Assembly (NCBI RefSeq): GCF_004001325.1
Contig: NZ_AP018722.1
Coordinates: forward strand, 1,054,001 to 1,118,000
Length of the DNA: 64,000 bases
Reading direction: 5' to 3'
DNA from: Thiomicrorhabdus aquaedulcis
GTDB lineage: Bacteria > Pseudomonadota > Gammaproteobacteria > Thiomicrospirales > Thiomicrospiraceae
The position numbers were made by a program, and so were the translations under genes. Positions within the stretch are counted from its first letter, which is position 1, and each line of letters starts with the position of its first letter. Positions 1-64,000 of this stretch are shown here, piece by piece. Below the pieces are notes generated by a model. That model ran no database searches. It was not told where the DNA came from and saw nothing but the letters and a program-made list of their open reading frames with translations.

Positions 1-1
1 G

Positions 2-379
2 GTAGTAGAGTGCTTAGAATCGTTGTTTCCGCGTTATTTGTTTATACAAATAACCAGCCAAAACCCTAATTGGGCACCCATTCGCTCAACCAAAGGCGTG
101 TTTAAACTTGTGAGCTTTGGCAATCGCTTAGCCACCATAAACGCCCGTTTAATAGACGTTATTCAGCAAACAGAAAATGCAACGTCACACGATTATTTTG
201 GCCAGGGTTTTGATTTAAAAGCCGGCGACAAGCTGCGTGTAGAGTCCGGGCCGTTTTATGGACTAGAAGCCGTGTTTGACTGCTACGACGCCAAAAAGCG
301 CGTGGTCATGCTTATGTCTATACTAGGGCAAATGCAAAAAGTGGTGTTAGATGCCAGTCAAATACAAAAATTAGAGTAA
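2..379 (+). CDS. rfaH: RfaH-type NusG paralogue, 5' end outside window
   Basis: C-terminal part of a transcription antiterminator of the NusG/RfaH family. The frame is open from the first bases (VVECLESLFPRYLFIQI), so the start lies upstream of the window; a TTG at 23 is not a credible start. The LFPRYLF string is typical of the NGN domain of RfaH. KAGDKLRVESGPFYGLEAVF forms the KOW domain that follows it. RfaH proteins load on RNA polymerase at ops sites and suppress polarity in long surface-polysaccharide operons. An ops site lies about 370 bases downstream, in front of exactly such an operon, which supports RfaH over plain NusG. Confidence 0.85.
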   Translation, partial: VVECLESLFPRYLFIQITSQNPNWAPIRSTKGVFKLVSFGNRLATINARLIDVIQQTENATSHDYFGQGFDLKAGDKLRVESGPFYGLEAVFDCYDAKKRVVMLMSILGQMQKVVLDASQIQKLE

Positions 380-432
380 AATCCAAAATCCTGCGTGCAA
401 AGGCCTTGTAAGGCGGGGCAAGCATTGTAGGT

Positions 433-594
433 TGGACGTCGCAAAAAGCGACTTTCAAAATAAAAGCCGCAGACGGAAAAATGCGCCTCACCGATGTCGC
501 CGACACCGAACAACTTTTTAGATTTATAAAGTCGTCACCAGCCAAAACGCCAAGCACCTTTTGGAAAATAAATAAAAACGACCAGGCCTGGTGA
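433..594 (+). pseudogene. Fragment of a BRO-N/DinD-like protein
   Basis: A stretch translating as WTSQKATFKIKAADGK followed by MRLTDVADTEQLFRFI and ending at a TGA. The MRLTDVADTEQL string resembles the region just after the BRO-N domain in phage antirepressor or DNA-damage-inducible D-like proteins; this is recognition from memory. Only about 50 residues remain and no start is visible, so it is a relic. The last codons are supplied by one copy of the ACCAGGCCTGGT palindrome (581-592). Two related small hairpins, near 396-425 and 631-657, flank it. The rest of 380-852 holds no convincing gene. Confidence 0.45.
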
Positions 595-751
595 AACGCA
601 AGGCTCGTAATGCAACTAAAGCCCCAAACTCCGGCTTGCAATGGCTTTGTAAGCCGGGTGTAACGGCGTTATAACAACACGTAAAACAGTAAAAACAGGC
701 TGTTAAAACAGACTTTAAAACAAATTTTCGAAATGCGTAACGACAGCGTAG

Positions 752-763
752 GGCGGTAGCGTC
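752..763 (+). promoter_or_regulatory. ops element (RfaH recruitment site)
   Basis: The sequence GGCGGTAGCGTC matches 11 of 12 bases of the Escherichia coli ops core GGCGGTAGCGTG. It lies about 90 bases upstream of ugd, the first gene of the polysaccharide operon, and downstream of the rfaH-like gene. In known systems RNA polymerase pauses here and RfaH binds the exposed non-template strand. The surrounding JUMPstart sequence is not well conserved. Confidence 0.75.
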
Positions 764-852
764 TTTAAACGGTTATTATTGCGGGTTACGTAAGCTAAAC
801 TAAATTAATTTAGACAGACAAATTTAATTAAAAATAAAAAAGTAGAATAAGA

Positions 853-2154
853 ATGAAGATTGCAGTGGCCGGAACAGGTTATGTGGGGTTATCTTTGGCG
901 GTATTGTTAGCGCAGCACCATGAAGTGGTAGCGTTGGATATAATGGCCGAAAAAATTAACTTACTAAACAATAAAAAGTCACCTATTGCGGATGATGAGA
1001 TTTCGGATTGTTTAGCCAATAAAACGCTAAACCTAACCGCTACATTAGATAAACAAATGGCCTATAAAGAGGCAGAATTTGTAATTATCGCTACACCAAC
1101 CGATTACGACTCTGTGACCAATACCTTTAACACCCAGTCGGTAGAGGCGGTTATTGCTGACGTTTTGGCTATAAATCCTTGCGCTGTTATGGTTATTAAG
1201 TCAACGGTTCCGGTTGGTTATACAGAGCAGGTTAATGCCAAATTTAATTGCGACAACATTCTTTTTTCACCAGAATTCTTAAGAGAAGGCAAAGCACTTT
1301 ACGATAACTTGCATCCCTCGCGGATTATTGTGGGCGAAAAATCCGAGCGTGCCAAACTCTTTGCCAATTTATTAGTAGAAGGAGCGGTCAAGCCAGCACA
1401 AGAAATTTCGGTGTTGTTTACCCACGCCACCGAAGCCGAAGCGGTAAAACTGTTTTCAAACACCTACCTTGCTTTGCGCGTTGCCTACTTTAATGAACTA
1501 GACACATACTGTGAAACCCACGGTTTAAACTCAAAACAAGTTATAGAAGGCATAGGTTTAGACCCTCGTATTGGCAACCATTACAACAACCCAAGCTTTG
1601 GTTATGGCGGCTATTGTTTGCCTAAAGACACCAAACAACTACTGGCAAATTACAATGACGTGCCACAAAACCTAATCAAAGCCATCGTAGACTCAAATAC
1701 CACCAGAAAAGACTTTATTGCCGAACAAGTCATTAAAAAACTCAACGAAACCAAATCGCATAATGCAAAAAACGAGATGATTAATCAAGTTGAACATGAC
1801 GGTAAGCAAAGCCGTGATTTTGAGCCAATCTCACGTCATTCCGGGCTTGACCCGGAATCTTCAGCGCCCACTGTTGGCATTTACCGCCTAGTTATGAAAC
1901 AAGGCTCAGACAACTTTCGCGCCAGCGCCATTCAAGGTGTTATGAAACGTCTCAAGGCCAAAGGCATAAATATTGTTATCTACGAACCGGTGCTAATTGA
2001 GCAAGGCCAAACTGACTTTTTCCACTCAAAAGTCATCAGCGACCTAGCCCAATTTAAAGCCCAAAGTAATGTCATTATCGCCAACCGCCTTACCGATGAC
2101 ATTATTGACGTAAAAGACAAAGTGTATACTAGAGACTTATTTGGTAAAGACTAG
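853..2154 (+). CDS. ugd: UDP-glucose 6-dehydrogenase with in-frame repeat insertion
   Basis: Oxidises UDP-glucose to UDP-glucuronate with two NAD+. The N-terminal Rossmann motif AGTGYVG, the [19 protein letters not shown] helix and the catalytic-cysteine motif [13 protein letters not shown] (Cys255) are all present. The family short form is about 390 residues; this one is 433. The excess is a stretch at about residues 300-343, between VIKKL and [10 protein letters not shown] in the C-terminal UDP-binding domain, carrying [10 protein letters not shown] encoded by a palindromic repeat. The frame is kept. It is the first gene of the operon, behind the ops site, and supplies UDP-GlcA to the epimerase at 2585. 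Confidence 0.95.
1834..1863 (+). repeat. Protein-coding palindromic repeat in ugd
   Basis: ATTCCGGG, five bases, CCCGGAAT form an inverted repeat at 1838-1858, within the longer unit starting CGTCATTCC. It encodes [10 protein letters not shown]. Related copies are at 4133-4153, 4561-4581 (opposite orientation) and 4685-4705, all inside rfbB. The HSGLDPES type of repeat is seen in many bacterial genomes, usually between genes. Confidence 0.85.
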
Positions 2155-2185
2155 TTGTACATAGCCAAGGATTCATTATATATAT

Positions 2186-2580
2186 GCATTAACGATTGAT
2201 GACCCGCGTGTTGAATCGCTTGTCAAAGAACTGTATCAATAGAAAAGTCTGTCTGATGATCCAGCTTTCATTGCTTTTTTGCAAAAAAGGAAAGTGCTTC
2301 GCGATCTACGCGAAAGCTATAGCCAATATTAAAATGGGTAGCTTTTGACAGAGGATGAAGTCTTTACGTCGGTCTGTAAAGCAACATCTAAATAAATTAC
2401 GTACATCCCTTAGTTAGTTATTGAAGGCATTTCCCGAGTCGGGTGTGCAAATTCAGCTTGAAGACATGACATGTATGTATAAGGGTGGTTGTTCAGGGTT
2501 ATTCTGTGCTTTATTTAGTAGACCCAAATAACATCATCATCCTACTGGCTTACAAACAAAACGAACCCAAATTAAATTAA
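2186..2580 (+). pseudogene. Decayed type II toxin-antitoxin pair
   Basis: Nothing here is an intact gene, but two relics can be read. The first (about 2186-2395) reads LTIDDPRVESLVKELYQ, a stop, SLSDDPAFIAFLQKRK and VLRDLRESYSQY, a stop, then LLTEDEVFTSV: an antitoxin-like protein broken by stops. The second reads AFPESGVQIQLEDM in one frame and then QGYSVLYLVDPNNIIILLAY in another, ending at about 2580. That is the pattern of a RelE/ParE- or HigB-like toxin C-terminus with a frameshift. Assignment to a TA family is from motif memory. It fills the gap between ugd and the epimerase. Confidence 0.55.
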
Positions 2581-2584
2581 CATT

Positions 2585-3652
2585 ATGAAACTAAACATAC
2601 AAAACTCAAAACTCAACATCCTAGTCACTGGCGGCGCCGGTTTTATCGGCTATCACCTAATCCAAGCTCTAAAGCCATACGGCCATAACATCGTCGGCAT
2701 TGACAATCTCAACGACTACTACGACCCCCAACTCAAACTCGACCGCCTAAAAGCCCTCGGTTTTGACAATCACCAAGTCGAAGCATTGGTGGCAAGTCAA
2801 AACGCAATACTAAACACTGACAGCTTAACATTCCAAAAATTAGACCTAGCCGACAGAGCTGGCATAGAAACTCTATTTAAACAAAACCAATTTGACGTTG
2901 TTGTAAACCTGGGCGCGCAAGCCGGTGTGCGTTATTCCATAGAAAACCCACACGCTTATGTAGACTCTAACCTAGTTGGCTTTGTGAATATCCTTGAAGG
3001 TTGCCGCCACAGTAAAGTCAAACACCTAGTGTACGCCAGCTCTAGCTCGGTTTACGGCATGAATATTAAACAACCGTTTAGCACAAGCGACCGAGTAGAC
3101 TATCCAATCAGTTTGTACGCTGCCACCAAAAAATCCAACGAACTCATGGCGCATACCTACAGTCATCTTTACGGTATTCCAACGACTGGCCTAAGATTTT
3201 TTACCGTTTACGGTCCAATGGGTCGTCCAGACATGGCGTACTTTTCGTTCACCAAAAAAATCCTAGCCGGTGAAACCATTGACGTCTTTAATAACGGACA
3301 AATGCAACGCGACTTTACCTACATAGACGACATAGTAAAAGGCATTACCCGCGTAATGCAACGTCCACCGGTGATAAATAATGATGCCAGCATCACCAAC
3401 GCCCAAGCACCCTACAAAGTCTATAACATAGGCAACAACCAACCAGTCACTTTGCGCCGTTTTATTAAGGCCATTGAAACCGCAACTGGTAAACAAGCCC
3501 ACGAAAACCTGCTCCCCATGCAGCCTGGTGATGTGCCCATTACCTACGCCGATGTGGATGAACTCACCCGCGACACTGGGTTTAAACCCGCCACAAGCAT
3601 TGAAGACGGCATTGCTAAATTTGTGGATTGGTATAAAGGGTATTACAAGTAG
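2585..3652 (+). CDS. UDP-glucuronate 4-epimerase-like NAD-dependent epimerase
   Basis: Extended short-chain dehydrogenase of 355 residues. It has GGAGFIG for NAD binding, the [22 protein letters not shown] strand typical of UDP-glucuronate epimerases (shown here in part), SSSSVYG, and the catalytic YAATKK (YxxxK). It probably converts the UDP-GlcA made by the preceding ugd into UDP-GalA. The first 11 residues ([11 protein letters not shown]) are encoded by an AT-rich repeat shared with the next gene rather than by epimerase sequence, so the true start could be later. A second, broken copy is at 21407 and decayed 3' ends are at 25605 and 26239. Confidence 0.88.
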
Positions 3653-3657
3653 ATTTT

Positions 3658-4935
3658 ATGAAACTAAGCACTCAAAACTCAAAACTTAACATTCTAGTTA
3701 CCGGCGGAGCTGGTTTTATTGGCTCTGCAGTCATTCGTCATTTAATTAACGACACTCAGCACAGTGTAGTGAATTTAGACAAACTTACTTATGCGGGTAA
3801 TTTGGAGTCGTTAGCCTGTGTGAATGAAAATTCACGATATGCATTTGAGCAAGTTGATATTTGTGATGCTCTACAAGTAAAGCGTGTGTTTGAACAACAT
3901 CAACCCAATATCGTAATGCATTTGGCCGCCGAATCGCATGTTGATCGCTCTATTGATGGACCGGGTGAATTTATTCAAACCAACATTGTTGGCACCTACA
4001 CCTTGCTTGAGCAAGCACGGGCTTATTGGAATGCACTAGAAGGCCACAAAAAATCCAGTTTTCGGTTTCATCATATCTCAACAGACGAAGTTTATGGCGA
4101 CCTACCGCATCCGGATGAAATAACCCCCAGTCATTCCGAACTTGACCCAGAATCTCTTCCGCTCTTTACCGAACAAACCGCCTACGCCCCAAGCTCACCT
4201 TACAGTGCCAGTAAAGCCGGCAGTGATCACCTGGTACGCGCATGGCAAAGAACCTATGGTTTGCCAACATTGGTGACCAATTGCTCTAATAACTACGGTC
4301 CGTATCATTTTCCAGAAAAACTAATTCCTTTGGTTATCTTAAACGCCCTAGAAGGCAAGCCGCTACCAATCTACGGCAAAGGCAATCAAATACGCGACTG
4401 GCTTTATGTAGAAGACCACGCACGTGCATTAGTCTTGGTTGCCACGCAGGGCAAAGTGGGTGAAACCTACAATATCGGTGGTCACAACGAAAAACAAAAC
4501 ATTCAAGTTGTAACAACCATTTGTGCAATATTAGATGAGTTGGCACCTATAAATACAAAGATTCCGGATCAAGTCCGGAATGACGAACTCCCGTTGCATC
4601 ACGACGAAACACCTTTGCGTTACGACGAAACACCGTTGCATCACGACGAAACACCTTTGCGTTACGACGAAACACCTTTGCGTCATTCCGGACTTGATCC
4701 GGAATCTTCCAAAGGTTACGCACAACTCATAACTTACGTAAACGACCGCCCAGGCCACGACATGCGCTACGCCATAGACGCCAGTAAAATTCAAAAAGAG
4801 TTGGGCTGGACGCCACAAGAAACGTTTGAAAGCGGTATTAAAAAAACAGTGCAATGGTATCTAAACAACCAGGACTGGTGTAAACACGTGCAAGACGGCA
4901 GTTATCAAAGAGAAAGATTAGGTGCTGAGAAATGA
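3658..4935 (+). CDS. rfbB: dTDP-glucose 4,6-dehydratase with repeat insertions
   Basis: Makes dTDP-4-keto-6-deoxyglucose, the branch point of dTDP-deoxysugars. It has [31 protein letters not shown] and [10 protein letters not shown], the last holding the YxxxK pair. At 425 residues it is about 65 longer than usual. One insertion near residue 160 (SHSELDPES) comes from a palindromic repeat. A larger one at about residues 299-351 is built from two inverted palindromes around four 7-residue tandem repeats ([14 protein letters not shown]). It sits before [20 protein letters not shown], where the family normally has a short loop. The start carries the same AT-rich leader as the previous gene ([11 protein letters not shown]). 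Whether the enlarged protein is active is unknown. Confidence 0.93.
4133..4153 (+). repeat. Palindromic repeat copy in rfbB (first)
   Basis: ATTCCGAACTTGACCCAGAAT, shown here as 21 bases split at its centre (ATTCCGAA and CTTGACCCAGAAT), is a diverged copy of the repeat in ugd. It encodes HSELDPES between DEITP and [10 protein letters not shown]. Mismatches in the two arms suggest it is older than the copies at 4561 and 4685. Confidence 0.7.
4561..4705 (+). repeat. Composite insertion in rfbB: two palindromes around 21-bp tandem repeats
   Basis: A palindrome (4561-4581, encoding IPDQVRND) and its inverted partner (4685-4705, encoding HSGLDPES) bracket four 21-bp units at 4591-4674. The units alternate between two versions, giving [14 protein letters not shown] twice. 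Whole units keep the reading frame, so copy number can change without breaking the gene. Confidence 0.88.
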
Positions 4936-5770
4936 AAAAGACACCTAATATAACCGTTCAAAATACGGCCATAAAACTCAAGCGAGTAGAATCGGCTGAT
5001 TATCTTAGTCTTACGGATATTGCTAGGCATAAAGATGCTGAAAGAAGTGACTACATCCTACAGAACTGGATGCGTAATAAATCAACGATTGAATTTTTAG
5101 GGTTATGGGAAAAAATCAATAACGAAGATTTTAATTACGTCGAATTCGATGGAATTAAAAATCAAGCGGGTACAAATAGTTTTGTTTTAACGCCAAAACG
5201 CTGGATTGAATCAACCAATGCCATTAGTTTAGTTAGCAAGGCAGGTCGCTACGGTGGCACCTTTGCACATCCAGATATAGCCTTTGAATTTGCCAGCTGG
5301 ATTTCAGCGGAGTTCAAACTTTTTTAATCAAAGAATTCCAGCGCCTAAAACAAGACGAAATAGACAGTAAACAACTTGAATGGAACTTAAGCCGAAGCTT
5401 GAGTAAGATTAACTATCGGATTCACACCGATGCCATACAAGCGCACATTGTGCCAAAACTCAACCCATCTCAAGTCAACATCACCTATGCCGACGAGGCA
5501 GACTTGTTAAACCTTGCGCTCTTTGGCAACACCGCCAAACAATGGCGAGAACAAAACACAAACAAACAAGGCAACTTGCGAGACTACGCCAGTGTAGAAG
5601 AGCTTATTATTCTATCCAATATGGAAAGCTATAATGCACAAATGATTAAGCAAACACTACCGCCCCAACAACGGTTAGTTGAACTTAACCAAATGGCGAT
5701 GTGCCAAATGAACAGCTTATTGAAATACAAACCAATAGCTAAAAACTCAACATTAAAAATTAAGAGTTAA
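4932..5770 (+). pseudogene. KilA-N-type DNA-binding protein, single-base frameshift
   Basis: The first part (4932-5327) reads like a KilA-N domain protein: YLSLTDIARHKDAERSDYI, QNWMRNKSTIEFLGLWE, GTNSFVLTPKRWIE and GGTFAHPDIAFEFASWIS. It stops after EFKLF. The other frame continues FLIKEFQRLKQDEIDSK and on to 5770. One more T in the six-T run at about 5316-5321 would join the halves into a protein of about 280 residues. Its start overlaps the end of rfbB by four bases (ATGA). KilA-N proteins are usually phage or mobile-element genes; a role in sugar synthesis is unlikely. Confidence 0.75.
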
Positions 5771-5773
5771 ATT

Positions 5774-6640
5774 ATGAAAGGCATAATTCTAGCAGGTGGT
5801 TCTGGTACCCGGCTTTACCCTATTACCCGTGGCGTATCTAAGCAACTACTACCGGTTTACGACAAACCAATGATTTACTACCCAATAAGCGTGCTAATGC
5901 TGGCAGGCATTCAAGATATTTTAATTATTACCACGCCAGAAGACCAAGCTGGGTTTATACGTATGTTGGGCGATGGCAAAGACTTTGGCGTAAATTTAAG
6001 CTACGCCGTGCAACCTAGCCCAGATGGATTAGCGCAAGCGTTTACCATTGGCCAAGAGTTTATTGGTAACGACAGTGTCTGTTTAGCATTAGGCGACAAT
6101 ATTTTTTGGGGTCAAGGCTTTAGCCCAATTTTAAAGCGTGCCGCAAGTCGAACAAAAGGCGCAAGCGTTTTTGGGTATCAAGTTAAAGACCCAGAGCGTT
6201 TTGGCGTAGTAGCGTTTGATGAAAACAAAAAAGCCATCTCTATTGAAGAAAAACCACAACATCCCAAATCCAATTTTGCGGTAACAGGGCTGTATTTTTA
6301 CGACAACGATGTGGTAGAAATGGCCAAACAAGTCAAACCGTCCCCGCGTGGCGAATTAGAGATTACCACCATCAATCAAATGTACATGCAACGTGGCGAT
6401 TTAAATGTTGAACTGCTTGGGCGTGGTTTTGCTTGGCTAGACACAGGGACGCATGAAAGTTTGCTAGAAGCCGCCATGTTTGTTGAAACCATCGAAAAAC
6501 GCCAAGGCTACAAAATCGCCTGCCTAGAAGAAATCGCCTGGCGCAACGGCTGGCTGAGTAACGACCAAGTCGCGCAAACCGCCAAAGCCCTTAGCAAAAA
6601 CAGCTATGGTCAGTATCTTGCGGATTTGTTGAGGTCATAA
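5774..6640 (+). CDS. rfbA: Glucose-1-phosphate thymidylyltransferase
   Basis: Couples dTTP and glucose-1-phosphate to dTDP-glucose, the substrate of RfbB. The start [20 protein letters not shown] is the nucleotide-binding signature (GGSGTRLxP). The metal and sugar-binding motifs [19 protein letters not shown] and [13 protein letters not shown] are present. The 288 residues are normal for RmlA/RfbA. It starts 4 bases after the KilA-N frame ends, so it belongs to the same transcription unit as rfbB. No rfbC or rfbD lies near; fdtA, fdtC and fdtB follow instead, so the product is an aminodeoxysugar and not rhamnose. Confidence 0.97.
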
Positions 6641-6711
6641 ACTTGAATATGAAGATGCAGCCAACAACACAAAACAATACAGAAAATGTGAATCTTTCAA
6701 AGGGTTTATTG

Positions 6712-6717
6712 TATAAT
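6712..6717 (+). promoter_or_regulatory. Candidate -10 box for the abi-associated RNA
   Basis: A perfect TATAAT lies about 15-20 bases before the structured RNA at 6732. No strong -35 hexamer is seen at the right distance. It would give the RNA and the abi gene a promoter of their own inside the operon. Confidence 0.5.
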
Positions 6718-6724
6718 ATTGTTC

Positions 6725-6793
6725 AACAACACCCCTCAAGCTTAGTAACTGGTTCGCCAGAAGCTGGCTCAAACCGAGGGGTTTCTTGTTTTC
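6725..6793 (+). ncRNA. Structured RNA upstream of abi gene (AbiF-RNA-like)
   Basis: A compact fold lies between the TATAAT box and the abi start. An outer stem CCCCTC (6732-6737) pairs with GAGGGG (6776-6781). A middle stem AGCTT (6739-6743) pairs with AAGCT (6761-6765). An inner hairpin CTGG-TTCG-CCAG (6749-6760) has a UUCG tetraloop. The outer stem is followed by TTTCTTGTTTT, so it could also end transcription. Abi_2 genes of the AbiF kind are known to have a conserved noncoding RNA in front of them; identity with that family is inferred from position and shape. Confidence 0.65.
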
Positions 6794-6809
6794 AGGGCGG
6801 CGAAAACCG

Positions 6810-7802
6810 ATGACCGACCCAACCAAAATCTACCAAAAACCGCCTAAAACCACCGAGCAGCATATTCAACAGCTTGCCTCTCGGGGTCTGTGCTTCAATC
6901 GCTCCGGTAAAGAACGTGCATTGCGATACCTATCGCATATTGGTTATTACCGCCTTAGCGCCTACTTCATCCCTTTTGAAGAATCGTCGCAGGACAACAA
7001 ACGCACGCACCTATTCAAATCCGGTACCGAGTTTAACCATGTGCTTGATCTATACATTTTTGATCGAAAACTCCGAATCCTGGTGATGGAGGCGATTGAA
7101 CGAATTGAGGTATCCATAAGAGCTAACTGGTCGAATGCCCTGACCTTAAATAAACAGAGTCCGCATAAGCAAGATGCACATGCGTATATGAACCCAAGCT
7201 TATTTAAAAACCCATGGCAACATCAAAAAAACCTGTCTAGAGTGGCTTCAGACATAGCCGATAGCGAAGACCAGTCTGTTAAACATTACAAACAAACATA
7301 CCTAGAGCCTTTTTTACCACCGACTTGGATTATGGTGGAAACCTTAACCTTTGGTAGCTTATCCCAATGGTTTGCAAATACCAAAAGCACTGCGGTAAAA
7401 AAAGCCGTTACCAAGGCGATTGGTTTGCCGACGATAGAAATCACGGAAAGTGTTTTGCAATCGCTATCACTGGTGCGAAATATCTGTGCACATCATGGAC
7501 GACTATGGAATCGCCAGCTGGTTAAACAACTGCCCTATATACGCAAACTCAAACAATACATGGTCATTGAACAAATCAGGACTGAAAAGAGCGAGGTTCA
7601 GCACCAGCCAAGCAGAAAACTGTTTAACTTCCTAGTGGTCATTAACCACCTGATGAATAACATCCAACCTAAAACCAGCTGGAGCCAAAGGCTTGACGAA
7701 TTAATGGCAACATTACCCCAAAGTCATCACCATGAATTGGGCATACCACAAAGCTGGAAAGGCTTTGTAAAACAGACGGCACAATTAAACACTCAAAACT
7801 AA
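6810..7802 (+). CDS. Abi family protein (Abi_2, AbiF/AbiD type)
   Basis: A 330-residue protein of the phage abortive-infection Abi_2 family. Diagnostic stretches are ALRYLSHIGYYRLSAYFIPF, LDLYIFDRKLRILVMEAIER, PTWIMVETLTFGSLSQWF and the HEPN-like RNICAHHGRLWNR (RNxxxH) near residue 230. I chose the ATG at 6810; a TTG at 6786 falls in the terminator-like tail of the RNA. HEPN-type proteins are usually RNases, so the likely role is a toxin or defence RNase held in check by the upstream RNA. It lies between rfbA and fdtA and has no sugar-related role that I can see. Confidence 0.85.
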   Translation: MTDPTKIYQKPPKTTEQHIQQLASRGLCFNRSGKERALRYLSHIGYYRLSAYFIPFEESSQDNKRTHLFKSGTEFNHVLDLYIFDRKLRILVMEAIERIEVSIRANWSNALTLNKQSPHKQDAHAYMNPSLFKNPWQHQKNLSRVASDIADSEDQSVKHYKQTYLEPFLPPTWIMVETLTFGSLSQWFANTKSTAVKKAVTKAIGLPTIEITESVLQSLSLVRNICAHHGRLWNRQLVKQLPYIRKLKQYMVIEQIRTEKSEVQHQPSRKLFNFLVVINHLMNNIQPKTSWSQRLDELMATLPQSHHHELGIPQSWKGFVKQTAQLNTQN

Positions 7803-7819
7803 ACACTAAGCACTAATAA

Positions 7820-7960
7820 ATGATCACAGAAAACAAAGCCTATTTGCCCAATAAAGAAAAATACAAATTTTTTGTAGCGCGAGATACCTTTGCAGGAATG
7901 AGGCGCACGGAAAAATGGCATGGCAAATTTTTAGTAGATTTAATTGGAATAAAATTATGA
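7820..7960 (+). CDS. Small ORF of unknown function overlapping fdtA
   Basis: A 46-residue reading frame (MITENKAYLPNKEKYKFF onward, containing RDTFAGMRRTEKWHGKF) that overlaps the fdtA start by four bases in an ATGA junction. I do not recognise it. It could be the tail of a deleted gene upstream of fdtA, since it is preceded by an AT-rich repeat (7784-7818) of the type found at several gene joins here. Confidence 0.35.
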   Translation: MITENKAYLPNKEKYKFFVARDTFAGMRRTEKWHGKFLVDLIGIKL

Positions 7961-8351
7961 CTATAAACGAACACAAAATCCTTGGTGATGAAAGAGGGCA
8001 GCTGATTGCGATTGAAGCTCAGAAGCAAATTCCTTTTGAGATTAAGCGTGTATTTTATATTTTGGTACAAAAGAAAATATACCACGTGGTAATCACTCTC
8101 ATTACAAAACCAAGCAATATCTAATTTCGGTAGCTGGGTCTTGCAAGGTGACGCTAGATGATGGCAAAGGTAACAAAACGACTTATGATTTAGACGCCCC
8201 CAATAAAGGACTTTTTCAAGATGCCTTAATTTGGGGAACAATGCACGACTTCTCAGAAGATAATGTACTGTTAGTCTTTGCTAATGACTATTATCTAAAA
8301 GAAGATTACATCACGGATTACCAAGAGTTTTTAAAGGTCGTCAATGATTAA
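7957..8351 (+). pseudogene. fdtA: dTDP-4-oxo-6-deoxyglucose 3,4-ketoisomerase, frameshifted
   Basis: A FdtA/QdtA/WxcM-type cupin isomerase that moves the keto group from C4 to C3 before amination. The first frame gives MTINEHKILGDERGQLIAIE and FEIKRVFYI. After one missing base at about 8061-8066 the other frame gives FGTKENIPRGNHSHYKTKQY, then LISVAGSCKVTLDDG to the stop. The RGNHSHYK stretch carries the cupin histidines and YDLDAPNKGLF, VLLVFANDYY match the family end. Restored length is about 131 residues, which is normal. The missing base could be a T (four T where five are needed) or a G. The gene overlaps the acetyltransferase that follows. Confidence 0.82.
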
Positions 8352-8922
8352 ATACAAAATCCACCCGCTTGCCGATGTGCAAACCAACCAAATAGGTGAA
8401 GGTACAACTATTTGGCAGTTCAGTGTGGTTCTTAAGCAGGCGCAAATTGGTGCTAACTGCAATATCAACGCACTAACACTTATCGAAAATGATGTGATTA
8501 TTGGCGACAATGTTACCGTCAAATCTGGCGTGCAAATCTGGGATGGCTTGCGCATTGAAAATAATGTCTTTATTGGCCCTAATGTAACGTTTACCAACGA
8601 CTTTACCCCGCGCTCTAAACAACGCCCAGCCGAGTTTTTAAAAACCATTATTAAACATCAAGCCTCAATTGGTGCTAATGCCACAATCATTGGTGGCCTT
8701 ACCATTGGCGCATACGCCATGATTGGTGCAGGCAGTGTAGTTACCAAAGACGTACCTAATTATGCGTTGGTTTACGGCAACCCCGCAAAACAGCATGGGT
8801 GGGTATGCGAATGTGGCACAAAATTAAATAAATTAACGTGTTTAAGTTGCAACAAGGTTTATACAATGATTAACAATGCTCTAACAGAACAGAACAGAAC
8901 AGAACAGAACAGCCGTAAATGA
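8344..8922 (+). CDS. fdtC: dTDP-3-amino-3,6-dideoxyhexose N-acetyltransferase (left-handed beta-helix)
   Basis: A hexapeptide-repeat acyltransferase with the repeats [64 protein letters not shown] and [17 protein letters not shown]. It ends in a possible zinc-binding CECG...CLSC tail. It is close to WlbB/WbpD and to FdtC/QdtC, which acetylate a 3-amino sugar. Between fdtA and fdtB that is the natural job. The last ten codons are written by six copies of AACAG, so its C-terminus could vary. The start overlaps the fdtA stop by eight bases. Confidence 0.85.
8883..8912 (+). repeat. Pentanucleotide repeat (AACAG) x6
   Basis: Six perfect tandem AACAG units at the 3' end of the acetyltransferase, encoding [11 protein letters not shown]. 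Adding or losing a unit shifts the frame only in the last residues. This is the layout of a slipped-strand contingency locus, but with a small effect on the protein. Confidence 0.9.
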
Positions 8923-8958
8923 CAATCTGTTTTATGCTATCACCCGGCAAGGTGTGGC

Positions 8959-9483
8959 ATGAAGCTCATTCAAGGCAAAAACATTAACCTGCGCCCAGCA
9001 AGAGTAGAGGATGCGGAATTTATTTTAGGTTTGCGATTGCAACAACATAAAACACAATATTTAAGCCAGGTAGAAAACAACCTTGCCAAGCAGCAGGCCT
9101 GGTTAAAAAGTTACCAACAAAAAGAACAGCAAGGCCTAGAGTATTATTTTGTGATTGAAAGCAAACAACACCAAAACTTAGGGTTAGTAAGAGTGTACGA
9201 TTTACAACCCAATTCCTTCTGCTGGGGCAGTTGGCTTATAAAAGATGACTCGCCCAAAACCACCGCAATAGAATCGGCATTATTGGTGTACGAATTTGGT
9301 TTTGGAAAACTGGGCTACAAACAAGCCCACTTTGATGTACGCAAAGGCAATGAGCGCGTAATCGCCTTCCACCAACGCTTTGGGGCAAGTATCACGCACA
9401 AAGATGAATTAAACTATTACTTCAACTACAAACATGAAGACTATTTACAAATTAAACAAAAATACCGCCGTTATTTAAATTAA
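8959..9483 (+). CDS. GNAT acetyltransferase (RimJ/RimL-like)
   Basis: A 174-residue GNAT-fold N-acetyltransferase. NINLRPARVEDAEFI opens the fold and FGFGKLGYKQAHFDVRKGNE plus VIAFHQRFGA are the usual acetyl-CoA-site and C-terminal features. Such genes often modify an amino sugar in nucleotide-sugar loci; here it sits between fdtC and fdtB, so a second acylation step is possible. A palindrome copy (CAGGCCTGGTT at 9094) encodes KQQAWL. The preceding gap of 36 bases has no terminator. Confidence 0.8.
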   Translation: MKLIQGKNINLRPARVEDAEFILGLRLQQHKTQYLSQVENNLAKQQAWLKSYQQKEQQGLEYYFVIESKQHQNLGLVRVYDLQPNSFCWGSWLIKDDSPKTTAIESALLVYEFGFGKLGYKQAHFDVRKGNERVIAFHQRFGASITHKDELNYYFNYKHEDYLQIKQKYRRYLN

Positions 9484-9499
9484 GCGGCTAGGAGGCAAG

Positions 9500-9754
9500 A
9501 TGAGCCAGTTAGTGTTAGAGATAAAAAATGAAATGGTAAAAGAGCGTTTTATGTGGCTTTTACAACACTTTAAAAAAGATGAACTCGAAATTATTAGCGA
9601 AATCCAATCTCAAGACAACCAGGCCTGGTCGGACGAATACATCAAACAAAACTGGCGTCAATTGATCAAGACCAGCACCATGCTACCGAGCTATGAAGAT
9701 AGTGAGCAGTATCGTGAAGATTATGGACAATATTTATTGGAAAAATATAAATGA
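9500..9754 (+). CDS. Putative antitoxin of a PIN-type toxin-antitoxin pair
   Basis: An 84-residue, highly charged protein ([20 protein letters not shown], then [10 protein letters not shown]) with a good ribosome site (GGAGG) in front. It overlaps the start of the PIN-domain gene by four bases, the usual antitoxin-toxin order. I see no clear DNA-binding motif. A copy of the palindrome at 9618 writes DNQAWSD. The antitoxin role is inferred from size, position and the PIN partner. Confidence 0.6.
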
Positions 9755-11319
9755 AAAAGTTTTTAATTGATTTAAATGTTTTATTTGACAATTATGATTT
9801 GAGTCGTCAGGCCTTATTTCCTGCAACGATACAGGCACTTGAACAATTGAGAAACTCACAAAACGTTGAGCTGTATATTTCATCAAGCTCTTTGCATAAT
9901 TTGCAGTATATTAAAATGACTAGTATCAGAAGAGAGCATCCTGCTATCACAAAAAACCAAGCCGAAACACTTGCGAATTATTTTATTAAAGAAGTCTTGT
10001 CTTACTGCAAGATCGCCAAAACCCCAAGCTACATCGACATCGATTATGACGATATTGAAGACTCGCAAATCATCGCCTCCGCGCGTGCTGTGGATGCCAA
10101 AGTGCTCACCCGTGACGAAGGTATGTTAGCCAAATACCCTAACGACACGATAAGCCCAGCCGATTTTTTAAAACAACAAACCGAGCCGCAAAAAGTCAGC
10201 TTTTTAGATCTCAAAGCCATCAACCAGCAATACACCAATGAGTTTGAACAAGCCTTCGACCAAGTATTAAATTCTGGCTGGTATATTCAAGGCAGCCAAG
10301 TCAAAGCCTTTGAACAAGAATTTGCCGACTATTGCGGCACCAAACACTGTATTGGTGTGGCCAATGGTTTAGACGCGCTAATTTTGGTGCTACGTGCATG
10401 GAAAGAGTTAGGCAAGCTCAAAGAGGGCGACGAAGTTATTGTGCCCGCCAATACTTATATAGCCAGTATTTTAGCCATTACCGAAAACCGTCTTAAACCA
10501 ATTTTGGTTGAGCCAGATGCGCAAACCTATAACTTATCACCAGGCCTGGTAGAACAAGCCATTACCCCAAACACCAAAGCAATTTTGGCTGTGCATTTAT
10601 ACGGTCAGCTTGCACCCATGCCCGAGATTATGGCAATAGCCAAAAAACACAACCTATTGGTGTTAGAAGACTCTGCCCAATCCCACGGCGCACACATTGA
10701 CGGCAAAAAAGCCGGAAACTGGGGCGATGCGTCTGGTTTTAGCTTTTACCCCGGTAAAAACCTTGGCGCACTGGGCGATGCCGGAGCCGTCACCACCAAC
10801 GATCACCAACTTGCGCAAACCATCCGCGCACTTGGCAACTACGGCAGTCACAAAAAGTATGAAAATCTTTATCAAGGGCTTAATAGCCGCCTAGACGAAA
10901 TGCAAGCCGCATTGTTAAGCGTCAAGCTTAAACACCTAAACGCCGAAACTCAACGTAGACGCCAAATTGCAGTTGCTTACACCAATAACATTAAAAACCC
11001 AGTAATAACGTTACCTTTTACAACCCAAAATATAACGCTAGCCAATTTAGACAATCATGTGTTTCATTTGTTTGTTATACGTTGCAAGCAAAGAGAAAAA
11101 CTCCAAACCTATTTAATAGAGCAAGGCGTACAAACGTTGATTCACTACCCAATCGCACCGCACCACCAAAAAGCCTACAAAAACAACCAGGCCTGGTCAA
11201 ACCAAAGTTATCCAATTACCGAAGCAATACACAACGAGGTCGTTAGCCTGCCTATCAGTCCGGTAATGACCGATGAGCAAGTGCAAACAGTCATTGAAGC
11301 GGTGAACGCTTTTAAATGA
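9751..11319 (+). CDS. fdtB: PIN-domain toxin fused to dTDP-sugar aminotransferase FdtB
   Basis: A 522-residue fusion. Residues 1 to about 148 are a PIN-like nuclease domain: [10 protein letters not shown] at the start (Asp7), [21 protein letters not shown] (Asp104, Asp122) and the closing TISPADFLK. From about residue 149 it is a full DegT/DnrJ/EryC1 aminotransferase: [47 protein letters not shown] and the PLP-lysine motif [12 protein letters not shown] (Lys336). The aminotransferase part alone has normal FdtB length (about 374). No stop or start separates the two in this sequence, although an internal start cannot be excluded. It would transaminate the 3-keto sugar made by FdtA. Confidence 0.9.
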
Positions 11320-12566
11320 CCCTAGTTAAAACATCAATACTAAGCTTTATTGCAACAGCCATAAAATTGTTAGCAGGCCTGGTTATAAACAAAGCGGTAG
11401 CGGTTTATATTGGCCCTGCAGGCTTGGCCATGGTAGGGCAGTTTCAAAATTTTATCCAATTGGTCATGACCGCTGCACAAGGTGCAATTAACAGCGGGGT
11501 TACCAAATACGCGGCAGAATACGGTAAAGACAACGAACGTATCCCCATTCTTTTTAGCACGGCAAGCAAAATAAGTTTAGTGGCTTCAGTGTTAGTGGGC
11601 GTAGGGATTGTTGTGTTTTCAAACTATGCATCCTTACAGTTTTTAAAGAGTGAAAATTACGGCTATATCTTTGTGATCTTTGGTTTTACCATTGTTTTAT
11701 TCGTTATAAACAATCTATTACTTTCGATACTTAACGGGTTAAAAGAAATTAAAACTTGGGTAATAATTAATATTATTCAAAGCATCTATGGCTTAATTTT
11801 TACCACATTATTAATCGTGTATTTAGGTTTGGATGGTGCGTTAATCGCACTTGTCACCAACCAGTCGGTGATTTTCTTAATCGTTCTGTGGATGCTCAGA
11901 AAGCATCAAGTGATCAAGCTCGAAAACTTTAAAGGCGCATTTGACAAACCCGAAGCTAAAAAACTTGGTGGCTTCGCGTTAATGGCCATAACCAGCGCCG
12001 CCACGGTGCCAGTTTCCCATTTGATTGTGCGTAATTACATTGGCGAAAACCTAAGCTGGGACGATGCGGGTTACTGGCAAGCCATTTGGTATATCTCTAC
12101 CATGTATTTAATGGTGGTGACCACCACACTAAGTATTTATTACTTGCCAAAGCTATCCGAAATTACTGACAAGGCTGTGCTAAGACAAGAACTGTTGCAC
12201 GGCTACAAAATCATTATGCCGATTGTGATTGTCATGTCACTCACGATTTTCTTATTAAAAGACTTTATTATCTGGCTATTGTTTACCGAAGACTTTGCTC
12301 CCATGCGCGAACTTTTTTTATGGCAGTTGATTGGGGATGTGATGAAGCTTGCCGCTTGGCTAATTGCTTATTTAATGCTTGCCAAAGCCATGACCAAAAC
12401 CTTTATCATTACCGAAATCGCCTTTAGTTTGAGTTTTGTTCTACTCTCGATTTGGTTTGTAGATCAATATGGGTTAGTAGGCATGAGTTACTCATTTGCC
12501 GTCAATTACTCGATGTATTTCTTCGTGATGATCTGGGCGACTAAGAGGGAGTGGAGTGGCGCATGA
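11316..12566 (+). CDS. wzx: Wzx-type polysaccharide flippase
   Basis: A 416-residue integral membrane protein of the MATE-like/PST superfamily with about 12 hydrophobic segments, starting [19 protein letters not shown] and including [18 protein letters not shown], a stretch common in WzxE/O-antigen translocases. It flips undecaprenyl-linked repeat units across the inner membrane. Its start overlaps the fdtB stop by four bases and its stop overlaps the next gene by four bases, so translation is probably coupled. Confidence 0.88.
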
Positions 12567-13069
12567 TCGAATCCCTGATTGGCCCAATTTCTGAATGGTT
12601 GATTAAAAAAGGCCAGGATAAAATTAAAGAGTCTGCGGAGTTTCAAAACACACGCTTGGCGATTCGTCAGGCGGTGGTGCGGGAACTTCGCTTGAATCGG
12701 GCTTTTATTGACGAGGTGATAAAGCCTAAAGAAGACGCTACAGGTTTGACCCTTGCCATGGCTGAAGAATTGGATGTCAGTGCGTTTAATAAGTTGGAAG
12801 ACTCGTTTATCCCGATCGAACTTTTTTTTGATTGCGAACGCCCTACATTAGATGAACAAAATACGGATGGTCAATTTTTAAACTGGTCAAACCAGCTTGA
12901 AAATGAAGCCTTGTGGGTCGAGCGTATTTATATGCGGTTACGCATTCTGCGAGCACGCTGGCGTTGTGGAAAAGCGCCAACAAATAAAAGTGTGCAATAT
13001 GTCCGCTGGCTAATCGATACCTGGTTAAAACATCAAGCAAACCAAACAAAAACCCACCGGCCGGTGTAA
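12563..13069 (+). CDS. Unknown 168-residue protein
   Basis: I do not recognise this protein. It is soluble and basic at its C-terminus (RIYMRLRILRARWRCGKAP), starting [20 protein letters not shown]. The ATG at 12563 overlaps the wzx stop in an ATGA join, so I prefer it to an upstream ATG at 12551. It has no glycosyltransferase or membrane features. Given its neighbours it may be an accessory or defence gene rather than a sugar gene, but that is a guess. After it comes an AT-rich repeat at 13090-13128. Confidence 0.6.
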   Translation: MIESLIGPISEWLIKKGQDKIKESAEFQNTRLAIRQAVVRELRLNRAFIDEVIKPKEDATGLTLAMAEELDVSAFNKLEDSFIPIELFFDCERPTLDEQNTDGQFLNWSNQLENEALWVERIYMRLRILRARWRCGKAPTNKSVQYVRWLIDTWLKHQANQTKTHRPV

Positions 13070-13180
13070 ATTTGTATAAACAAAAACCAAAGCTCATTAA
13101 GCATTAAAAATTAAGCATTCAAATTGAAAACAACCAGGCTTGTATGCCCATTGGGTAGCGTGGATGAGGAAAAGAAATAA

Positions 13181-14247
13181 GTGAAAATATTATTATTGGG
13201 CGAATTTAGCGCTTTACACAAAAACCTAAAAGAAGGTTTGGTTGAATTAGGGCATGAAGCAGTTGTTGCGGCAAGTGGTGATGGCTTTAAAAAGGTGCCG
13301 GTTGATATTTCATTTGACTCTAATTTGCCAGGTGTATTCGGAAAGATTGATAGAAAATTAAAACCCCTTTATTTGTTGAATAAATTAAATGGTTTTGACG
13401 TAGTTCAGCTCGTTAACCCCTACCCATTTCGCCATAAGTTTTTTCCAACAGAGTATTTTTATAAAAAAGTTAAAGATTTAAATGACAAGTTTTTTTATTA
13501 GGTGCCGGCGATGATGCCTATTTTTGGAAGTATGGCCGAAAGGCTTTAAAATATGGTCCTTTTGACGATTTTTTGAAATACGATCACGGTAGTGAAAATT
13601 TTCATATGGATACTGAAGATTCTTTTGCATTTAATGAAAGAGTCATTGAATTAGTTGATGGAGTTATTCCTATTATGTATGAATATGAAGTTAGCTATGC
13701 CAACCACCCTAAAAGGCTGCCAACCATTCCTATTCCAATGAACATGAATAAAATTCAGTATGAAGAAAATAAGTTGGGAAAAAAATTAACTGTTTTTCAT
13801 GGCTTAAATCGTTATGGATTTAAGGGTACGCGTCATGTAGAAGAAGCATTCGATTATTTGTCGAAAAAGTACCCTAATGATCTCGAGTTAATAATCGACG
13901 GTAAAATGCCACTTAATGAATATCTTGAAGTAATGCAGCGCACCAATGTAGTAATCGATCAAATGTATTCCCATTCATTGGGCGTGAATGGTGTTTATGC
14001 GCTTGCAATGGGAAAAATTGTCATGGGTGGTGCAGAACCAGAATCTTTAAAATCTTTAGGTGTAGAAAGTTCACCTGTAATTAATTTACAACCAAATGCA
14101 CAGTCGATTATTGATGAGGTTGAAAATCTTTTAGAAAAACGAAACCAAATTTCTGACTTAGGTTATCAATCAAGAATCTTCGCAGAACAAGTACATGGGC
14201 ACACAAAAGTTGCTCAGCAGTATATCGAAACATGGGGTAAACACTAA
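13181..14247 (+). pseudogene. Glycosyltransferase (GT4-like), single-base frameshift
   Basis: Starts with GTG (MKILLLGEFSALHKNLKEGL) and stops at 13501 after KDLNDKFFY. The next frame continues LLGAGDDAYFWKYGRKALKY and runs to 14247, including HGLNRYGFKGTRHVEEA and the GT4-like GVNGVYALAMGKIVMGG. One more T in the seven-T run at 13489-13495 would restore a protein of about 355 residues. It is otherwise uninterrupted, so the break is recent, an error, or bridged by slippage. It lies directly before asnB. Confidence 0.8.
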
Positions 14248-16137
14248 ATGTGCGGCATAGCAGGCCTGGTGGATTTTCGCCGCCAATCCAGTAAAGAAAA
14301 CCTTCAAAAAATGACGGATGTATTGTTTCATCGTGGGCCGGATGACGGCGGTTATTTTTTTGAGGGCTTTGAGCAATCACAAGTGGGCTTGGGGCATCGG
14401 CGTTTGTCGATTTTGGATTTATCTAATCATGGGCATCAGCCGATGGCATTTGGTCATTTAACCATGGTCTATAACGGTGAAGTTTACAACTTTAAAGAAA
14501 TTCGTTCGGAGTTGGAAAGGCAAGGTTATAGCTTTGAATCCCATTCTGATACCGAGGTGATATTAAAGGCGTATCACAAATGGGGTATTGAAGCGGTGCA
14601 TAGTTTTAACGGTATGTTTGCCATTGCGATTTTTGATAGCCAAAAGCAAACTCTGACCTTGATTCGTGATCGTGCAGGTGTCAAACCATTGTATTGGTAT
14701 CAAAAAGACGGTTTGTTTATGTTCGCCAGTGAGCTAAAAAGTTTTCACGAGCATCCTGCGTTTGTAAAAGAACTTAATCACGATGGCTTGGCCTTGTTTT
14801 TGCAATATGGCTATATCCCGCAACCGCACACGATTTTTAACCACACCTACAAATTAAAAGCGGGCCATTCGCTTGAATTAAACATTCAAAATTCAGAATT
14901 AAACATTACCAAATATTGGGATGTGATTGATTGCTATAACCAACCTAAGCTGGATATTTCTGAGCAAGAGGCCATGGACGAAACCGAGCGCTTGCTAAAA
15001 TCCGCTTGCGAATATCGCATGGTGTCTGATGTGCCGGTGGGCATGTTTTTAAGCGGTGGCTATGATTCCTCTGCGGTCACGGCACTATTGCAATCCGAAC
15101 GCACCGAAAAGTTAAAAACTTTCTCAATCGGCTTTCATGAAGAAAAATTTAACGAAGCACATCACGCCAAAAAAGTAGCCGAGTATTTAGGAACAGACCA
15201 CGCCGAATACTACTGCACCCAAAAGGACGCCCTGGAAATCCTGCCAAAATTGCCAGAAATTTGGGATGAGCCATTTGGCGACGCCTCAGCTATCCCCACA
15301 ACATTAGTTAGCCAGTTGGCAAGAAAAGATGTAACGGTGTCATTAAGTGCCGATGGAGGGGATGAAATTTTTGGGGGGTATGATAAATACACAGGCATTC
15401 AAAGAAAAATGCGTGCTTTTAATAAAATCCCCGGATTTTTACAAGCGCCCACACGATTTGCGTTAGGGTCCAAACTGACGCAATATGCTGCAGAAAAGGT
15501 GGGTGTATTCAACGCAAGAGATAGATTGAATCGTTTTTCTCAAATGATCGGTGAAAATGAAAAAGGTTTGCTGAAAAAAGGCTCACAGGTTTTTACAGAT
15601 CAGGATTTAAATCGCTTTTTGTTAAATAAGCTCAATCCAGTAAAAACCGAATTCGATGCGGAAATTAACCAGGCCTGGTTGGACAATGTCTTGGCGATTG
15701 ACTACAAGACTTATCAGCTTGATGGTATTTTAACCAAAGTCGATAGAGCCACCATGTCGGTCAGTTTAGAAGGGCGCGAGCCGTTATTGGATTACCGCGT
15801 TATCGATTTTGTTGCAAAACTTGATCCGAAACTCAAAATTAACAATAACAATAAAAAATACCTCCTAAAAAAGATAACCCATAAATATTTACCCAAAGAA
15901 ATCATGGATCGCCCCAAAATGGGATTCGGCGTGCCTATTTTTGACTGGTTTAAAGCGGAGTTGAAAGACTATTTAATGAACTATTTAAGTGAAGATCGTC
16001 TAAAACAAGGCGGTATTTTCAATGTACAAGAAGTCCTCAAGCTGCGTGACCGCTATCTAGCAGGCCAGGATGTCAATATCAACCAAATATGGTTCCTGCT
16101 CATGTTTGAAATGTGGAGAGAGAGATGGATGCATTAA
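14248..16137 (+). CDS. asnB: Glutamine-hydrolysing asparagine synthetase-type amidotransferase
   Basis: Full-length, 629 residues. MCGIAGLVDF gives the catalytic Cys2 of the glutaminase domain; LSHRGPDD-like HRGPDDGGYF and MVYNGEVYNF follow. The synthetase domain has the PP-loop LSGGYDSSAVTAL. In polysaccharide loci such enzymes often amidate a uronic acid, and this locus makes UDP-GlcA and probably UDP-GalA, so sugar amidation is plausible. Between the two domains LNIQNSELNITKYW is written by the AT-rich repeat also found at the starts of the genes at 2585 and 3658. Palindrome copies lie at 14261 (AGLV) and 15668 (NQAWL). Confidence 0.93.
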   Translation: MCGIAGLVDFRRQSSKENLQKMTDVLFHRGPDDGGYFFEGFEQSQVGLGHRRLSILDLSNHGHQPMAFGHLTMVYNGEVYNFKEIRSELERQGYSFESHSDTEVILKAYHKWGIEAVHSFNGMFAIAIFDSQKQTLTLIRDRAGVKPLYWYQKDGLFMFASELKSFHEHPAFVKELNHDGLALFLQYGYIPQPHTIFNHTYKLKAGHSLELNIQNSELNITKYWDVIDCYNQPKLDISEQEAMDETERLLKSACEYRMVSDVPVGMFLSGGYDSSAVTALLQSERTEKLKTFSIGFHEEKFNEAHHAKKVAEYLGTDHAEYYCTQKDALEILPKLPEIWDEPFGDASAIPTTLVSQLARKDVTVSLSADGGDEIFGGYDKYTGIQRKMRAFNKIPGFLQAPTRFALGSKLTQYAAEKVGVFNARDRLNRFSQMIGENEKGLLKKGSQVFTDQDLNRFLLNKLNPVKTEFDAEINQAWLDNVLAIDYKTYQLDGILTKVDRATMSVSLEGREPLLDYRVIDFVAKLDPKLKINNNNKKYLLKKITHKYLPKEIMDRPKMGFGVPIFDWFKAELKDYLMNYLSEDRLKQGGIFNVQEVLKLRDRYLAGQDVNINQIWFLLMFEMWRERWMH

Positions 16138-16961
16138 AACCTTACTTTACAATTTTTACACCAACTTATAATCGTGCTGATCGACTACATCGTGTTTACG
16201 ATTCACTAAATAATCAAACGATGAAAGATTTTGAGTGGTTAATAATTGACGATGGTTCTACCGATAATACAAGAGAAGTTGTAGATGCGTTTATAAGCAA
16301 GAATGAAATGCAAATTAGATATATTTGGCAGGAAAATGGCCATAAGAAAAAAGCATTTAATCACGGCGTAAGAGAAGCAAATGGTTTTTTATTCATACCA
16401 GCTGACTCAGACGATACTTTCGAAGGTGACACTTTGCAAACCTTTAAAGAGGTTTATGAAAAACAATCTAATGATATTCAGAGTAAAATTTCTGGAGTAG
16501 TTTGTCTCTGTAAAGATGAGCAAGGGAATGTTATTGGCGACAAGTATCCATCCGATGAATGGTTATCTGATGGTCTGGAAATGCGTTATAAGTATTCAAT
16601 TTCTGGTGAAAAATGGGGATGTATTAAAACAGATATCTTAAGATCTTTTCCATTTCCAGAAGAAGTTGAAGGACATGTGCCTGAAAACGTCATCTGGACG
16701 CCGATTGCGAAGAAATATAAAGCGGTTTTTGTTAATAAACCACTTAGGACATATTTTACCAATGAGTCCGATAGTATAACTCATTCAGGTTTTGCAAAAA
16801 AAAATGCACATGGCGCATACCTTCTTGCAAAAATGGTGTTAGAGAACGAACTAGGCTACTTTTTCAAGAAACCACTCAGTTTTGTTAAAGCGGCTGCAAA
16901 TTACACGCGATTCAAACTAAATATTCCAGCAGATATAAAAATAAAACGCCTTTGTCTCTAG
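16125..16961 (+). CDS. Family 2 glycosyltransferase
   Basis: A GT-A fold glycosyltransferase of 278 residues. FTIFTPTYNRADRL, LIIDDGSTDNTREVV and FIPADSDDTF (DxD-like metal site) are present, with a hydrophilic C-terminus. It overlaps the end of asnB by 13 bases. I prefer the ATG at 16125, which has GGAGAG just upstream, to the ATG at 16113. Sugar specificity cannot be read from the sequence. Confidence 0.88.
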   Translation: MDALKPYFTIFTPTYNRADRLHRVYDSLNNQTMKDFEWLIIDDGSTDNTREVVDAFISKNEMQIRYIWQENGHKKKAFNHGVREANGFLFIPADSDDTFEGDTLQTFKEVYEKQSNDIQSKISGVVCLCKDEQGNVIGDKYPSDEWLSDGLEMRYKYSISGEKWGCIKTDILRSFPFPEEVEGHVPENVIWTPIAKKYKAVFVNKPLRTYFTNESDSITHSGFAKKNAHGAYLLAKMVLENELGYFFKKPLSFVKAAANYTRFKLNIPADIKIKRLCL

Positions 16962-16977
16962 AGCAGAATCGATTACT

Positions 16978-16987
16978 GGGGGGGGGG
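16978..16987 (+). repeat. Poly-G tract of ten
   Basis: Ten G in a row lie in the 82-base gap between two glycosyltransferase genes. It is the longest homopolymer I noticed in this AT-rich window. Tracts of this kind change length during replication. Here it lies 56 bases before the start of the glycosyltransferase at 17044 and could affect its expression, or be the remnant of a coding tract. Confidence 0.85.
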
Positions 16988-17043
16988 CTGGTTTTGTTAT
17001 GCAGCCCACTGGGTTTTCTGCTTTATTTGCGAGATTCTTGTAG

Positions 17044-18141
17044 ATGAAAAAAGTAACGTTTCTAATCAGCTCTCTCGCCGGAGGTGGTGCGGAAGGTGTT
17101 TGCGTGAATGTAGCGAATGGCTTGGCTGAGCAAGGCTTGCAGGTTGATTTGGTGGTGTTGCATTTAAATAATGCGGCTTATCACGACCGAGTATCCGATA
17201 AGGTGAACTTGGTGGTTTTGGGGGTGAACCATGCGCGTTATGCGGGCATGGCTTTGTTGAAATACATTCTTAAACAGAAGCCAAAAACTATTTTGGTGTT
17301 TAATTACGAACTCGCAGTAATGTTAGTGATGTTGCGGAGTATCTTTTATTTTAAGACAAGAATTATCGCCCGAAACATTAATACGCTTTCACAAAAACGC
17401 AATCAGGCACAAGGCTTTTGGAGAAAATATGTGGTAAAGCCGTTGATAGACGGTTTTTACTGCAAGGTGGATCATGTTATCAACCAGTGCCAAGCGATGC
17501 GTGAGGATTTGATTAGCTTGTATCCGCAGTTGGCGGAAAAATCGAGCGTGATTTATAACCCGGTTGCTAAACATATTGAAGACTATGCGAAAACGCATGA
17601 TTTAAGTCAGGTCGAAAAGCAAGATTATTTATTGTGCGTTGGGCGATTGGAAAAGCAAAAAGCGTTTCATTATGCGATAGAAGGTTTTGCTGGGGTGGCA
17701 AATGAGTTTCCCAATCTGCGCCTTAAAATTGTTGGGCAGGGGAGTTTAGAGCAAGTCCTAAAACAATGTGCGGTCGATTTGGGTGTAGCTGATAGGGTGG
17801 ATTTCGAAGGTTTTCAAAAAGACATGATTCCTTATTACCTACATGCAGAAGCAACGGTTTTAACCTCACTTTACGAAGGCTTTCCTAATGTGCTAGTTGA
17901 GTCAATTACGCTTGGCACCCCCGTTGTTGCGTTTGACTGTCAGAGCGGCCCGAGCGAGATTATTCATGATGGCGTGAATGGGTATTTAGTAAAGTATCTG
18001 GATATTGAGGATTTTAAAAATAAATTAGCAAAGCTTATTAATTCAAATTTTGATCCATTAGATGTCAGCGCTAGTGCAAGTAAGAACAGCGTTTTAGAAG
18101 TATCCAAAGCTTACGAAAAAATAATTAATTCAGTAGGTTGA
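17044..18141 (+). CDS. Family 4 glycosyltransferase
   Basis: A 365-residue GT-B glycosyltransferase. The N-terminal glycine-rich SSLAGGGAEGVCVNVANGL, the C-terminal LLCVGRLEKQKAFHYAIEGF and SLYEGFPNVLVESITLGTPV (EX7E motif) are typical of GT4. Codon usage resembles the neighbouring GT genes. It starts ATG at 17044, after the poly-G gap, with only a weak ribosome site. It probably adds one sugar of the repeat unit. Confidence 0.92.
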   Translation: MKKVTFLISSLAGGGAEGVCVNVANGLAEQGLQVDLVVLHLNNAAYHDRVSDKVNLVVLGVNHARYAGMALLKYILKQKPKTILVFNYELAVMLVMLRSIFYFKTRIIARNINTLSQKRNQAQGFWRKYVVKPLIDGFYCKVDHVINQCQAMREDLISLYPQLAEKSSVIYNPVAKHIEDYAKTHDLSQVEKQDYLLCVGRLEKQKAFHYAIEGFAGVANEFPNLRLKIVGQGSLEQVLKQCAVDLGVADRVDFEGFQKDMIPYYLHAEATVLTSLYEGFPNVLVESITLGTPVVAFDCQSGPSEIIHDGVNGYLVKYLDIEDFKNKLAKLINSNFDPLDVSASASKNSVLEVSKAYEKIINSVG

Positions 18142-18150
18142 GGTTTACTT

Positions 18151-19140
18151 TTGCTTCCAGATTACCTAAAAAATAACAATATAAACTCAGGTTACAAGCT
18201 TGGTATTTTACTTTTATCTTTTGTTTACGCCTTTGTTTTGGCAAATTATATTCCAATGGATGGCTCAATAAAGGATAGGCTAAATTATCTCGAGTATGCA
18301 GGGGTTTCTGAGGTAATAATCCTAAAATATCTTTCAGAGGGTTATCTTTCTTTATTTGTAAACGAACCCGTTTGGTTGTCAATCAATATCATTTTAAACC
18401 AGTTTCTTGAACCCGAAACAACACTAAAGTTTATTATATTTTTCACAGCCTTTGTCACAGCTTACTTGGTTTTAAGGGTTAATCCGAAGTACTTTGTTTT
18501 TTTACTTTTTATCTTAGTTTTTCCACAGGTGATAGTTAAGGCTGTAGTGCATATCAGGCAAGGTCTTGCAATAAGCATTTTTTTATTGGGTTGGTTCACG
18601 CTCTCTAAACCTTGGCGATGGTTGTTGTTTGCAATAACGCCCTTAATTCATGCAAGCTTTTTCTTTGTCTTACTTCTTTACGGTTTTACCTGGTTTTTGC
18701 AACAGTTAAAGTTTGCATTAGACTTGAGAACGATAGCAACTGTTTTGCTTGGATTAATGATTGGTTTAGGACTTGGGTTTATCACTTCACTTTTAGGTGC
18801 GCGACAAGCAGGGCAATATGAATTTAGCACAGCAGCAGTTAGTGGTTTAGGCTTTTTATTTTGGTTGGGCGTTTTTGTGTTTTATTGGTTGCAAGGCAGA
18901 AGCTTTGCAAAAGAAAACGCATTGGCAATGGCTGCTATTGCGTTCTATCTAGCAACATATTTCCTAATCGAAGTCACGGCACGAATCTTTGAGAGTATGG
19001 TCATTATTGTGTTGTTGGCGAGCTTAGGATTAACTTCATGGCGCAGAAAAATTTTTATAGCAACGATAACAGCTTTTGTTGGATTGTCTTGGTTGTTAAG
19101 GTTAAATCAGCCATGGCTTGGTTGGGGTGCAGGTTTTTAG
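18151..19140 (+). CDS. wzy: EpsG/Wzy-type polysaccharide polymerase
   Basis: A 329-residue membrane protein with about nine to ten hydrophobic segments (for example LGILLLSFVYAFVLANYI, FVFLLFILVFPQVIVKAVV, LLGLMIGLGLGFITSLLGA) and the HIRQGLAISIFLLGW stretch common to EpsG-family polymerases. It would join repeat units on the periplasmic side after Wzx export. The start is a TTG at 18151, the first possible one before the first membrane segment. It abuts the next gene with no gap. Confidence 0.82.
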   Translation: MLPDYLKNNNINSGYKLGILLLSFVYAFVLANYIPMDGSIKDRLNYLEYAGVSEVIILKYLSEGYLSLFVNEPVWLSINIILNQFLEPETTLKFIIFFTAFVTAYLVLRVNPKYFVFLLFILVFPQVIVKAVVHIRQGLAISIFLLGWFTLSKPWRWLLFAITPLIHASFFFVLLLYGFTWFLQQLKFALDLRTIATVLLGLMIGLGLGFITSLLGARQAGQYEFSTAAVSGLGFLFWLGVFVFYWLQGRSFAKENALAMAAIAFYLATYFLIEVTARIFESMVIIVLLASLGLTSWRRKIFIATITAFVGLSWLLRLNQPWLGWGAGF

Positions 19141-20271
19141 ATGAAAAAAATTATTCATATCATCACGGGTCTTAATGATGGTGGGGCGGAGGCCGTGTTA
19201 TATCGCCTGTGTAGATACGATGAAAAAGCTGAACATATTGTTGTTTCTATGATGGATGTGGGTAAATACGGAGGTTTACTAAAAAAAGAGGGGATTGATG
19301 TTCACTGTTTAAATCTATCGGCCGGTAAAGTTACATTCGCTGCTCTGTGGAAGCTGTATAGGCTGATTCGTTTGCTTAAGCCTGATGTGGTGCAAACTTG
19401 GATGTATCATGCGGATTTGATTGGTGGATTGGTTGCAAAACTTGCAGGCGTAAAAAAAGTTTTTTGGAATGTTCGGCAAACCTCTTTAGAGCCAGGTAAA
19501 TCAAAACGCTCAACTATATTGATTGCAAAACTTTGTGCAAAGCTTTCGGGCTATATTCCGGAGCAAATTATTTACTGTGCGCATGAGGCACAAGCGATTC
19601 ACGAAAATTTAGGATACAAAAAGGGTAAAGCTAAAGTTATCGGCAATGGGTATGATTTAGGATTGTTTGATCAGAATGCTCAATTTCGAGAGATGATTCG
19701 TAATGAGTTTAGCATCGCAACGAAAGAAGTTTTACTGGGTATGGTTGGGCGTTACGATCCGCAAAAAGATCATTCAAATTTGATTTCTGCTTTAGGTATC
19801 GTTAATCAAAAGGGTTTTGAGTTTAAACTGCTTTTAATTGGAAAACAGTTAGATGATAGTAATGACGAGTTGCTAGAACAAATCAAGAGTGAAAGTCTGT
19901 CTGATAATATTCGTCTTTTAGGGCAAAGAACCGATATTCCTTCTGTCATGAATGCCCTTGATATTCATGTATTGTCCTCTTCTTTTGGTGAAGGCTTTCC
20001 TAATGTGTTAGCGGAAGCCATGGCGTGTGGAGCGCCTTGTGTCACAACGGATGTCGGTGATGCGGCTTTGATTGTGGGTGAAACAGGTTGGGTTGTGCCA
20101 CCTAAAGACCAACAGGCTTTGGCGAATGCCATTATGCAAGCGATTCAAGAAAAACAAGAAAATCACCAGGCCTGGCTAAATCGTCAAAAAGAATGCCGTG
20201 CACGAATAGTAGATAATTTTAGTATTGAAAAGATGATAGAGGGCTATCATCGTGTGTGGTCTGAAAAGTGA
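19141..20271 (+). CDS. Family 4 glycosyltransferase
   Basis: A 376-residue GT-B glycosyltransferase: ITGLNDGGAEAVLYRLCRY at the N-terminus, VGRYDPQKDHSNLISAL and SSFGEGFPNVLAEAMACGAP at the donor site. The start follows the wzy stop directly and the stop overlaps the next gene by four bases. A palindrome copy at 20165 writes NHQAWLN. Donor and acceptor are unknown. Confidence 0.92.
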   Translation: MKKIIHIITGLNDGGAEAVLYRLCRYDEKAEHIVVSMMDVGKYGGLLKKEGIDVHCLNLSAGKVTFAALWKLYRLIRLLKPDVVQTWMYHADLIGGLVAKLAGVKKVFWNVRQTSLEPGKSKRSTILIAKLCAKLSGYIPEQIIYCAHEAQAIHENLGYKKGKAKVIGNGYDLGLFDQNAQFREMIRNEFSIATKEVLLGMVGRYDPQKDHSNLISALGIVNQKGFEFKLLLIGKQLDDSNDELLEQIKSESLSDNIRLLGQRTDIPSVMNALDIHVLSSSFGEGFPNVLAEAMACGAPCVTTDVGDAALIVGETGWVVPPKDQQALANAIMQAIQEKQENHQAWLNRQKECRARIVDNFSIEKMIEGYHRVWSEK

Positions 20272-21403
20272 AAATTTGCCTTATTTCCCAAAATGCTTCA
20301 CCAGGCCTGGTGATTTTCCGAAAGGATTTTATTGAGTATTTGGTTTCTCAAGGGCATGAGGTTTATGCGTTTGCGATTGATTTTTCGGATGAAGCTCGTG
20401 AAAAGGTTAAAGCACTTGGTGCAATTCCCGTTGATTATCATCTGAATAAAACCGGCTTAAATCCTTTTAAGGATTTGCGTGATACTTGGCGTTTGTCTAA
20501 ACAGTTAAAAGTTATTCAAGCGGATGTGGTATTTAGTTTTTTGTTAAACCTTCGGTTTACGGAACTCTCGCAGGAAGGCTTGCAGGTGTTCCTCGCCGGA
20601 TCGCAATGTTGGAAGGGCTTGGTTATATTCATACGCCTGCCCAAAATGGTTTTTCATTTAAAAAACGCATTTTGCAATTGGCGCATGGTTTGTTGTGTTC
20701 AGTGGGCTATGCGTTTGCTGATAAGGTGCTATTTCTCAATCCTGATGATCCAAAAGATTTGTCCTCAAAATCTCTGCTCTCGAAAAACAAGCTTCATGTT
20801 TTAGGGCCGATTGGTTTGGACTTGACCGCCTATCCTTACCGACCGGTTGATTTAGAAAAGCCGATTCGTTTTATTTTCATTGCACGGTTATTAGCTGAAA
20901 AAGGGATTTTTGAATATTTAGATGCTGCCCGTCTAGTTAAAGCCATTCATCCCAATGCCGAGTTCGTGGTGTTGGGAGGACTTGATCCAGATAATCCTGC
21001 CGCTTTGTCAAAACATCAATTGGATGAAGTGATTGCTGAAAATATTATTATCTATCCTGGTCATGTGTCTAATGTAAGTGATTGGATAGCAGATTCACAT
21101 GTGTTTGTTTTGCCGTCTTTTTATCGAGAGGGGGTTCCCCGTTCTACGCAAGAAGCGATGGCGATTGGTCGGGCAGTGATTACCACCGATGTTCCGGGCT
21201 GTCGTGAAACAGTGGTTGATGGTAAAAATGGTTTTATAGTGCCACCGTTTGATGCGAATGCCTTGGCAGATAAAATGATTTATCTTATCGAGCATCCACA
21301 AGAAATTGAGCGCATGGGCAATGCTAGTCATGGTATGGCGGTTGAACGGTATGATGTGCATAAAATTAATCCAATCCTTGCTGAAATATTATTAGAGAAA
21401 TAA
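20268..21403 (+). pseudogene. Family 4 glycosyltransferase, single-base frameshift
   Basis: The first frame gives MKICLISQNASPGLVIFRKD and ends its family match at VVFSF near 20538. After one missing base the other frame continues FVKPSVYGTLAGRLAGVPRR, IAMLEGLGYIHTP, FIARLLAEKGIFEYLDA and FYREGVPRSTQEAMAIGR to 21403. A seventh T in the six-T run at about 20537-20542 restores one frame of about 379 residues. The rest is clean, with the GT4 EX7E site intact. A palindrome copy at 20300 writes SPGLV. Confidence 0.85.
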
Positions 21404-21406
21404 ATC

Positions 21407-22402
21407 ATGACCGAAACTTTAAAACAAAAATACCTGGTTACCGGCGCCGCTGGGTTTATCGGCATGTACACCACGATTCGCTTGTTGGAAGCAGGCTATG
21501 AAGTGGTGGGTTTGGGGATTCCCGCCTGCGCGGGAATGACGGTTTAAAGTCGGGAATTGCTAGTTGATTGGAGATTGCCACGTCGCTGCGCTCCTCGCAA
21601 TGACAATTTAACGTCGCATTTGGCGGATCGTGAGGGCATAGCGGCGTTGTTTAAAGCCGAGCAGTTTACGCGTGTGATTCATTTGGCTGCACAAGCGGGC
21701 GTGCGTTATTCGATTGAAAATCCGTTTGCTTATGTCGATAGCAATTTGATCGGCATGATGACTATTTTGGAAGGTTGTCGGCACAATAATGTTGAGCATT
21801 TGGTGTATGCCTCGTCCAGTTCGGTGTATGGCATGAATGCCAAGATTCCGTTTAGTGAAGACGATCAAGTGGATCAGCCGGTGTCGCTTTATGCGGCTAC
21901 CAAAAAATCCAATGAGTTGATGGCGCACAGCTATGCCAAGCTCTACAAAATCCCCGTGACAGGGCTGCGTTTTTTTACTGTTTATGGCCCTGCGGGTCGC
22001 CCGGATATGGCGCCTTGGTTGTTTACTGAAGCGATTATCAATGACCAGCCGATTAAGGTGTTTAACCACGGCAAAATGCTGCGCGACTTTACTTATGTAG
22101 ATGATATAGTGGAAGGTGTGATTCGCATTCAAGACCAACTGCCGGCCGGTGAAATACCTTATAACCTGTTTAATATCGGCAATAACGAACCGATTGAACT
22201 GGCGCGTTTTATTGCCGCGATTGAGGCCGCCACCGGTAAAACCGCGCAAAAAATCATGCTGGATATGCAACCCGGAGATGTCGAGCGCACCTATGCGGAC
22301 ACCGCCCGCCTAGAAACCGCTGTGGGCTACAAACCCCAAACAGAAATCGAAGACGGCATTGCCAAGTTTGTGGCGTGGTATAAAGAATATCGTGGGGTTT
22401 AA
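21407..22402 (+). pseudogene. Second UDP-glucuronate epimerase copy, broken by repeat insertions
   Basis: Begins MTETLKQKYLVTGAAGFIGM and continues to GLG. Then, where the family has the NAD-binding aspartate and about 40 residues, there are two palindromic repeats translating as IPACAGMTV, a TAA stop at 21545-21547, and RLPRRCAPRND. After that the epimerase resumes in the same frame ([41 protein letters not shown]) to 22402. One stop codon and loss of the cofactor-binding region mean it is probably inactive. It parallels the intact gene at 2585. Confidence 0.85.
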
Positions 22403-22464
22403 TGTTTGAGTTTTCGAAATAAGCCTAGCATGAAGATTTTTGAGTTTTTTAAGGATGATGGTAT

Positions 22465-22872
22465 ATGGCTGAACAAGATATTCGCTGGCTACAGCGTTTT
22501 GAAAATTATCTGAAAGCACTCGGACAGTTGCAGTCTGCCTTGTCGATCTATGATGCGTCAGCGGATGCGCTGATTAAAGAGGGGATTTTGCAACGTTTTG
22601 AGTTTACGCATGAGCTTGCTTGGAAGGTGATGAAGGACTATTTGCAATACGAAGGGCATCAAGGGATTACGGGTTCACGCTCGGCAAGTCGATTGGCTTT
22701 TAATCTGGGTTTGATAACGGAGGGTCAGGTTTGGATGGATATGATTGAAAGCCGAAATAGAACGGTTCATACCTATGATGAGAACATTTTGGAGCAAGAG
22801 TTTGCAAAAGTTCAAGAGCGTTATGCCAGCGCATTTTTACAGTTTGCGCAAACTATGCAGGGTTTTAAATAA
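22465..22872 (+). CDS. hepT: HepT-like HEPN toxin (HI0074 family)
   Basis: A 135-residue protein of the HI0074/HepT family: RWLQRFENYLKALGQL, LIKEGILQRFEFTHELAWK and VMKDYLQYEGHQGITGSR. Near the C-terminus RNRTVHTY matches the RX4HXY motif of HepT RNases, whose tyrosine is modified by the partner nucleotidyltransferase. That partner (mntA) starts one base after the hepT stop but is cut by an IS21-family element. The toxin itself is intact. Confidence 0.85.
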   Translation: MAEQDIRWLQRFENYLKALGQLQSALSIYDASADALIKEGILQRFEFTHELAWKVMKDYLQYEGHQGITGSRSASRLAFNLGLITEGQVWMDMIESRNRTVHTYDENILEQEFAKVQERYASAFLQFAQTMQGFK

Positions 22873-22889
22873 TGTTTGGGTTGCCTGAC
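22873..22889 (+). pseudogene. mntA: Severed 5' end of mntA
   Basis: ATGTTTGGGTTGCCTGA plus one base: the first codons (MFGLPD) of the nucleotidyltransferase antitoxin, followed at once by the insertion sequence. Joined to the sequence after the element, using one copy of the 7-base duplication, it reads MFGLPDDTLTSMQQVFHCYP in one frame. Confidence 0.8.
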
Positions 22890-22945
22890 TATTAAGCGAC
22901 AATTACCTTGGCCGGTTTAGCGACAATTATCTTGGCCGGTTGATC
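22890..22945 (+). repeat. IS21 left terminal inverted repeat
   Basis: Starts TATTAAGCGACAATTACC and contains two spaced copies of the transposase-binding type unit ending CTTGGCCGGTT. Confidence 0.88.
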
Positions 22946-22982
22946 TGATAAAGTTCGGCACAGCAGAACGGAGGAATTCACT

Positions 22983-24476
22983 GTGCCGGGAATAAGAATC
23001 TCAGATCAACAGGTCACAATTTATATGAAAAGTAGAAAGCATAATAGCCAAGTTATCGCGGCGGCCAAAGCCGGTATTTCAGAGCGAACAGCTAGGCGAA
23101 TTGATAAACAAAACGAACAAAAAACGGCCAATCAACGCCAATGGCGAACCCGCAAAGATCCGCTTGATTCTATTTGGGACAGCATCGTTGTTCCTATGCT
23201 TCAAGTCGATGAATCGATTACACCGGTTGGTCTGTTCGATCACCTTTGCGAGTTTCACACCGATAAATTTAAGCCGAGTTCACGGCGAACACTTGAGCGA
23301 CGCATTCATAAATGGCGAGCGTTTCATGGCGCGGGGAGAGAGGTGATATTCATCCAGACCCATGAATACGGAGTATTGGGGATCTGTGATTTCACGCACG
23401 TTCAGTCGCCTGTTACGATTGCAGGTGAGCCGCTAAAACACATGCTATTTCATTACCGTATGCCCGCCAGTGGCTGGGCTTATGCGCAAGTGATTTACGG
23501 CGGTGAAAGCTTCGCCGCCTTCTCGGATGGTTTGCAAAAGGCTTTTAAGACCGCAGGTGGCGTTCCTAAGGTCGTTCGAACGGACAGTCTCAGTGCCGCT
23601 TATCGGAACCACTCAAATGATGACGATTTAACCGAGCGCTTCAGCGAGCTTGTTACCCATTATGGGTTTAAAGCCACACGCAACAATCGCGGGATCGCTC
23701 ATGAGAACGGCGCGATTGAGAGCCCTCATGGACACCTCAAATCACAGATCGAGCAAGCCTTGAAAATCCGAGGCCATTACGACTTTAAAAATCGTGAGGC
23801 CTATGAAACCTTTATAACAGACATTGTTGCTCGGCGTAATCGCCGCATCAGTGATAAATATTTACTTGAGCAGCGACAATTACAAGCATTACCACGGGTC
23901 ATGAGCGTCAATTACACCGAGCATTACCTGAGCGTATCGCGCACGAGCACCATCGCACTAAAGCGGGTGACCTATAGCGTGCCTTCACGACTGATCGGTA
24001 GCCGATTATTGGTTCGCCTCTACGACAACCGATTAGAATTATTTTATAGCACGGATTTGATTCAAACACTTGAGCGGGTTTACGCAGTTAAGGGAGAACG
24101 CGCACGTCATATTAACTATGTACATGTCATTGACGCACTGGTTAAAAAGCCTATGGCATTCCGTCACTCACAGTTGCGTGACGACTTACTGCCGGACGAC
24201 AATTACAAGGCCATCTGGCAATACGTTGATGAGAACCTTTTGGCGGATAAAGCCAGCTATTACATGGTAAAACTGCTGCATTTAGCCAAACAAAGTGGTT
24301 GTGAGCGTCAATTAGGGCGTTTTGTGGCCGCCGAAATCGCTCAGCGACAATTACCGGCCATCCGGGAGTGTGAAGCGCAGTTTTTGGTCATTGAACCGAA
24401 CATCCTAAAGATGACGGTCAAACAACACAGCTTGAGCGCTTACAGCCGCATGATACCTGGAGGTCTACATGGATAA
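22983..24476 (+). CDS. istA: IS21 transposase IstA
   Basis: A 497-residue DDE transposase. An N-terminal helix-turn-helix region (AAAKAGISERTARRID) precedes the rve catalytic core. GICDFTHVQ gives the first acidic residue, VVRTDSLSAA the second, and AHENGAIESPHGHLK the third. A GTG start at 22983 is backed by a GGAGG ribosome site; an ATG at 23025 is possible. It ends overlapping istB by eight bases. Confidence 0.93.
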   Translation: MPGIRISDQQVTIYMKSRKHNSQVIAAAKAGISERTARRIDKQNEQKTANQRQWRTRKDPLDSIWDSIVVPMLQVDESITPVGLFDHLCEFHTDKFKPSSRRTLERRIHKWRAFHGAGREVIFIQTHEYGVLGICDFTHVQSPVTIAGEPLKHMLFHYRMPASGWAYAQVIYGGESFAAFSDGLQKAFKTAGGVPKVVRTDSLSAAYRNHSNDDDLTERFSELVTHYGFKATRNNRGIAHENGAIESPHGHLKSQIEQALKIRGHYDFKNREAYETFITDIVARRNRRISDKYLLEQRQLQALPRVMSVNYTEHYLSVSRTSTIALKRVTYSVPSRLIGSRLLVRLYDNRLELFYSTDLIQTLERVYAVKGERARHINYVHVIDALVKKPMAFRHSQLRDDLLPDDNYKAIWQYVDENLLADKASYYMVKLLHLAKQSGCERQLGRFVAAEIAQRQLPAIRECEAQFLVIEPNILKMTVKQHSLSAYSRMIPGGLHG

Positions 24477-25221
24477 CCTAACCGCCTCATTGCCTTTAAT
24501 GCTCAAGCAACTGAAGCTTGCAACCATGGTTGGACAGTGGGACGCACTTGGCCAAAAAGCGGTAAAAGAACAGTGGAGCCCACAGCAATACTTATCTGAG
24601 CTTTGTCATATCGAACTGGCGACACGTGAGGATAAGCGCCTACAGCGCCTTTTAAAAGACGCTAAGTTACCGATGAGTAAAAACCTTGGCAACTTCGACT
24701 TCAGTCTTGTTGAGGGCGTCAACAAGCCGCTTGTTGCCCAGTTCATTGAGCAAACCTATTGGTTGAAGCTTGGCGCGAACATTTTGTTGTTCGGGGCCAG
24801 TGGCCTTGGGAAAACCCATATCGCCAGCAGCATTGGTTATGGCCTGATCGAGCAAGGTTATAAAGTGAAGTTTATGGCCGCCTCAGCCATTGTTCAACAA
24901 CTCCAACAAGCCAAGCAGCACTTACGTTTGCAGGACGAGCTTCTGAAGCTCGATAAATACCCATTACTGATTGTTGATGACGTGGGTTATGTTCGCAAAA
25001 CCGAACAAGAAACCAGTGTCCTCTTTGAGCTCATTGCGCATCGCTATGAGCGACACAGCCTGATCATGACATCGAATAAATCGTTCGAACAATGGGATGA
25101 ACTTTTTGATGATTCAACGATGACCATCGCAGCCATCGACCGACTGGTTCATCATGCAACGATTATTCATTGTGAAGGTGAAAGCTACCGACGCAAAATA
25201 GCCATGAGTAACGGTAAATAA
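24469..25221 (+). CDS. istB: IS21 helper ATPase IstB
   Basis: A 250-residue AAA+ ATPase that assists IstA in target selection. Walker A GASGLGKTHIASSIG, Walker B LLIVDDVGYV and the C-terminal CEGESYRRK are present. Length is normal for IstB. Confidence 0.95.
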   Translation: MDNLTASLPLMLKQLKLATMVGQWDALGQKAVKEQWSPQQYLSELCHIELATREDKRLQRLLKDAKLPMSKNLGNFDFSLVEGVNKPLVAQFIEQTYWLKLGANILLFGASGLGKTHIASSIGYGLIEQGYKVKFMAASAIVQQLQQAKQHLRLQDELLKLDKYPLLIVDDVGYVRKTEQETSVLFELIAHRYERHSLIMTSNKSFEQWDELFDDSTMTIAAIDRLVHHATIIHCEGESYRRKIAMSNGK

Positions 25222-25227
25222 AATTCG

Positions 25228-25284
25228 GTATCAACCGGCCAAGATAATTGACGCTAGACCGGACAAAGTAATTGACGCTGTATA
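25228..25284 (-). repeat. IS21 right terminal inverted repeat
   Basis: Read on the minus strand it starts TATACAGCGTCAATTACT and matches the left end through two CAATTA...CCGG units, with a few differences. Confidence 0.88.
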
Positions 25285-25582
25285 GCCTGACGATACATTA
25301 ACTTCCATGCAGCAGGTATTTCATTGCTATCCTCAAGTTGAAAAGGTCATTATTTATGGTTCGCGTGCCAAAGGTAATTTTCGTATCGGATCGGATATTG
25401 ACTTGACTTTGTTAGGCGAAAATCTCAATGGCTCAGTATTAAGTCATATTTTGGTTGATTTGGATGATTTAAATACGCCTTATATGTTGGATGTGTCTTT
25501 ATTTAAGGATATTGGTTCGAAAGATTTGTTGGACCACATTGCGCGAATGGGAAAGGTGTTTTATTCAAGAGAAATTGCTTGA
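25285..25582 (+). pseudogene. mntA: MntA-like nucleotidyltransferase antitoxin, 5' end displaced by IS21
   Basis: The GSX10DXD signature of minimal nucleotidyltransferases is intact (GSRAKGNFRIGSDIDL), as are DDLNTPYMLDVSLF and GKVFYSREIA at the end. The native ATG and first five codons lie 2.4 kb upstream, before the insertion element. An in-frame ATG at 25307 (native Met12) could restart translation and give 91 residues. MntA-type antitoxins add AMP to the HepT tyrosine, so whether this remnant is expressed decides whether HepT is neutralised. Confidence 0.85.
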
Positions 25583-25604
25583 GGAGTCGCTAAAAGTTTT
25601 AGTA

Positions 25605-25855
25605 ACGGTTGTTGATGGCTTTATCGGCAATAGCAAGCCGATTGAACTGTCGCGTTTTATTACAGCAATTGAAGCCGCAACGGACAAACAAACGCAAAAA
25701 ATCATGCTGGATATGAAACCAACCCGGCGATGTTGAACGCATCGATGCCGACACCGTCCGCCTAGAAGCTTTGTTCGGCTAGAAACCGCAAACCGTAATC
25801 GAAGATGGTGTTGCCAAGTTTGTGTAATGGTATAAAGTCTATCGTGGGATTTAAG
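25605..25855 (+). pseudogene. Decayed 3' end of an epimerase gene (copy 2)
   Basis: Clearly related to the last 210 bases of the epimerase at 21407-22402: IGNSKPIELSRFITAIEAAT, then KIMLDMKP, then a frameshift and stops, then GVAKFV and a final YKVYRGI-like end. It has several frameshifts and cannot be translated. Confidence 0.8.
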
Positions 25856-25856
25856 G

Positions 25857-25900
25857 CCACTGTCATTGCGAGGGCATAAGACAGTGGCAATCCATGCTTG
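25857..25900. repeat. TCATTGCGAGG-type intergenic repeat
   Basis: CACTGTCATTGCGAGGGCAT followed by GGCAATCCATGC. It belongs to a dispersed repeat with copies near 21570-21602 (minus orientation, inside the broken epimerase), 26403-26440 (degenerate), 27490-27524 and 27553-27578. Repeats of this wording occur in many unrelated bacterial genomes. Confidence 0.75.
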
Positions 25901-26014
25901 AGGTTGTGCGAGATTTGTGATGGGTTGTTTTGCTGGTTGTGCATACTGAAGTCGATGAAAATTTAATTCGAATCATCTGTGCAAGATTGGCAACCAAAGC
26001 GGAGAAAAACAAAT

Positions 26015-26233
26015 ATGAACAATACAGGTAATGTTATGAAAGATGAGTACGATTCAGCATTATTTGATAATGCTGAAGTTGGAAAGTATGCTGAGCGTTT
26101 GCGTCAAGCTTCTAATGTAGTGGTGGTTGAGCCGGATATTGCAGCTGCTTTTCCAAATAATGCAGCAGTCAATAATGCGCTACGTGAATTATTAAAATTA
26201 GTACAACAGGTCAACTTGCCAAAGTCTGTTTAA
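26015..26233 (+). CDS. Small protein of unknown function, antitoxin-like
   Basis: A 72-residue acidic protein (MNNTGNVMKDEYDSALFDNA, ending VQQVNLPKSV) with VVVVEPDIAAAFPNNAAVNN, a stretch seen in small proteins next to toxins. A GGAG site precedes the ATG. No toxin gene follows; a decayed epimerase fragment does. The antitoxin idea is an inference from size and wording. Confidence 0.5.
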   Translation: MNNTGNVMKDEYDSALFDNAEVGKYAERLRQASNVVVVEPDIAAAFPNNAAVNNALRELLKLVQQVNLPKSV

Positions 26234-26238
26234 TACAG

Positions 26239-26400
26239 CAAATGTTGCGCGATTTTACCTGTCTGGACGATATTTTAGAAGGCACCTAGGCCAATACTGC
26301 TGTCTAGCTGCCGCCGTGGTTTATAAACCTAGTAAACCCAGAAATTGAAAATGGCATTGCCAAATTTGTGGAATGTTATAAACGCTATCGCAGTGTTTAA
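26239..26400 (+). pseudogene. Decayed 3' end of an epimerase gene (copy 3)
   Basis: QMLRDFTCLDDILEGT, then stops, then PEIENGIAKFVECYKRYRSV and a stop. It corresponds to the KMLRDFTYVDDIVEG and [19 protein letters not shown] parts of the epimerase at 21407, with the sequence between them mostly deleted. Confidence 0.75.
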
Positions 26401-26472
26401 GACTGCTGACATTGCGAGGTGGATTATCCCGCGTCAATCCATTTAAAGGGTTTGAAATTAAGAAGGTACAGA

Positions 26473-27486
26473 ATGATTTTAGTGACAGGCGGTGCAGGTT
26501 ATATCGGTTCGCATACATGTATTGAATTGCTCCAAGCAGGATTTGAATTAGTTGTTTTAGATAATCTATCTAACTCCTCAATTGAGTCTTTAAAGCGCGT
26601 TAAGCATATCACTGGGCGTGAAATTGAGTTCATCGAGGGTGATGTTTGCGATCGTGTTTTGTTGCGCTCAATTTTTACGCGATTTTCAGTTGATGCAGTG
26701 ATTCATTTTGCGGGTCTTAAGGCGGTGGGTGAGTCGGTGGCTTTGCCGTTAAAGTATTACGACAATAATGTCTCTGGAAGTGTTGCTTTGTTTGAAGTGA
26801 TGGCGGAGTTTGACTGTAAACACTTGGTGTTTAGTTCGTCTGCAACCGTGTATGGCGACCCTGCGAGTGTGCCCATTAAAGAGGATTTTCCGCTATCGAC
26901 CACCAACCCTTATGGGGCTTCGAAATTGATGGTGGAAAATATTCTACGCGATGTGTTTAAGAGTGATCCAGACTGGTCAATTGCTTTATTGCGCTATTTT
27001 AACCCTGTGGGTGCGCATGAGTCTGGCTTGATTGGCGAGGACCCCAATGGCATACCGAATAATTTAATGCCGTTTGTGTCGCAAGTGGCGGTGGGGCAGC
27101 GTGAATGCTTAAATGTGTTTGGTGACGATTACGATACGCTTGATGGCACCGGTGTGCGTGATTATATTCATGTGGTGGATTTGGCCAAAGGGCATGTGGC
27201 GGCGTTACGGAAATTAATGCAATCACCAGGCCTGGTGACATTAAATTTAGGCACAGGACGTGGGTATTCGGTATTGGAAATGGTGCGTGCCTTTGAGCAA
27301 GCCTCGGATAAACAAGTGGCCTATGAGATTGTTGCTCGCAGACCTGGGGATGTGGCGCAATGTTATGCCGACCCAAGCATTGCGTTTGAAGTGCTGGGCT
27401 GGAAAGCAGAGTTGGGCATAGAGCGGATGTGTGAAGACGCCTGGCGCTGGCAATCGAAGAATCCGAATGGGTATGGTGAGGGGTGA
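26473..27486 (+). CDS. galE: UDP-glucose 4-epimerase
   Basis: Interconverts UDP-glucose and UDP-galactose. [43 protein letters not shown] and YGASKLMVE (YxxxK) are classic GalE. 337 residues is normal. The ATG at 26473 follows AAGAAGG; the longer reading frame upstream has no support. A palindrome copy at 27225 writes SPGLVT. It supplies UDP-Gal for surface sugars. Confidence 0.95.
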
Positions 27487-27489
27487 AGT

Positions 27490-27580
27490 GTCATTGCGAG
27501 GAGCGAAGCGACGTGGCAATCCATGGTGAGGATGTACGGGTTTTTGAGATGGATCGCCACGCTTCGCTCGCGATGAAGGC
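27490..27580. repeat. Pair of TCATTGCGAGGAGCGAAGC-type repeats
   Basis: TCATTGCGAGGAGCGAAGCG at 27491 with CGTGGCAATCCATGG after it, then a second inverted half ATCGCCACGCTTCGCTCGCG at 27553. They follow galE and could fold into a long hairpin and end its transcript. Confidence 0.75.
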
Positions 27581-27646
27581 CGATTGATTTTAGGGCGTTA
27601 TTTTCGGTAATATAAGGTTTGGTTAAGTTTTTGTGAGGGTTTGAGT

Positions 27647-27847
27647 ATGTATGCTGTAGAGTTTGAAACGGACATTAAAAGTAAATACATTGAAATTAAG
27701 GACTATAGCAAGATTCTTAATAAGCATGCCAAGGTTATCGTCTTAGTTGAGGATTCGGAGATGCATGCTGTTGCGACTAATCAAAATGACTTTATTGCCA
27801 CTTTATTGAGTCAACCTAGGCATATAACGCAAGGTTCTTCTTTTTGA
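27647..27847 (+). CDS. Small antitoxin-like protein
   Basis: A 66-residue protein (MYAVEFETDIKSKYIEIKDY, then HAKVIVLVEDSE) with the beta-rich N-terminus common in small type II antitoxins. No toxin gene follows in frame; a repeat (27871) starts 23 bases downstream, so a partner may have been lost. Identification is by shape only. Confidence 0.5.
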   Translation: MYAVEFETDIKSKYIEIKDYSKILNKHAKVIVLVEDSEMHAVATNQNDFIATLLSQPRHITQGSSF

Positions 27848-27870
27848 GCCGAGAGCAAGCTAACAGGGTG

Positions 27871-27898
27871 AAGGGGTCAGGTCTTACATTACGACATT
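27871..27898 (+). repeat. RAYT-associated repeat, copy 1
   Basis: AAGGGGTCAGGTCTTACATT followed by ACGACATT. The same 28 bases, nearly exact, recur at 29684-29711, and the first 22 occur inverted at 30666-30687 at the end of the RAYT transposase gene. Confidence 0.85.
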
Positions 27899-28018
27899 CA
27901 GTTAGTGAAGCCTAGATCTGCTGGTTGTGGAAGAATGCCTGCAAGGCAATCCATGGCTTTTCTCTTTACTTATTCTTTTTATTACTGTTAGTGAAACTAT
28001 ATGTCTATTTATTTCTAT

Positions 28019-28042
28019 AAAGTGAAAGTATAGATTCACTTT
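28019..28042. promoter_or_regulatory. Candidate HipB operator
   Basis: Inverted repeat AAAGTGAA (28019-28026), eight bases, TTCACTTT (28035-28042), about 60 bases before hipB. A related GTGAAA half-site lies near 27990. HipB proteins repress their own operon at such palindromes. Confidence 0.5.
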
Positions 28043-28100
28043 GTCGAAATGTGAGTGTATTATTAGATGTTATGTTGGCGACGAAATAAGGTTGTTTGTA

Positions 28101-28406
28101 ATGGCTATAAAAAGAACGGCTACGCTGTTTCCAAAACAAGAAAAGTTCATGAAGCAGTTAGGCGAAAATATACATCTAGCAATTAAACGCAGAAAGTTAA
28201 CGCAAACTCAAATATCTGAAAGAACAGGGCTGTCAAAACCTACCCTTAGAAAAATTGAAAGAGGGGAAGGGTCTGTCTCTATAGGTCATTATATATTGGT
28301 TTTATCTGTTTTAGGGCTTGCTGAAGATATGGCTAAGGTTGCACAAGATGATGAGCTAGGGCGGAAGTTGCAAGATATAAAGTTGTTGAAGAGCCGCACA
28401 TTATGA
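28101..28406 (+). CDS. hipB: HipB-like antitoxin/repressor
   Basis: A 101-residue XRE-family helix-turn-helix protein: GENIHLAIKRRKLTQTQISE followed by RTGLSKPTLRKIERGEGSVS. It overlaps hipA by four bases. An ATG at 28101 is preferred to an upstream in-frame start because the HTH begins about 20 residues later. It should bind and neutralise HipA and repress the operon. Confidence 0.88.
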   Translation: MAIKRTATLFPKQEKFMKQLGENIHLAIKRRKLTQTQISERTGLSKPTLRKIERGEGSVSIGHYILVLSVLGLAEDMAKVAQDDELGRKLQDIKLLKSRTL

Positions 28407-29647
28407 GTAGAGAAATCTATGTATACGCTCATTGGCAGGGAATGGATGCCCAAAAAGTGGGTGTGTTACGCGTTGATCAAGTGAGAGGGAGTGAGCATTT
28501 TAGCTTTACTTATGAAACAACGTGGTTAGTATCCAAATATGCTCAGCAAATTGACCCAGATTTAGGTTTATTTCAAGGTGAACAGCATAGTAACAATGAC
28601 CGTAATTTCAGAGTATTTTTAGACTCTTGTCCAGATCGCTGGGGACGCCTGATTATGACGCGTCGTGAAGCGGTTTTAGCGAAGCAAGAGAACAGACGGC
28701 CGAGAAAGTTGACTGAAACCGATTACTTGATGGGGGTTCATGATACGCATCGCATGGGGGCTCTTCGTTTTAAACTCGAAGAGGACGGTCTATTTCTTGA
28801 TGATAATACACATCTAGCGACTCCTCCTATTTCTTCATTGAGAGAGCTGGAACTGGCCGCCTCGGAAATAGAAGAGTCTGGAAAAGTAAACGATGCAGAC
28901 TATTTGAAATGGTTAAGTATGCTTGTTTCTCCGGGTTCGTCATTAGGTGGTGCACGCCCTAAGGCCAGCGTAGTAGATGAAAGTGGTAATTTTTGGATAG
29001 CAAAGTTTCCTAGTCGATACGATGATTATGATATAGCCGCTTGGGAGATGGTTGCTTATCGATTGGCTTGCGTGGCGGGTATCGATATATCTCCTTGTAT
29101 GATTGAACAATATAACAACCATCAGCATACATTTTTAACTAAGCGTTTTGACAGGGTAGATGGTGAGCGTCTACATTTTGCTTCGGCAATGACACTATTG
29201 GGGTATTACGACGGAGATGAGGGTGCAAGTTATTTGGAATTAGCTGAGTTTTTAAGTGAAAATGGCGCTAATACTAAAAGAGACTTAGCGCAATTATGGC
29301 GAAGAATTGTATTTAATATTGCAATATCAAATACTGATGACCATCTTAGAAATCATGGTTTTATCCATACGAGTAGGGGATGGTTGTTATCTCCTGCTTA
29401 TGATCTTAATCCAGTGCCCGATAGTTCGGGTTTACATCTTAATATTGATGAGATGGATAATCGATTGGATTTTAACCTCGCTTTTTCAGTCATTGACTAT
29501 TTTCAACTTAGTCAGGTAGAAGCAGAGGGTATCTATCGAGAAGTGATTGAGTCTGTTAATCAGTGGGAAAAAATCGCTGATGGATTAAAAATAAATCCAC
29601 AAATGCGTGAATTGATGGCACCGGCATTTTCAGCGACAAGGCTGTAA
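28403..29647 (+). CDS. hipA: HipA-like serine/threonine kinase toxin
   Basis: A 414-residue HipA family kinase. SPGSSLGGARPKASVVDESG is the nucleotide-binding loop, FLTKRFDR follows, and NTDDHLRNHGFIHTSRGWLL with SPAYDLNPVP holds the catalytic and metal-binding aspartates. HipA kinases phosphorylate aminoacyl-tRNA synthetases in known cases. Length and the overlap with hipB mark an intact module. Confidence 0.92.
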   Translation: MSREIYVYAHWQGMDAQKVGVLRVDQVRGSEHFSFTYETTWLVSKYAQQIDPDLGLFQGEQHSNNDRNFRVFLDSCPDRWGRLIMTRREAVLAKQENRRPRKLTETDYLMGVHDTHRMGALRFKLEEDGLFLDDNTHLATPPISSLRELELAASEIEESGKVNDADYLKWLSMLVSPGSSLGGARPKASVVDESGNFWIAKFPSRYDDYDIAAWEMVAYRLACVAGIDISPCMIEQYNNHQHTFLTKRFDRVDGERLHFASAMTLLGYYDGDEGASYLELAEFLSENGANTKRDLAQLWRRIVFNIAISNTDDHLRNHGFIHTSRGWLLSPAYDLNPVPDSSGLHLNIDEMDNRLDFNLAFSVIDYFQLSQVEAEGIYREVIESVNQWEKIADGLKINPQMRELMAPAFSATRL

Positions 29648-29683
29648 AACCAGGCTGTGATTATGGGTAAAGGGGTCAGGGAA

Positions 29684-29711
29684 AAAGGGTCAGGTCTTAC
29701 ATTACGACATT
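29684..29711 (+). repeat. RAYT-associated repeat, copy 2
   Basis: AAAGGGTCAGGTCTTACATT plus ACGACATT, a direct copy of 27871-27898. A further partial copy (AAGGGGTCAGG) lies at 29670-29680. With copy 1 it brackets hipBA; with copy 3 it brackets the transposase. Confidence 0.85.
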
Positions 29712-29842
29712 TAGCCTAGTCTCAAAATGTACTTGCCGTTAGGCAATAAGCAATACGATGGTTTTGGGTTGGTCAAGTATTGCTGTGCTTTGGTTGTTAG
29801 CCGTCATAAGTAGCATTCGTAACGCAAAAGGGTTGGGTTTAT

Positions 29843-30679
29843 ATGTCAAGACCATTAAGAATTGAGTTTTCGGGTGCTGTGTACCATGTGACTTCTAGAG
29901 GAGATCGGCGAGAAGATGTTTATTTAGATGATGGCGATCGCCAATTGTGGCTTGATACGTTGGGAGAGGCTTGTGATCGGTTTGGTTGGATAATTCATAG
30001 TTACTGTCTAATGACAAACCATTATCATCTTTTGGTTGAAACGCCGAATGGCAATCTTTCAAGGGGGATGCGTCATTTAAACGGTGTTTATACTCAACGA
30101 TTTAATCGCAAACACAATCTGTCGGGTCATTTGTACCAGGGGCGCTTTAAAGCAATTTTGGTTCAAGCGGATGCGTATTTATTGGAGTTGTCGCGCTATA
30201 TTGTGTTGAACCCGATACGGGCCAATATGATAACTGACTTAAGCGCTTGGGAGTGGAGTAGCTACCCTGGCATGGTTGGATTGGTCGTGGCGCAAGATTG
30301 GCTGGCAAGAAAACCGCTTCTGCTGCAGTTTGATAGCAACCTGAAGCAGGCTGTAGCAAAATACACCTCTTTTATCAAAGAGGGGGTTAATAAGCCTTCG
30401 CTGTTGGGCCATGACTATCAGCATTCTATTTTAGGTGATGAGCAATTTATTGAAAATATTCGTGCGCAATATGCGGATATTCAGGACAAAGAAGTAACCA
30501 GCCAGCGGCAAATACGACGGCCGTTAAATGAATATGCTGATTGTTGTCAGTCGAAAAGTGAAGCGATGGCAACCGCTTACCTTGCTGGGCACTATACGAT
30601 GAAGGAAATTGGCGATTACTTTGGTGTGCATTATGTGACGGTTAGCCGAGCGGTCAAGCTGTATGAATGTAAGACCTGA
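29843..30679 (+). CDS. REP-associated tyrosine transposase (RAYT, Y1 family)
   Basis: A 278-residue Y1 HUH-type transposase: MSRPLRIEFSGAVYHVTSRG, the HUH motif in LMTNHYHLLVETP, GHLYQGRFKAILV, and the catalytic-tyrosine region LELSRYIVLNPIRAN. The C-terminus (HYTMKEIGDYFGVHYVTVSR) adds a helix-turn-helix. RAYTs move or spread short palindromic repeats; the repeats at 29684 and 30666 bracket this gene in opposite orientation, and the last one overlaps its stop. Confidence 0.93.
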   Translation: MSRPLRIEFSGAVYHVTSRGDRREDVYLDDGDRQLWLDTLGEACDRFGWIIHSYCLMTNHYHLLVETPNGNLSRGMRHLNGVYTQRFNRKHNLSGHLYQGRFKAILVQADAYLLELSRYIVLNPIRANMITDLSAWEWSSYPGMVGLVVAQDWLARKPLLLQFDSNLKQAVAKYTSFIKEGVNKPSLLGHDYQHSILGDEQFIENIRAQYADIQDKEVTSQRQIRRPLNEYADCCQSKSEAMATAYLAGHYTMKEIGDYFGVHYVTVSRAVKLYECKT

Positions 30680-30687
30680 CCCCTTTT
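30666..30687 (-). repeat. RAYT-associated repeat, inverted copy 3
   Basis: AATGTAAGACCTGACCCC followed by TTTT, the inverse of the repeat at 27871 and 29684. It contains the RAYT stop codon. Confidence 0.85.
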
Positions 30688-30692
30688 GTGCT

Positions 30693-30806
30693 ATGCTAGA
30701 TGCCGAGCGTTTTTTGATTGATGCTCGTGTGCTGGATATATGGTCGCGTGATTACTTTGTGCAGTTGGCACAGCGTATTAAGTTTTTAGAGAAACTAAGG
30801 TTTTAA
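30693..30806 (+). pseudogene. Gene fragment of unknown origin
   Basis: A 37-residue frame, MLDAERFLIDARVLDIWSRD to KFLEKLRF, directly after the RAYT repeat. It looks like the tail of a longer protein whose front was removed when the repeat/transposase arrived. I do not recognise the family. Confidence 0.35.
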
Positions 30807-30827
30807 TGAAGTCACAAGGGATAACAA

Positions 30828-31808
30828 ATGAACGTATTTTTAACCGGTGCAACCGGCTTTGTGGGTTTGGCGTTATTAAACCGGTTTGTTGCCGATGGTT
30901 GTGCTGTTACCGCTTTGGTGCGCAATGCGTCGGTTGAGTTACCGGATGGCGTTAAGCAGGTGGTTGGGGATTTGGGTGATTTGTCTGGTTTGCAGATTGC
31001 GGGTCAAGCCTGCAATGACACGTTGTTAGCTGACCTATCTGGTTGTGACGTGGTGGTGCACGCCGCCGCTCGGGCGCATATTATGCGCGACGAGGTGAAT
31101 GATCCATTGGCCGAGTATCGCAAGGTTAATTGCGATGCGACTTTGGCGTTGGCACGTTTGGCGGCGCAGGCTGGGGTTAGGCGGTTTGTGTTTGTGAGTT
31201 CGATTGGAGTTAATGGCAAACAAAATACTCGACCGTTTACTGAAAATGACGTGCCAGATCCGCATGATGCTTATTCTTTGTCCAAATACGAGGCCGAGCA
31301 AGGATTACTGCAGATTGCCAAAGAGATCGACATGGAAGTAGTGATTATTCGCCCACCTTTGGTTTACGGGGCGAATGCGCCAGGTAACTTTGGTAGTTTA
31401 GTAAAATGGGTGCGCAAGGGCGTACCTTTGCCTTTGGGTGCCGTGCACAATCAGCGTTCGTTGGTGGCGTTAGAAAATTTGGTCGATTTTATCGCCTTGT
31501 GTGCAGACAGCGCACGTTCACCCAAAGCGGCGAATGAAGTGTTTTTAATTGCCGATGGAGTAGATGTGTCCACTTCAGATTTGTTGCGCAAGGTGGCGAA
31601 GGCGTGTGGGGTTAAATCGCGGCTATTGCCAGTTCCGGTTGGGGTTATGTCGTTTGCAGCCGGTTTATTGGGTAAGCGGGCGGTAGCCGACCGATTGTTT
31701 GGCAATTTGCAAGTAGACAGCTCAAAAGCACAAAACTTGTTAGGCTGGAAGCCGGTGGTGACGATGGATGAACAATTAGAAAAAATAGCGAAGGAATATA
31801 ATTCTTGA
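30828..31808 (+). CDS. NAD-dependent sugar epimerase/reductase (WbpV-like)
   Basis: A 326-residue extended SDR protein: MNVFLTGATGFVGLALLNRF, VVVHAAARAHIM, FVFVSSIGVNGKQ and YSLSKYEAEQGL (YxxxK). The VNCDATLALARLAAQAGVRR and PVPVGVMSFAAGLLGK stretches are common in reductases of UDP-QuiNAc synthesis, usually followed by a WbpL-type transferase. None follows here; IS debris does. It is separated from the main locus by the mobile zone but may be a displaced member. Confidence 0.75.
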   Translation: MNVFLTGATGFVGLALLNRFVADGCAVTALVRNASVELPDGVKQVVGDLGDLSGLQIAGQACNDTLLADLSGCDVVVHAAARAHIMRDEVNDPLAEYRKVNCDATLALARLAAQAGVRRFVFVSSIGVNGKQNTRPFTENDVPDPHDAYSLSKYEAEQGLLQIAKEIDMEVVIIRPPLVYGANAPGNFGSLVKWVRKGVPLPLGAVHNQRSLVALENLVDFIALCADSARSPKAANEVFLIADGVDVSTSDLLRKVAKACGVKSRLLPVPVGVMSFAAGLLGKRAVADRLFGNLQVDSSKAQNLLGWKPVVTMDEQLEKIAKEYNS

Positions 31809-31871
31809 TTTTGCACCTCAAGAGCACTTCCTGCGGGACGAATTTGGCTTGCTAGTTTTCACGAATCCGTT

Positions 31872-32138
31872 ATGTTCATGATTCATGAAAACTTAGGGTT
31901 TGTGAAAATGATTGAGCAAAGCATGTACGATACACAGTCTATTTTACCAAAATCTTGGCGTACAAATTTTATAGAAAAGTCTGGTTCATTACACCTGGAG
32001 TTAGTGGTGAATTCAGAACTCTTTGAGTTAGAACTGATTGAAAGAAATGTTCATAGAAAAGAGAGTCTTGAAGCTTTTAAGCATTATGGACTAGGGATAA
32101 GGGTGCGGTTTTTTGGGGCGTTTTGCGACCAACCCTAA
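31872..32138 (+). pseudogene. Unknown gene truncated by IS3 debris
   Basis: About 75 native residues (MIEQSMYDTQSILPKSWRTN, FELELIERNVHRKESLEAF) and then a tail that is the antisense of the IS3 orfB fragment from about 32095 on. The family is unknown. The start may be the ATG at 31872 or 31908. Confidence 0.4.
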
Positions 32139-32387
32139 GGTTTTCATGAGCCGTGAGGTTTTAAATACGCCCATAGCAAAGCCTTCTTTTCTCAAGGCGT
32201 TGGATAATCGGCGTTTGCCATAGGTATCAAAACTCTCATCAAACATTTTTTCGGCCATTTCATTCATCTTTTCTTGTTCAGGTGGCACTGCCGGTTGGTA
32301 GTAATAGCTTGAAACGGGTAACTCCAGGAGGTTACACAGTTTCTCTATACTGACGTTTGATTCGGCCTTGACCATTCGCTTAATCAT
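32091..32387 (-). pseudogene. IS3 transposase orfB, N-terminal fragment
   Basis: MIKRMVKAESNVSIEKLCNL, SYYYQP and SFDTYGKRRLSNALRKEGF are the typical start of IS3 orfB. The catalytic rve domain is missing, so it is inactive. It overlaps orfA by four bases; in intact IS3 elements the two are joined by frameshifting. Confidence 0.85.
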
Positions 32388-32751
32388 TTCAAGTTTGGAT
32401 TGTCGCGTATGAACAAGGCTGTGGCCTTTTTTAATAGTCGTATATCCTCTCTTGCCTCGGCGAGTTCTTGTTTGAGCTCATGTATGAGCCGTTTATCGGC
32501 ATCCAAGGGGATTTTGCCTTCGATCATTTCACCGCGTTGTTCAGCGAGATATTGCTTTTTCCAGCGCGTGACTGCAGAGGCAGCCGCGCCTGAAATTTCC
32601 ATAATTTGTTTGTTGGTGTAATTGGCTTGCACCATCAATCTGGCGTATTCGTGTTTTTGTTTGGGCGTTACATTAATGCGATCTTTTCTGCTGTTATCGG
32701 TCATGATCCATATCCTATAGTTGAGGTAATTATAGGCTATGAAACCCTACA
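32095..32751 (-). mobile_element. Truncated IS3-family element
   Basis: Carries intact orfA and the first 95 or so codons of orfB on the minus strand. The likely outer end is at 32751 (TGTAGGGTTTC read on the minus strand); the other end is deleted. It has inserted into an older IS4-type transposase gene, the rest of which follows from 32752. Confidence 0.75.
32384..32704 (-). CDS. IS3 transposase orfA
   Basis: A 106-residue HTH protein: DRINVTPKQKHEYARLMVQA, SAVTRWKKQYLAEQRGE and a C-terminal leucine zipper-like LIHELKQELAEAREDIRLLK. Complete by itself but left without a functional orfB. Confidence 0.88.
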   Translation of the reverse strand: MTDNSRKDRINVTPKQKHEYARLMVQANYTNKQIMEISGAAASAVTRWKKQYLAEQRGEMIEGKIPLDADKRLIHELKQELAEAREDIRLLKKATALFIRDNPNLK

Positions 32752-33123
32752 GGTTTATTAGACCATTACAACTTTTCAGGTCGTTCAACCTTGAGTGTTA
32801 AGCAGGATTTTTATGCCAAAATACTGTCTCATAATCTGATGATAATGCTCGGTTGGTTAGCGCAACAAAATATTGATGCAACCACTCAACATCGAAAGCA
32901 CATTTATCAAGTTAATCTGGCTTATACGGCATCCAAGCTTAAAAATCGATTGATAGTGCTGATTGAAATGGCTCAAGGCTCATCGAAACAATGGTACCTT
33001 AGTCTGGAGAACTTGGTGATGCGAATAAGTCTTGCACCAGAAGCGATTAGAGAGGGACGAAGTTTTAAGCGTAAATTAAAGAATATCAAAAATGACATTC
33101 ATTATGTTTGCTATAAAAATTAA
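32752..33123 (+). pseudogene. IS4-type transposase, C-terminal fragment
   Basis: The frame is open from the IS3 end: DHYNFSGRSTLSVKQDFYAK, ILSHNLMIMLGWLAQQ, YQVNLAYTASKLKNRLIVL. This matches the end of IS4-family transposases. The catalytic N-terminal part is absent. Confidence 0.75.
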
Positions 33124-33158
33124 TTATAAACAATGGGTTATGTCTTAACTTAATGGCA

Positions 33159-33201
33159 TTGGGGTCAGAGTAAAATTAAATAACGTTACTCTAACCCCAA
33201 T
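33159..33201. repeat. Hairpin repeat GGGGTCAGAGTAA...TTACTCTAACCCC
   Basis: Arms at 33161-33173 and 33187-33199 with one mismatch, extended by TT/AA. The wording resembles the repeat at 27871 (GGGGTCAG) and may be another RAYT substrate. Confidence 0.75.
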
Positions 33202-33277
33202 TATTTCGTTTAAAACCAATTCAGCATCTAAAAACAGTTCAAAACAAAACAACCAGGCCTGGCAACTAAAGTTCTAG

Positions 33278-33307
33278 AAAAAAAGGGGACGCTAACCTGT
33301 CCCCTTT
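33278..33307 (-). terminator. Intrinsic terminator of hemL
   Basis: On the minus strand AAAGGGGAC, eight bases, GTCCCCTTT followed by a T run. It lies about 55 bases after the hemL stop. A palindrome copy (33252-33263) lies just beyond. Confidence 0.85.
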
Positions 33308-33360
33308 ACCTTTCCATTAGTTCTCCCCAAAAAGCTTTTAGACGATTACGAAACCCGGCT

Positions 33361-34644
33361 TTACGCCAAGGTTTGCATGACGCGTTTGGCGGCGGCTATG
33401 GTGTTTTCGATGTCGGCGTCGCTGTGTTGTATTGAGATAAAACCGGCCTCGTAGGCGGAGGGTGCTAGGTAGATGCCTTGGTTTAACATGCCGTGGTAAA
33501 AGGCTTTAAAGCGTTCCATGTCACCTTGTGTGACTTGGGCAAAGCGGCGAATGTTTTTCTCAGTGGTAAAGAAAAACCCAAACATGCCGCCGACTTGATT
33601 GGTGGTAAACGGAATGTTAAGTTCGTCTGCCGCGGCCTGAAATCCGGCCATTAAGGCATGGGCTTTTTGGTCGAGTCGTTCAAAAAAGCCGTCTTCCTGA
33701 ATTAAACTTAGGGTTTTTAATCCCGCCGCCATCGCGAGTGGGTTGCCTGATAACGTGCCGGCTTGGTAAACCGGTCCTAGCGGGGCGATGTGTTGCATAA
33801 TGGCGCGTTTGCCGCCAAACGCTCCCACGGGCATGCCGCCACCGATTACTTTGCCGTAGGTGGTTAGGTCGGGTTGCACGTTGTAGAGGCCTTGCGCACC
33901 TTGCAAACCTACTCTAAATCCGCACATAACTTCGTCAAAAATAAGCACCGTACCGTGTTGATCACATACTTCGCGTAGGGTTTCTAAAAAGCCTTCTTCG
34001 GGCGGAATGCAGTTCATGTTGCCGGCCACGGGCTCGACAATAATGCAGGCAATTTGGTCGCCCATTTTGGCAAACAGCTCACGAACTTCGTTGGCGTCGT
34101 TGTGGGTTAGGGTTAGGGTGAGCTGGGCTAACGCTTCGGGTACGCCGGGTGACGAGGGCACGCCCAAGGTTAACGCGCCCGAGCCGGCTTTGACCAATAA
34201 AGAATCGGAGTGGCCGTGGTAGCAACCTTCAAATTTAACAATAATATCGCGCCCCGTGTAACCGCGTGCTAAACGAATTGCGGTCATGGTGGCTTCGGTG
34301 CCCGAGCTGGTCATACGCACCATGTTCATAGAGGGAATTAAATCGCATACTACGTCGGCCATGGTGGTTTCGATTTCAGTGGGTGCGCCAAAGGTTAAGC
34401 CTTTTTCGGCTTGCATTTGCACCGCTTTAACCACGTCTGGATGGGCGTGACCTAGGATAGCTGGCCCCCATGAGCCTACGTAATCAATGTATTGTTTGTC
34501 GTCGGCATCGGTTAAATACGCGCCTTTGGCCGATTTAAAAAACACCGGATCGCCGCCCACGCCTTTAAAGGCTCTAACGGGCGAGTTTACGCCACCTGGA
34601 ATGTGTTTTTGGGCGGCTGCAAATAGATCGTGTGACTTGCTCAT
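33361..34644 (-). CDS. hemL: Glutamate-1-semialdehyde 2,1-aminomutase
   Basis: Converts glutamate-1-semialdehyde to 5-aminolevulinate for haem and other tetrapyrroles. 427 residues. The PLP-lysine motif [52 protein letters not shown] and [11 protein letters not shown] are present. The ATG at 34644 follows AAGGAA; an upstream in-frame start at 34668 has no ribosome site. Ends at its own terminator. Confidence 0.97.
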
Positions 34645-34767
34645 GTGGGTTCCTTGTGCGGATAACAAAAAATTGGGGTGATGCTCAGGGGCACCATTAT
34701 ACCGCCTGTGCCACTGGGTTAAAGACCAAATTGCACCCGATTGCTGGGCAATGCGGCTTAATGCGGC

Positions 34768-35418
34768 TTAGGGTAAGAATTGTTGTTGAATGCTCTGCGC
34801 GGCGGCGGTGATGTCGGGTTGTGCAAATACACCGTGAATCACTGCGACCGAATCGGCACCGTGCTTAATCAGTTGTTGTGTGTTGTTGGCGGTGACGCCT
34901 CCAATGGCCACCACTGGAATGCGCAGTTGTTGTTTGGCGAGTTGCAGAGTAGACAGCTCGGCTTGCGGGGCATTGGGTTTGGTGTTTGAGGTAAAAAATC
35001 GCCCAAAGGCAACGTAGTCGGCACCTTGGTCTTGCATCTGTTTGGCCCGTGGTAAGTCGTTGTAACACGACACGCCAATAATGGCATGTTGTCCTAACAC
35101 TTGGCGGGCTTGCTTAAGTTGCGCGTCGTTTTGCCCAAGGTGCAGCCCATCGGCTTGGCTTTGCAGTGCCAAAGGTAGGTGGTCGTTAATAATTAACCAG
35201 GCCTGGTAGGTTTTACAAAGTTGTTTAAGCAAGCAGGCGGTGTGCAATTGATGCGCAAAAGTGGCGGTTTTGTCGCGGTATTGCACCCAGCGCGCGCCGC
35301 CTTGCAAAGCAAGTTTTACTTGGCTTAGTAAGGTGGCGGTGGATGCGCAATCTGGCTGGGTGATAATGTATAAGCCAGATACTCTAGGTTTAGCAACGCG
35401 CATAGTGGGCGAGGGCAT
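34768..35418 (-). CDS. thiE: Thiamine-phosphate synthase
   Basis: Joins the hydroxymethylpyrimidine and thiazole phosphates to thiamine phosphate. 216 residues in a TIM barrel: GLYIITQPD, GARWVQYRDK, LIINDHLPLALQSQADGLHL, GVSCYNDLPRA and VVAIGGVTANN. The start could be 35418 or Met6 at 35403. A palindrome copy at 35196 writes YQAWL. No TPP riboswitch is seen in front of it. Confidence 0.95.
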   Translation of the reverse strand: MPSPTMRVAKPRVSGLYIITQPDCASTATLLSQVKLALQGGARWVQYRDKTATFAHQLHTACLLKQLCKTYQAWLIINDHLPLALQSQADGLHLGQNDAQLKQARQVLGQHAIIGVSCYNDLPRAKQMQDQGADYVAFGRFFTSNTKPNAPQAELSTLQLAKQQLRIPVVAIGGVTANNTQQLIKHGADSVAVIHGVFAQPDITAAAQSIQQQFLP

Positions 35419-35446
35419 AAGCGGGTCTAAGTGAGTATAAGCGGGA

Positions 35447-35950
35447 TTAAAGTTGTGGGCTAAGTTGTTTAATACGCTCGGTTACTTGGTCAAAATGCAC
35501 TTCGCCAATTTGTTGGTAGACAATTTTGCCATTGGGGGCAATTAAAAAACTGGTTGGGGTGAGCAATACGTTGCCAAAGGCTTTGGCAATGCTGCCGTCG
35601 GTGTCCATTACAAATATAAACGGATAAGGATTGCTTGAGATGAAGTTTTGCACTTGTTTTTCGGGGTCGTAGTCCATTGATACGGCAATGATTTCAAAAC
35701 GATCGCCTAAGGCTTGTTTCATTTTGGCTAAATCGGGCATTTCTTTTATGCAGCCTGGGCATGAGGTGGCCCAAAAGTTAACCAAAATGGGTTTAAGGGG
35801 TTTTTCGAGATTTATGGTTTGACCTTGTGCGTCTTGCACTGCAATTTTAGGTCCTTGGCCTAATCCGTCTGAAAACACGGTTAAATAAAGTAGCGTGCCC
35901 AGTAGACCTACTACAAATAGACCAAAAATTTTACTGCCTAGGTTTTGCAT
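35447..35950 (-). CDS. TlpA/ResA-like membrane-anchored thioredoxin
   Basis: A 167-residue protein with an N-terminal hydrophobic anchor (IFGLFVVGLLGTLLYLTVF) and a periplasmic thioredoxin domain. The active site is NFWATSCPGCIKEMPDL (CPGC). IIAVSMDYDPEKQ and ATPTSFLI-like LLTPTSFLIAPNGKIV complete the fold. The ATG at 35950 has GGAG seven bases upstream. It probably reduces periplasmic disulphides, for example in cytochrome maturation. Confidence 0.88.
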   Translation of the reverse strand: MQNLGSKIFGLFVVGLLGTLLYLTVFSDGLGQGPKIAVQDAQGQTINLEKPLKPILVNFWATSCPGCIKEMPDLAKMKQALGDRFEIIAVSMDYDPEKQVQNFISSNPYPFIFVMDTDGSIAKAFGNVLLTPTSFLIAPNGKIVYQQIGEVHFDQVTERIKQLSPQL

Positions 35951-36033
35951 AATGTTCTCCAAACTTACAATTGATTGGGTTTTGAATTTTTTATGCTTTA
36001 TAAATTATAAATTTAATGCTTTATAAAGCGTTA

Positions 36034-36061
36034 TAAAAAAGGGCCATAACATGACCCTTTT
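36034..36061 (-). terminator. Intrinsic terminator after rpiA
   Basis: AAAAGGG (36037-36043) and CCCTTTT (36055-36061) form a hairpin; on the minus strand it is followed by a run of T. It separates rpiA from the downstream thioredoxin gene. Confidence 0.8.
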
Positions 36062-36112
36062 AAGTTTAAGTACAATTTAAGTGTAATTTTAGTAAATCGT
36101 TTACAAGCTCAG

Positions 36113-36778
36113 TTACGCGGTAATGGTTTCGACGCCATTGGCGGTGCCGCACAAAAATACATCGGCTTTGCGCACGGCAAACAAACCGTTGGTGACCACA
36201 CCCACAATGCCGTTAAGCTCGTTTTCCATGGCCACGGGGTCGGTGATTTTTAAACCGTGGACGTCTAAAATGACGTTGCCGTTGTCGGTGGTAAAGCCGT
36301 CACGCAATACCGGCTCGCCACCAAAGCGTTTAAAAATTTCGCGGGCTACATAACTGCGCGCCATTGGAATGACTTCGATGGGTAATGGAAACTTACCCAA
36401 AACCGCGACTTTTTTGCTGTCATCGGCAATGCACACAAATTTTTTGGCTACGGCTAAGACAATTTTTTCGCGCGTTAAAGCACCGCCGCCGCCTTTTACC
36501 AAGTGCAAAGACGGGTCGGCTTCGTCTGCGCCGTCAATGTAGACCGAAATTTCGGCCACACTGTTTAAATCAAATACCGGAATACCGTGCGCTTTTAAGC
36601 GTTGCGCGGTGGCTTCAGAGCTTGCCACAGCACCTTCGATGGTGCCTTTGATTTTGGCGAGTTCATCAATAAAAAAATTGGCGGTAGAACCCGTGCCTAC
36701 ACCAATAATGGTGTCGGGTACAACATGAGCAATGGCGGCTTGCGCGACTTTTTGTTTAAGTTGATCTTGGGGTGTCAT
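36113..36778 (-). CDS. rpiA: Ribose-5-phosphate isomerase A
   Basis: Interconverts ribose-5-phosphate and ribulose-5-phosphate (pentose phosphate and Calvin cycles). 221 residues, with [28 protein letters not shown] and [15 protein letters not shown], the phosphate and catalytic motifs. It carries a ribosome site (GAGGT) and ends before a terminator. Confidence 0.97.
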
Positions 36779-36943
36779 GGATAACCTCTTTTTATTGATT
36801 TTATAGTTTGTTTTTTTAGTTTAACTAATAAGTTTGGTGTTAAAAATAATGCGTCAAATTGTAATCAATTGCGCATTATTTGTACAGCAAGCCCTTAACA
36901 GCCCTTAGCCGCACTTACTGTGCAGCGTAAGTCGTAAAGCATT

Positions 36944-36959
36944 TAACCAGGCCTGGTTA
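36944..36959. repeat. Dispersed palindrome ACCAGGCCTGGT (intergenic copy)
   Basis: TTAACCAGGCCTGGTTAA, an 18-base perfect dyad (36943-36960), between rpiA and the copper operon. Exact 12-mers start at 581, 9618, 10539, 11186, 15668, 20300, 27225, 35196, 36946, 38226, 43079, 47286, 51212, 57044, 59972, 60010 and 61900. Near copies with the CAGGCCTGG or AGGCCTGG core are at 9094, 11374, 14261, 20166, 33253, 39220, 47656, 53256, 54726 and 58000. Confidence 0.95.
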
Positions 36960-36982
36960 AACGCTTTATGGTTTTAATTATA

Positions 36983-37507
36983 TTACTTTGGTGCTACCGG
37001 CGGTGGTGCTACATCGGGGGTTTCAACCACTAACGCTGGGGGCATTTCGCCTTCTTTGCGATCGTGAGCGTCTACCACTAAGCCTGACTGGGTTACGTAG
37101 TATTTAGTGGGGTAAACGTGTACCGATTTATACACCATAGGACGCAATTGACGCGATTGTTCGGCTATTGGCTTGCCAATGGTCATATACATGCCGCACA
37201 TGGTCATGCCGGTGACAATTTGATTTTTATCTAAATTTTCATGGTCTTTAACGCTTAATTGCAAGCGTAAATCCAGCTCGGCAATGTAGGGTTTACGTTC
37301 GGCTTCGGTTTTAAGTTCGTGGTAATCCACGCACAATTTAAGCGTGGGTATTTCGGACAATGGTCCACCACGATTGAGCAACTTAGGTTCTTGCCCAGGC
37401 TCCGCAGTGGGCATTTGCGTTTGCATGTTAGGTTGAGCCAAGACATTTGAGGTTATTAGTCCACTTAACAAAACCGCAATACCGCTGGAAATAATAGTTT
37501 TTTTCAT
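36983..37507 (-). CDS. Periplasmic protein of unknown function in copper operon
   Basis: 174 residues with a signal peptide (MKKTIISSGIAVLLSGLITS ending in LAQ). The mature part has two cysteines, LKLCVDYHEL and a Met/Cys-rich GMTMCGMYMTIGKP, and a proline-rich tail (PDVAPPPVAPK). I do not know the family. Being the last gene after oprC, sco1 and pcuAC, with possible metal ligands, it may help handle copper. The ATG at 37507 has a GAGAGA site. Confidence 0.7.
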   Translation of the reverse strand: MKKTIISSGIAVLLSGLITSNVLAQPNMQTQMPTAEPGQEPKLLNRGGPLSEIPTLKLCVDYHELKTEAERKPYIAELDLRLQLSVKDHENLDKNQIVTGMTMCGMYMTIGKPIAEQSRQLRPMVYKSVHVYPTKYYVTQSGLVVDAHDRKEGEMPPALVVETPDVAPPPVAPK

Positions 37508-37655
37508 AAAATCTCTCTCAATTAAAAGGTTTGCCAAAAAGTTAGCCCAAAAGGTTAACAAAGGCTGGCGTTGGGTTAAACATCAGTCACATGCAAAAAC
37601 ATAACAGCCCAAAATAGTACCAGTAAAGCCGCTGTTAAGCCATAGCCAAGCGTAA

Positions 37656-38159
37656 TTACTCGGCGACTTTAGAGTGGCCGTTCATTTGCCCCATTTTGCT
37701 CATAAACGATTTAACTGGCATATCGACCTGTTTTTGGCTGCCGTCTTCAAATGTTAGGGTAACCGACACAGTTTGACCCTGCTTAATAGGATTAATCGGT
37801 TCAATTAACATAATGTGCAGGCCGCCGGGTTTTAAAAACGCCATGCCATTGGCGGGCACTTCAATAAAGGGTATTTGACGCATGCGCATTACGCCGTTGT
37901 CGTTGGTATGGGTGTGCAGTTCGACCACTTTGGATACCGCCGATTGGGCGCTGATAATTTTAATTGGGGCGTCACTGATGTTTTCAAGTGTCATAAAGCT
38001 GGCGCTGGCGGGTGCGCCGGGCGGTACTTCACGCGCAAACGGTTCGGTGATTTCAATGTCATCGGCTTGGCTGGCTAAGGCGTTTGCACTGGATAGGACG
38101 CTTAACAAACTAAAAGACAAAAGGGTGATTGTTTTTTGAATGGTTTTGATGGTTTTCAT
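37656..38159 (-). CDS. PCuAC-type periplasmic copper chaperone
   Basis: 167 residues with a signal peptide and the PCuAC fold: FAREVPPGAPASASFMTLEN, then VELHTHTNDNGVMRMRQI and LKPGGLHIMLIEP. The spaced His and Met residues bind Cu(I). It delivers copper to the CuA centre of cytochrome oxidase together with SCO1, which is the next gene upstream. The ORF stops well short of its neighbours, with about 120-150-base gaps on both sides. Confidence 0.93.
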   Translation of the reverse strand: MKTIKTIQKTITLLSFSLLSVLSSANALASQADDIEITEPFAREVPPGAPASASFMTLENISDAPIKIISAQSAVSKVVELHTHTNDNGVMRMRQIPFIEVPANGMAFLKPGGLHIMLIEPINPIKQGQTVSVTLTFEDGSQKQVDMPVKSFMSKMGQMNGHSKVAE

Positions 38160-38277
38160 AATGACTCGCTTTGTATTGTTATAGGTGCGTTTAAAGGGGT
38201 TTTAAAGGTTAGGGTTTTTGCTTTAACCAGGCCTGGTGATTTTTGCTAAGCATGCTTAAAGCACAGTTAAAGCCTGC

Positions 38278-38907
38278 TTACGGCTTAGGTTGATAGAGTT
38301 GAATCGCCGCAATAAAATCATCAGGCGAGGTGGCGTGTGGCAGCTGGGTAAGCAGCTTGCCTTGGGCGTCTACCACATAGGTAAAGGCCGAGTGATCTAC
38401 CGCGTAATTAGAGCCGTTATTAACGTCGTCTACTTTGGCGTACACCACGCCGTAGCGTTGGGCGATTTGTGCCAAGGTGTCTGGCGTGCCGGTGAGTCCT
38501 AACACATTGGCCTCAAAGTAACCGGCGTATTGTTGCAGACGTTGGGGCGTGTCACGTTCGGGGTCGACCGAGACAAATAAAATTTGTAAGTTATCTTTTT
38601 GCGCCTGGCTTAAGCCTCGGTAGGCTACCGATAAGTTGCCTAGGTTGGTGGGGCAAATGTCAGGGCAAAACGTGTAACCAAAATAGATTAAGACCAATTT
38701 GCCTTTAAAGTCGCTTAACGAATGCTCACCCGCAACACCTGTTAGCGTAAAGTCGCCACCGGCTGGACGGTCGTTAGAGATAAGTTGCGCGTGCCCAGTT
38801 GCGTTGACGGGTGCGGCTACTTGGGTTTGATTGGTTGGATAAAGTAACGCTCCGGCACCAATAAGAGCCCCTAATAATACAACGCTTAAAATAAGTTTTG
38901 GATTCAT
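38278..38907 (-). CDS. SCO1/SenC copper assembly protein
   Basis: A 209-residue protein with an N-terminal membrane anchor (LILSVVLLGALIGAGALLYP). The copper motif GYTFCPDICPTNL (CxxxC) and VDHSAFTYVVD (the His ligand) are present. It helps assemble the CuA centre of haem-copper oxidases. The ATG at 38907 is preferred to 38916. The upstream region holds a 10-bp tandem repeat. Confidence 0.94.
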   Translation of the reverse strand: MNPKLILSVVLLGALIGAGALLYPTNQTQVAAPVNATGHAQLISNDRPAGGDFTLTGVAGEHSLSDFKGKLVLIYFGYTFCPDICPTNLGNLSVAYRGLSQAQKDNLQILFVSVDPERDTPQRLQQYAGYFEANVLGLTGTPDTLAQIAQRYGVVYAKVDDVNNGSNYAVDHSAFTYVVDAQGKLLTQLPHATSPDDFIAAIQLYQPKP

Positions 38908-38924
38908 AATCACCACGGTTTAGA

Positions 38925-38970
38925 GATTTAAAAAGATTTAAAAAGATTTAAAAAGATTTAAAAAAATTTA
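38925..38970. repeat. 10-bp tandem repeat before sco1
   Basis: AAAAGATTTA repeated about 4.5 times. It lies between the hairpin after oprC and the start of sco1, in the leader of that gene. Changes in unit number would shift promoter or leader spacing by a full helix turn. Confidence 0.85.
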
Positions 38971-39004
38971 TGCAGAATAAAAAGACCTTTGCCCAAACAA
39001 CAAA

Positions 39005-39042
39005 GCCACCCATGTTAGCAAACATTTGCAAACATGGGTGGC
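39005..39042 (-). terminator. Hairpin between oprC and sco1
   Basis: A perfect 12-base stem GCCACCCATGTT (39005-39016) with AACATGGGTGGC (39031-39042). On the minus strand it is followed by TTTGTTGTTT, so it probably ends or lowers oprC transcription before sco1. Confidence 0.75.
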
Positions 39043-39118
39043 CAAGAGTATGAAATAACGCTTGAAGTTTATAGATAACTTTAAGCGTTAAAGACGGTAA
39101 TGTTATTTAGCGTTGTTG

Positions 39119-41167
39119 TTAAAATTTAGCGTTTAAACGCGCCCATACACTGCGGCCTGGCTCGTACACTTTGTAGTCTGCCCCAGTCGTTGAATCCACT
39201 CGGTTTAGGTAGGTTTCATAGGCCTGGTCAAACAGGTTGTCAACACCGGCGGCCAAAGTAACAGATTTGTTGATTTTGTAATCGCCGTACACATCCAGTG
39301 TGCTCCAACCGTTGGTTTCAAGTTCTTTAGCGAGGGCGTTGGTTTCGGTTTGCGCTGTGGCAAAGTTAAAGCGCGTGCCGGCACTCCAATCGGTGGCTTG
39401 GTACAACGCATAGACGTTACCCGCCAACGGTGCAATGTTGCTTAAATTGCGGTTGTCGGTTTCGTTGGTGCCTTTGGTTAAGCTGATATTACCACCCACT
39501 TTTACACGTTGACTGGCTTGCAACGCGCCTTCAATTTCAAGGCCGTAAAGGGTGGCGTCTTTGTTGACGTAAACAACGCTGCCTGCGGGTAAGGTTGATT
39601 TAATGGCTTCGGGTTGATTTTGACTTAAATCGCGCAAAATGTAGTCGCTCACCGAATCGTAAAACGCGCTAACGCCCCATGAATGGGTTTTGGTCGCTTG
39701 CGACAAGCCAATGTCTAATTGGTTGTGTTGTTCGGGTTTGATGTCGGGATTACCGATCCACTGCCCGGTACCACCTTTGGCCATAAATTGCTCGGTGGCG
39801 TCAGGGTAGCGGTGGGTGCGACTTAGTCCGCTAAACACGGTAATGTTGTGGTCTAAAACACGCTCGTAACGTAGCAAACCATTAACATTGGCTTCTTCGG
39901 TTTGGGTGTCGCCTGAGTAATCAATGTAGGCGTCATTGTATAATTTTATGGCCGTTTGATTCGATTCTGTCGCAGTTTTAGCGTCTTTGGCTTGCGTGCT
40001 TACCGCATCATAACGTAAGCCTAAAATAACTTTTTGCTGATCTTTAAAGAAAGAGGTCGATTCGGCGAACACACTTTTGGTTTCTTGCAACACGTTTGGC
40101 CACATGTTAAAGACTGATTTATCATTCACTCGGTTATACAAAACAGCGGTTTTGTCTAAGGATTCTAATTGCACACCATAATCCAGTTGCGTGTGACCAA
40201 TCATGCTGGTGAGTTTTACTTTTGCACCGGTGGTTTCAACGTCACTTATCACTTCGCTAAGTTGTGCCGGATTAAGAGGCGTACGCAACTCAAAGTTATT
40301 CATGGTGTGGTCAACCGTTGATTGATACAGGTCTACCTCAATAGCTTGCACCGCATCGCTAATTTTTTGACCTTTGTAGCGCAAGCGGCTGGTGGTGCCG
40401 TCAGACACGGGAGAATCCATGAACGCACCTTGAAACAGGGCATCTTCAACCAGGGTGTTTTCGTGCGATAAACGCAGTTCGTGGTTTTCAGACGGCGTCC
40501 AGCCTAAATCGATGTGACCTTGCTGGCTTTCGTAGCTTGAGTTTATTTCCTTGCCATTGCCATCTGTGTAATTGTCGGCCGATTTTTTAGAGCCTTGCAA
40601 CACAATGTAGCCCTGTTTGCCGCCCGCGGCCACCGTTGCGTTTAGGTCGCTGGTGAGTCCATTTGAGGACGTGCCCATATTAATTTCACCGTTGTACGGT
40701 TTGCCCGCTTCAAACGTGGGGGCGTTGCGTTCAAACAATACAGTCCCGCCCGAACCGCCGGCACCATAGGTGACCGAATTAACGCCTTTAATCACGGTGA
40801 CCGAATCAAAACTACTAAGTTCGGCGTAAGCGGTCGGTGGGTCCATGCGATTTGGGCAACCGCCTTCAATTTTTGCGCCGTCAATTAACACGTTTAACTG
40901 ACTGGATTGTTGACCACGAATGTTTAAATCTACCCCGTGACCGCCCATACGTGCCGCATCTACGCCAGGGATTTGTCTAAGCGCGGTACCGGTTTCTGAA
41001 TTACTGGTTTGGCTCAACTCTTGACGGGTTACGGTATCTTCTTGCGCAATTTGAGCGCTGGCCGCCACACCGACTTCTTCTAATTGAGCGGCGTACAGTG
41101 GTGCTGAAACAGAGGCTGAGGCTAACGCGGTGAATATGGCCAAGTTTAATTTGTTTTTAGAGAACAT
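39119..41167 (-). CDS. TonB-dependent copper receptor (OprC type)
   Basis: A 682-residue outer-membrane receptor with a signal peptide (ALASASVSAPLYA). The plug domain has ALRQIPGVDAARMGGHGVDL, LNVLIDGAKIEGG and CPNRMDPPTAYAELSSFDSV, the last string being a hallmark of the TonB copper receptor family. The barrel ends in a final aromatic residue (VWARLNAKF). With sco1 and pcuAC it forms a copper uptake and delivery operon for respiratory oxidases. Confidence 0.93.
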   Translation of the reverse strand: MFSKNKLNLAIFTALASASVSAPLYAAQLEEVGVAASAQIAQEDTVTRQELSQTSNSETGTALRQIPGVDAARMGGHGVDLNIRGQQSSQLNVLIDGAKIEGGCPNRMDPPTAYAELSSFDSVTVIKGVNSVTYGAGGSGGTVLFERNAPTFEAGKPYNGEINMGTSSNGLTSDLNATVAAGGKQGYIVLQGSKKSADNYTDGNGKEINSSYESQQGHIDLGWTPSENHELRLSHENTLVEDALFQGAFMDSPVSDGTTSRLRYKGQKISDAVQAIEVDLYQSTVDHTMNNFELRTPLNPAQLSEVISDVETTGAKVKLTSMIGHTQLDYGVQLESLDKTAVLYNRVNDKSVFNMWPNVLQETKSVFAESTSFFKDQQKVILGLRYDAVSTQAKDAKTATESNQTAIKLYNDAYIDYSGDTQTEEANVNGLLRYERVLDHNITVFSGLSRTHRYPDATEQFMAKGGTGQWIGNPDIKPEQHNQLDIGLSQATKTHSWGVSAFYDSVSDYILRDLSQNQPEAIKSTLPAGSVVYVNKDATLYGLEIEGALQASQRVKVGGNISLTKGTNETDNRNLSNIAPLAGNVYALYQATDWSAGTRFNFATAQTETNALAKELETNGWSTLDVYGDYKINKSVTLAAGVDNLFDQAYETYLNRVDSTTGADYKVYEPGRSVWARLNAKF

Positions 41168-41480
41168 ACAGATTCCTAATGTTTATGAAGTAATGTTTAT
41201 GAAGTAAATAATGCGCTGTGTAAGCTCATTTAAGTGAGTTACGTAATGTTGTTTATTGTAGTGCGAGGTCTAAAAATTACCCTTAAGAAACAAGGGAGAA
41301 TAATTAAATAATCGTAAGCTGTGTTGAGAAAGTGTGCAAAGAGTCTTAATAAAGGTTTAACAACACGTGTTTTTCTTGGCTCTAAAGCACACCCGAAGGA
41401 TTATGGTCAAAAATCCAGGATTAGTAGAGCCGAATGTTATAATCCATTTTTGTCTAATTTAACCGTTGTAAGGATTTTGC

Positions 41481-43007
41481 ATGCCCGAAGAGATTTTACG
41501 CCGTGTTTTAATTGCCCCGGTATACGACGTAGCCCAACAAACGCCGTTAGAATTAGCGCCGTTAATTTCTAAGCGTGTGCACAATAAAGTATGGCTAAAG
41601 CGCGAAGATTTGCAGCCGGTGTTTTCGTTTAAAATTCGTGGGGCGTACAACTGCATGGTTAATTTAAACGCAGAGCAACGTCAAGCCGGCGTGATTGCGG
41701 CTTCGGCCGGAAATCACGCACAAGGGGTGGCGTTGTCGGCCACCAAAATGGGGGTAAAATCCGTGATTGTGATGCCGCGCACCACGCCGCCCATTAAAGT
41801 AAACGCCGTTAAACGCTTGGGTGGACAAGTGGTTTTAGAGGGTGATTCGTATGATGAAGCGTCAAAATTTGCCAAAAAACTCGCGGCAGAACAAAAACTG
41901 ACGTTTATTCATCCTTACGACGATTTGGACGTGATTGCCGGCCAAGGCACCATTGCATTAGAAATGTTACGCCAACACAGCGGCGCATTTGACGTGATTT
42001 TTGTGTGTGTGGGTGGTGGTGGACTCATTGCTGGTATTGCGGCCGTAATTAAACAAGTTTGGCCTAAAACTCGCATTATTGGAGTTGAATCGGCCGATGC
42101 AGCTTGTATGACCGAAGCGTTAAAAGCGGGTGAGCGCATTATTTTGCCGCAGGTGGGCATTTTTGCAGACGGTACGGCCGTGGCGCAAGTGGGAAAAATT
42201 CCGTTTAGAATCGCCCAAACGTGTGTGGACGAGATGATTACCGTCACCACGGATGAAATTTGTGCGGCCATTAAAGACGTCTTTGAAGACACCCGCGCCA
42301 TTGCCGAGCCTTCGGGCGCATTAGCGGTGGCGGGAATGAAAAAATTTGTAGAACAAAATGGTGTGTCGGGCTTGGATATGGCCTGCATTGTCAGTGGCGC
42401 AAATGTTAACTTTGACCGCTTACGCCACATTGCCGAACGCACCGAATTAGGCGAAAAACGCGAAGCAATTTTTGCTGTGACCATTGCTGAAACACCTGGT
42501 AGTTTTAAACAATTTTGCGAACTTTTGGGCGCGCGTCGTGCCATTACCGAGTTTAATTACCGATACGCGGCCAGCGACCATGCCACCGTGTTTGTGGGTG
42601 TGCGTACTGAAGGTGGTCACCCTGAAAAAGAAGCAATTTTGAACGAGTTAAAAGCCAAAAACTACCCTGTGCAAGACATGACCGACAACGAAATGGCCAA
42701 GTTGCATTTGCGTTATATGGTGGGTGGGCACGCCAATGGCATTCAAAACGAACTATTGTATCGTTTTGAGTTTCCGGAGCGCCCGGGCGCGTTATTAAAC
42801 TTTTTAATATTAATGAGTGAAGAGTGGAACATCAGCCTGTTTCATTATCGAAACCACGGCTCGGCTTATGGTCGGGTATTGGTTGGGGTGCAAGTACCCC
42901 CCGAACAGCATCATGCCTTTGAAGTGTATTTAACCCAGTTGGGCTATCCGTTTGTAAACGAACAAGATAACCCAGGATACGAATTGTTTTTAAAACCAAC
43001 GCGTTAA
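41481..43007 (+). CDS. ilvA: Threonine ammonia-lyase, biosynthetic
   Basis: Deaminates threonine to 2-oxobutanoate, first step of isoleucine synthesis. 508 residues, close to the usual 514. The PLP-lysine motif PVFSFKIRGAYNCM, SAGNHAQGVA and VCVGGGGLIAGIAA form the catalytic domain; the C-terminal third holds two ACT-like regulatory domains (REAIFAVTIAETPGSFKQF, YRFEFPERPGALLNFL). Isoleucine inhibition is the family norm. The 313-base gap before it (41168-41480) holds the divergent oprC and ilvA leaders; I see no riboswitch. Confidence 0.97.
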   Translation: MPEEILRRVLIAPVYDVAQQTPLELAPLISKRVHNKVWLKREDLQPVFSFKIRGAYNCMVNLNAEQRQAGVIAASAGNHAQGVALSATKMGVKSVIVMPRTTPPIKVNAVKRLGGQVVLEGDSYDEASKFAKKLAAEQKLTFIHPYDDLDVIAGQGTIALEMLRQHSGAFDVIFVCVGGGGLIAGIAAVIKQVWPKTRIIGVESADAACMTEALKAGERIILPQVGIFADGTAVAQVGKIPFRIAQTCVDEMITVTTDEICAAIKDVFEDTRAIAEPSGALAVAGMKKFVEQNGVSGLDMACIVSGANVNFDRLRHIAERTELGEKREAIFAVTIAETPGSFKQFCELLGARRAITEFNYRYAASDHATVFVGVRTEGGHPEKEAILNELKAKNYPVQDMTDNEMAKLHLRYMVGGHANGIQNELLYRFEFPERPGALLNFLILMSEEWNISLFHYRNHGSAYGRVLVGVQVPPEQHHAFEVYLTQLGYPFVNEQDNPGYELFLKPTR

Positions 43008-43065
43008 TGCTGTAATTTGTTAATTCGTTAATTCGTTAATTCGTTAATGCGAATTTCAAACAATA

Positions 43066-43103
43066 AAAAACCCATTTGACCAGGCCTGGTCAAATGGGTT
43101 TTT
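43066..43103. terminator. Bidirectional terminator built around the palindrome
   Basis: A perfect 38-base dyad, AAAAACCCATTTG followed by ACCAGGCCTGGT-type centre and its mirror ending TTTTT. It lies between the convergent ilvA and DUF4395 genes and works on either strand. Just before it (43018-43049) is an 8-bp tandem repeat TTAATTCG, four copies. Confidence 0.9.
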
Positions 43104-43152
43104 GGTTTAAATACGCGTTAAAGATGAATTAAATATGCGTTAAGAGTGTGTT

Positions 43153-43914
43153 TTAGTCTTTTTTGTTAAGTTCGGCCTGCGCTGACTCAGCTTGCGCCAA
43201 CTTAGCTTGGTGTTTACGCGCAATTTCATCCCAGTCAATGTTGTTACAGTCGTGGCACTCTTCTTTTAAGATGCGCATCTTTACCAGCAGAGCATGAACT
43301 TTACAGCCTACACAGTAGCCTAAAATAGCCTCTAACCACATAAAGCCAATGCATACCCATACCATGTTGATGGGAATCCAATAGGGAATAAAATTTTCGG
43401 TTTCGGATAACAGTTGACTGCCCCATAAATTGTTTAACCAAACCGCAAAGGTGTCGGGGTTAAAAAACAAAATGCAGATGGTGATTAAGGTCGCCCCAAT
43501 TGTCCAAGCAAAGCGCTTAGGCACCAAAGGTTTCCACACTGGCGGAGTTTTACGCGCTAAATAAGTGCTTAAAATAATGGTGGGTGAAAAACGCGAAGTA
43601 AAGACAAACATACCGGCTAACATTTCAAACAAACCGTAAAACAGCAGGGCGGTTTGTACGGGGTAATCGTAAGTGCGTTTAATGGCTTCAACGGCGTAAA
43701 TAATGTGACCGTCCCAATCGGTATCGTAGGTGTCTACCGCCGTGTTTCCATCCACAATCCAGCTTGATGTGTAGACCACGTCAAAAAGGGTTAGCCCCAT
43801 GTACAGCGGAATAAACAGTAAAATACCGGCTCTAATGCGTACAGCAACTTCGTTAATGTAGGTGACTGGCTCGTTAGGGTCTCTAAACCAGGCGTTTTTA
43901 AAAAACTCAAACAT
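43153..43914 (-). CDS. DUF4395-type membrane protein
   Basis: A 253-residue protein with about four to five membrane segments (IRAGILLFIPLYMGLTLFDVV, TIGATLITICILFFNP, WVCIGFMWLEAILGYCVG). Its GYCVGCKVHALLVK motif matches the C-terminal DUF4395 signature, and ECHDC adds two more cysteines. The function is unknown. A thiol or metal role is suggested by the CxxC motifs. Confidence 0.75.
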   Translation of the reverse strand: MFEFFKNAWFRDPNEPVTYINEVAVRIRAGILLFIPLYMGLTLFDVVYTSSWIVDGNTAVDTYDTDWDGHIIYAVEAIKRTYDYPVQTALLFYGLFEMLAGMFVFTSRFSPTIILSTYLARKTPPVWKPLVPKRFAWTIGATLITICILFFNPDTFAVWLNNLWGSQLLSETENFIPYWIPINMVWVCIGFMWLEAILGYCVGCKVHALLVKMRILKEECHDCNNIDWDEIARKHQAKLAQAESAQAELNKKD

Positions 43915-44129
43915 GTTTTTTCCTTTGCGTTATTAGAATACTTTAGATATCAGGCGGGTTAACACTAAGTAAAGTTAACAGGCAATATTAGAAGACGCTT
44001 AAGTATGGTGACTTGAGCCATAAAAATCAAAGTGTTTAAATTTGGTCGTGCAAAAATTATTTTTATAAAGATTCGCACACTCTTGTAAGCTTAAAAGAGT
44101 TGGGTTTCTTTGTGTTTTATTAACCTTTA

Positions 44130-44288
44130 GAGACCTTTGCACTAGTCAGGCGCGAAAGAAAAATGAGGGGAAATTGACCTGATTGCGGCGGAAAACGCCG
44201 TGAATAGCTGGCTATTCGCAAGTTTTTCAACAATAATCAGGTCAATTTTAACCATTTTTATTCGTGCATTGACTCGTGCAAAGGTCTC
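44130..44288. mobile_element. MITE with TTTA target duplication
   Basis: A 159-bp non-coding element with perfect 13-bp terminal repeats GAGACCTTTGCAC (44130-44142) and GTGCAAAGGTCTC (44276-44288), bounded by TTTA on both sides (44126-44129, 44289-44292). An inner inverted pair (AAATTGACCTGATT and AATCAGGTCAATTT) lets it fold into a long hairpin. It ends 30 bases before arfB and may carry its promoter. The TIR and length suggest mobilisation by an IS5-like transposase. The rest of 43915-44129 shows no gene. Confidence 0.85.
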
Positions 44289-44318
44289 TTTAGTAAAGGT
44301 GTCCTAAAGTGAATTATC

Positions 44319-44732
44319 ATGCTAACGCTCTCTAATGGCTTAACCATTGCCGATGAAGAAATTGAATTAAGCGCTATTCGTGCGCAAGGTGCGGGTGGAC
44401 AAAACGTCAATAAAGTGTCGTCGGCCATTCATTTACGCTTTGCTATTAACGCCTCATCGTTACCCGAAAAGTTTAAACAACGTTTGTTGGCCTTAAAAGA
44501 CCGCCGTCTAACCCAGGATGGAGTTTGGGTATTAAAAGCCCAAAAATTTCGCACTCAAGAAAAAAATCGCCAAGATGCCTTGGAGCGTTTACTAGCGTTT
44601 ATTGAGCAGGCGCTGGTTGAGGTTGAAGTGCGTAGGCCTACTAAACCTACTAAAGGCTCGCAAAAAAGGCGCTTAGACAGAAAGTCAAAACGCAGTACTA
44701 CCAAAGAGTTGCGTGGTAAGGTTGAATCTTAG
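44319..44732 (+). CDS. arfB: Alternative ribosome-rescue factor ArfB
   Basis: Hydrolyses peptidyl-tRNA on stalled ribosomes. 137 residues with the release-factor loop RAQGAGGQNVNKVSSA (GGQ) and a basic C-terminal tail (RRLDRKSKRSTTKELRG) that enters the empty mRNA channel. Length is normal for YaeJ/ArfB. The MITE is directly upstream. Confidence 0.96.
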   Translation: MLTLSNGLTIADEEIELSAIRAQGAGGQNVNKVSSAIHLRFAINASSLPEKFKQRLLALKDRRLTQDGVWVLKAQKFRTQEKNRQDALERLLAFIEQALVEVEVRRPTKPTKGSQKRRLDRKSKRSTTKELRGKVES

Positions 44733-45023
44733 TAGAGGTCTTTAATAGATGTCTTTAACAGTGGTCTTTTAAGGTCTAAATGGGTTGCAATTGAGCGTAT
44801 GCAAGTTTTAAAGAGGAATTTTAGCGGTTTGAGTATTTGTAACTATTTTTATGGCACTTTGGTGTTATGCTCAATAATAGATACATCGGGTTAGTGTTTA
44901 TAAAGCTGGTTTTTTAAGTTGGTTTCATAAGTTGGGTTTTATAGCAAAACTAACTCGTATTTTAAAGTGAAATACATTTAAAACCTTTGCTTCTGCACAG
45001 GTCTCATAAGGAGTATATGAATA

Positions 45024-45395
45024 ATGAAAAAACAAATAACCATGATATTAAGCGGTTTGTTCTTGGCGATGGGTGTGCAAACGGCCAGTGCGGCTATGGT
45101 GTCTACTCAATCGTTACTTCAGGTTGAAAACAGTGTGGTTCAAGCACACGATTCTGCGGTTGATTTACGCGCAATGCTCACCCACGATTTAGTTGACTTG
45201 GGCGTGTCTGCCACCGATGCCGCGCATCGTGTAAGTTTGCTTACTAATGAGCAAATTGTGGCATTAAATGCCGAGCTTGAAAACATGCCGGCCGGCGGTG
45301 ATATATTGGGCGTTGCCGTGCTTATTTTCTTAGTATTTATTTTTACCGATGCCGTGGGCGCTACGGATGTTTTTACCTTTGTTAAGCCAATTTAA
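45024..45395 (+). CDS. PA2779-family membrane protein
   Basis: 123 residues with a signal peptide (MKKQITMILSGLFLAMGVQT) and one C-terminal membrane helix (GDILGVAVLIFLVFIFTDAV) after a helical segment. PA2779-family proteins are encoded with a PA2778-family peptidase, which follows here. A role in surface or glycan export has been suggested for the pair but is not established. The upstream 290 bases show only weak promoter-like boxes. Confidence 0.8.
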   Translation: MKKQITMILSGLFLAMGVQTASAAMVSTQSLLQVENSVVQAHDSAVDLRAMLTHDLVDLGVSATDAAHRVSLLTNEQIVALNAELENMPAGGDILGVAVLIFLVFIFTDAVGATDVFTFVKPI

Positions 45396-45426
45396 GCAAT
45401 TTAGTCACTGTAACCAATGTAATAGA

Positions 45427-46536
45427 GTGTTAAGGTTTAAAAATGGTCAGCTGTTAAAATTATTTTTATGGGTTGTTCCGGTTTTACTCGTTTTGCAGGT
45501 GGTGGGTCTTAGTGGTTGCACAACGCCGCCTCAGACTCGTCAACTGCAACACACGCTAAGCCAATCAATGTTAAGTCAGCCTGTGTTAAAGGAATCTGTT
45601 GACACTTATGAGGCTGGCAATAACCACGATAACGCTCAACTGCCGTTGCAAATGCCGTTGTCTACGCCCATTTACTCATCTACGACAGTGCAGTCTTTTT
45701 CAAATATTCAGTTAAATCAGGTGCCTTTCTGGCCGCAAACTGAGTACCAATGTGGCCCCGCAGCCTTGTCCATGGCGCTTAATGTTAAGGGTGTTGCGAT
45801 AACCCCATCTGAATTAATTCCCCGCTTGTATATCCCTAATAAACAAGGAGCGATTACGCCAGAAATATTGGCGGTAACGCGCTTTTATCAAAAAATACCA
45901 CTGACACTTAACGGCACTTTGACCGATATTATTCGTCAATTAACGTTGGGTCGTCCGGTGGTTATTTTGCAAAACTTGGGGTTGGATGTTTTGCCCAAAT
46001 GGCATTTTTCAGTGGTGATTGGGGTGGATTTTGATGCCAAACAGTGGATTGTTCATAGCGGTGAAGATGCGTTTAGGCGAATGGACTTTAACGTATTTGA
46101 GCGTACTTGGGCACGCGCTGATTATTGGGCGATGGTGGTGTTGTCGCCAGAAGAGCTACCCACAATGGAAGAGTTAAAGGCATACGGTTTGGCCATGGTT
46201 GATTTTGAGCAATTAGGTCAGCTTGATATGGCCAAAAAAGGCTATGAGCAGATGCTCAAACGCCAGCCAAAGCAGTTGCTTGCTCAAATGGGTTTGGCCA
46301 ATATCGAGTATCAACAAGGGCATTATCATGCGGCCAAAGAGCGTTTTGAAGCTTTGTCCAAAGAGTATGCGCAAGAGCCGCGTATTTGGAATAACTTGGC
46401 GTATACTTACGCGCAGCTTAATATGACCAAATTTGCGTTGGATGCCATAGACAGAGCGGTTGTTTTGTCTAATGCACAGCCGCAGTTTTTGCAAAGTCAG
46501 CAAGAGATTCTCTTGATGCTTAACGCGGATAAATAA
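45427..46536 (+). CDS. PA2778-family C39-like cysteine peptidase lipoprotein
   Basis: About 369 residues. A lipoprotein-type leader (LFLWVVPVLLVLQVVGLSGC) is followed by a C39-like peptidase domain with VPFWPQTEYQCGPAALSMAL (catalytic Cys) and HFSVVIGVDFD (His), then at least two TPR repeats (YEQMLKRQPKQLLAQMGLAN, WNNLAYTYAQLNMTKFALDA). The start is uncertain; a GTG at 45427 places the leader well. It follows the PA2779 gene. Confidence 0.82.
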   Translation: MLRFKNGQLLKLFLWVVPVLLVLQVVGLSGCTTPPQTRQLQHTLSQSMLSQPVLKESVDTYEAGNNHDNAQLPLQMPLSTPIYSSTTVQSFSNIQLNQVPFWPQTEYQCGPAALSMALNVKGVAITPSELIPRLYIPNKQGAITPEILAVTRFYQKIPLTLNGTLTDIIRQLTLGRPVVILQNLGLDVLPKWHFSVVIGVDFDAKQWIVHSGEDAFRRMDFNVFERTWARADYWAMVVLSPEELPTMEELKAYGLAMVDFEQLGQLDMAKKGYEQMLKRQPKQLLAQMGLANIEYQQGHYHAAKERFEALSKEYAQEPRIWNNLAYTYAQLNMTKFALDAIDRAVVLSNAQPQFLQSQQEILLMLNADK

Positions 46537-46719
46537 ATTATCTTAAACCTTTTATAAGCCCTTTGCTCAAGTGCATTTTAGGCTGGAGTAACTGGAATAA
46601 GGTAGCTTTTTAGGGTGCTAAGATGGGTCAACATTCTTTAACCTTTTTCAACCTTTTTTAAACATCATCAAACATCGTCATTTTTTTAATTGTTTTTAAC
46701 CAATGTATGCCACTCAACT

Positions 46720-49002
46720 ATGCCTATTCAAATAAACTCTAATGTACTGTCAAACGTTACCAATCCACTGGCTTATGCCGAGCGTATTGCCCAAGAACTG
46801 CAGGTTAAACCCGCGCAAGTGAGTGCGGCCATTGGTTTGTTGTCGCAGGGCGCTACCGTGCCGTTCATTGCCCGTTACCGAAAAGATATTACGCAAGGAT
46901 TGGACGATATACAGTTGCGCGAATTAGAAACACGCCTAACGTATTTAACCGCATTGGGTGCGCGTAAGCTAACCGTGTTAGAAAGCTTGCAGGCGCAAGG
47001 TTTGCTTACCCCAGAGCGTCAAACGCAATTGGAGCAAATGCACAGTAAAACCGAGTTAGAAGACTGGTATAAACCGTTTAAACCGGTAAGAAACTCTAAA
47101 GTGAGCCAAGCCAAAGACGCTGGTTTAGAGCCTTTAGCATTGGCTCTTTGGAACAGCGTGACACATCCGCATGCTAACCTTAATCACATGGCTAAGCCGT
47201 TTGTAAATCCAGCCAAAAATATTGCCCATGAAAGTGATGCGTTGAATGGCGCACAAGCTATTTTAATAGAGCGTTTGACGAATGCACCAGGCCTGGTCAA
47301 TCACTTGCGAGAAACGCTTTGGCGCGAAGGTGTGCTGGGCAGTAAGGCATTAAAAAATAAGGCAAATACACCAGCGAACACTCAAGCAAGCGCTTTTGAA
47401 TTTGCAAACGACCTGAGTAAATTTAAAGATTATTTAGACTTTTCACAAGCCATTGGCAAAATTCCCTCGCATCGTGCGTTAGCGTTGTTTAGGGGCGAGC
47501 AAGCAGGCCTGCTTAAATTAAGTTTGGCGTTGCCAAGTGACCCGGCCAGTGCATTGCGTTTTTGGGTTGAGAAAATAGCCCGTTTTAATCATCTTAAGCT
47601 CAGTGATAAAGCACTCAAATCTCAAGGCGAGCTATTTTTAACCCAGACCATAGAGCAGGCCTGGAAAACCAAGTTGGCTAAAAGTCTGCAAACCGAACTG
47701 TTTAGCCGGTTGCGCGAACACGCTGAACAGGTCGCCATAGAGGTCTTTGCTCAAAACCTTAAAGCACTTTTGTTGGCCGCACCTGCGGGCAATAAAATAA
47801 CCTTGGCGTTAGACCCTGGTTTTAAAAGTGGCGTTAAATTGGCCATTATTGACGCGACTGGAAAGTTTTTACACCATGATGTGCTGTATCCTCACGCCCC
47901 ACAAAACCAGTGGAATCCGTCATTATTAAGTCTTAAACGCTGGGTTGAGCAGTACCAAGTACAGCTTATTAGTATTGGCAATGGAACGGCCTCACGTGAA
48001 ACTGAGCAATGGGTAGACGAACTCTTGGTAAGCCTAAACCATGCTGAACAGGTTATTCCACAAAAAGTAGTGGTGTCAGAAGCCGGCGCTTCAGTGTATT
48101 CGGCCTCTCAAATTGCTCAAAAAGAGTTTCCACAATTAGACGTGACCATTCGCGGTGCGGTATCCATTGGAAGGCGTTTGCAAGACCCGTTGGCCGAGTT
48201 GGTTAAAATTGACCCCAAAGCCATTGGCGTGGGTCAGTATCAGCATGATGTTAATCAAGGTGCCTTGGCGCAAGCTTTGCATAATACGGTTGAGGATTGC
48301 GTTAATTTAGTGGGGGTCGATTTAAACATCGCCTCAAGCGCTTTATTAGGATATGTGTCGGGGTTATCGCCGCGCTTAGCCGATGAGATTGTGCATCATC
48401 GTGACCAATATGGCGCATTTACCAGTCGTCAACAACTCAAGAAAGTACCGCGTTTAGGGCCTAAAGCGTTTGAGCAGTGTGCGGGGTTTTTACGTATTCG
48501 CGGGGGCGTTCACCCCTTAGATCAATCGGCGGTGCACCCAGAATCGTATGAGGTAGTCGAAAATATGGCCAAGCGCATGCAGGTCTCGGTGCATGAGCTT
48601 ATGGGGCAGGCTGAACTGATTAAACGCATTCCATTAGGCGATTTTGTACAAGAAACCATGGGCTTAGTGAGCCTTAAGGACATTGTGTCTGAACTTGAAA
48701 AACCCGGGCGAGATCCTCGACCAAGTTTTAAAGTAGTGAGTTTTGCCGCAAACATCACTAAAATAACCGACTTAACCCCTGGATTGAGTTTGGACGGTGT
48801 TGTGACCAACGTTACTCCTTTTGGGGCGTTTGTGGACATTGGCGTGCATCAAGATGGACTGGTACACATTTCGCAGTTGGCCAATGAGTTTATCAAGGAT
48901 CCGCACGCACTGGTTAAAGCCGGTCAAATCGTGACGGTAAGGGTGCTTGAAGTAGACGCGGCGCGTAAGCGCATAAGTTTGACCATGAAAACACAGAGTT
49001 AG
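46720..49002 (+). CDS. tex: Transcription accessory protein Tex
   Basis: A 760-residue RNA-binding protein. The N-terminal Tex domain (FIARYRKDITQGLDDIQLRE), the YqgF-like core (LALDPGFKSGVKLAIID), a helix-hairpin-helix region (FTSRQQLKKVPRLGPKAFEQ) and a C-terminal S1 domain (VTPFGAFVDIGVHQDGLVHI) are in the usual order. The ATG at 46720 fits the family start. Palindrome copies at 47286 (PGLV) and 47656 (EQAWK). Confidence 0.97.
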   Translation: MPIQINSNVLSNVTNPLAYAERIAQELQVKPAQVSAAIGLLSQGATVPFIARYRKDITQGLDDIQLRELETRLTYLTALGARKLTVLESLQAQGLLTPERQTQLEQMHSKTELEDWYKPFKPVRNSKVSQAKDAGLEPLALALWNSVTHPHANLNHMAKPFVNPAKNIAHESDALNGAQAILIERLTNAPGLVNHLRETLWREGVLGSKALKNKANTPANTQASAFEFANDLSKFKDYLDFSQAIGKIPSHRALALFRGEQAGLLKLSLALPSDPASALRFWVEKIARFNHLKLSDKALKSQGELFLTQTIEQAWKTKLAKSLQTELFSRLREHAEQVAIEVFAQNLKALLLAAPAGNKITLALDPGFKSGVKLAIIDATGKFLHHDVLYPHAPQNQWNPSLLSLKRWVEQYQVQLISIGNGTASRETEQWVDELLVSLNHAEQVIPQKVVVSEAGASVYSASQIAQKEFPQLDVTIRGAVSIGRRLQDPLAELVKIDPKAIGVGQYQHDVNQGALAQALHNTVEDCVNLVGVDLNIASSALLGYVSGLSPRLADEIVHHRDQYGAFTSRQQLKKVPRLGPKAFEQCAGFLRIRGGVHPLDQSAVHPESYEVVENMAKRMQVSVHELMGQAELIKRIPLGDFVQETMGLVSLKDIVSELEKPGRDPRPSFKVVSFAANITKITDLTPGLSLDGVVTNVTPFGAFVDIGVHQDGLVHISQLANEFIKDPHALVKAGQIVTVRVLEVDAARKRISLTMKTQS

Positions 49003-49132
49003 TAAATAATAACGGGCAAATTTACCAAATTTTAACCATTTGTGGCACATTACTCATAACGGTTTGTTGTTGTTTTATACGAGAAAAGACTTAAAATTAA
49101 GACTAAAAATTAAGATTAAAAAGGAAAATAAC

Positions 49133-49477
49133 ATGTTTAAAAAAATAAGCGGTTTAAAAATAGGTTTATTGGGATTGGCTTTTGTATCCCTGTCGGCGTG
49201 CAGTTGGGTAAAGCCCATTGAAGGCGCTAACCGAGTCGATATTAAGTACGCCTACGATGTGACCAATTGCCAAAAGATAGGCAGTACTACGTCAACAGCG
49301 CGCGATAAGGTAGGCTTTTTTGAACGTGATATTAATGCTATTAGAGGCGACTTAACTAAGTTAGCACAAAACGAAGCCGCTCGAATGGGCGGTGACACCA
49401 TTGTAGCCACCACGCCACCCATTGACGGTCGTATGAGTTTTGATGTGTATCGTTGTAATACAGCACAACAACAATAA
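49133..49477 (+). CDS. DUF4156 lipoprotein
   Basis: 114 residues with a lipoprotein signal peptide ending LSACS. The mature part (YDVTNCQKIGSTTSTARDKV, NEAARMGGDTIV, FDVYRCN) matches the DUF4156 family of small outer-membrane lipoproteins of unknown function. The ATG at 49133 follows AAGGA. Confidence 0.88.
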   Translation: MFKKISGLKIGLLGLAFVSLSACSWVKPIEGANRVDIKYAYDVTNCQKIGSTTSTARDKVGFFERDINAIRGDLTKLAQNEAARMGGDTIVATTPPIDGRMSFDVYRCNTAQQQ

Positions 49478-49520
49478 TACCAGTAGGCATTGCGTTGTTA
49501 GTGGTTAGGGTTGTATGAGT

Positions 49521-49547
49521 TTATAAGCGCCTTAACAGCGCTTATAA
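49521..49547. terminator. Hairpin between convergent genes
   Basis: Perfect 10-base arms TTATAAGCGC and GCGCTTATAA around seven bases. It lies between the lipoprotein gene and dcd, which converge. The T tracts are short, so strength is uncertain. Confidence 0.6.
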
Positions 49548-49554
49548 AATACGT

Positions 49555-50169
49555 TTAACTTAACAAATCCAATTGGCGTTCATTGTCTTGGTCTTGGTTA
49601 ATGCGACTGGATGTGGGGCCACTTTGGTTTTTGTATTTAGCGTCACTGCGCTTGTTGTACGGTTTTATAGAAGCGCTGGAAAGCGTTTCAAAATTAATGG
49701 CGCAAATGTCCATGCCTGGGCGCAATGCTAATGGCAATTTGCCGCTGTTAAAAATTTCTAATACAATTTGCCCGTGCCAGCCTGGATCAATGCGATGGGC
49801 AGTTACGTGAACCATTAAACCCAAACGCGCCAAACTTGAGCGTCCGTCTAACCACCCTACTAAATAGTCGGGCAAGGTAACCGATTCATACGTGGCCGCC
49901 AAAGCCAACTCACCTGGATGCAAAAAGAATGCTTTATCGTCGGCGATTAAAATTTCTTCGCCCATTACGGTGTCCATTATCTTTTGCATTTCGTCTTTTG
50001 GGCCGCTTAAATCAATGTAAGGTGCAGTGTGATCGTTAAACACTCTAAAGCGATTGTCTAAGCGTAAATCGACGCTTATGCCTTTAATTTTGTCGGCATG
50101 CGGTTGAGGTTCGATGGCAATTTTGCCCGCTTTTAAGTATTGAATAATGTCGCGATCGCTTAGTTTCAT
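49555..50169 (-). CDS. dcd: dCTP deaminase
   Basis: Makes dUTP from dCTP for dTMP synthesis. 204 residues, about ten longer than E. coli Dcd. [34 protein letters not shown] and [19 protein letters not shown] are the nucleotide-binding and catalytic strands. The 250-base gap after its start (50170-50420) shows no gene. Confidence 0.95.
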
Positions 50170-50420
50170 AGGGGGTGCTTTTTATTAAGAGTGCTATTGG
50201 TAAGTTGAACTGCATTCACGAGAGGGGATCACAATAAAAATCTGGCAAAACTTTACAGAATAGCGCTAAAACCCAGTTGCAGTTAATAACGCGTTATTGT
50301 CACATGATATCCCAACGAAAGTACTTTTGGGGTGTAACGAAATCTATAAAACTCGACCTATTTTTACATCGCCAAGAGGTAGTTGAGTGTCAATCCTGTC
50401 GTGCAAAGCGCTCATGTAGG

Positions 50421-51164
50421 TTATAAAAATGTCGGGTTTTGCAGTAAATTAAGGGTAATAGTGTGATTTTCTTTTTTATTTTCGACGCGTATTTTACCCG
50501 GAAAGTAGCGTAAGGTTGGTAATAACCAAACATCAATTTTGGCACCTTGTGTTTCAAATGCGTAATGCAGGCTGTTTACGGGAGATTTGCTAAAGTCTAA
50601 GTCGATAAAACTGGCCTGATCTAGGGTTTTAAATACGATTTTATCCTGGAAGTTGGTGTCTTGTACATAAAACTGCGTTAAAGGTTGCTGATTAAGTTTG
50701 GCATGTTGCATGGCATAAACCAGCGAGATAATGTCGTAAAGGGCGGTTTGTTCTGGCCATGTGCGGTTTTTTTCAGTGTACAAAATCCGCCCATTTTGGG
50801 CATCGCGTTGCAGTGTTACCCATTTTTTTTGCTCTATGCCGTCTTCGGTAAATACACCCATTTTTTGGTATTGTAACCAGGTTAACGTATTGTTTGTTTG
50901 GGTTAGCTTGATGGTTTCGACCGAATATTCGGACACGAATGCACGCGCCCAACCAGTAGGACGGGTGTCGCTTATTAGAGTGCATTGTTGCGCATTACAG
51001 CGAAGTGATTGGTTGGATTGTCCCAACGTTACGCCAAAGGCGTGCACGCTAAAAGTGGCGTTAAAATTGGTTAAGGGTTCTGCATAGGCTAATACGCTGT
51101 GCAAGCTTATAACGCTTACTAAAAAGGTATAAAAAAATTGCAACGTAAAAGTCGTTTTAGCCAT
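50421..51164 (-). CDS. DUF3108 periplasmic protein
   Basis: 247 residues with a signal peptide (FFYTFLVSVISLHSVLAYAE). The mature part (FNATFSVHAFGVTLGQSNQS, IDVWLLPTLRYFPGKIRVEN) matches DUF3108, a beta-rich domain often found next to purN in gammaproteobacteria. Function unknown. It starts nine bases after the purN stop, so the two are co-transcribed. Confidence 0.85.
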   Translation of the reverse strand: MAKTTFTLQFFYTFLVSVISLHSVLAYAEPLTNFNATFSVHAFGVTLGQSNQSLRCNAQQCTLISDTRPTGWARAFVSEYSVETIKLTQTNNTLTWLQYQKMGVFTEDGIEQKKWVTLQRDAQNGRILYTEKNRTWPEQTALYDIISLVYAMQHAKLNQQPLTQFYVQDTNFQDKIVFKTLDQASFIDLDFSKSPVNSLHYAFETQGAKIDVWLLPTLRYFPGKIRVENKKENHTITLNLLQNPTFL

Positions 51165-51173
51165 GTTCTTAAA

Positions 51174-51854
51174 CTACAGCTGTTGTGGGATTATTAAGGG
51201 TTTTTGATCTAACCAGGCCTGGTTGTCTTTGTATTGTAATCGGTTTTGGGCAAACCATTCAATTACCAATGGGTAGGCTAGATGTTCTTGAGTATGAACT
51301 TTTTGTTGTAAGCTTTCTGCGGTGTCATTAGGTTCAATGTTTACGGTGGCCTGTAAAATGACTGGGCCACTGTCCAACATGGGGGTTACAAAATGCACGC
51401 TTAAACCGTGCTGAGTGTCACCGGCTTGTAATGCGGCTTGATGAGTGTTGAGCCCTGGGTATTTGGGCAGTAAAGAGGGGTGAATGTTGAGCATTTTCCC
51501 TAAAAAATGCTGCGTAAAATGGGGCGTTAAAATACGCATAAAACCCGCTAACACCACTAAATCCAGATGCGCTTTGTCTAAAGCAAATTGCAACGATTCA
51601 TCAAATAACTCACGACTGGCGTAGTCAGTGTGATTAATGGTAAGCGTTGGAATATTTGCCGCCGCCGCGCGGTTTAAGCCAAAGGCATTGGGTCGATTAG
51701 AGACCACCAAAACAATTTGATATAAATGGGCGTGATTTTTTTGATGCTCGATAATGGCTTGCAAGTTTGAGCCGCTGCCAGAAATAAGTACAGCAATACG
51801 TTTGGGGGTGAGGTGTGTGTGTGGGGTGTTTTGAACAGAAGTCATAGAAGTCAC
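51174..51854 (-). CDS. purN: Phosphoribosylglycinamide formyltransferase
   Basis: Third step of purine synthesis, using formyl-tetrahydrofolate. 226 residues: IAVLISGSGSNLQAIIEHQK (phosphate loop), LAGFMRILTPHF, LNIHPSLLPKYPGLNTHQAA (catalytic His) and HFVTPMLDSGPVI. The N-terminal extension before AVLISGS is about 20 residues, so a later start is possible. A palindrome copy at 51212 writes NQAWL. Confidence 0.96.
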   Translation of the reverse strand: MTSMTSVQNTPHTHLTPKRIAVLISGSGSNLQAIIEHQKNHAHLYQIVLVVSNRPNAFGLNRAAAANIPTLTINHTDYASRELFDESLQFALDKAHLDLVVLAGFMRILTPHFTQHFLGKMLNIHPSLLPKYPGLNTHQAALQAGDTQHGLSVHFVTPMLDSGPVILQATVNIEPNDTAESLQQKVHTQEHLAYPLVIEWFAQNRLQYKDNQAWLDQKPLIIPQQL

Positions 51855-51944
51855 AATAAAAACCAGATATTTGATTGCGGCTGAACCGCGTTACAGCGCA
51901 CCGCAATCAAAATGTTTAACGCCTAAAATTTAAGCTTTTAAGGT

Positions 51945-52994
51945 TTAACCTTTAACCAACTTAACCCAAGGTTGTGCTGTCTCAGAATGCTCAATTACGC
52001 CAATCACCGAGACACTTTCGCCCGAAGCGGTCAGTAGATCAATGGCTTTTTGTTGATCGTTGGGGTTTACCACCACGACCATGCCAATACCGCAGTTTAA
52101 GGTGCGGTGCATCTCTTCGTATTCAACATTGCCGGCGGCCTGAATCCAATCAAACACGGCAGGGCGTTTCCAGCTGTTGGTGTTGACCTGTGCCATGGTG
52201 TTTTGCGGCATAACGCGTGGAATGTTTTCTAATAAACCACCACCGGTAATGTGCGAAATAGCGTGAATATCAATCGCTTTCATTAACTCTAAAATGGATT
52301 TTACGTAAATCTTGGTGGGCGCCATGAGTGCGTCAATTAATGGCTGGCCGTCCATGTCCATTTGGACATCGGCGTTAGAGACTTCGATTATTTTACGAAT
52401 TAACGAGTAACCGTTAGAGTGTGGTCCGCTGGACGCTAAGCCCAGTAATACGTCACCGGCTTGAACTTTGGTGCCGTCAATTAAATCGGTTTTTTCAACA
52501 ATGCCGACGCAAAAACCAGCTAGGTCGTAATCACCGTCTGGATACATGCCAGGCATTTCGGCGGTTTCGCCGCCAATTAATGCACAACCAGACTGTAAGC
52601 AACCGTCGCCAATGCCTTTGATAACGCTGGTGGCTACGTCTAATTCAAGTTTACCGGTGGCGTAGTAGTCTAAAAAGAACAACGGCTCGGCACCTTGTAC
52701 AATCAGGTCGTTAACGCACATGGCCACTAAATCAATGCCCACTTGGTCGTGCTTGCCGCTGTTGATGGCTAGGCGTAATTTAGTGCCAACACCGTCGGTA
52801 CCCGATACCAGTAACGGGTTTTTGTATTTGCTCATGTCCAGCTCAAACAACGCACCAAAACCGCCCAAAGACGCAGATACTTCACGGCGTGCCGTGGCTT
52901 TTGCAATGGGTTTGATGGCGTCAACGAGTGCATTACCTGCATCAATATCAACACCGGCGTCTTTGTAACTAATGGATTGGGTATTTGTTGTCAT
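51945..52994 (-). CDS. purM: Phosphoribosylformylglycinamidine cyclo-ligase
   Basis: Fifth step of purine synthesis (AIR synthetase). 349 residues: [53 protein letters not shown] and [19 protein letters not shown]. It is followed by purN at 90 bases. The 281-base gap to the divergent hda (52995-53276) holds promoters for both but no gene. Confidence 0.97.
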
Positions 52995-53276
52995 AGTCTC
53001 TGTCTAAATCTAAGTCATTATTTAAAAGTGGGAGCGGCAACACATAAAAGAGCGCCAGAATGGGCGTTTTGCCCGGTAAAAGTCTGTACTAACTTTATTA
53101 AAAAACATTATTATATTGTAACGAAATTTTAAGATTGGGGTTAATAAGTTTACGTTTAATCGCTTGTTTAGCGTGGTTTGTGGGATGATTTGATGCGTTA
53201 GCTTTAAATATACCTACTTTAGACACATCGTCGTTTTAATCGCGGCTTGGTTTCACCAGGCCTGGAGAATGCTGTA

Positions 53277-53984
53277 ATGCTAGTACAAATGCCTTTAAAA
53301 ATAGGCTTAAGAGATGACGCGTGTTTTGCCACGTTTGTAACCGAAAAAGAGTCTTTGGCGTTAGCGTTAAACACCTTGCAGCAAAGTCTTAAAAAAGACG
53401 CCGGTGGCGCGTTTTATTTGGTGGGCGAAGGTGGCTCTGGTAAAACCCATTTATTGCAAGCCGCGTGTCGTTACGTGACCGAGCAAGGTTACACCAGTGT
53501 GTTTTTGCCTATGAGTGACGCCAGTTTGCCACTTATTCCCGATGTTCTTAACGGTCTTGAGCAAACGCCGTTGGTTTGTTTAGATGACATAAGTCGATTT
53601 ATTGGCCAAAAACCGTGGGAATTAGCGCTGGCCAATTTAATCACCAAATCGAGCGTGCAGGGGCACTCTTTGTTGTTGGCCGGAGATGTGGCTATTTCTA
53701 AATGGCCCATTGCTACCACCGAACTGGCCAAAGCACTGATGACCGTTTTGCCCATTGAAATTGAGTCGTTAACCGAAAAAGACGAAGTGATTTTGGCCTT
53801 ACAGCGTCACAGTTTACGTCTGGGTTTTGAGCTGCCACAAGAGGTGGGTAACTATTTGGTTAAACAGTTTTCGAGTGATTTACAAGAGTTGTTGGCGGTT
53901 CTTAAAATGTTAGAACAAGCCAGTTTGGTTGAAAAACGCCGTTTGACGTTGCCGTTTGTTAAAAAAGTTTTACAACAGGTTTAG
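53277..53984 (+). CDS. hda: DnaA regulatory inactivator Hda
   Basis: A 235-residue AAA+ protein related to DnaA. FYLVGEGGSGKTHLLQAACR (Walker A), LVCLDDISRFIG (Walker B), and the C-terminal lid follow. With the DNA sliding clamp it triggers ATP hydrolysis on DnaA; the QMPLKIGL stretch at the N-terminus is the expected clamp-binding segment. The start is ATG 53277 or 53289. A palindrome copy (53256-53265) lies just upstream. Confidence 0.93.
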   Translation: MLVQMPLKIGLRDDACFATFVTEKESLALALNTLQQSLKKDAGGAFYLVGEGGSGKTHLLQAACRYVTEQGYTSVFLPMSDASLPLIPDVLNGLEQTPLVCLDDISRFIGQKPWELALANLITKSSVQGHSLLLAGDVAISKWPIATTELAKALMTVLPIEIESLTEKDEVILALQRHSLRLGFELPQEVGNYLVKQFSSDLQELLAVLKMLEQASLVEKRRLTLPFVKKVLQQV

Positions 53985-54007
53985 CACAGCCTTAAGTTAA
54001 TTTATTG

Positions 54008-54025
54008 AGACCTGCACAGGTCTCT
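54008..54025. terminator. Palindrome GAGACCTG-CA-CAGGTCTC
   Basis: An 8-base perfect stem with a two-base centre right after hda. A second, weaker copy of its half (GCACAGGTCTC) is at 44994. It might end hda transcription, but the loop is too short for a good hairpin and no T run follows. Confidence 0.45.
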
Positions 54026-54071
54026 ATTACTTGAGATCTTTAAAGGTCTTTTATTTAAAATAGGAAATTAC

Positions 54072-54602
54072 ATGACGTTTAACTCATTTATTACTACGTT
54101 TAAAACCGCCACTAAAGTGGCCTTAATGTCGGTTAGTTTGGCTGGGCTTACCTTTGCGCCAACCGTGCACGCCGCTCCACCAGAAGAAGACATTAAATTT
54201 ATTGGTTTAGACGGTAAAACCACAATGTTGTCGGACTATAAAGGCAAATGGGTTATTGTGAATTTATGGGCAACTTGGTGTCCGCCATGTTTGGTTGAAA
54301 TTCCAGATTTGGTGCTGTTTCACGAAGCACATAAAGACAAAGATGCGATTGTGATTGGCGTAAACTATGAAGCCAACGAAATCAGCAAAGTAAAAGCCTT
54401 TGCAGAATCGCAGATGATTAACTTTCCAGTGGTGCGGTTTGAAGGCACTGTGGACGGGCGCACTACACCATTTGGTAAGTTGCAAGGTTTGCCCACCACT
54501 TACATGGTAGCGCCAGACGGCACGGTAGTCGCTGCCCGAACAGGCATGGTTGATCAAAAAATGCTTGAAGATTTTATGCAGTCCTACAACGCTAAAAAAT
54601 AA
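54072..54602 (+). CDS. TlpA-like periplasmic thioredoxin
   Basis: 176 residues with a signal peptide (VALMSVSLAGLTFAPTVHA). The thioredoxin active site is VNLWATWCPPCLVEIPDL (CPPC); GKLQGLPTTYMVAPDG holds the cis-proline. It differs from the TlpA at 35447 (CPGC). It starts a cluster with a second thioredoxin, a TolC-like protein and a small adaptor. Confidence 0.93.
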   Translation: MTFNSFITTFKTATKVALMSVSLAGLTFAPTVHAAPPEEDIKFIGLDGKTTMLSDYKGKWVIVNLWATWCPPCLVEIPDLVLFHEAHKDKDAIVIGVNYEANEISKVKAFAESQMINFPVVRFEGTVDGRTTPFGKLQGLPTTYMVAPDGTVVAARTGMVDQKMLEDFMQSYNAKK

Positions 54603-54621
54603 AATGGTCAAAGGGGTTTAT

Positions 54622-55182
54622 ATGTTGTTATCAGTACCTAAGTCATCGTACCGTACTCGTTTTATATTAAATGGTTTTAGTGTGTTTAAAGCCTTATTAG
54701 TGGCAAGTTTGCTTACTATATCTAGCCAGGCCTGGTCAGCCAGTGCTTTTTTTGACGAAACATTTGGTAATCTTCAAGAAGAATTAGCCGCCGCGAAAGA
54801 ACAGAATAAAAAAGGCATTTTTGTGTTTTTTCACATGGATGAATGTCCATTTTGTCATCGCATGCGTGAAACCATTATGACTGAGCCCGATGTAATCGAG
54901 CTGTTTAAAGGGCAATTTTTAACCTTTGAAGTGGACATTGAAGGCAGCAACGACATGGTTGATTTTGACGGCACCAAAGGCACTGCTCAAGAGTTGTCCG
55001 AGAAAAAATACCGCGTGCGTGCTACGCCCGTGATGATTGTGTTTGATTTAACCGGTAAGCCAATTTTAAAATACACCGGCCCGACACGCACCAAAGAAGA
55101 GTTTAAATTGCTGGCACAATATGTGGTGGACGGCAGTTATTTAACGCAGTCTTTTACGGCCTACAAGCGCCAGCAAAAGTAA
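54622..55182 (+). CDS. SoxW-like periplasmic thioredoxin
   Basis: 187 residues with a signal peptide ending at SSQAWSAS, whose QAW comes from a palindrome copy (54726). The active site is HMDECPFCHRMRETIM (CPFC). VRATPVMIVFDLTG is the cis-proline loop. It resembles SoxW/thiol:disulphide proteins. The ATG at 54622 follows AAGGGG and is 19 bases after the preceding stop, so the pair is one operon. Confidence 0.85.
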   Translation: MLLSVPKSSYRTRFILNGFSVFKALLVASLLTISSQAWSASAFFDETFGNLQEELAAAKEQNKKGIFVFFHMDECPFCHRMRETIMTEPDVIELFKGQFLTFEVDIEGSNDMVDFDGTKGTAQELSEKKYRVRATPVMIVFDLTGKPILKYTGPTRTKEEFKLLAQYVVDGSYLTQSFTAYKRQQK

Positions 55183-55223
55183 TCAGTCACCCATTAATCG
55201 TTGAACCTTAGAAAGGGTTGCTC

Positions 55224-56591
55224 ATGTTATTTTCATTTTTTGGTCATGGGGTAAAAAACAGCACGTCAGTTGTTGCCATGTTTAAGTTTAAAAAAATACC
55301 CTTAACGGTGCTAACCTTTGCGTTGTTTAGCCATGCAGCACTTGCCGATGGAGTGGCTAAGCCAGTCATGGCAGCCGAATTACCTAATCCGTTAACCTTA
55401 GAGTTTGTTTTGGCGCAAACGTCTACGGCCGCACTGCCGTTGCACTTGCAAGCGGCTAAGTTGGCTTACGCACAAGCGCAAATTGAGCAACAAGCCGTCA
55501 ACACAAATACCGTCATCGATGCACAAGGCCGTTTGGGTCGACGTGATTTTGCTTTTGAAAATCAACCGCATAATCTATTGGCATTGCATGTGGGCAAAGT
55601 GCTGTACGATTTTAATCAAAACCAATTTGCCATTGAAGCCGCCCAGCAATCGGCTTTGGCCGAACAAACACGTTTGACCATGGTTGAACACCAATACCGT
55701 TTAACGCTAATGCAACGTTTTTTTAACGTCTTGCTTGCTGATTTTCAATATCGAATCGACAACGAAGAGATGGCCGTGGCGTTTATTGGGTTTGATAAAG
55801 CCAAAGAATATCATGCGTTATCCAAGCTATCAGACGTAGACTTATTAGCCGAGCAAAATCGTTATGAGCAAATATTGGTTAAGCGTTCACAATCGGCCAA
55901 TGCGCAACTGCAAAGTCGTTTGCAGTTGGCCAATGCTCTAAATTTGCCAACGGCACGACCAGACGAGTTGAGTTTTCCGGATTTAAAAGCTTATGCCAAT
56001 CGTGATGTAAAAGATTTAAACCTAGACAAACTGCACGCAGAAGCGTTGTCGCAAAATGCTCAATTACAGGCGCTTACGCAGCACGTTGCAGCGCAACAAT
56101 TAGCGTTGCAAAGCAGTCAAAGGCTGGGCAAGCCAACCGTGCGCGGTGATGCATGGGCAGGGCAGTTATCGAGCTACCCCGAAACGCGTGAAGGTGCTTG
56201 GCAAGTGGGAATAACCGTTGATGTTCCACTGTACGACGGTGGCGCACGTACAGCAGCGGTGGCGTTGTCGCAGGCGCAATTGCAGCAAGCACAGGCCAAT
56301 GTTCAGCTGTATAGCCAACAATTGCGAGATGACATTACGCAGGTGTATTTTAACATTCAGTTATTGGCCGCCGAAAAAAATCAAAATACGGTGTTTGGTG
56401 ATTACGCCGATTTGTATTTGGATTACAGTCGAGCGGTATACGAAAACGAAAGCAGTACCGATTTAGGCGATGCGATGGTGCGCTTATCACAGGCTAATTT
56501 TAATGACGTGGCGTGGCAGTTTAAGCAAGCACTGTTGTGGGCGCAGTTGGATTATTTATTGGGCAAGTCGATGCCAGTCAACCAAAATTAA
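55224..56591 (+). CDS. TolC-like outer-membrane efflux protein
   Basis: About 455 residues with a signal peptide (IPLTVLTFALFSHAALA). The long coiled coils (AAKLAYAQAQIEQQAVNTNT, LAEQNRYEQILVKRSQSANA, ALSQAQLQQAQANVQLYSQQ) and VGITVDVPLYDGGARTAAV are typical of the outer-membrane factor family. No RND pump or ABC exporter gene lies beside it; the next gene is only a small adaptor. The ATG at 55224 follows GAAAGG. Confidence 0.88.
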   Translation: MLFSFFGHGVKNSTSVVAMFKFKKIPLTVLTFALFSHAALADGVAKPVMAAELPNPLTLEFVLAQTSTAALPLHLQAAKLAYAQAQIEQQAVNTNTVIDAQGRLGRRDFAFENQPHNLLALHVGKVLYDFNQNQFAIEAAQQSALAEQTRLTMVEHQYRLTLMQRFFNVLLADFQYRIDNEEMAVAFIGFDKAKEYHALSKLSDVDLLAEQNRYEQILVKRSQSANAQLQSRLQLANALNLPTARPDELSFPDLKAYANRDVKDLNLDKLHAEALSQNAQLQALTQHVAAQQLALQSSQRLGKPTVRGDAWAGQLSSYPETREGAWQVGITVDVPLYDGGARTAAVALSQAQLQQAQANVQLYSQQLRDDITQVYFNIQLLAAEKNQNTVFGDYADLYLDYSRAVYENESSTDLGDAMVRLSQANFNDVAWQFKQALLWAQLDYLLGKSMPVNQN

Positions 56592-56601
56592 GGAACAAAA
56601 T

Positions 56602-57177
56602 ATGAAATACACAGCAAGAAATACTCAAGTCCAATTGTTTTTAGTACGCCGTCGCCCGCGTTCAGTGTCGCGTATGTTGAGTGTCGCATTGGGTGGTTTA
56701 TTAACCAGTGTTTTGAGCGCTTCGGTGTTCGCACAAACGGTGCATATTGGTGCTTTGGTGTCAGGCCAAGTGACCAAGGTTACCGTAAGTGAAGGTCAAG
56801 TGGTTAAAAAAGGTGATGCGCTTATGGAATTAGATTCAGAGCGCTTTCAAGCCAAGTTGGGCAGTTTACTGGCCGAACAAAAACGCCAAAAACTTGCTTT
56901 GACCGATGCTAAAATTGAGCTTGCGCAAGCACAAGATTTATTTGATCGCACGGTCACGGCCAAACGTACCTTAGACGCCGCTAAATTAACGCACGATATG
57001 GCGCAAGCCGCGTTTGAAAAAGCCAAAGCCGATGTGGCAATGCACCAGGCCTGGTCAAAGTATGTGTTTATAAAAGCCCCTGTGGATGGCAAAGTGCTTA
57101 AGATTAACGCGCCCCTTGGCAGCACAGTGTTTGAAGAAAACAGTCCATTGCTAGAGCTTGAAACCGCAACCCAATAA
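56602..57177 (+). CDS. Short HlyD/RND-type periplasmic adaptor
   Basis: 191 residues, about half the usual adaptor. After a leader (LLTSVLSASVFAQ) it has one biotinyl-lipoyl half motif (GALVSGQVTKVTVSEGQVVK), a coiled-coil hairpin (KRQKLALTDAKIELAQAQDL) and the second half (YVFIKAPVDGKVLKINAPLG). The C-terminal beta-barrel domain is missing. A longer upstream frame overlaps the TolC gene and has no support; ATG 56602 follows AAGGAAC. A palindrome at 57044 writes HQAWS. Confidence 0.85.
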   Translation: MKYTARNTQVQLFLVRRRPRSVSRMLSVALGGLLTSVLSASVFAQTVHIGALVSGQVTKVTVSEGQVVKKGDALMELDSERFQAKLGSLLAEQKRQKLALTDAKIELAQAQDLFDRTVTAKRTLDAAKLTHDMAQAAFEKAKADVAMHQAWSKYVFIKAPVDGKVLKINAPLGSTVFEENSPLLELETATQ

Positions 57178-57217
57178 AAAAATATCACTAAAAATATTAC
57201 TAAATTAAGGATTAAGC

Positions 57218-57487
57218 ATGCTAAGCACACGTTTGCAATATGGGCTTAAATATTGGCGTTTGGCCATTCATTTGGTTTTTAAAACCAAGCATTTTGGGGT
57301 TAATAATTTGTGGTGGGCCAAACAGCCTTCGGCGATTGGCTGGCAGTGGTATGAAATTATATGGGGTATTTTGACGGTTATGCCCATTGTGCGTAATTAT
57401 CAATCGCTTAAAGTGCGCAGTTGCTTAGGTTGGATGCCCGAAGCCGAATGCATCGCTTTAGGGTTTAAATCGGGCACTCGTTCATAG
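57218..57487 (+). CDS. Unknown 89-residue tryptophan-rich protein
   Basis: Starts MLSTRLQYGLKYWRLAIHLV and includes NLWWAKQPSAIGWQWYEIIW. It has one possibly membrane-associated stretch (WYEIIWGILTVMPIV) and ends PEAECIALGFKSGTRS. I do not recognise it. It starts 40 bases after the adaptor gene and probably belongs to the same unit. Confidence 0.6.
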   Translation: MLSTRLQYGLKYWRLAIHLVFKTKHFGVNNLWWAKQPSAIGWQWYEIIWGILTVMPIVRNYQSLKVRSCLGWMPEAECIALGFKSGTRS

Positions 57488-57518
57488 TGCTGTTGATGGT
57501 TTTAGATTGGGAGAAAGC

Positions 57519-58366
57519 ATGATTCAAATGGAGTTAGAACAACGAGAGTCCTCACGTTTTGCGCGGCCATTTTGGGTAACAGACCACCAAGATGAAGCCT
57601 TTTCTGCGCCGTTTGAAGGCTTTGACGTTAATTTAACCGGCCTTAGTTTTTGGGTAGAGGAAGCTGACTTTTTTTACCAGGCCAGCATATTAGTTTGCGC
57701 GTTAAAAACTCTGAATCGTTAGAGGAGTACTGCTTAGAAGGTGTTGAAGTGGTGCACCAACGACAAGAGGGCGAACGCTTTTTATGTGGGTGCCACATTG
57801 CCCAAGTCACCAGTGGACAGCTTTTAGCGCATCACCGCATTGTAATGACCGATGCCTTTAGCGCCCAACTGTCCATGCAAAGTTCGCAGTTAAACGAGTT
57901 TGATTTTATCGAAGATGGGTCGGCTTTGTCTTTGGATCACGCTGATTTTCAAGAGGCCAGTATGGCGCTTAATTTGGCTGTAAGCCAATTGCAATCTAAC
58001 CAGGCCTGGGGAAAAACTTTATTGCGTGAATTGGCTGTTGCACTAAATTCTTTGCCAAACAATCAAATCGATCAAAGTATGCTGCAGCCCCGTGCTGAGT
58101 TGCATAAGGTGTTTGGTCAATTTGAGGCGTATTACGCTCACATGAGCGATACGTCGGTAGCCTTAGCCATGTTGGCTAAATTGTTGGCTCACACTCCCGA
58201 TTCACCAACTGAAAAGCAAGCCTGGAAAACTTTAATTGCCGACTTTGAAAGCCGTTTTTTAACCCCCGAGCAACAAATGGCCTACGATTTTATGCATCAA
58301 GGCTTAAACGCCGACGAGGCCTTAAGCATGGCACAATCGTATTTAAATCAGGTAGATGAAAAATAA
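57519..58366 (+). pseudogene. PilZ-like protein, single-base frameshift
   Basis: The first frame (MIQMELEQRESSRFARPFWV, then FEGFDVNLTGLSFWVEEADF) looks like a PilZ domain opening; the RESSRFARPF arginines fit the c-di-GMP RxxxR motif. It stops after LKTLNR. After one missing base in the seven-T run at 57669-57675 the other frame continues FLPGQHISLRVKNSESLEEY and runs to 58366. Restored length is about 283 residues. The ATG at 57519 follows GGGAG. A palindrome at 58000 writes NQAWG. Confidence 0.75.
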
Positions 58367-58403
58367 CTCTATTTATGGGCTGGTTGGCTGACTCACTGAT
58401 TGG

Positions 58404-59096
58404 TTATTTTGTCACTTTAGACGGCTTTAAATAGCGTAAAAACCAATCACATGCTTCGTTCGCGGCTTGCATTAGCGTGTTATCTTCTTCAAATAGGTGA
58501 CTAGCACCTTCTATAATGCTCAGTTTATGGTGTTTATTATTAGGCAACGCGGTTAAAGCGCGTTTATTAAGCGCCAAAATTTGAGTGTCTAAACTGCCCA
58601 CCATCAATAAAGTGGGCGCTTTAACTTGTGGCAGTGACAGCATAGCCAAATCAGGACGACCGCCGCGTGACACCACGCACTCTACCTCGTTTGGGCGTAA
58701 TCGCGCTGCATTTAGAGCCGCTGCCGCGCCAGTGCTGGCTCCAAACAGTCCAAGGTGCAGGGTGTCAATAGGACTGTGGGTTTGCAGCCAATCAATAACC
58801 GCGACTGTGCGCTGTGTGAGCAGTGAAATGTTAAAACGATATTCTTGAGTTACCTCGTCGAGTTTGCCTTCTGATTCGGTTAATAAATCAAACAAAATAG
58901 TGGCCAATCCTGCTTGATTTAGTCTTTGAGCAACTAGCTGATTACGTGGGCTAAAACGACTGCTGCCACTGCCGTGAATAAACAGGATTAACCCATTAAT
59001 GGGCCTGTCACTGTAGGTATGATTGGGTAAGTTAAGCGTGCCTTCTAAACGTACTTTGCCAGCTTCGATAAGCAACGAATGGTGATGAATTGACAT
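58404..59096 (-). CDS. Alpha/beta hydrolase (dienelactone-hydrolase-like)
   Basis: 230 residues. LILFIHGSGSSRFSPRNQLV is the oxyanion-hole region, LGLFGASTGAAAALNAARLR carries the nucleophile Ser (GxSxG), and LLMVGSLDTQILALN with ASHLFEEDN gives the Asp and His. It starts 13 bases after the phosphoribosyltransferase gene; this pair is common and sometimes fused in other bacteria. Substrate unknown. Confidence 0.85.
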   Translation of the reverse strand: MSIHHHSLLIEAGKVRLEGTLNLPNHTYSDRPINGLILFIHGSGSSRFSPRNQLVAQRLNQAGLATILFDLLTESEGKLDEVTQEYRFNISLLTQRTVAVIDWLQTHSPIDTLHLGLFGASTGAAAALNAARLRPNEVECVVSRGGRPDLAMLSLPQVKAPTLLMVGSLDTQILALNKRALTALPNNKHHKLSIIEGASHLFEEDNTLMQAANEACDWFLRYLKPSKVTK

Positions 59097-59109
59097 TGAT
59101 GTATTCTCG

Positions 59110-59802
59110 TTAAGCGCGTGCTTGTAAAGAATCGTTGCACCAATATGCGTTTAGGCATTGAATCACTTGTTCATCGCTCACGGGTGAAAAATCGTCGTAC
59201 CATTGACTTACCGATAAAAAGTGTTCACTGCTGTGTAAACAGACAACCTCATCGACGATGTGAGTAAATTTTTGCAAAGTGGCTTGTGCAGCAACGGCTA
59301 CCGCAACGATAATTTTTTTGGGTTTCTGTAAACGTAAAGCTTCAATAGCGGCTTGTAAGCTGGCTCCGGTGGCAATGCCATCGTCTACCAAAATAACGGT
59401 TTTTTGACTAAGGTTGAGCAAAGGTCTGTGCGCGCGGTAGTATTGTTCGCGGCGTTCTAGTTCGGTTTGCTCATGGCGTGCAATCATCTCAATTTGCTGT
59501 GGTGTGATCCCGTATGTGTGAATTACTTCATGGTTAAACACTCGTATGTTACCGCTGGCAATAGCGCCCAGTGCCAGTTCTGGAAAAGCAGGTGCGCCGA
59601 GTTTTCGCACCACCATAACATCCAGTAAAGCACCTAATGCGCTGGCGATTTCGATTGCGACAGGGACACCTCCGCGCGGTAAAGCCAAAACCACTGTGTT
59701 TGGCTGGTTTTTATAGGCACTCAGTCTGCAAGCCAATGCTTGTCCAGCTACTGTGCGATTTAAAAGAGGAAGCGTCACTTCTGGGCATGAAATCGTGGGC
59801 AT
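59110..59802 (-). CDS. Phosphoribosyltransferase domain protein
   Basis: 230 residues. VVLALPRGGVPVAIEIASAL opens the fold and KTVILVDDGIATGASLQAAI is the PRPP-binding motif. It is followed by the hydrolase gene above. Such proteins are predicted phosphoribosyltransferases with unknown substrate. Confidence 0.9.
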   Translation of the reverse strand: MPTISCPEVTLPLLNRTVAGQALACRLSAYKNQPNTVVLALPRGGVPVAIEIASALGALLDVMVVRKLGAPAFPELALGAIASGNIRVFNHEVIHTYGITPQQIEMIARHEQTELERREQYYRAHRPLLNLSQKTVILVDDGIATGASLQAAIEALRLQKPKKIIVAVAVAAQATLQKFTHIVDEVVCLHSSEHFLSVSQWYDDFSPVSDEQVIQCLNAYWCNDSLQARA

Positions 59803-59971
59803 GGCTTAAACTCTTCTTAAGTTATTTTTTGGGTTAGGTATTGGTCAGCGTAATAAACGCAGTCAACGGTCTTAGCTTAAGAATAGAGCGGTAGGCATGT
59901 CAATGTTTGAGTATTGAGCAACAGCACTAATGCGTGCTTAGTTGTTTGGGGTCAATTGAGCGGGCGCATTG

Positions 59972-60021
59972 ACCAGGCCTGGTGCGTTTAAAACGGTCGA
60001 AATAATGTGACCAGGCCTGGT
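59972..60021. repeat. Two ACCAGGCCTGGT palindromes 38 bases apart
   Basis: Exact 12-mers at 59972-59983 and 60010-60021 in the 259-base gap between the phosphoribosyltransferase gene and rbgA. This is the only place where two copies lie so close together. No gene or clear promoter is seen in the gap. Confidence 0.9.
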
Positions 60022-60061
60022 AATGTCTTTTTTATATTAGTCGTGTAAAGGTTTCTAAATA

Positions 60062-61006
60062 CTATTTTTGATTGCGTTTGTGACGGGTGCGACGGCGTTG
60101 TTTGTCTTCTTCTTTGGCCAGGCGTTTAAGTTCTTTGAGCTCGTTGAGACGCTCAACTTCTAAACGTTCGGCGTGCATCATTTCGGGGGTTTCAAGGCTG
60201 ATGTCGCCAATGAGATGGTCACGGTATTCAACCACCAAAATGCGTGATACTTTGTCTAAATCAACCATGCCTCCGCCGCGTAAACATCCGCGCTTTCGGC
60301 CAATAACGTCAAGCAATTCCATGTCGGTACGCGGTATTTCGGTTAGTTCAAAACGGGTTTTTAAGTGTTGCGGATACGTTTTTAATAAATATTCGGCGGC
60401 GTAACTGGCCACGTCAGGTAACTCAAAAGCAGTTTCTTTAATGCCACCGCTTATCGCCAAGCGATAGCCACTGTTGGGGTTTTCAATGTTTGGCCAAAGC
60501 ATGCCGGGCGTGTCAATTAAGGTAATGTGTTCTTCGAGTTTGATTCGCTGTTGGTTTTTGGTCACGGCGGGTTCGTTGCCAGTTTTGGCAATGGTGCGCC
60601 CCATGATGTTATTGATTAAGGTGGATTTTCCTACGTTGGGAATGCCAATGATTAAGGCTTGGATAACCCGTGTGCTGTCGCCTTTTTGCGGAACCATTTT
60701 TTTGATTAGGCTAATCATTTGCTCACGCTTATCGCCTTGTTGAGCATTAAAAGCCAGCGTTTTAACATTAAATTGAGTTTCAAAATAGGCCTGCCAAGCT
60801 TCGGTAACTAATGGATCGGCTAAGTCCGTTTTATTTAAAATTTTAATAGTGGGTTTGTCTTGACGAATTTGTGCAATCATTGGGTTTTCACTGCTAAACG
60901 GCAAGCGCGCGTCTAACACTTCAATAAATACATCCACTTGGTTAAAAATCTCACGCACCTCTTTTTGGGCTTTGTGCATGTGTCCGGGATACCATTGAAT
61001 GCTCAT
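60062..61006 (-). CDS. rbgA: Ribosome biogenesis GTPase RbgA/YlqF
   Basis: A circularly permuted GTPase of 314 residues for large-subunit assembly. MSIQWYPGHMHKAQKEVREI is the family start; ILNKTDL (G4) comes before IIGIPNVGKSTLINNIMG (G1) and LIDTPGMLWP (G3), the permuted order. The C-terminus is basic (KQRRRTRHKRNQK). The ATG at 61006 has a purine-rich site. Confidence 0.95.
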   Translation of the reverse strand: MSIQWYPGHMHKAQKEVREIFNQVDVFIEVLDARLPFSSENPMIAQIRQDKPTIKILNKTDLADPLVTEAWQAYFETQFNVKTLAFNAQQGDKREQMISLIKKMVPQKGDSTRVIQALIIGIPNVGKSTLINNIMGRTIAKTGNEPAVTKNQQRIKLEEHITLIDTPGMLWPNIENPNSGYRLAISGGIKETAFELPDVASYAAEYLLKTYPQHLKTRFELTEIPRTDMELLDVIGRKRGCLRGGGMVDLDKVSRILVVEYRDHLIGDISLETPEMMHAERLEVERLNELKELKRLAKEEDKQRRRTRHKRNQK

Positions 61007-61096
61007 TGTTGTTCTCAACTCGTTTTAAAAAAATGATTATAGCGTGTAAAGGTGTGTAACGTTTTAAGCGTTTTAGTGGCTTGAGGATGTCTTTAT

Positions 61097-62035
61097 TCAA
61101 TTTGGGTTTAATAAAGGTGCTTTTGAGTAGAGTACGTTGCAAAAGTCTTCAATTCCGTCAATTAAGCGGGCCGTGGGGCGTTGATACGTGTCCGAGTGCA
61201 TAAGGTGAATGCGATGATGGGCAACGGCGTCTAAGGTGGGCCATTGTTGCCAGGCTTTAAGCCAATTAGCCTGCACTTCGCTTTGACCGCCCAATAAAAT
61301 AACGTTGGGATTGCGGGCAATCACGCTTTCAATGCTGACCGTTGGGGTGAGGGTGGGCAAGTCGGCAAAGCTATTATGCGCGCCGCACAAGGTGATAATT
61401 TGACCGATAAATTGGCTTTGATTAATGGTCATGAGTGGCTCATTCCATATTTGATAAAATACAGTCAGTTTGAGTTGGTGCTTATTACGCAAGGCGTGTT
61501 GTTGCAGGATTGTTTCTAGACGTTGTGCAGTAGGTTCGCTAATAGAATTTGTATTGATAAGTTTTCCAAGTACCTTGATTTCTTTAGGAATATCATTTAG
61601 GTTTTTAAGCGTGCTGGTGTGGACTTTAAAGCCCAGTTGCTCTAAACGTTCGAGGTCTTTAGGCCGGTTGCCTGCGTCCCAGGCCAAAATAAGATCGGGC
61701 TGGAGTTGAATGATTTTTTCAAGATTAATGGCATCATAGCGCCCTATATTGGTCACGGCTTTGGCCGCTGGCGGATAGTCTGAATAATCCACTGCACCCA
61801 CTAAAAGATGCCCCGCACCCGCCGAGAACAACAGCTCGGTAATATGAGGGGCTAAACTGATAATGCGCGTGGGACTTTGAGTTGTTTGAACAGGGTTTGA
61901 CCAGGCCTGGTGCATTGGCAAAAGCAACCACCCCATGATGCCAAAAACTGCCAAAACGAGTGATTGCCTAGTTTTTAAAAGTAATTTGTCTCTTAGGATG
62001 TTGCCAAACAATGGGTCAAATAACCGAGCCAACAA
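61097..62035 (-). CDS. BtuF-like cobalamin-binding periplasmic protein
   Basis: 312 residues with an N-terminal hydrophobic segment (LVLAVFGIMGWLLLPMHQAW; QAW from the palindrome at 61900). The ABC-transporter helical-backbone fold follows: RIISLAPHITELLFSAGAGH, LLVGAVDYSDYPP, LQPDLILAWDAGNRPKDLER. It is close to BtuF and to metal-chelate binding proteins. No permease or ATPase gene is next to it in the window. It starts four bases after the GH17 gene ends. Confidence 0.85.
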   Translation of the reverse strand: MLARLFDPLFGNILRDKLLLKTRQSLVLAVFGIMGWLLLPMHQAWSNPVQTTQSPTRIISLAPHITELLFSAGAGHLLVGAVDYSDYPPAAKAVTNIGRYDAINLEKIIQLQPDLILAWDAGNRPKDLERLEQLGFKVHTSTLKNLNDIPKEIKVLGKLINTNSISEPTAQRLETILQQHALRNKHQLKLTVFYQIWNEPLMTINQSQFIGQIITLCGAHNSFADLPTLTPTVSIESVIARNPNVILLGGQSEVQANWLKAWQQWPTLDAVAHHRIHLMHSDTYQRPTARLIDGIEDFCNVLYSKAPLLNPN

Positions 62036-62039
62036 TGGC

Positions 62040-64000
62040 TTACGCCTTGGCCAGTGACGGTTGAGCGTTGACGCGATACCAGGCTAATAATGCTATAACA
62101 AAAGCGATAGAACCCAGTTGACTGTTGTACAAGGCCAATGCGCCTAAACTTACGGCCAAAGCAACTAAAGCCGGCCATTGCGATGCACGCCACAGTGCAA
62201 ACACAGCAAATGCTAAGGCAACCCAGCCTAATACTCTGTGGTGTATGGCCAAACCAAGTTGACTTGAAAGATCGCACAGCAGTCCTTCTGCACCGGTTTG
62301 ACAACTAAGGGTTAATGCCTGGTTTTGCAATAAATACACGCGCACTAACCACCAAAGTCCTAATACTAAGGCCATGATGAACCAAGGTTTTATAACAATG
62401 CTTAGCTTTACACTGCGTAAGGCGGGCAACAGTAGCCAAGCCAGTAGCGCCATCCAAACCACCCATTGATTTGCTTGCCAGTTGGTTAGCGTTTCAATCC
62501 ACAGCACGATGCCTAGGCTGATAATAATGAGAACGCTTAAACTGGCTTCTAATCCTAATTGTGCGTGCTTGATGGCGTAAGTTCGAGTAGGCCAATATAA
62601 CACCGCTAAACTGCCCACCAATAAAGCTACCGAGGCGTTATTAAAGTTGCCATAACGTCCGTCAAATACAAAACCTAATACCGATGTAATTAAAATCAGC
62701 AGGGCTAAAATAGTCATTAGGCTTGCGGATGTTACAAACGTCCACGAAGCTTGGGGTTTAACTTGAATTAAAAATGTGCTTAAGTCTAATGAGGTAGAAG
62801 GGCTACGGCTTATCAGTTTTTGCAGGGCATGAATGCTTAAAACCCCCGCCACAAACAAGACAAAACCAGCGCCAAGCCATTCAAATATATTGCGTTGCGC
62901 CAACCAATATACCTGCGCTTGGTAAATCCATAAAAACGCAATAATGCCCATAAAAGCGGTGATGGCAATCTGTTGGGCTGTGCTAAGGTGAGCGCGTTTA
63001 ACGGGCTTTATGTTAGTAAGTAACAGCACTGCAAATAGCACGGTGCTCAGTCCGGCGTATAGTAACCAATTAGGGTGATTGGTTACCGCGCCGTGTAAAA
63101 TGTCTTTGTTATTTCGGTCTGCGTCCCATAAGCCCCAGTAACCGCCAACGGTACCTTCGTTGGCGCGTTTCCAAGGTTGGTCAAACGCTTCTATTAAATT
63201 GTAATTCCAGTTTTTCTCAATGGCTAAGTTAATAAACTCACGCATAAATTGCGCTTGATTAGCGCGGCTTGGAATAGCCTCTTCACGCCAACGCCCTTGA
63301 CTTGGCCATCCGGTTTCGCCAATTAGTAGTGGCTTATTGCCTAAAATATGCTCAACTTCTTGGCGAACATTGGCCAAGTGTTCAATGGCATGATGGACGT
63401 TGATTGGGTCATCTTCCCAATAAGGCAAAATATGAATGGTGACAAAGTCAACTTCTTGAGCCAGCTGTGGGTTTTTGAGCCAGTATTCCCATACATCGGC
63501 GTAGGTAATAGGCAGGTCAGGCAGTTGTTGTTTAACTTGGCGAATGTAGCCAATCAGTTGTTCGGCGGTTACTTCGCCACGTAACAAGGTTTCGTTGCCA
63601 ATGACCAGACCTTTCACCACATCGGGATTGGCACGCGCTAGAGTAACTAACGCGTCCAATTCGGTTTGGGTGTTAATGGGGTCGCGACTAACCCACGCTC
63701 CTAAATAGACTTTGAGGCCATGTTGACGTGCTACTTGTGGAATCTCTTCTAGTCCAGTAACCGAATAAGTTCGTATGGTTTCAAAGTCTTGCGCCAATAA
63801 AGCCAGGTCTGTTTGAATGCGCCCAGGCGTTAGAACAAAATCGCCATTGAGAGGTGATTGATGTTTGTCAAACGGTGCATATGAAATGGATTGCATTTTG
63901 CCTGGTCGCTCTACCTCAATCACGGCGTGGGGCTGGCCGAGCCAAAACCAGACTAAAAACAGTCCTATACTCACAAACAGCAGGCTAACAAAATTTTTCA
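62040..64000 (-). CDS. GH17-domain membrane protein (beta-glucan synthesis type), 5' end outside window
   Basis: At least 650 residues; the frame stays open to the window edge, so the start lies beyond it. The N-terminal GH17-like part has ISYAPFDKHQSP, VYLGAWVSRDPINTQ, LVIGNETLLRGEV (acid residue) and LLIGETGWPSQGRW (nucleophile). It is followed by about nine hydrophobic segments (LLYAGLSTVLFAVLLLTNI, ITAFMGIIAFLWIYQAQVYW and others). This layout fits proteins annotated as beta-1,6-glucan synthases or GH17 glucan transferases. No other glucan gene is visible. Confidence 0.83.
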   Translation of the reverse strand, partial: KNFVSLLFVSIGLFLVWFWLGQPHAVIEVERPGKMQSISYAPFDKHQSPLNGDFVLTPGRIQTDLALLAQDFETIRTYSVTGLEEIPQVARQHGLKVYLGAWVSRDPINTQTELDALVTLARANPDVVKGLVIGNETLLRGEVTAEQLIGYIRQVKQQLPDLPITYADVWEYWLKNPQLAQEVDFVTIHILPYWEDDPINVHHAIEHLANVRQEVEHILGNKPLLIGETGWPSQGRWREEAIPSRANQAQFMREFINLAIEKNWNYNLIEAFDQPWKRANEGTVGGYWGLWDADRNNKDILHGAVTNHPNWLLYAGLSTVLFAVLLLTNIKPVKRAHLSTAQQIAITAFMGIIAFLWIYQAQVYWLAQRNIFEWLGAGFVLFVAGVLSIHALQKLISRSPSTSLDLSTFLIQVKPQASWTFVTSASLMTILALLILITSVLGFVFDGRYGNFNNASVALLVGSLAVLYWPTRTYAIKHAQLGLEASLSVLIIISLGIVLWIETLTNWQANQWVVWMALLAWLLLPALRSVKLSIVIKPWFIMALVLGLWWLVRVYLLQNQALTLSCQTGAEGLLCDLSSQLGLAIHHRVLGWVALAFAVFALWRASQWPALVALAVSLGALALYNSQLGSIAFVIALLAWYRVNAQPSLAKA

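Follow-up and report, generated by a model that had tools for sequence, protein, structure and literature searches.

A hipBA module between repeated left ends of a TIRtron in Thiomicrorhabdus aquaedulcis, and toxin-antitoxin genes between the ends of related elements

The movement and pile-up of chromosomal toxin-antitoxin (TA) modules are poorly explained, and a locus of Thiomicrorhabdus aquaedulcis puts the question directly: a hipBA module is flanked by two direct copies of a short repeat, beside a transposase gene that ends in a third, inverted copy. Did the repeats bring the module here, and if so by what route? The window analysed is the whole stretch of 64,000 nucleotides around this locus (contig NZ_AP018722.1, positions 1,054,001 to 1,118,000 of the forward strand). 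An initial annotation had called the transposase a RAYT and proposed that hipBA had been carried between two repeat copies as a composite unit. We refer to the outer direct copy as LE1, to the inner one as LE2 and to the inverted copy as RE (Table 1).

Table 1. Features of the hipBA locus, in positions of the window
Feature	Position	Strand	Evidence
66-aa ORF left of LE1, by eye like an orphan antitoxin	27647..27847	+	no Pfam match at E<=0.001
LE1, solo left end	27864..27901	+	38 nt, 89% to 29677-29714
hipB, HTH antitoxin	28101..28406	+	HTH_3 E=8.8e-10
hipA, HipA-family kinase toxin	28403..29647	+	HipA_C PF07804 E=1.1e-48
Partial tandem left-end copy GGGTAAAGGGGTCAGG	29665..29680	+	94% (15/16) to 27866-27881
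LE2, element left end	29682..29714	+	inverted pair with 30666-30687, 95% over 22 nt
Complete TIRtron element, ~1.0 kb	29684..30687	+	29687-30687 97% identical to NP51 DNA
TIRYT-type Y1 transposase, 278 aa	29843..30679	+	Y1_Tnp PF01797 E=1.8e-13
RE, right end, overlaps transposase stop	30666..30687	-	
abiEii nucleotidyltransferase C-terminal remnant, beside RE	30690..30806	+	73% over 30 aa to G003 AbiEii

The bracket described in the initial annotation is largely as it had been drawn. Direct copies at 27871-27898 and 29684-29711, with one mismatch in 28 bases, do enclose hipBA, and with flanking bases the likeness of LE1 to LE2 extends to 38 nt. The inverted copy is likewise present and, as had been said, ends the transposase gene, overlapping its last codons (stop at 30679), but it is common to the direct copies over 20-22 nt rather than over the 28 bases attributed to it. 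The inner ACGACATT is found only in the two left-end copies and is missing from the inverted one, so that all three have 20-22 nt in common; RE and LE1 read GGGGTCAG, LE2 one base off, AGGGTCAG. With up to three mismatches the motif gives 3 matches in the window, where shuffles lead one to expect 0.04, and with up to two it gives 4 in the whole 2.54-Mb genome, namely three exact copies, all of which fall in this bracket, and one place with 2 mismatches; a reversed control pattern gives 1 match in the same genome search. Because the genome holds just these copies, the end motif is not a dispersed repeat, and the idea of a REP family dispersed through this genome was rejected on the strength of three exact copies in 2.54 Mb. 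The chance that one random extra copy would land no more than 1,813 bp away, to either side, is about 0.0014.

LE1 retains the GGGG motif of the left end, and its inner 8 bases equal those of LE2. Past 27901 its homology is no better than that of shuffles, the alignment score beyond this point being reached by 138 of 1,000 shuffles against the left end of a closely related element in Thiomicrorhabdus sp. NP51 and by 295 of 1,000 against LE2; LE1 as a full left end with an inner hairpin was rejected on these extended alignment scores. The homology ends before the predicted LE hairpin TTGCC-GTTA-GGCAA, which is itself not stronger than in shuffles (z=-0.78). At LE2, the partial tandem copy has an outer flank that resembles LE1's: both carry an outer GGGTRAA, a shared stretch of 7 bases of which one is mismatched, and the NP51 element lacks it.

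Its anatomy and the NP51 copy show the segment 29684-30687 to be a single TIRtron, in which terminal inverted repeats enclose a Y1 transposase gene. In strain NP51 (G014, contig VCMI01000079) the counterpart of 29687-30687 aligns over 1,003 bp at 97% identity; identity starts at 29687, and the adjoining DNA does not align. The NP51 element stands at another site, without hipBA, and no HipA match was found in that genome at E<=0.001. About 1.2 kb from it there is an SDR homologue, so that the two copies occupy different places in polysaccharide loci of one kind. A frameshift interrupts the transposase gene of the NP51 element, which is adjoined by other TA modules and solo left ends, in an array of four left ends, three TA-bearing intervals and one transposase gene; two of the solo left ends each run into the same SDR 3' fragment.

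The transposase, whose translation contains an HYH motif (by eye), fits the TIRYT/TIRtron kind rather than a REP-associated RAYT. Its description as a RAYT serving a REP family did not hold, the NCBIfam RAYT model (REP_Tyr_transpos) scoring 70.8 against a cut-off of 80. With RAYTs and REPtrons the element shares the Y1 superfamily and repeats that flank the transposase gene on both sides, but it has neither palindromic REPs nor a dispersed family. 'RAYT' is imprecise here because the features seen, a Y1 tyrosine transposase and terminal inverted repeats with GGGGWSAS and no REPs, are those given for TIRYTs and TIRtrons in the available part of Di Nocera et al. 2013 (PMC3733652) and for TnpA_Y1 subclass 2.1, equated with RAYT group 1, in that of Quentin et al. 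2018 (PMC6006769). No fold is predicted in the terminal 34 nt of the element. A C-terminal HTH-like extension is a further TIRYT trait, and residues 244-276 of the window protein give weak matches to HTH_23 (E=0.0046) and HTH_28 (E=0.066), both below the cut-offs. Single, dimeric and grouped TIR repeats are described in the available part of PMC3733652. Passenger genes are not mentioned in the TIRtron descriptions in the available parts of PMC3733652 and PMC6006769, and the main text of Di Nocera et al. 2013 has no word beginning 'toxin'.

The identity proposed for hipBA is confirmed by the HTH_3 and HipA_C matches of its two genes; against the couple_hipB model hipB gives E=4.8e-10 and 39.2 bits, below the cut-off of 71.65. 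With its HTH antitoxin gene running into the gene for a HipA_C kinase, the pair is like a HipBA type II TA module, and nothing unusual was seen in it. Only the hipBA genes lie between LE1 and LE2; the ORF list shows no insertion machinery in this gap, and a duplicated target for a hipBA insertion was not found. The gap has a GC content of 0.398, lower than galE (0.472) and the SDR gene (0.497). The nearest HipA relatives in the genus, at 75% (G006) and 57% (G010) identity, are both at other sites; neither genome contains an exact copy of the motif, and with up to three mismatches none occurs in the 16 kb around the G006 module or the 4.3 kb around the G010 module. HipA relatives were found in 774 plasmid records at E<=1e-5, all below 60% identity, and when the bracket was searched on plasmids only its hipBA part was matched among the best 10 of 15 matches. 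The spread of hipBA does not depend on the TIRtron of the window.

On the other side of the element, the AbiEii protein of G003 (locus L193; PF08843, E=1.4e-33) aligns from 30690 over its C-terminus, and a protein of G058 is 60% identical to the remnant over 30 aa, with a second alignment starting at 30672, inside RE. Since RE directly adjoins what is left of an abiEii gene, its tail, the element was probably inserted there. No other AbiEii match occurs in the genome, and the 5' part of the gene is not found left of LE1. The window locus and its counterparts hold other TA-like genes, namely the AbiEii remnant, an MNT gene and an orphan ORF.

Within the genus, with the genome itself included, the SDR gene has matches in 27 of 32 genomes and galE in 31 of 32. 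The comparison with the window genes covered 30 SDR loci (flanks of up to 1.5 kb, own genome included) and five others, together with ORFs listed in six of these loci and with seven larger regions, three of which contained the galE loci examined. None of the genus loci examined shares the galE-SDR site, so that neither gene led to an orthologous empty site among them, and the own genome and these loci contain neither a second LE1-RE unit nor a site from which it is absent.

Among 369 genomes sampled from the same class (inferred to be Gammaproteobacteria), 84 carry related transposases at E<=1e-40; under a stricter limit, so do 36 of 398 genomes of the phylum. The discovery set comprised 68 regions (60 regions, seven further loci and the window) and the hold-out set 40 (38 from the phylum search and two from the class search), the hold-out test having been fixed before any hold-out sequence was looked at. 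Clear inverted GGGTCAGG-like ends were recognised in 70 of the 108 regions, window included (44/68 discovery, 26/40 hold-out); the other 38 gave no ends by the rule used and were left out of the counts. Of 26 far extra ends, defined as copies more than 200 bp and at most 6 kb out, 22 share the orientation of the true end closest to them (p=0.0003, with copies that are not independent); discovery contributed 18 same against 2 and the hold-out 4 against 2 (p=0.34). By locus the figure is 11/14 (p=0.03), or 10/13 without the window (p=0.046), excluding L338, which has one copy of each orientation; two NP51 copies beyond 6 kb are left out of the orientation tally. With other limits, on 49 elements, far upstream copies were direct in 12 cases and inverted in 1, and far downstream copies RE-like in 6 and direct in 2. 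Several loci also suggest how extra ends arise. Left ends repeated in tandem at a distance of 27-38 bp are present in G104 (L028, L033) and G029 (L145); L272 and L310 have a left end together with a truncated transposase copy upstream, and in L249 a 3' fragment of sdaA (by eye) is repeated together with the end. Because ends accompany duplicated adjacent DNA, local duplication of an end with its neighbour is the simplest source of extra ends.

TA modules also lie between repeated, same-orientation ends of related elements in other genomes (NP51, L264, L286, L311), some of them in layouts resembling LE-TA-LE-tnp-RE (NP51, L286, L311). TA genes were present in 8 of 15 intervals and in 3 of 121 flanks (Fisher p=4e-7). 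The eight are the HipA interval of the window; three intervals of NP51, holding an MqsA antitoxin whose partner is without assigned family, DarT with Macro plus RelE with HTH, and MNT with NTase_sub_bind; two of L264, with ParE and RHH and with YoeB and YefM; one of L286 with ParE; and one of L311 with a weak PIN match (E=0.0006, under the Pfam cut-off). The remaining seven comprise six with ordinary genes, four of them named by eye, and one with an orphan antitoxin, a ribbon-helix-helix interval of L286 that was not counted as TA. Among the ordinary genes, those of L268 (cNMP) and L239 (DUF3592) were checked against Pfam; those of L249, L334 and the right L268 interval and two further NP51 ORFs were named by eye or left unnamed. 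Intervals were at least 300 bp long, shorter ones being dropped in L239, L249, L272 and L286 and those with transposase fragments in L272 and L310. The assignment of intervals and of control toxins was manual, with the interval TA genes checked against Pfam, and the 121 control flanks, of about 1.5 kb each, had their toxin families judged by eye except for an NP51 flank.

The comparison was also counted in other ways. Without the window and NP51, TA genes occur in 4 of 11 intervals against 2 of 117 flanks (p=0.0004), or p=0.003 with a looser control (5/117 flanks), and counting by locus gives 3/7 against 2/68 (p=0.005). With the MqsA interval not counted, seven of the 15 intervals hold TA genes (p=4e-6). 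When a toxin or an antitoxin is counted on both sides, the figures are 9/15 against 6/121 (p=6e-7), and 5/11 against 4/117 (p=0.0002) without the window and NP51. The hold-out alone, with TA genes in one of two usable intervals, is not significant. In L264 and NP51, TA genes are also found just outside the outermost end, and these loci may therefore be TA-rich islands.

The initial annotation had also suggested a list of the gene modules found between pairs of the repeat. When contigs from one genome per species were scanned for the exact 18-base end, 73 stretches were obtained, 12 of which contain a match to the transposase (window protein as query), the rest being single copies, short plus/minus pairs or clusters. 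Neighbouring copies (up to two mismatches) enclose 34 gaps of 350-4,500 bp, four of which are elements themselves. TA-like genes (by eye) do occur in three of the other 30 (L111, L118, L128), but without excess: among same-orientation gaps the count is 1 of 11 (L118), and dispersed ends as such therefore do not gather TA genes. Any true TA excess would be a property of ends that adjoin a transposase gene.

The account that we favour, tentatively and with a probability of roughly 0.4, is that this TIRtron has a duplicated left end and that hipBA is held at the resulting seam. The element, to judge from RE and the abiEii tail, would have inserted into the former abiEii gene, and LE1 would be an extra left-end copy produced by local duplication, as beside some related elements. 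Repeated ends may then act as seams at which small neighbouring genes are added or removed, through recombination or through rejoining of single strands cut by the transposase; TA modules would tend to survive at such seams, hipBA being the module that now lies between LE1 and LE2. The TA pairs between repeated ends of relatives hint that such ends may help to gather TA genes. A recombination event was nowhere directly observed, and the 38 nt shared by LE1 and LE2 are short for RecA. The bracket could also be a coincidence, LE1 being the remnant of an earlier copy of the element and hipBA having arrived independently. That HipA relatives are widespread without the element (the 774 plasmid records, G006 and G010), that TA-like genes such as the AbiEii remnant, the MNT gene and the orphan ORF are common at such loci, that some intervals carry ordinary genes and that dispersed end families show no TA excess would all agree with it. 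We nevertheless consider it somewhat unlikely, given that the nearness and shared orientation of the sole extra copy would be improbable by chance, that the inner 8 bases are the same in LE1 and LE2 but differ at one position in the left end of the NP51 element, and that the survey finds both an orientation bias and a TA excess.

Seams formed through duplicated ends are also favoured over the composite transposition first proposed, in which LE1 would have been used with RE and LE1-hipBA-LE2-tnp-RE, about 2.8 kb, would have entered abiEii as a single-stranded unit. Such a unit would be in keeping with hipBA as the sole gene content between LE1 and LE2, with the 38 nt and GGGG motif kept by LE1, with RE abutting the abiEii remnant and with the similar layouts in NP51, L286 and L311. 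Yet the 5' part of abiEii is neither left of LE1 nor elsewhere in the genome, so that an extra deletion is needed, the unit has a single copy in the genome, the NP51 element is without hipBA, and LE1 loses homology ahead of the predicted hairpin, whose fold is unremarkable against shuffles; the entire LE1-RE segment may have moved as a composite, but the explanation does not need this, and it strikes us as rather improbable. A further reading, in which TIRYT ends build arrays of TA cassettes and one single-strand transposase picks up, stacks and moves the modules, using outer and inner end copies in turn with the opposite end, would make the NP51 array the type case and the window its one-cassette form; the ends would act like the attC sites of integrons, but without a dedicated recombinase, and we think this unlikely. 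As for hipBA landing by its own means between left ends that were already in tandem, the tandem ends of G104 and G029, the partial tandem copy at LE2 itself and the outer flank that this copy shares with LE1 and that the NP51 element is missing would fit, but with no insertion machinery in the gap, no duplicated target found and a shared flank of just 7 bases, one mismatched, we regard such an arrival as quite improbable.

In the dif/pdif modules of Acinetobacter plasmids, small cassettes, often TA, lie between short repeated sites, which are XerCD recombination sites. The loci described here are similar in having small, often TA, cassettes between short repeats, and differ in that the repeats are transposon ends and the enzyme is another one. 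The matches listed in full-text literature searches included none that describes TA modules between TIRYT ends, an absence that is not proven, and PMC3686654 contains no occurrence of TIRYT, terminal inverted repeats or toxin. The transposon at this locus is of an already known kind, and the interesting part of the result is the recurrence of TA modules between ends in other genomes. If repeated TIRYT ends are seams for the gain and loss of TA modules, this can be tested directly wherever genomes of several strains of a species are at hand, and if true, a common but little-studied kind of transposase gains a role beyond its own movement.

A minor observation concerns the 66-aa ORF left of LE1, beside which no partner gene was seen; the small ORF after RE was considered as its partner and ruled out, being the AbiEii remnant. 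The 66-aa ORF has a distant paralogue in its own genome (32%, E=2e-4), and the ORF that follows this paralogue looks RelE/ParE-like by eye.

A HEPN/MNT-type module in the window looks to have been split by an IS21-type insertion, because istAB stand between two genes whose homologues are neighbours (9577-9981 and 10017-10283) in the polysaccharide-locus region L205 of another Thiomicrorhabdus-genus genome, G010. In that locus of another species, a different HipA-family gene (C1:719703-720188; 27% match, E=4e-5) lies directly upstream of galE.

Features of the window near the hipBA bracket
Feature	Position	Strand	Remark
ORF	22465-22869		left of istAB
istAB, IS21-type	22983-25221		named by eye
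MNT nucleotidyltransferase gene	25307-25582		other side of istAB
TCATTGCGAG...GCAATCCATGG-type interspersed repeat	near 27490-27580		between galE and LE1
abiEii toxin remnant	30690-30806		adjoins transposon right end
Two ORFs resembling IS3-type transposase parts	32091-32704	minus	by eye only

The abiEii remnant lacks its usual partner gene, and the IS3-like ORFs, judged by eye only, are possibly degenerate. The interspersed repeat is also found in several further loci of the genus, and in Thiomicrorhabdus sp. NP51 it adjoins the TIRYT element, that is, a Y1 transposase gene flanked by terminal inverted repeats. The NP51 contig (1-20000) has an array in which a single complete TIRYT element, its transposase gene frameshifted, is accompanied by three solo left ends; the array holds four toxin-antitoxin-bearing stretches, together with duplicated pieces of SDR and sugar-transferase genes. 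At L264, a region from another genome, an additional Phd/PIN-like pair, recognised by eye, lies directly beyond the outermost right end and outside the end copies, and toxin-antitoxin clustering therefore reaches past the bracketed intervals.

A gene-free stretch of 133 bp in genome G291 (L027, 1500-1632) has the same inverted ends as the TIRtron family and resembles a MITE of that end family. Some other bacteria, including a Magnetococcales MAG (L138), carry many copies of the same end motif, arranged as short plus/minus pairs or clusters, and the stretches examined around the copies at these loci gave no transposase match.
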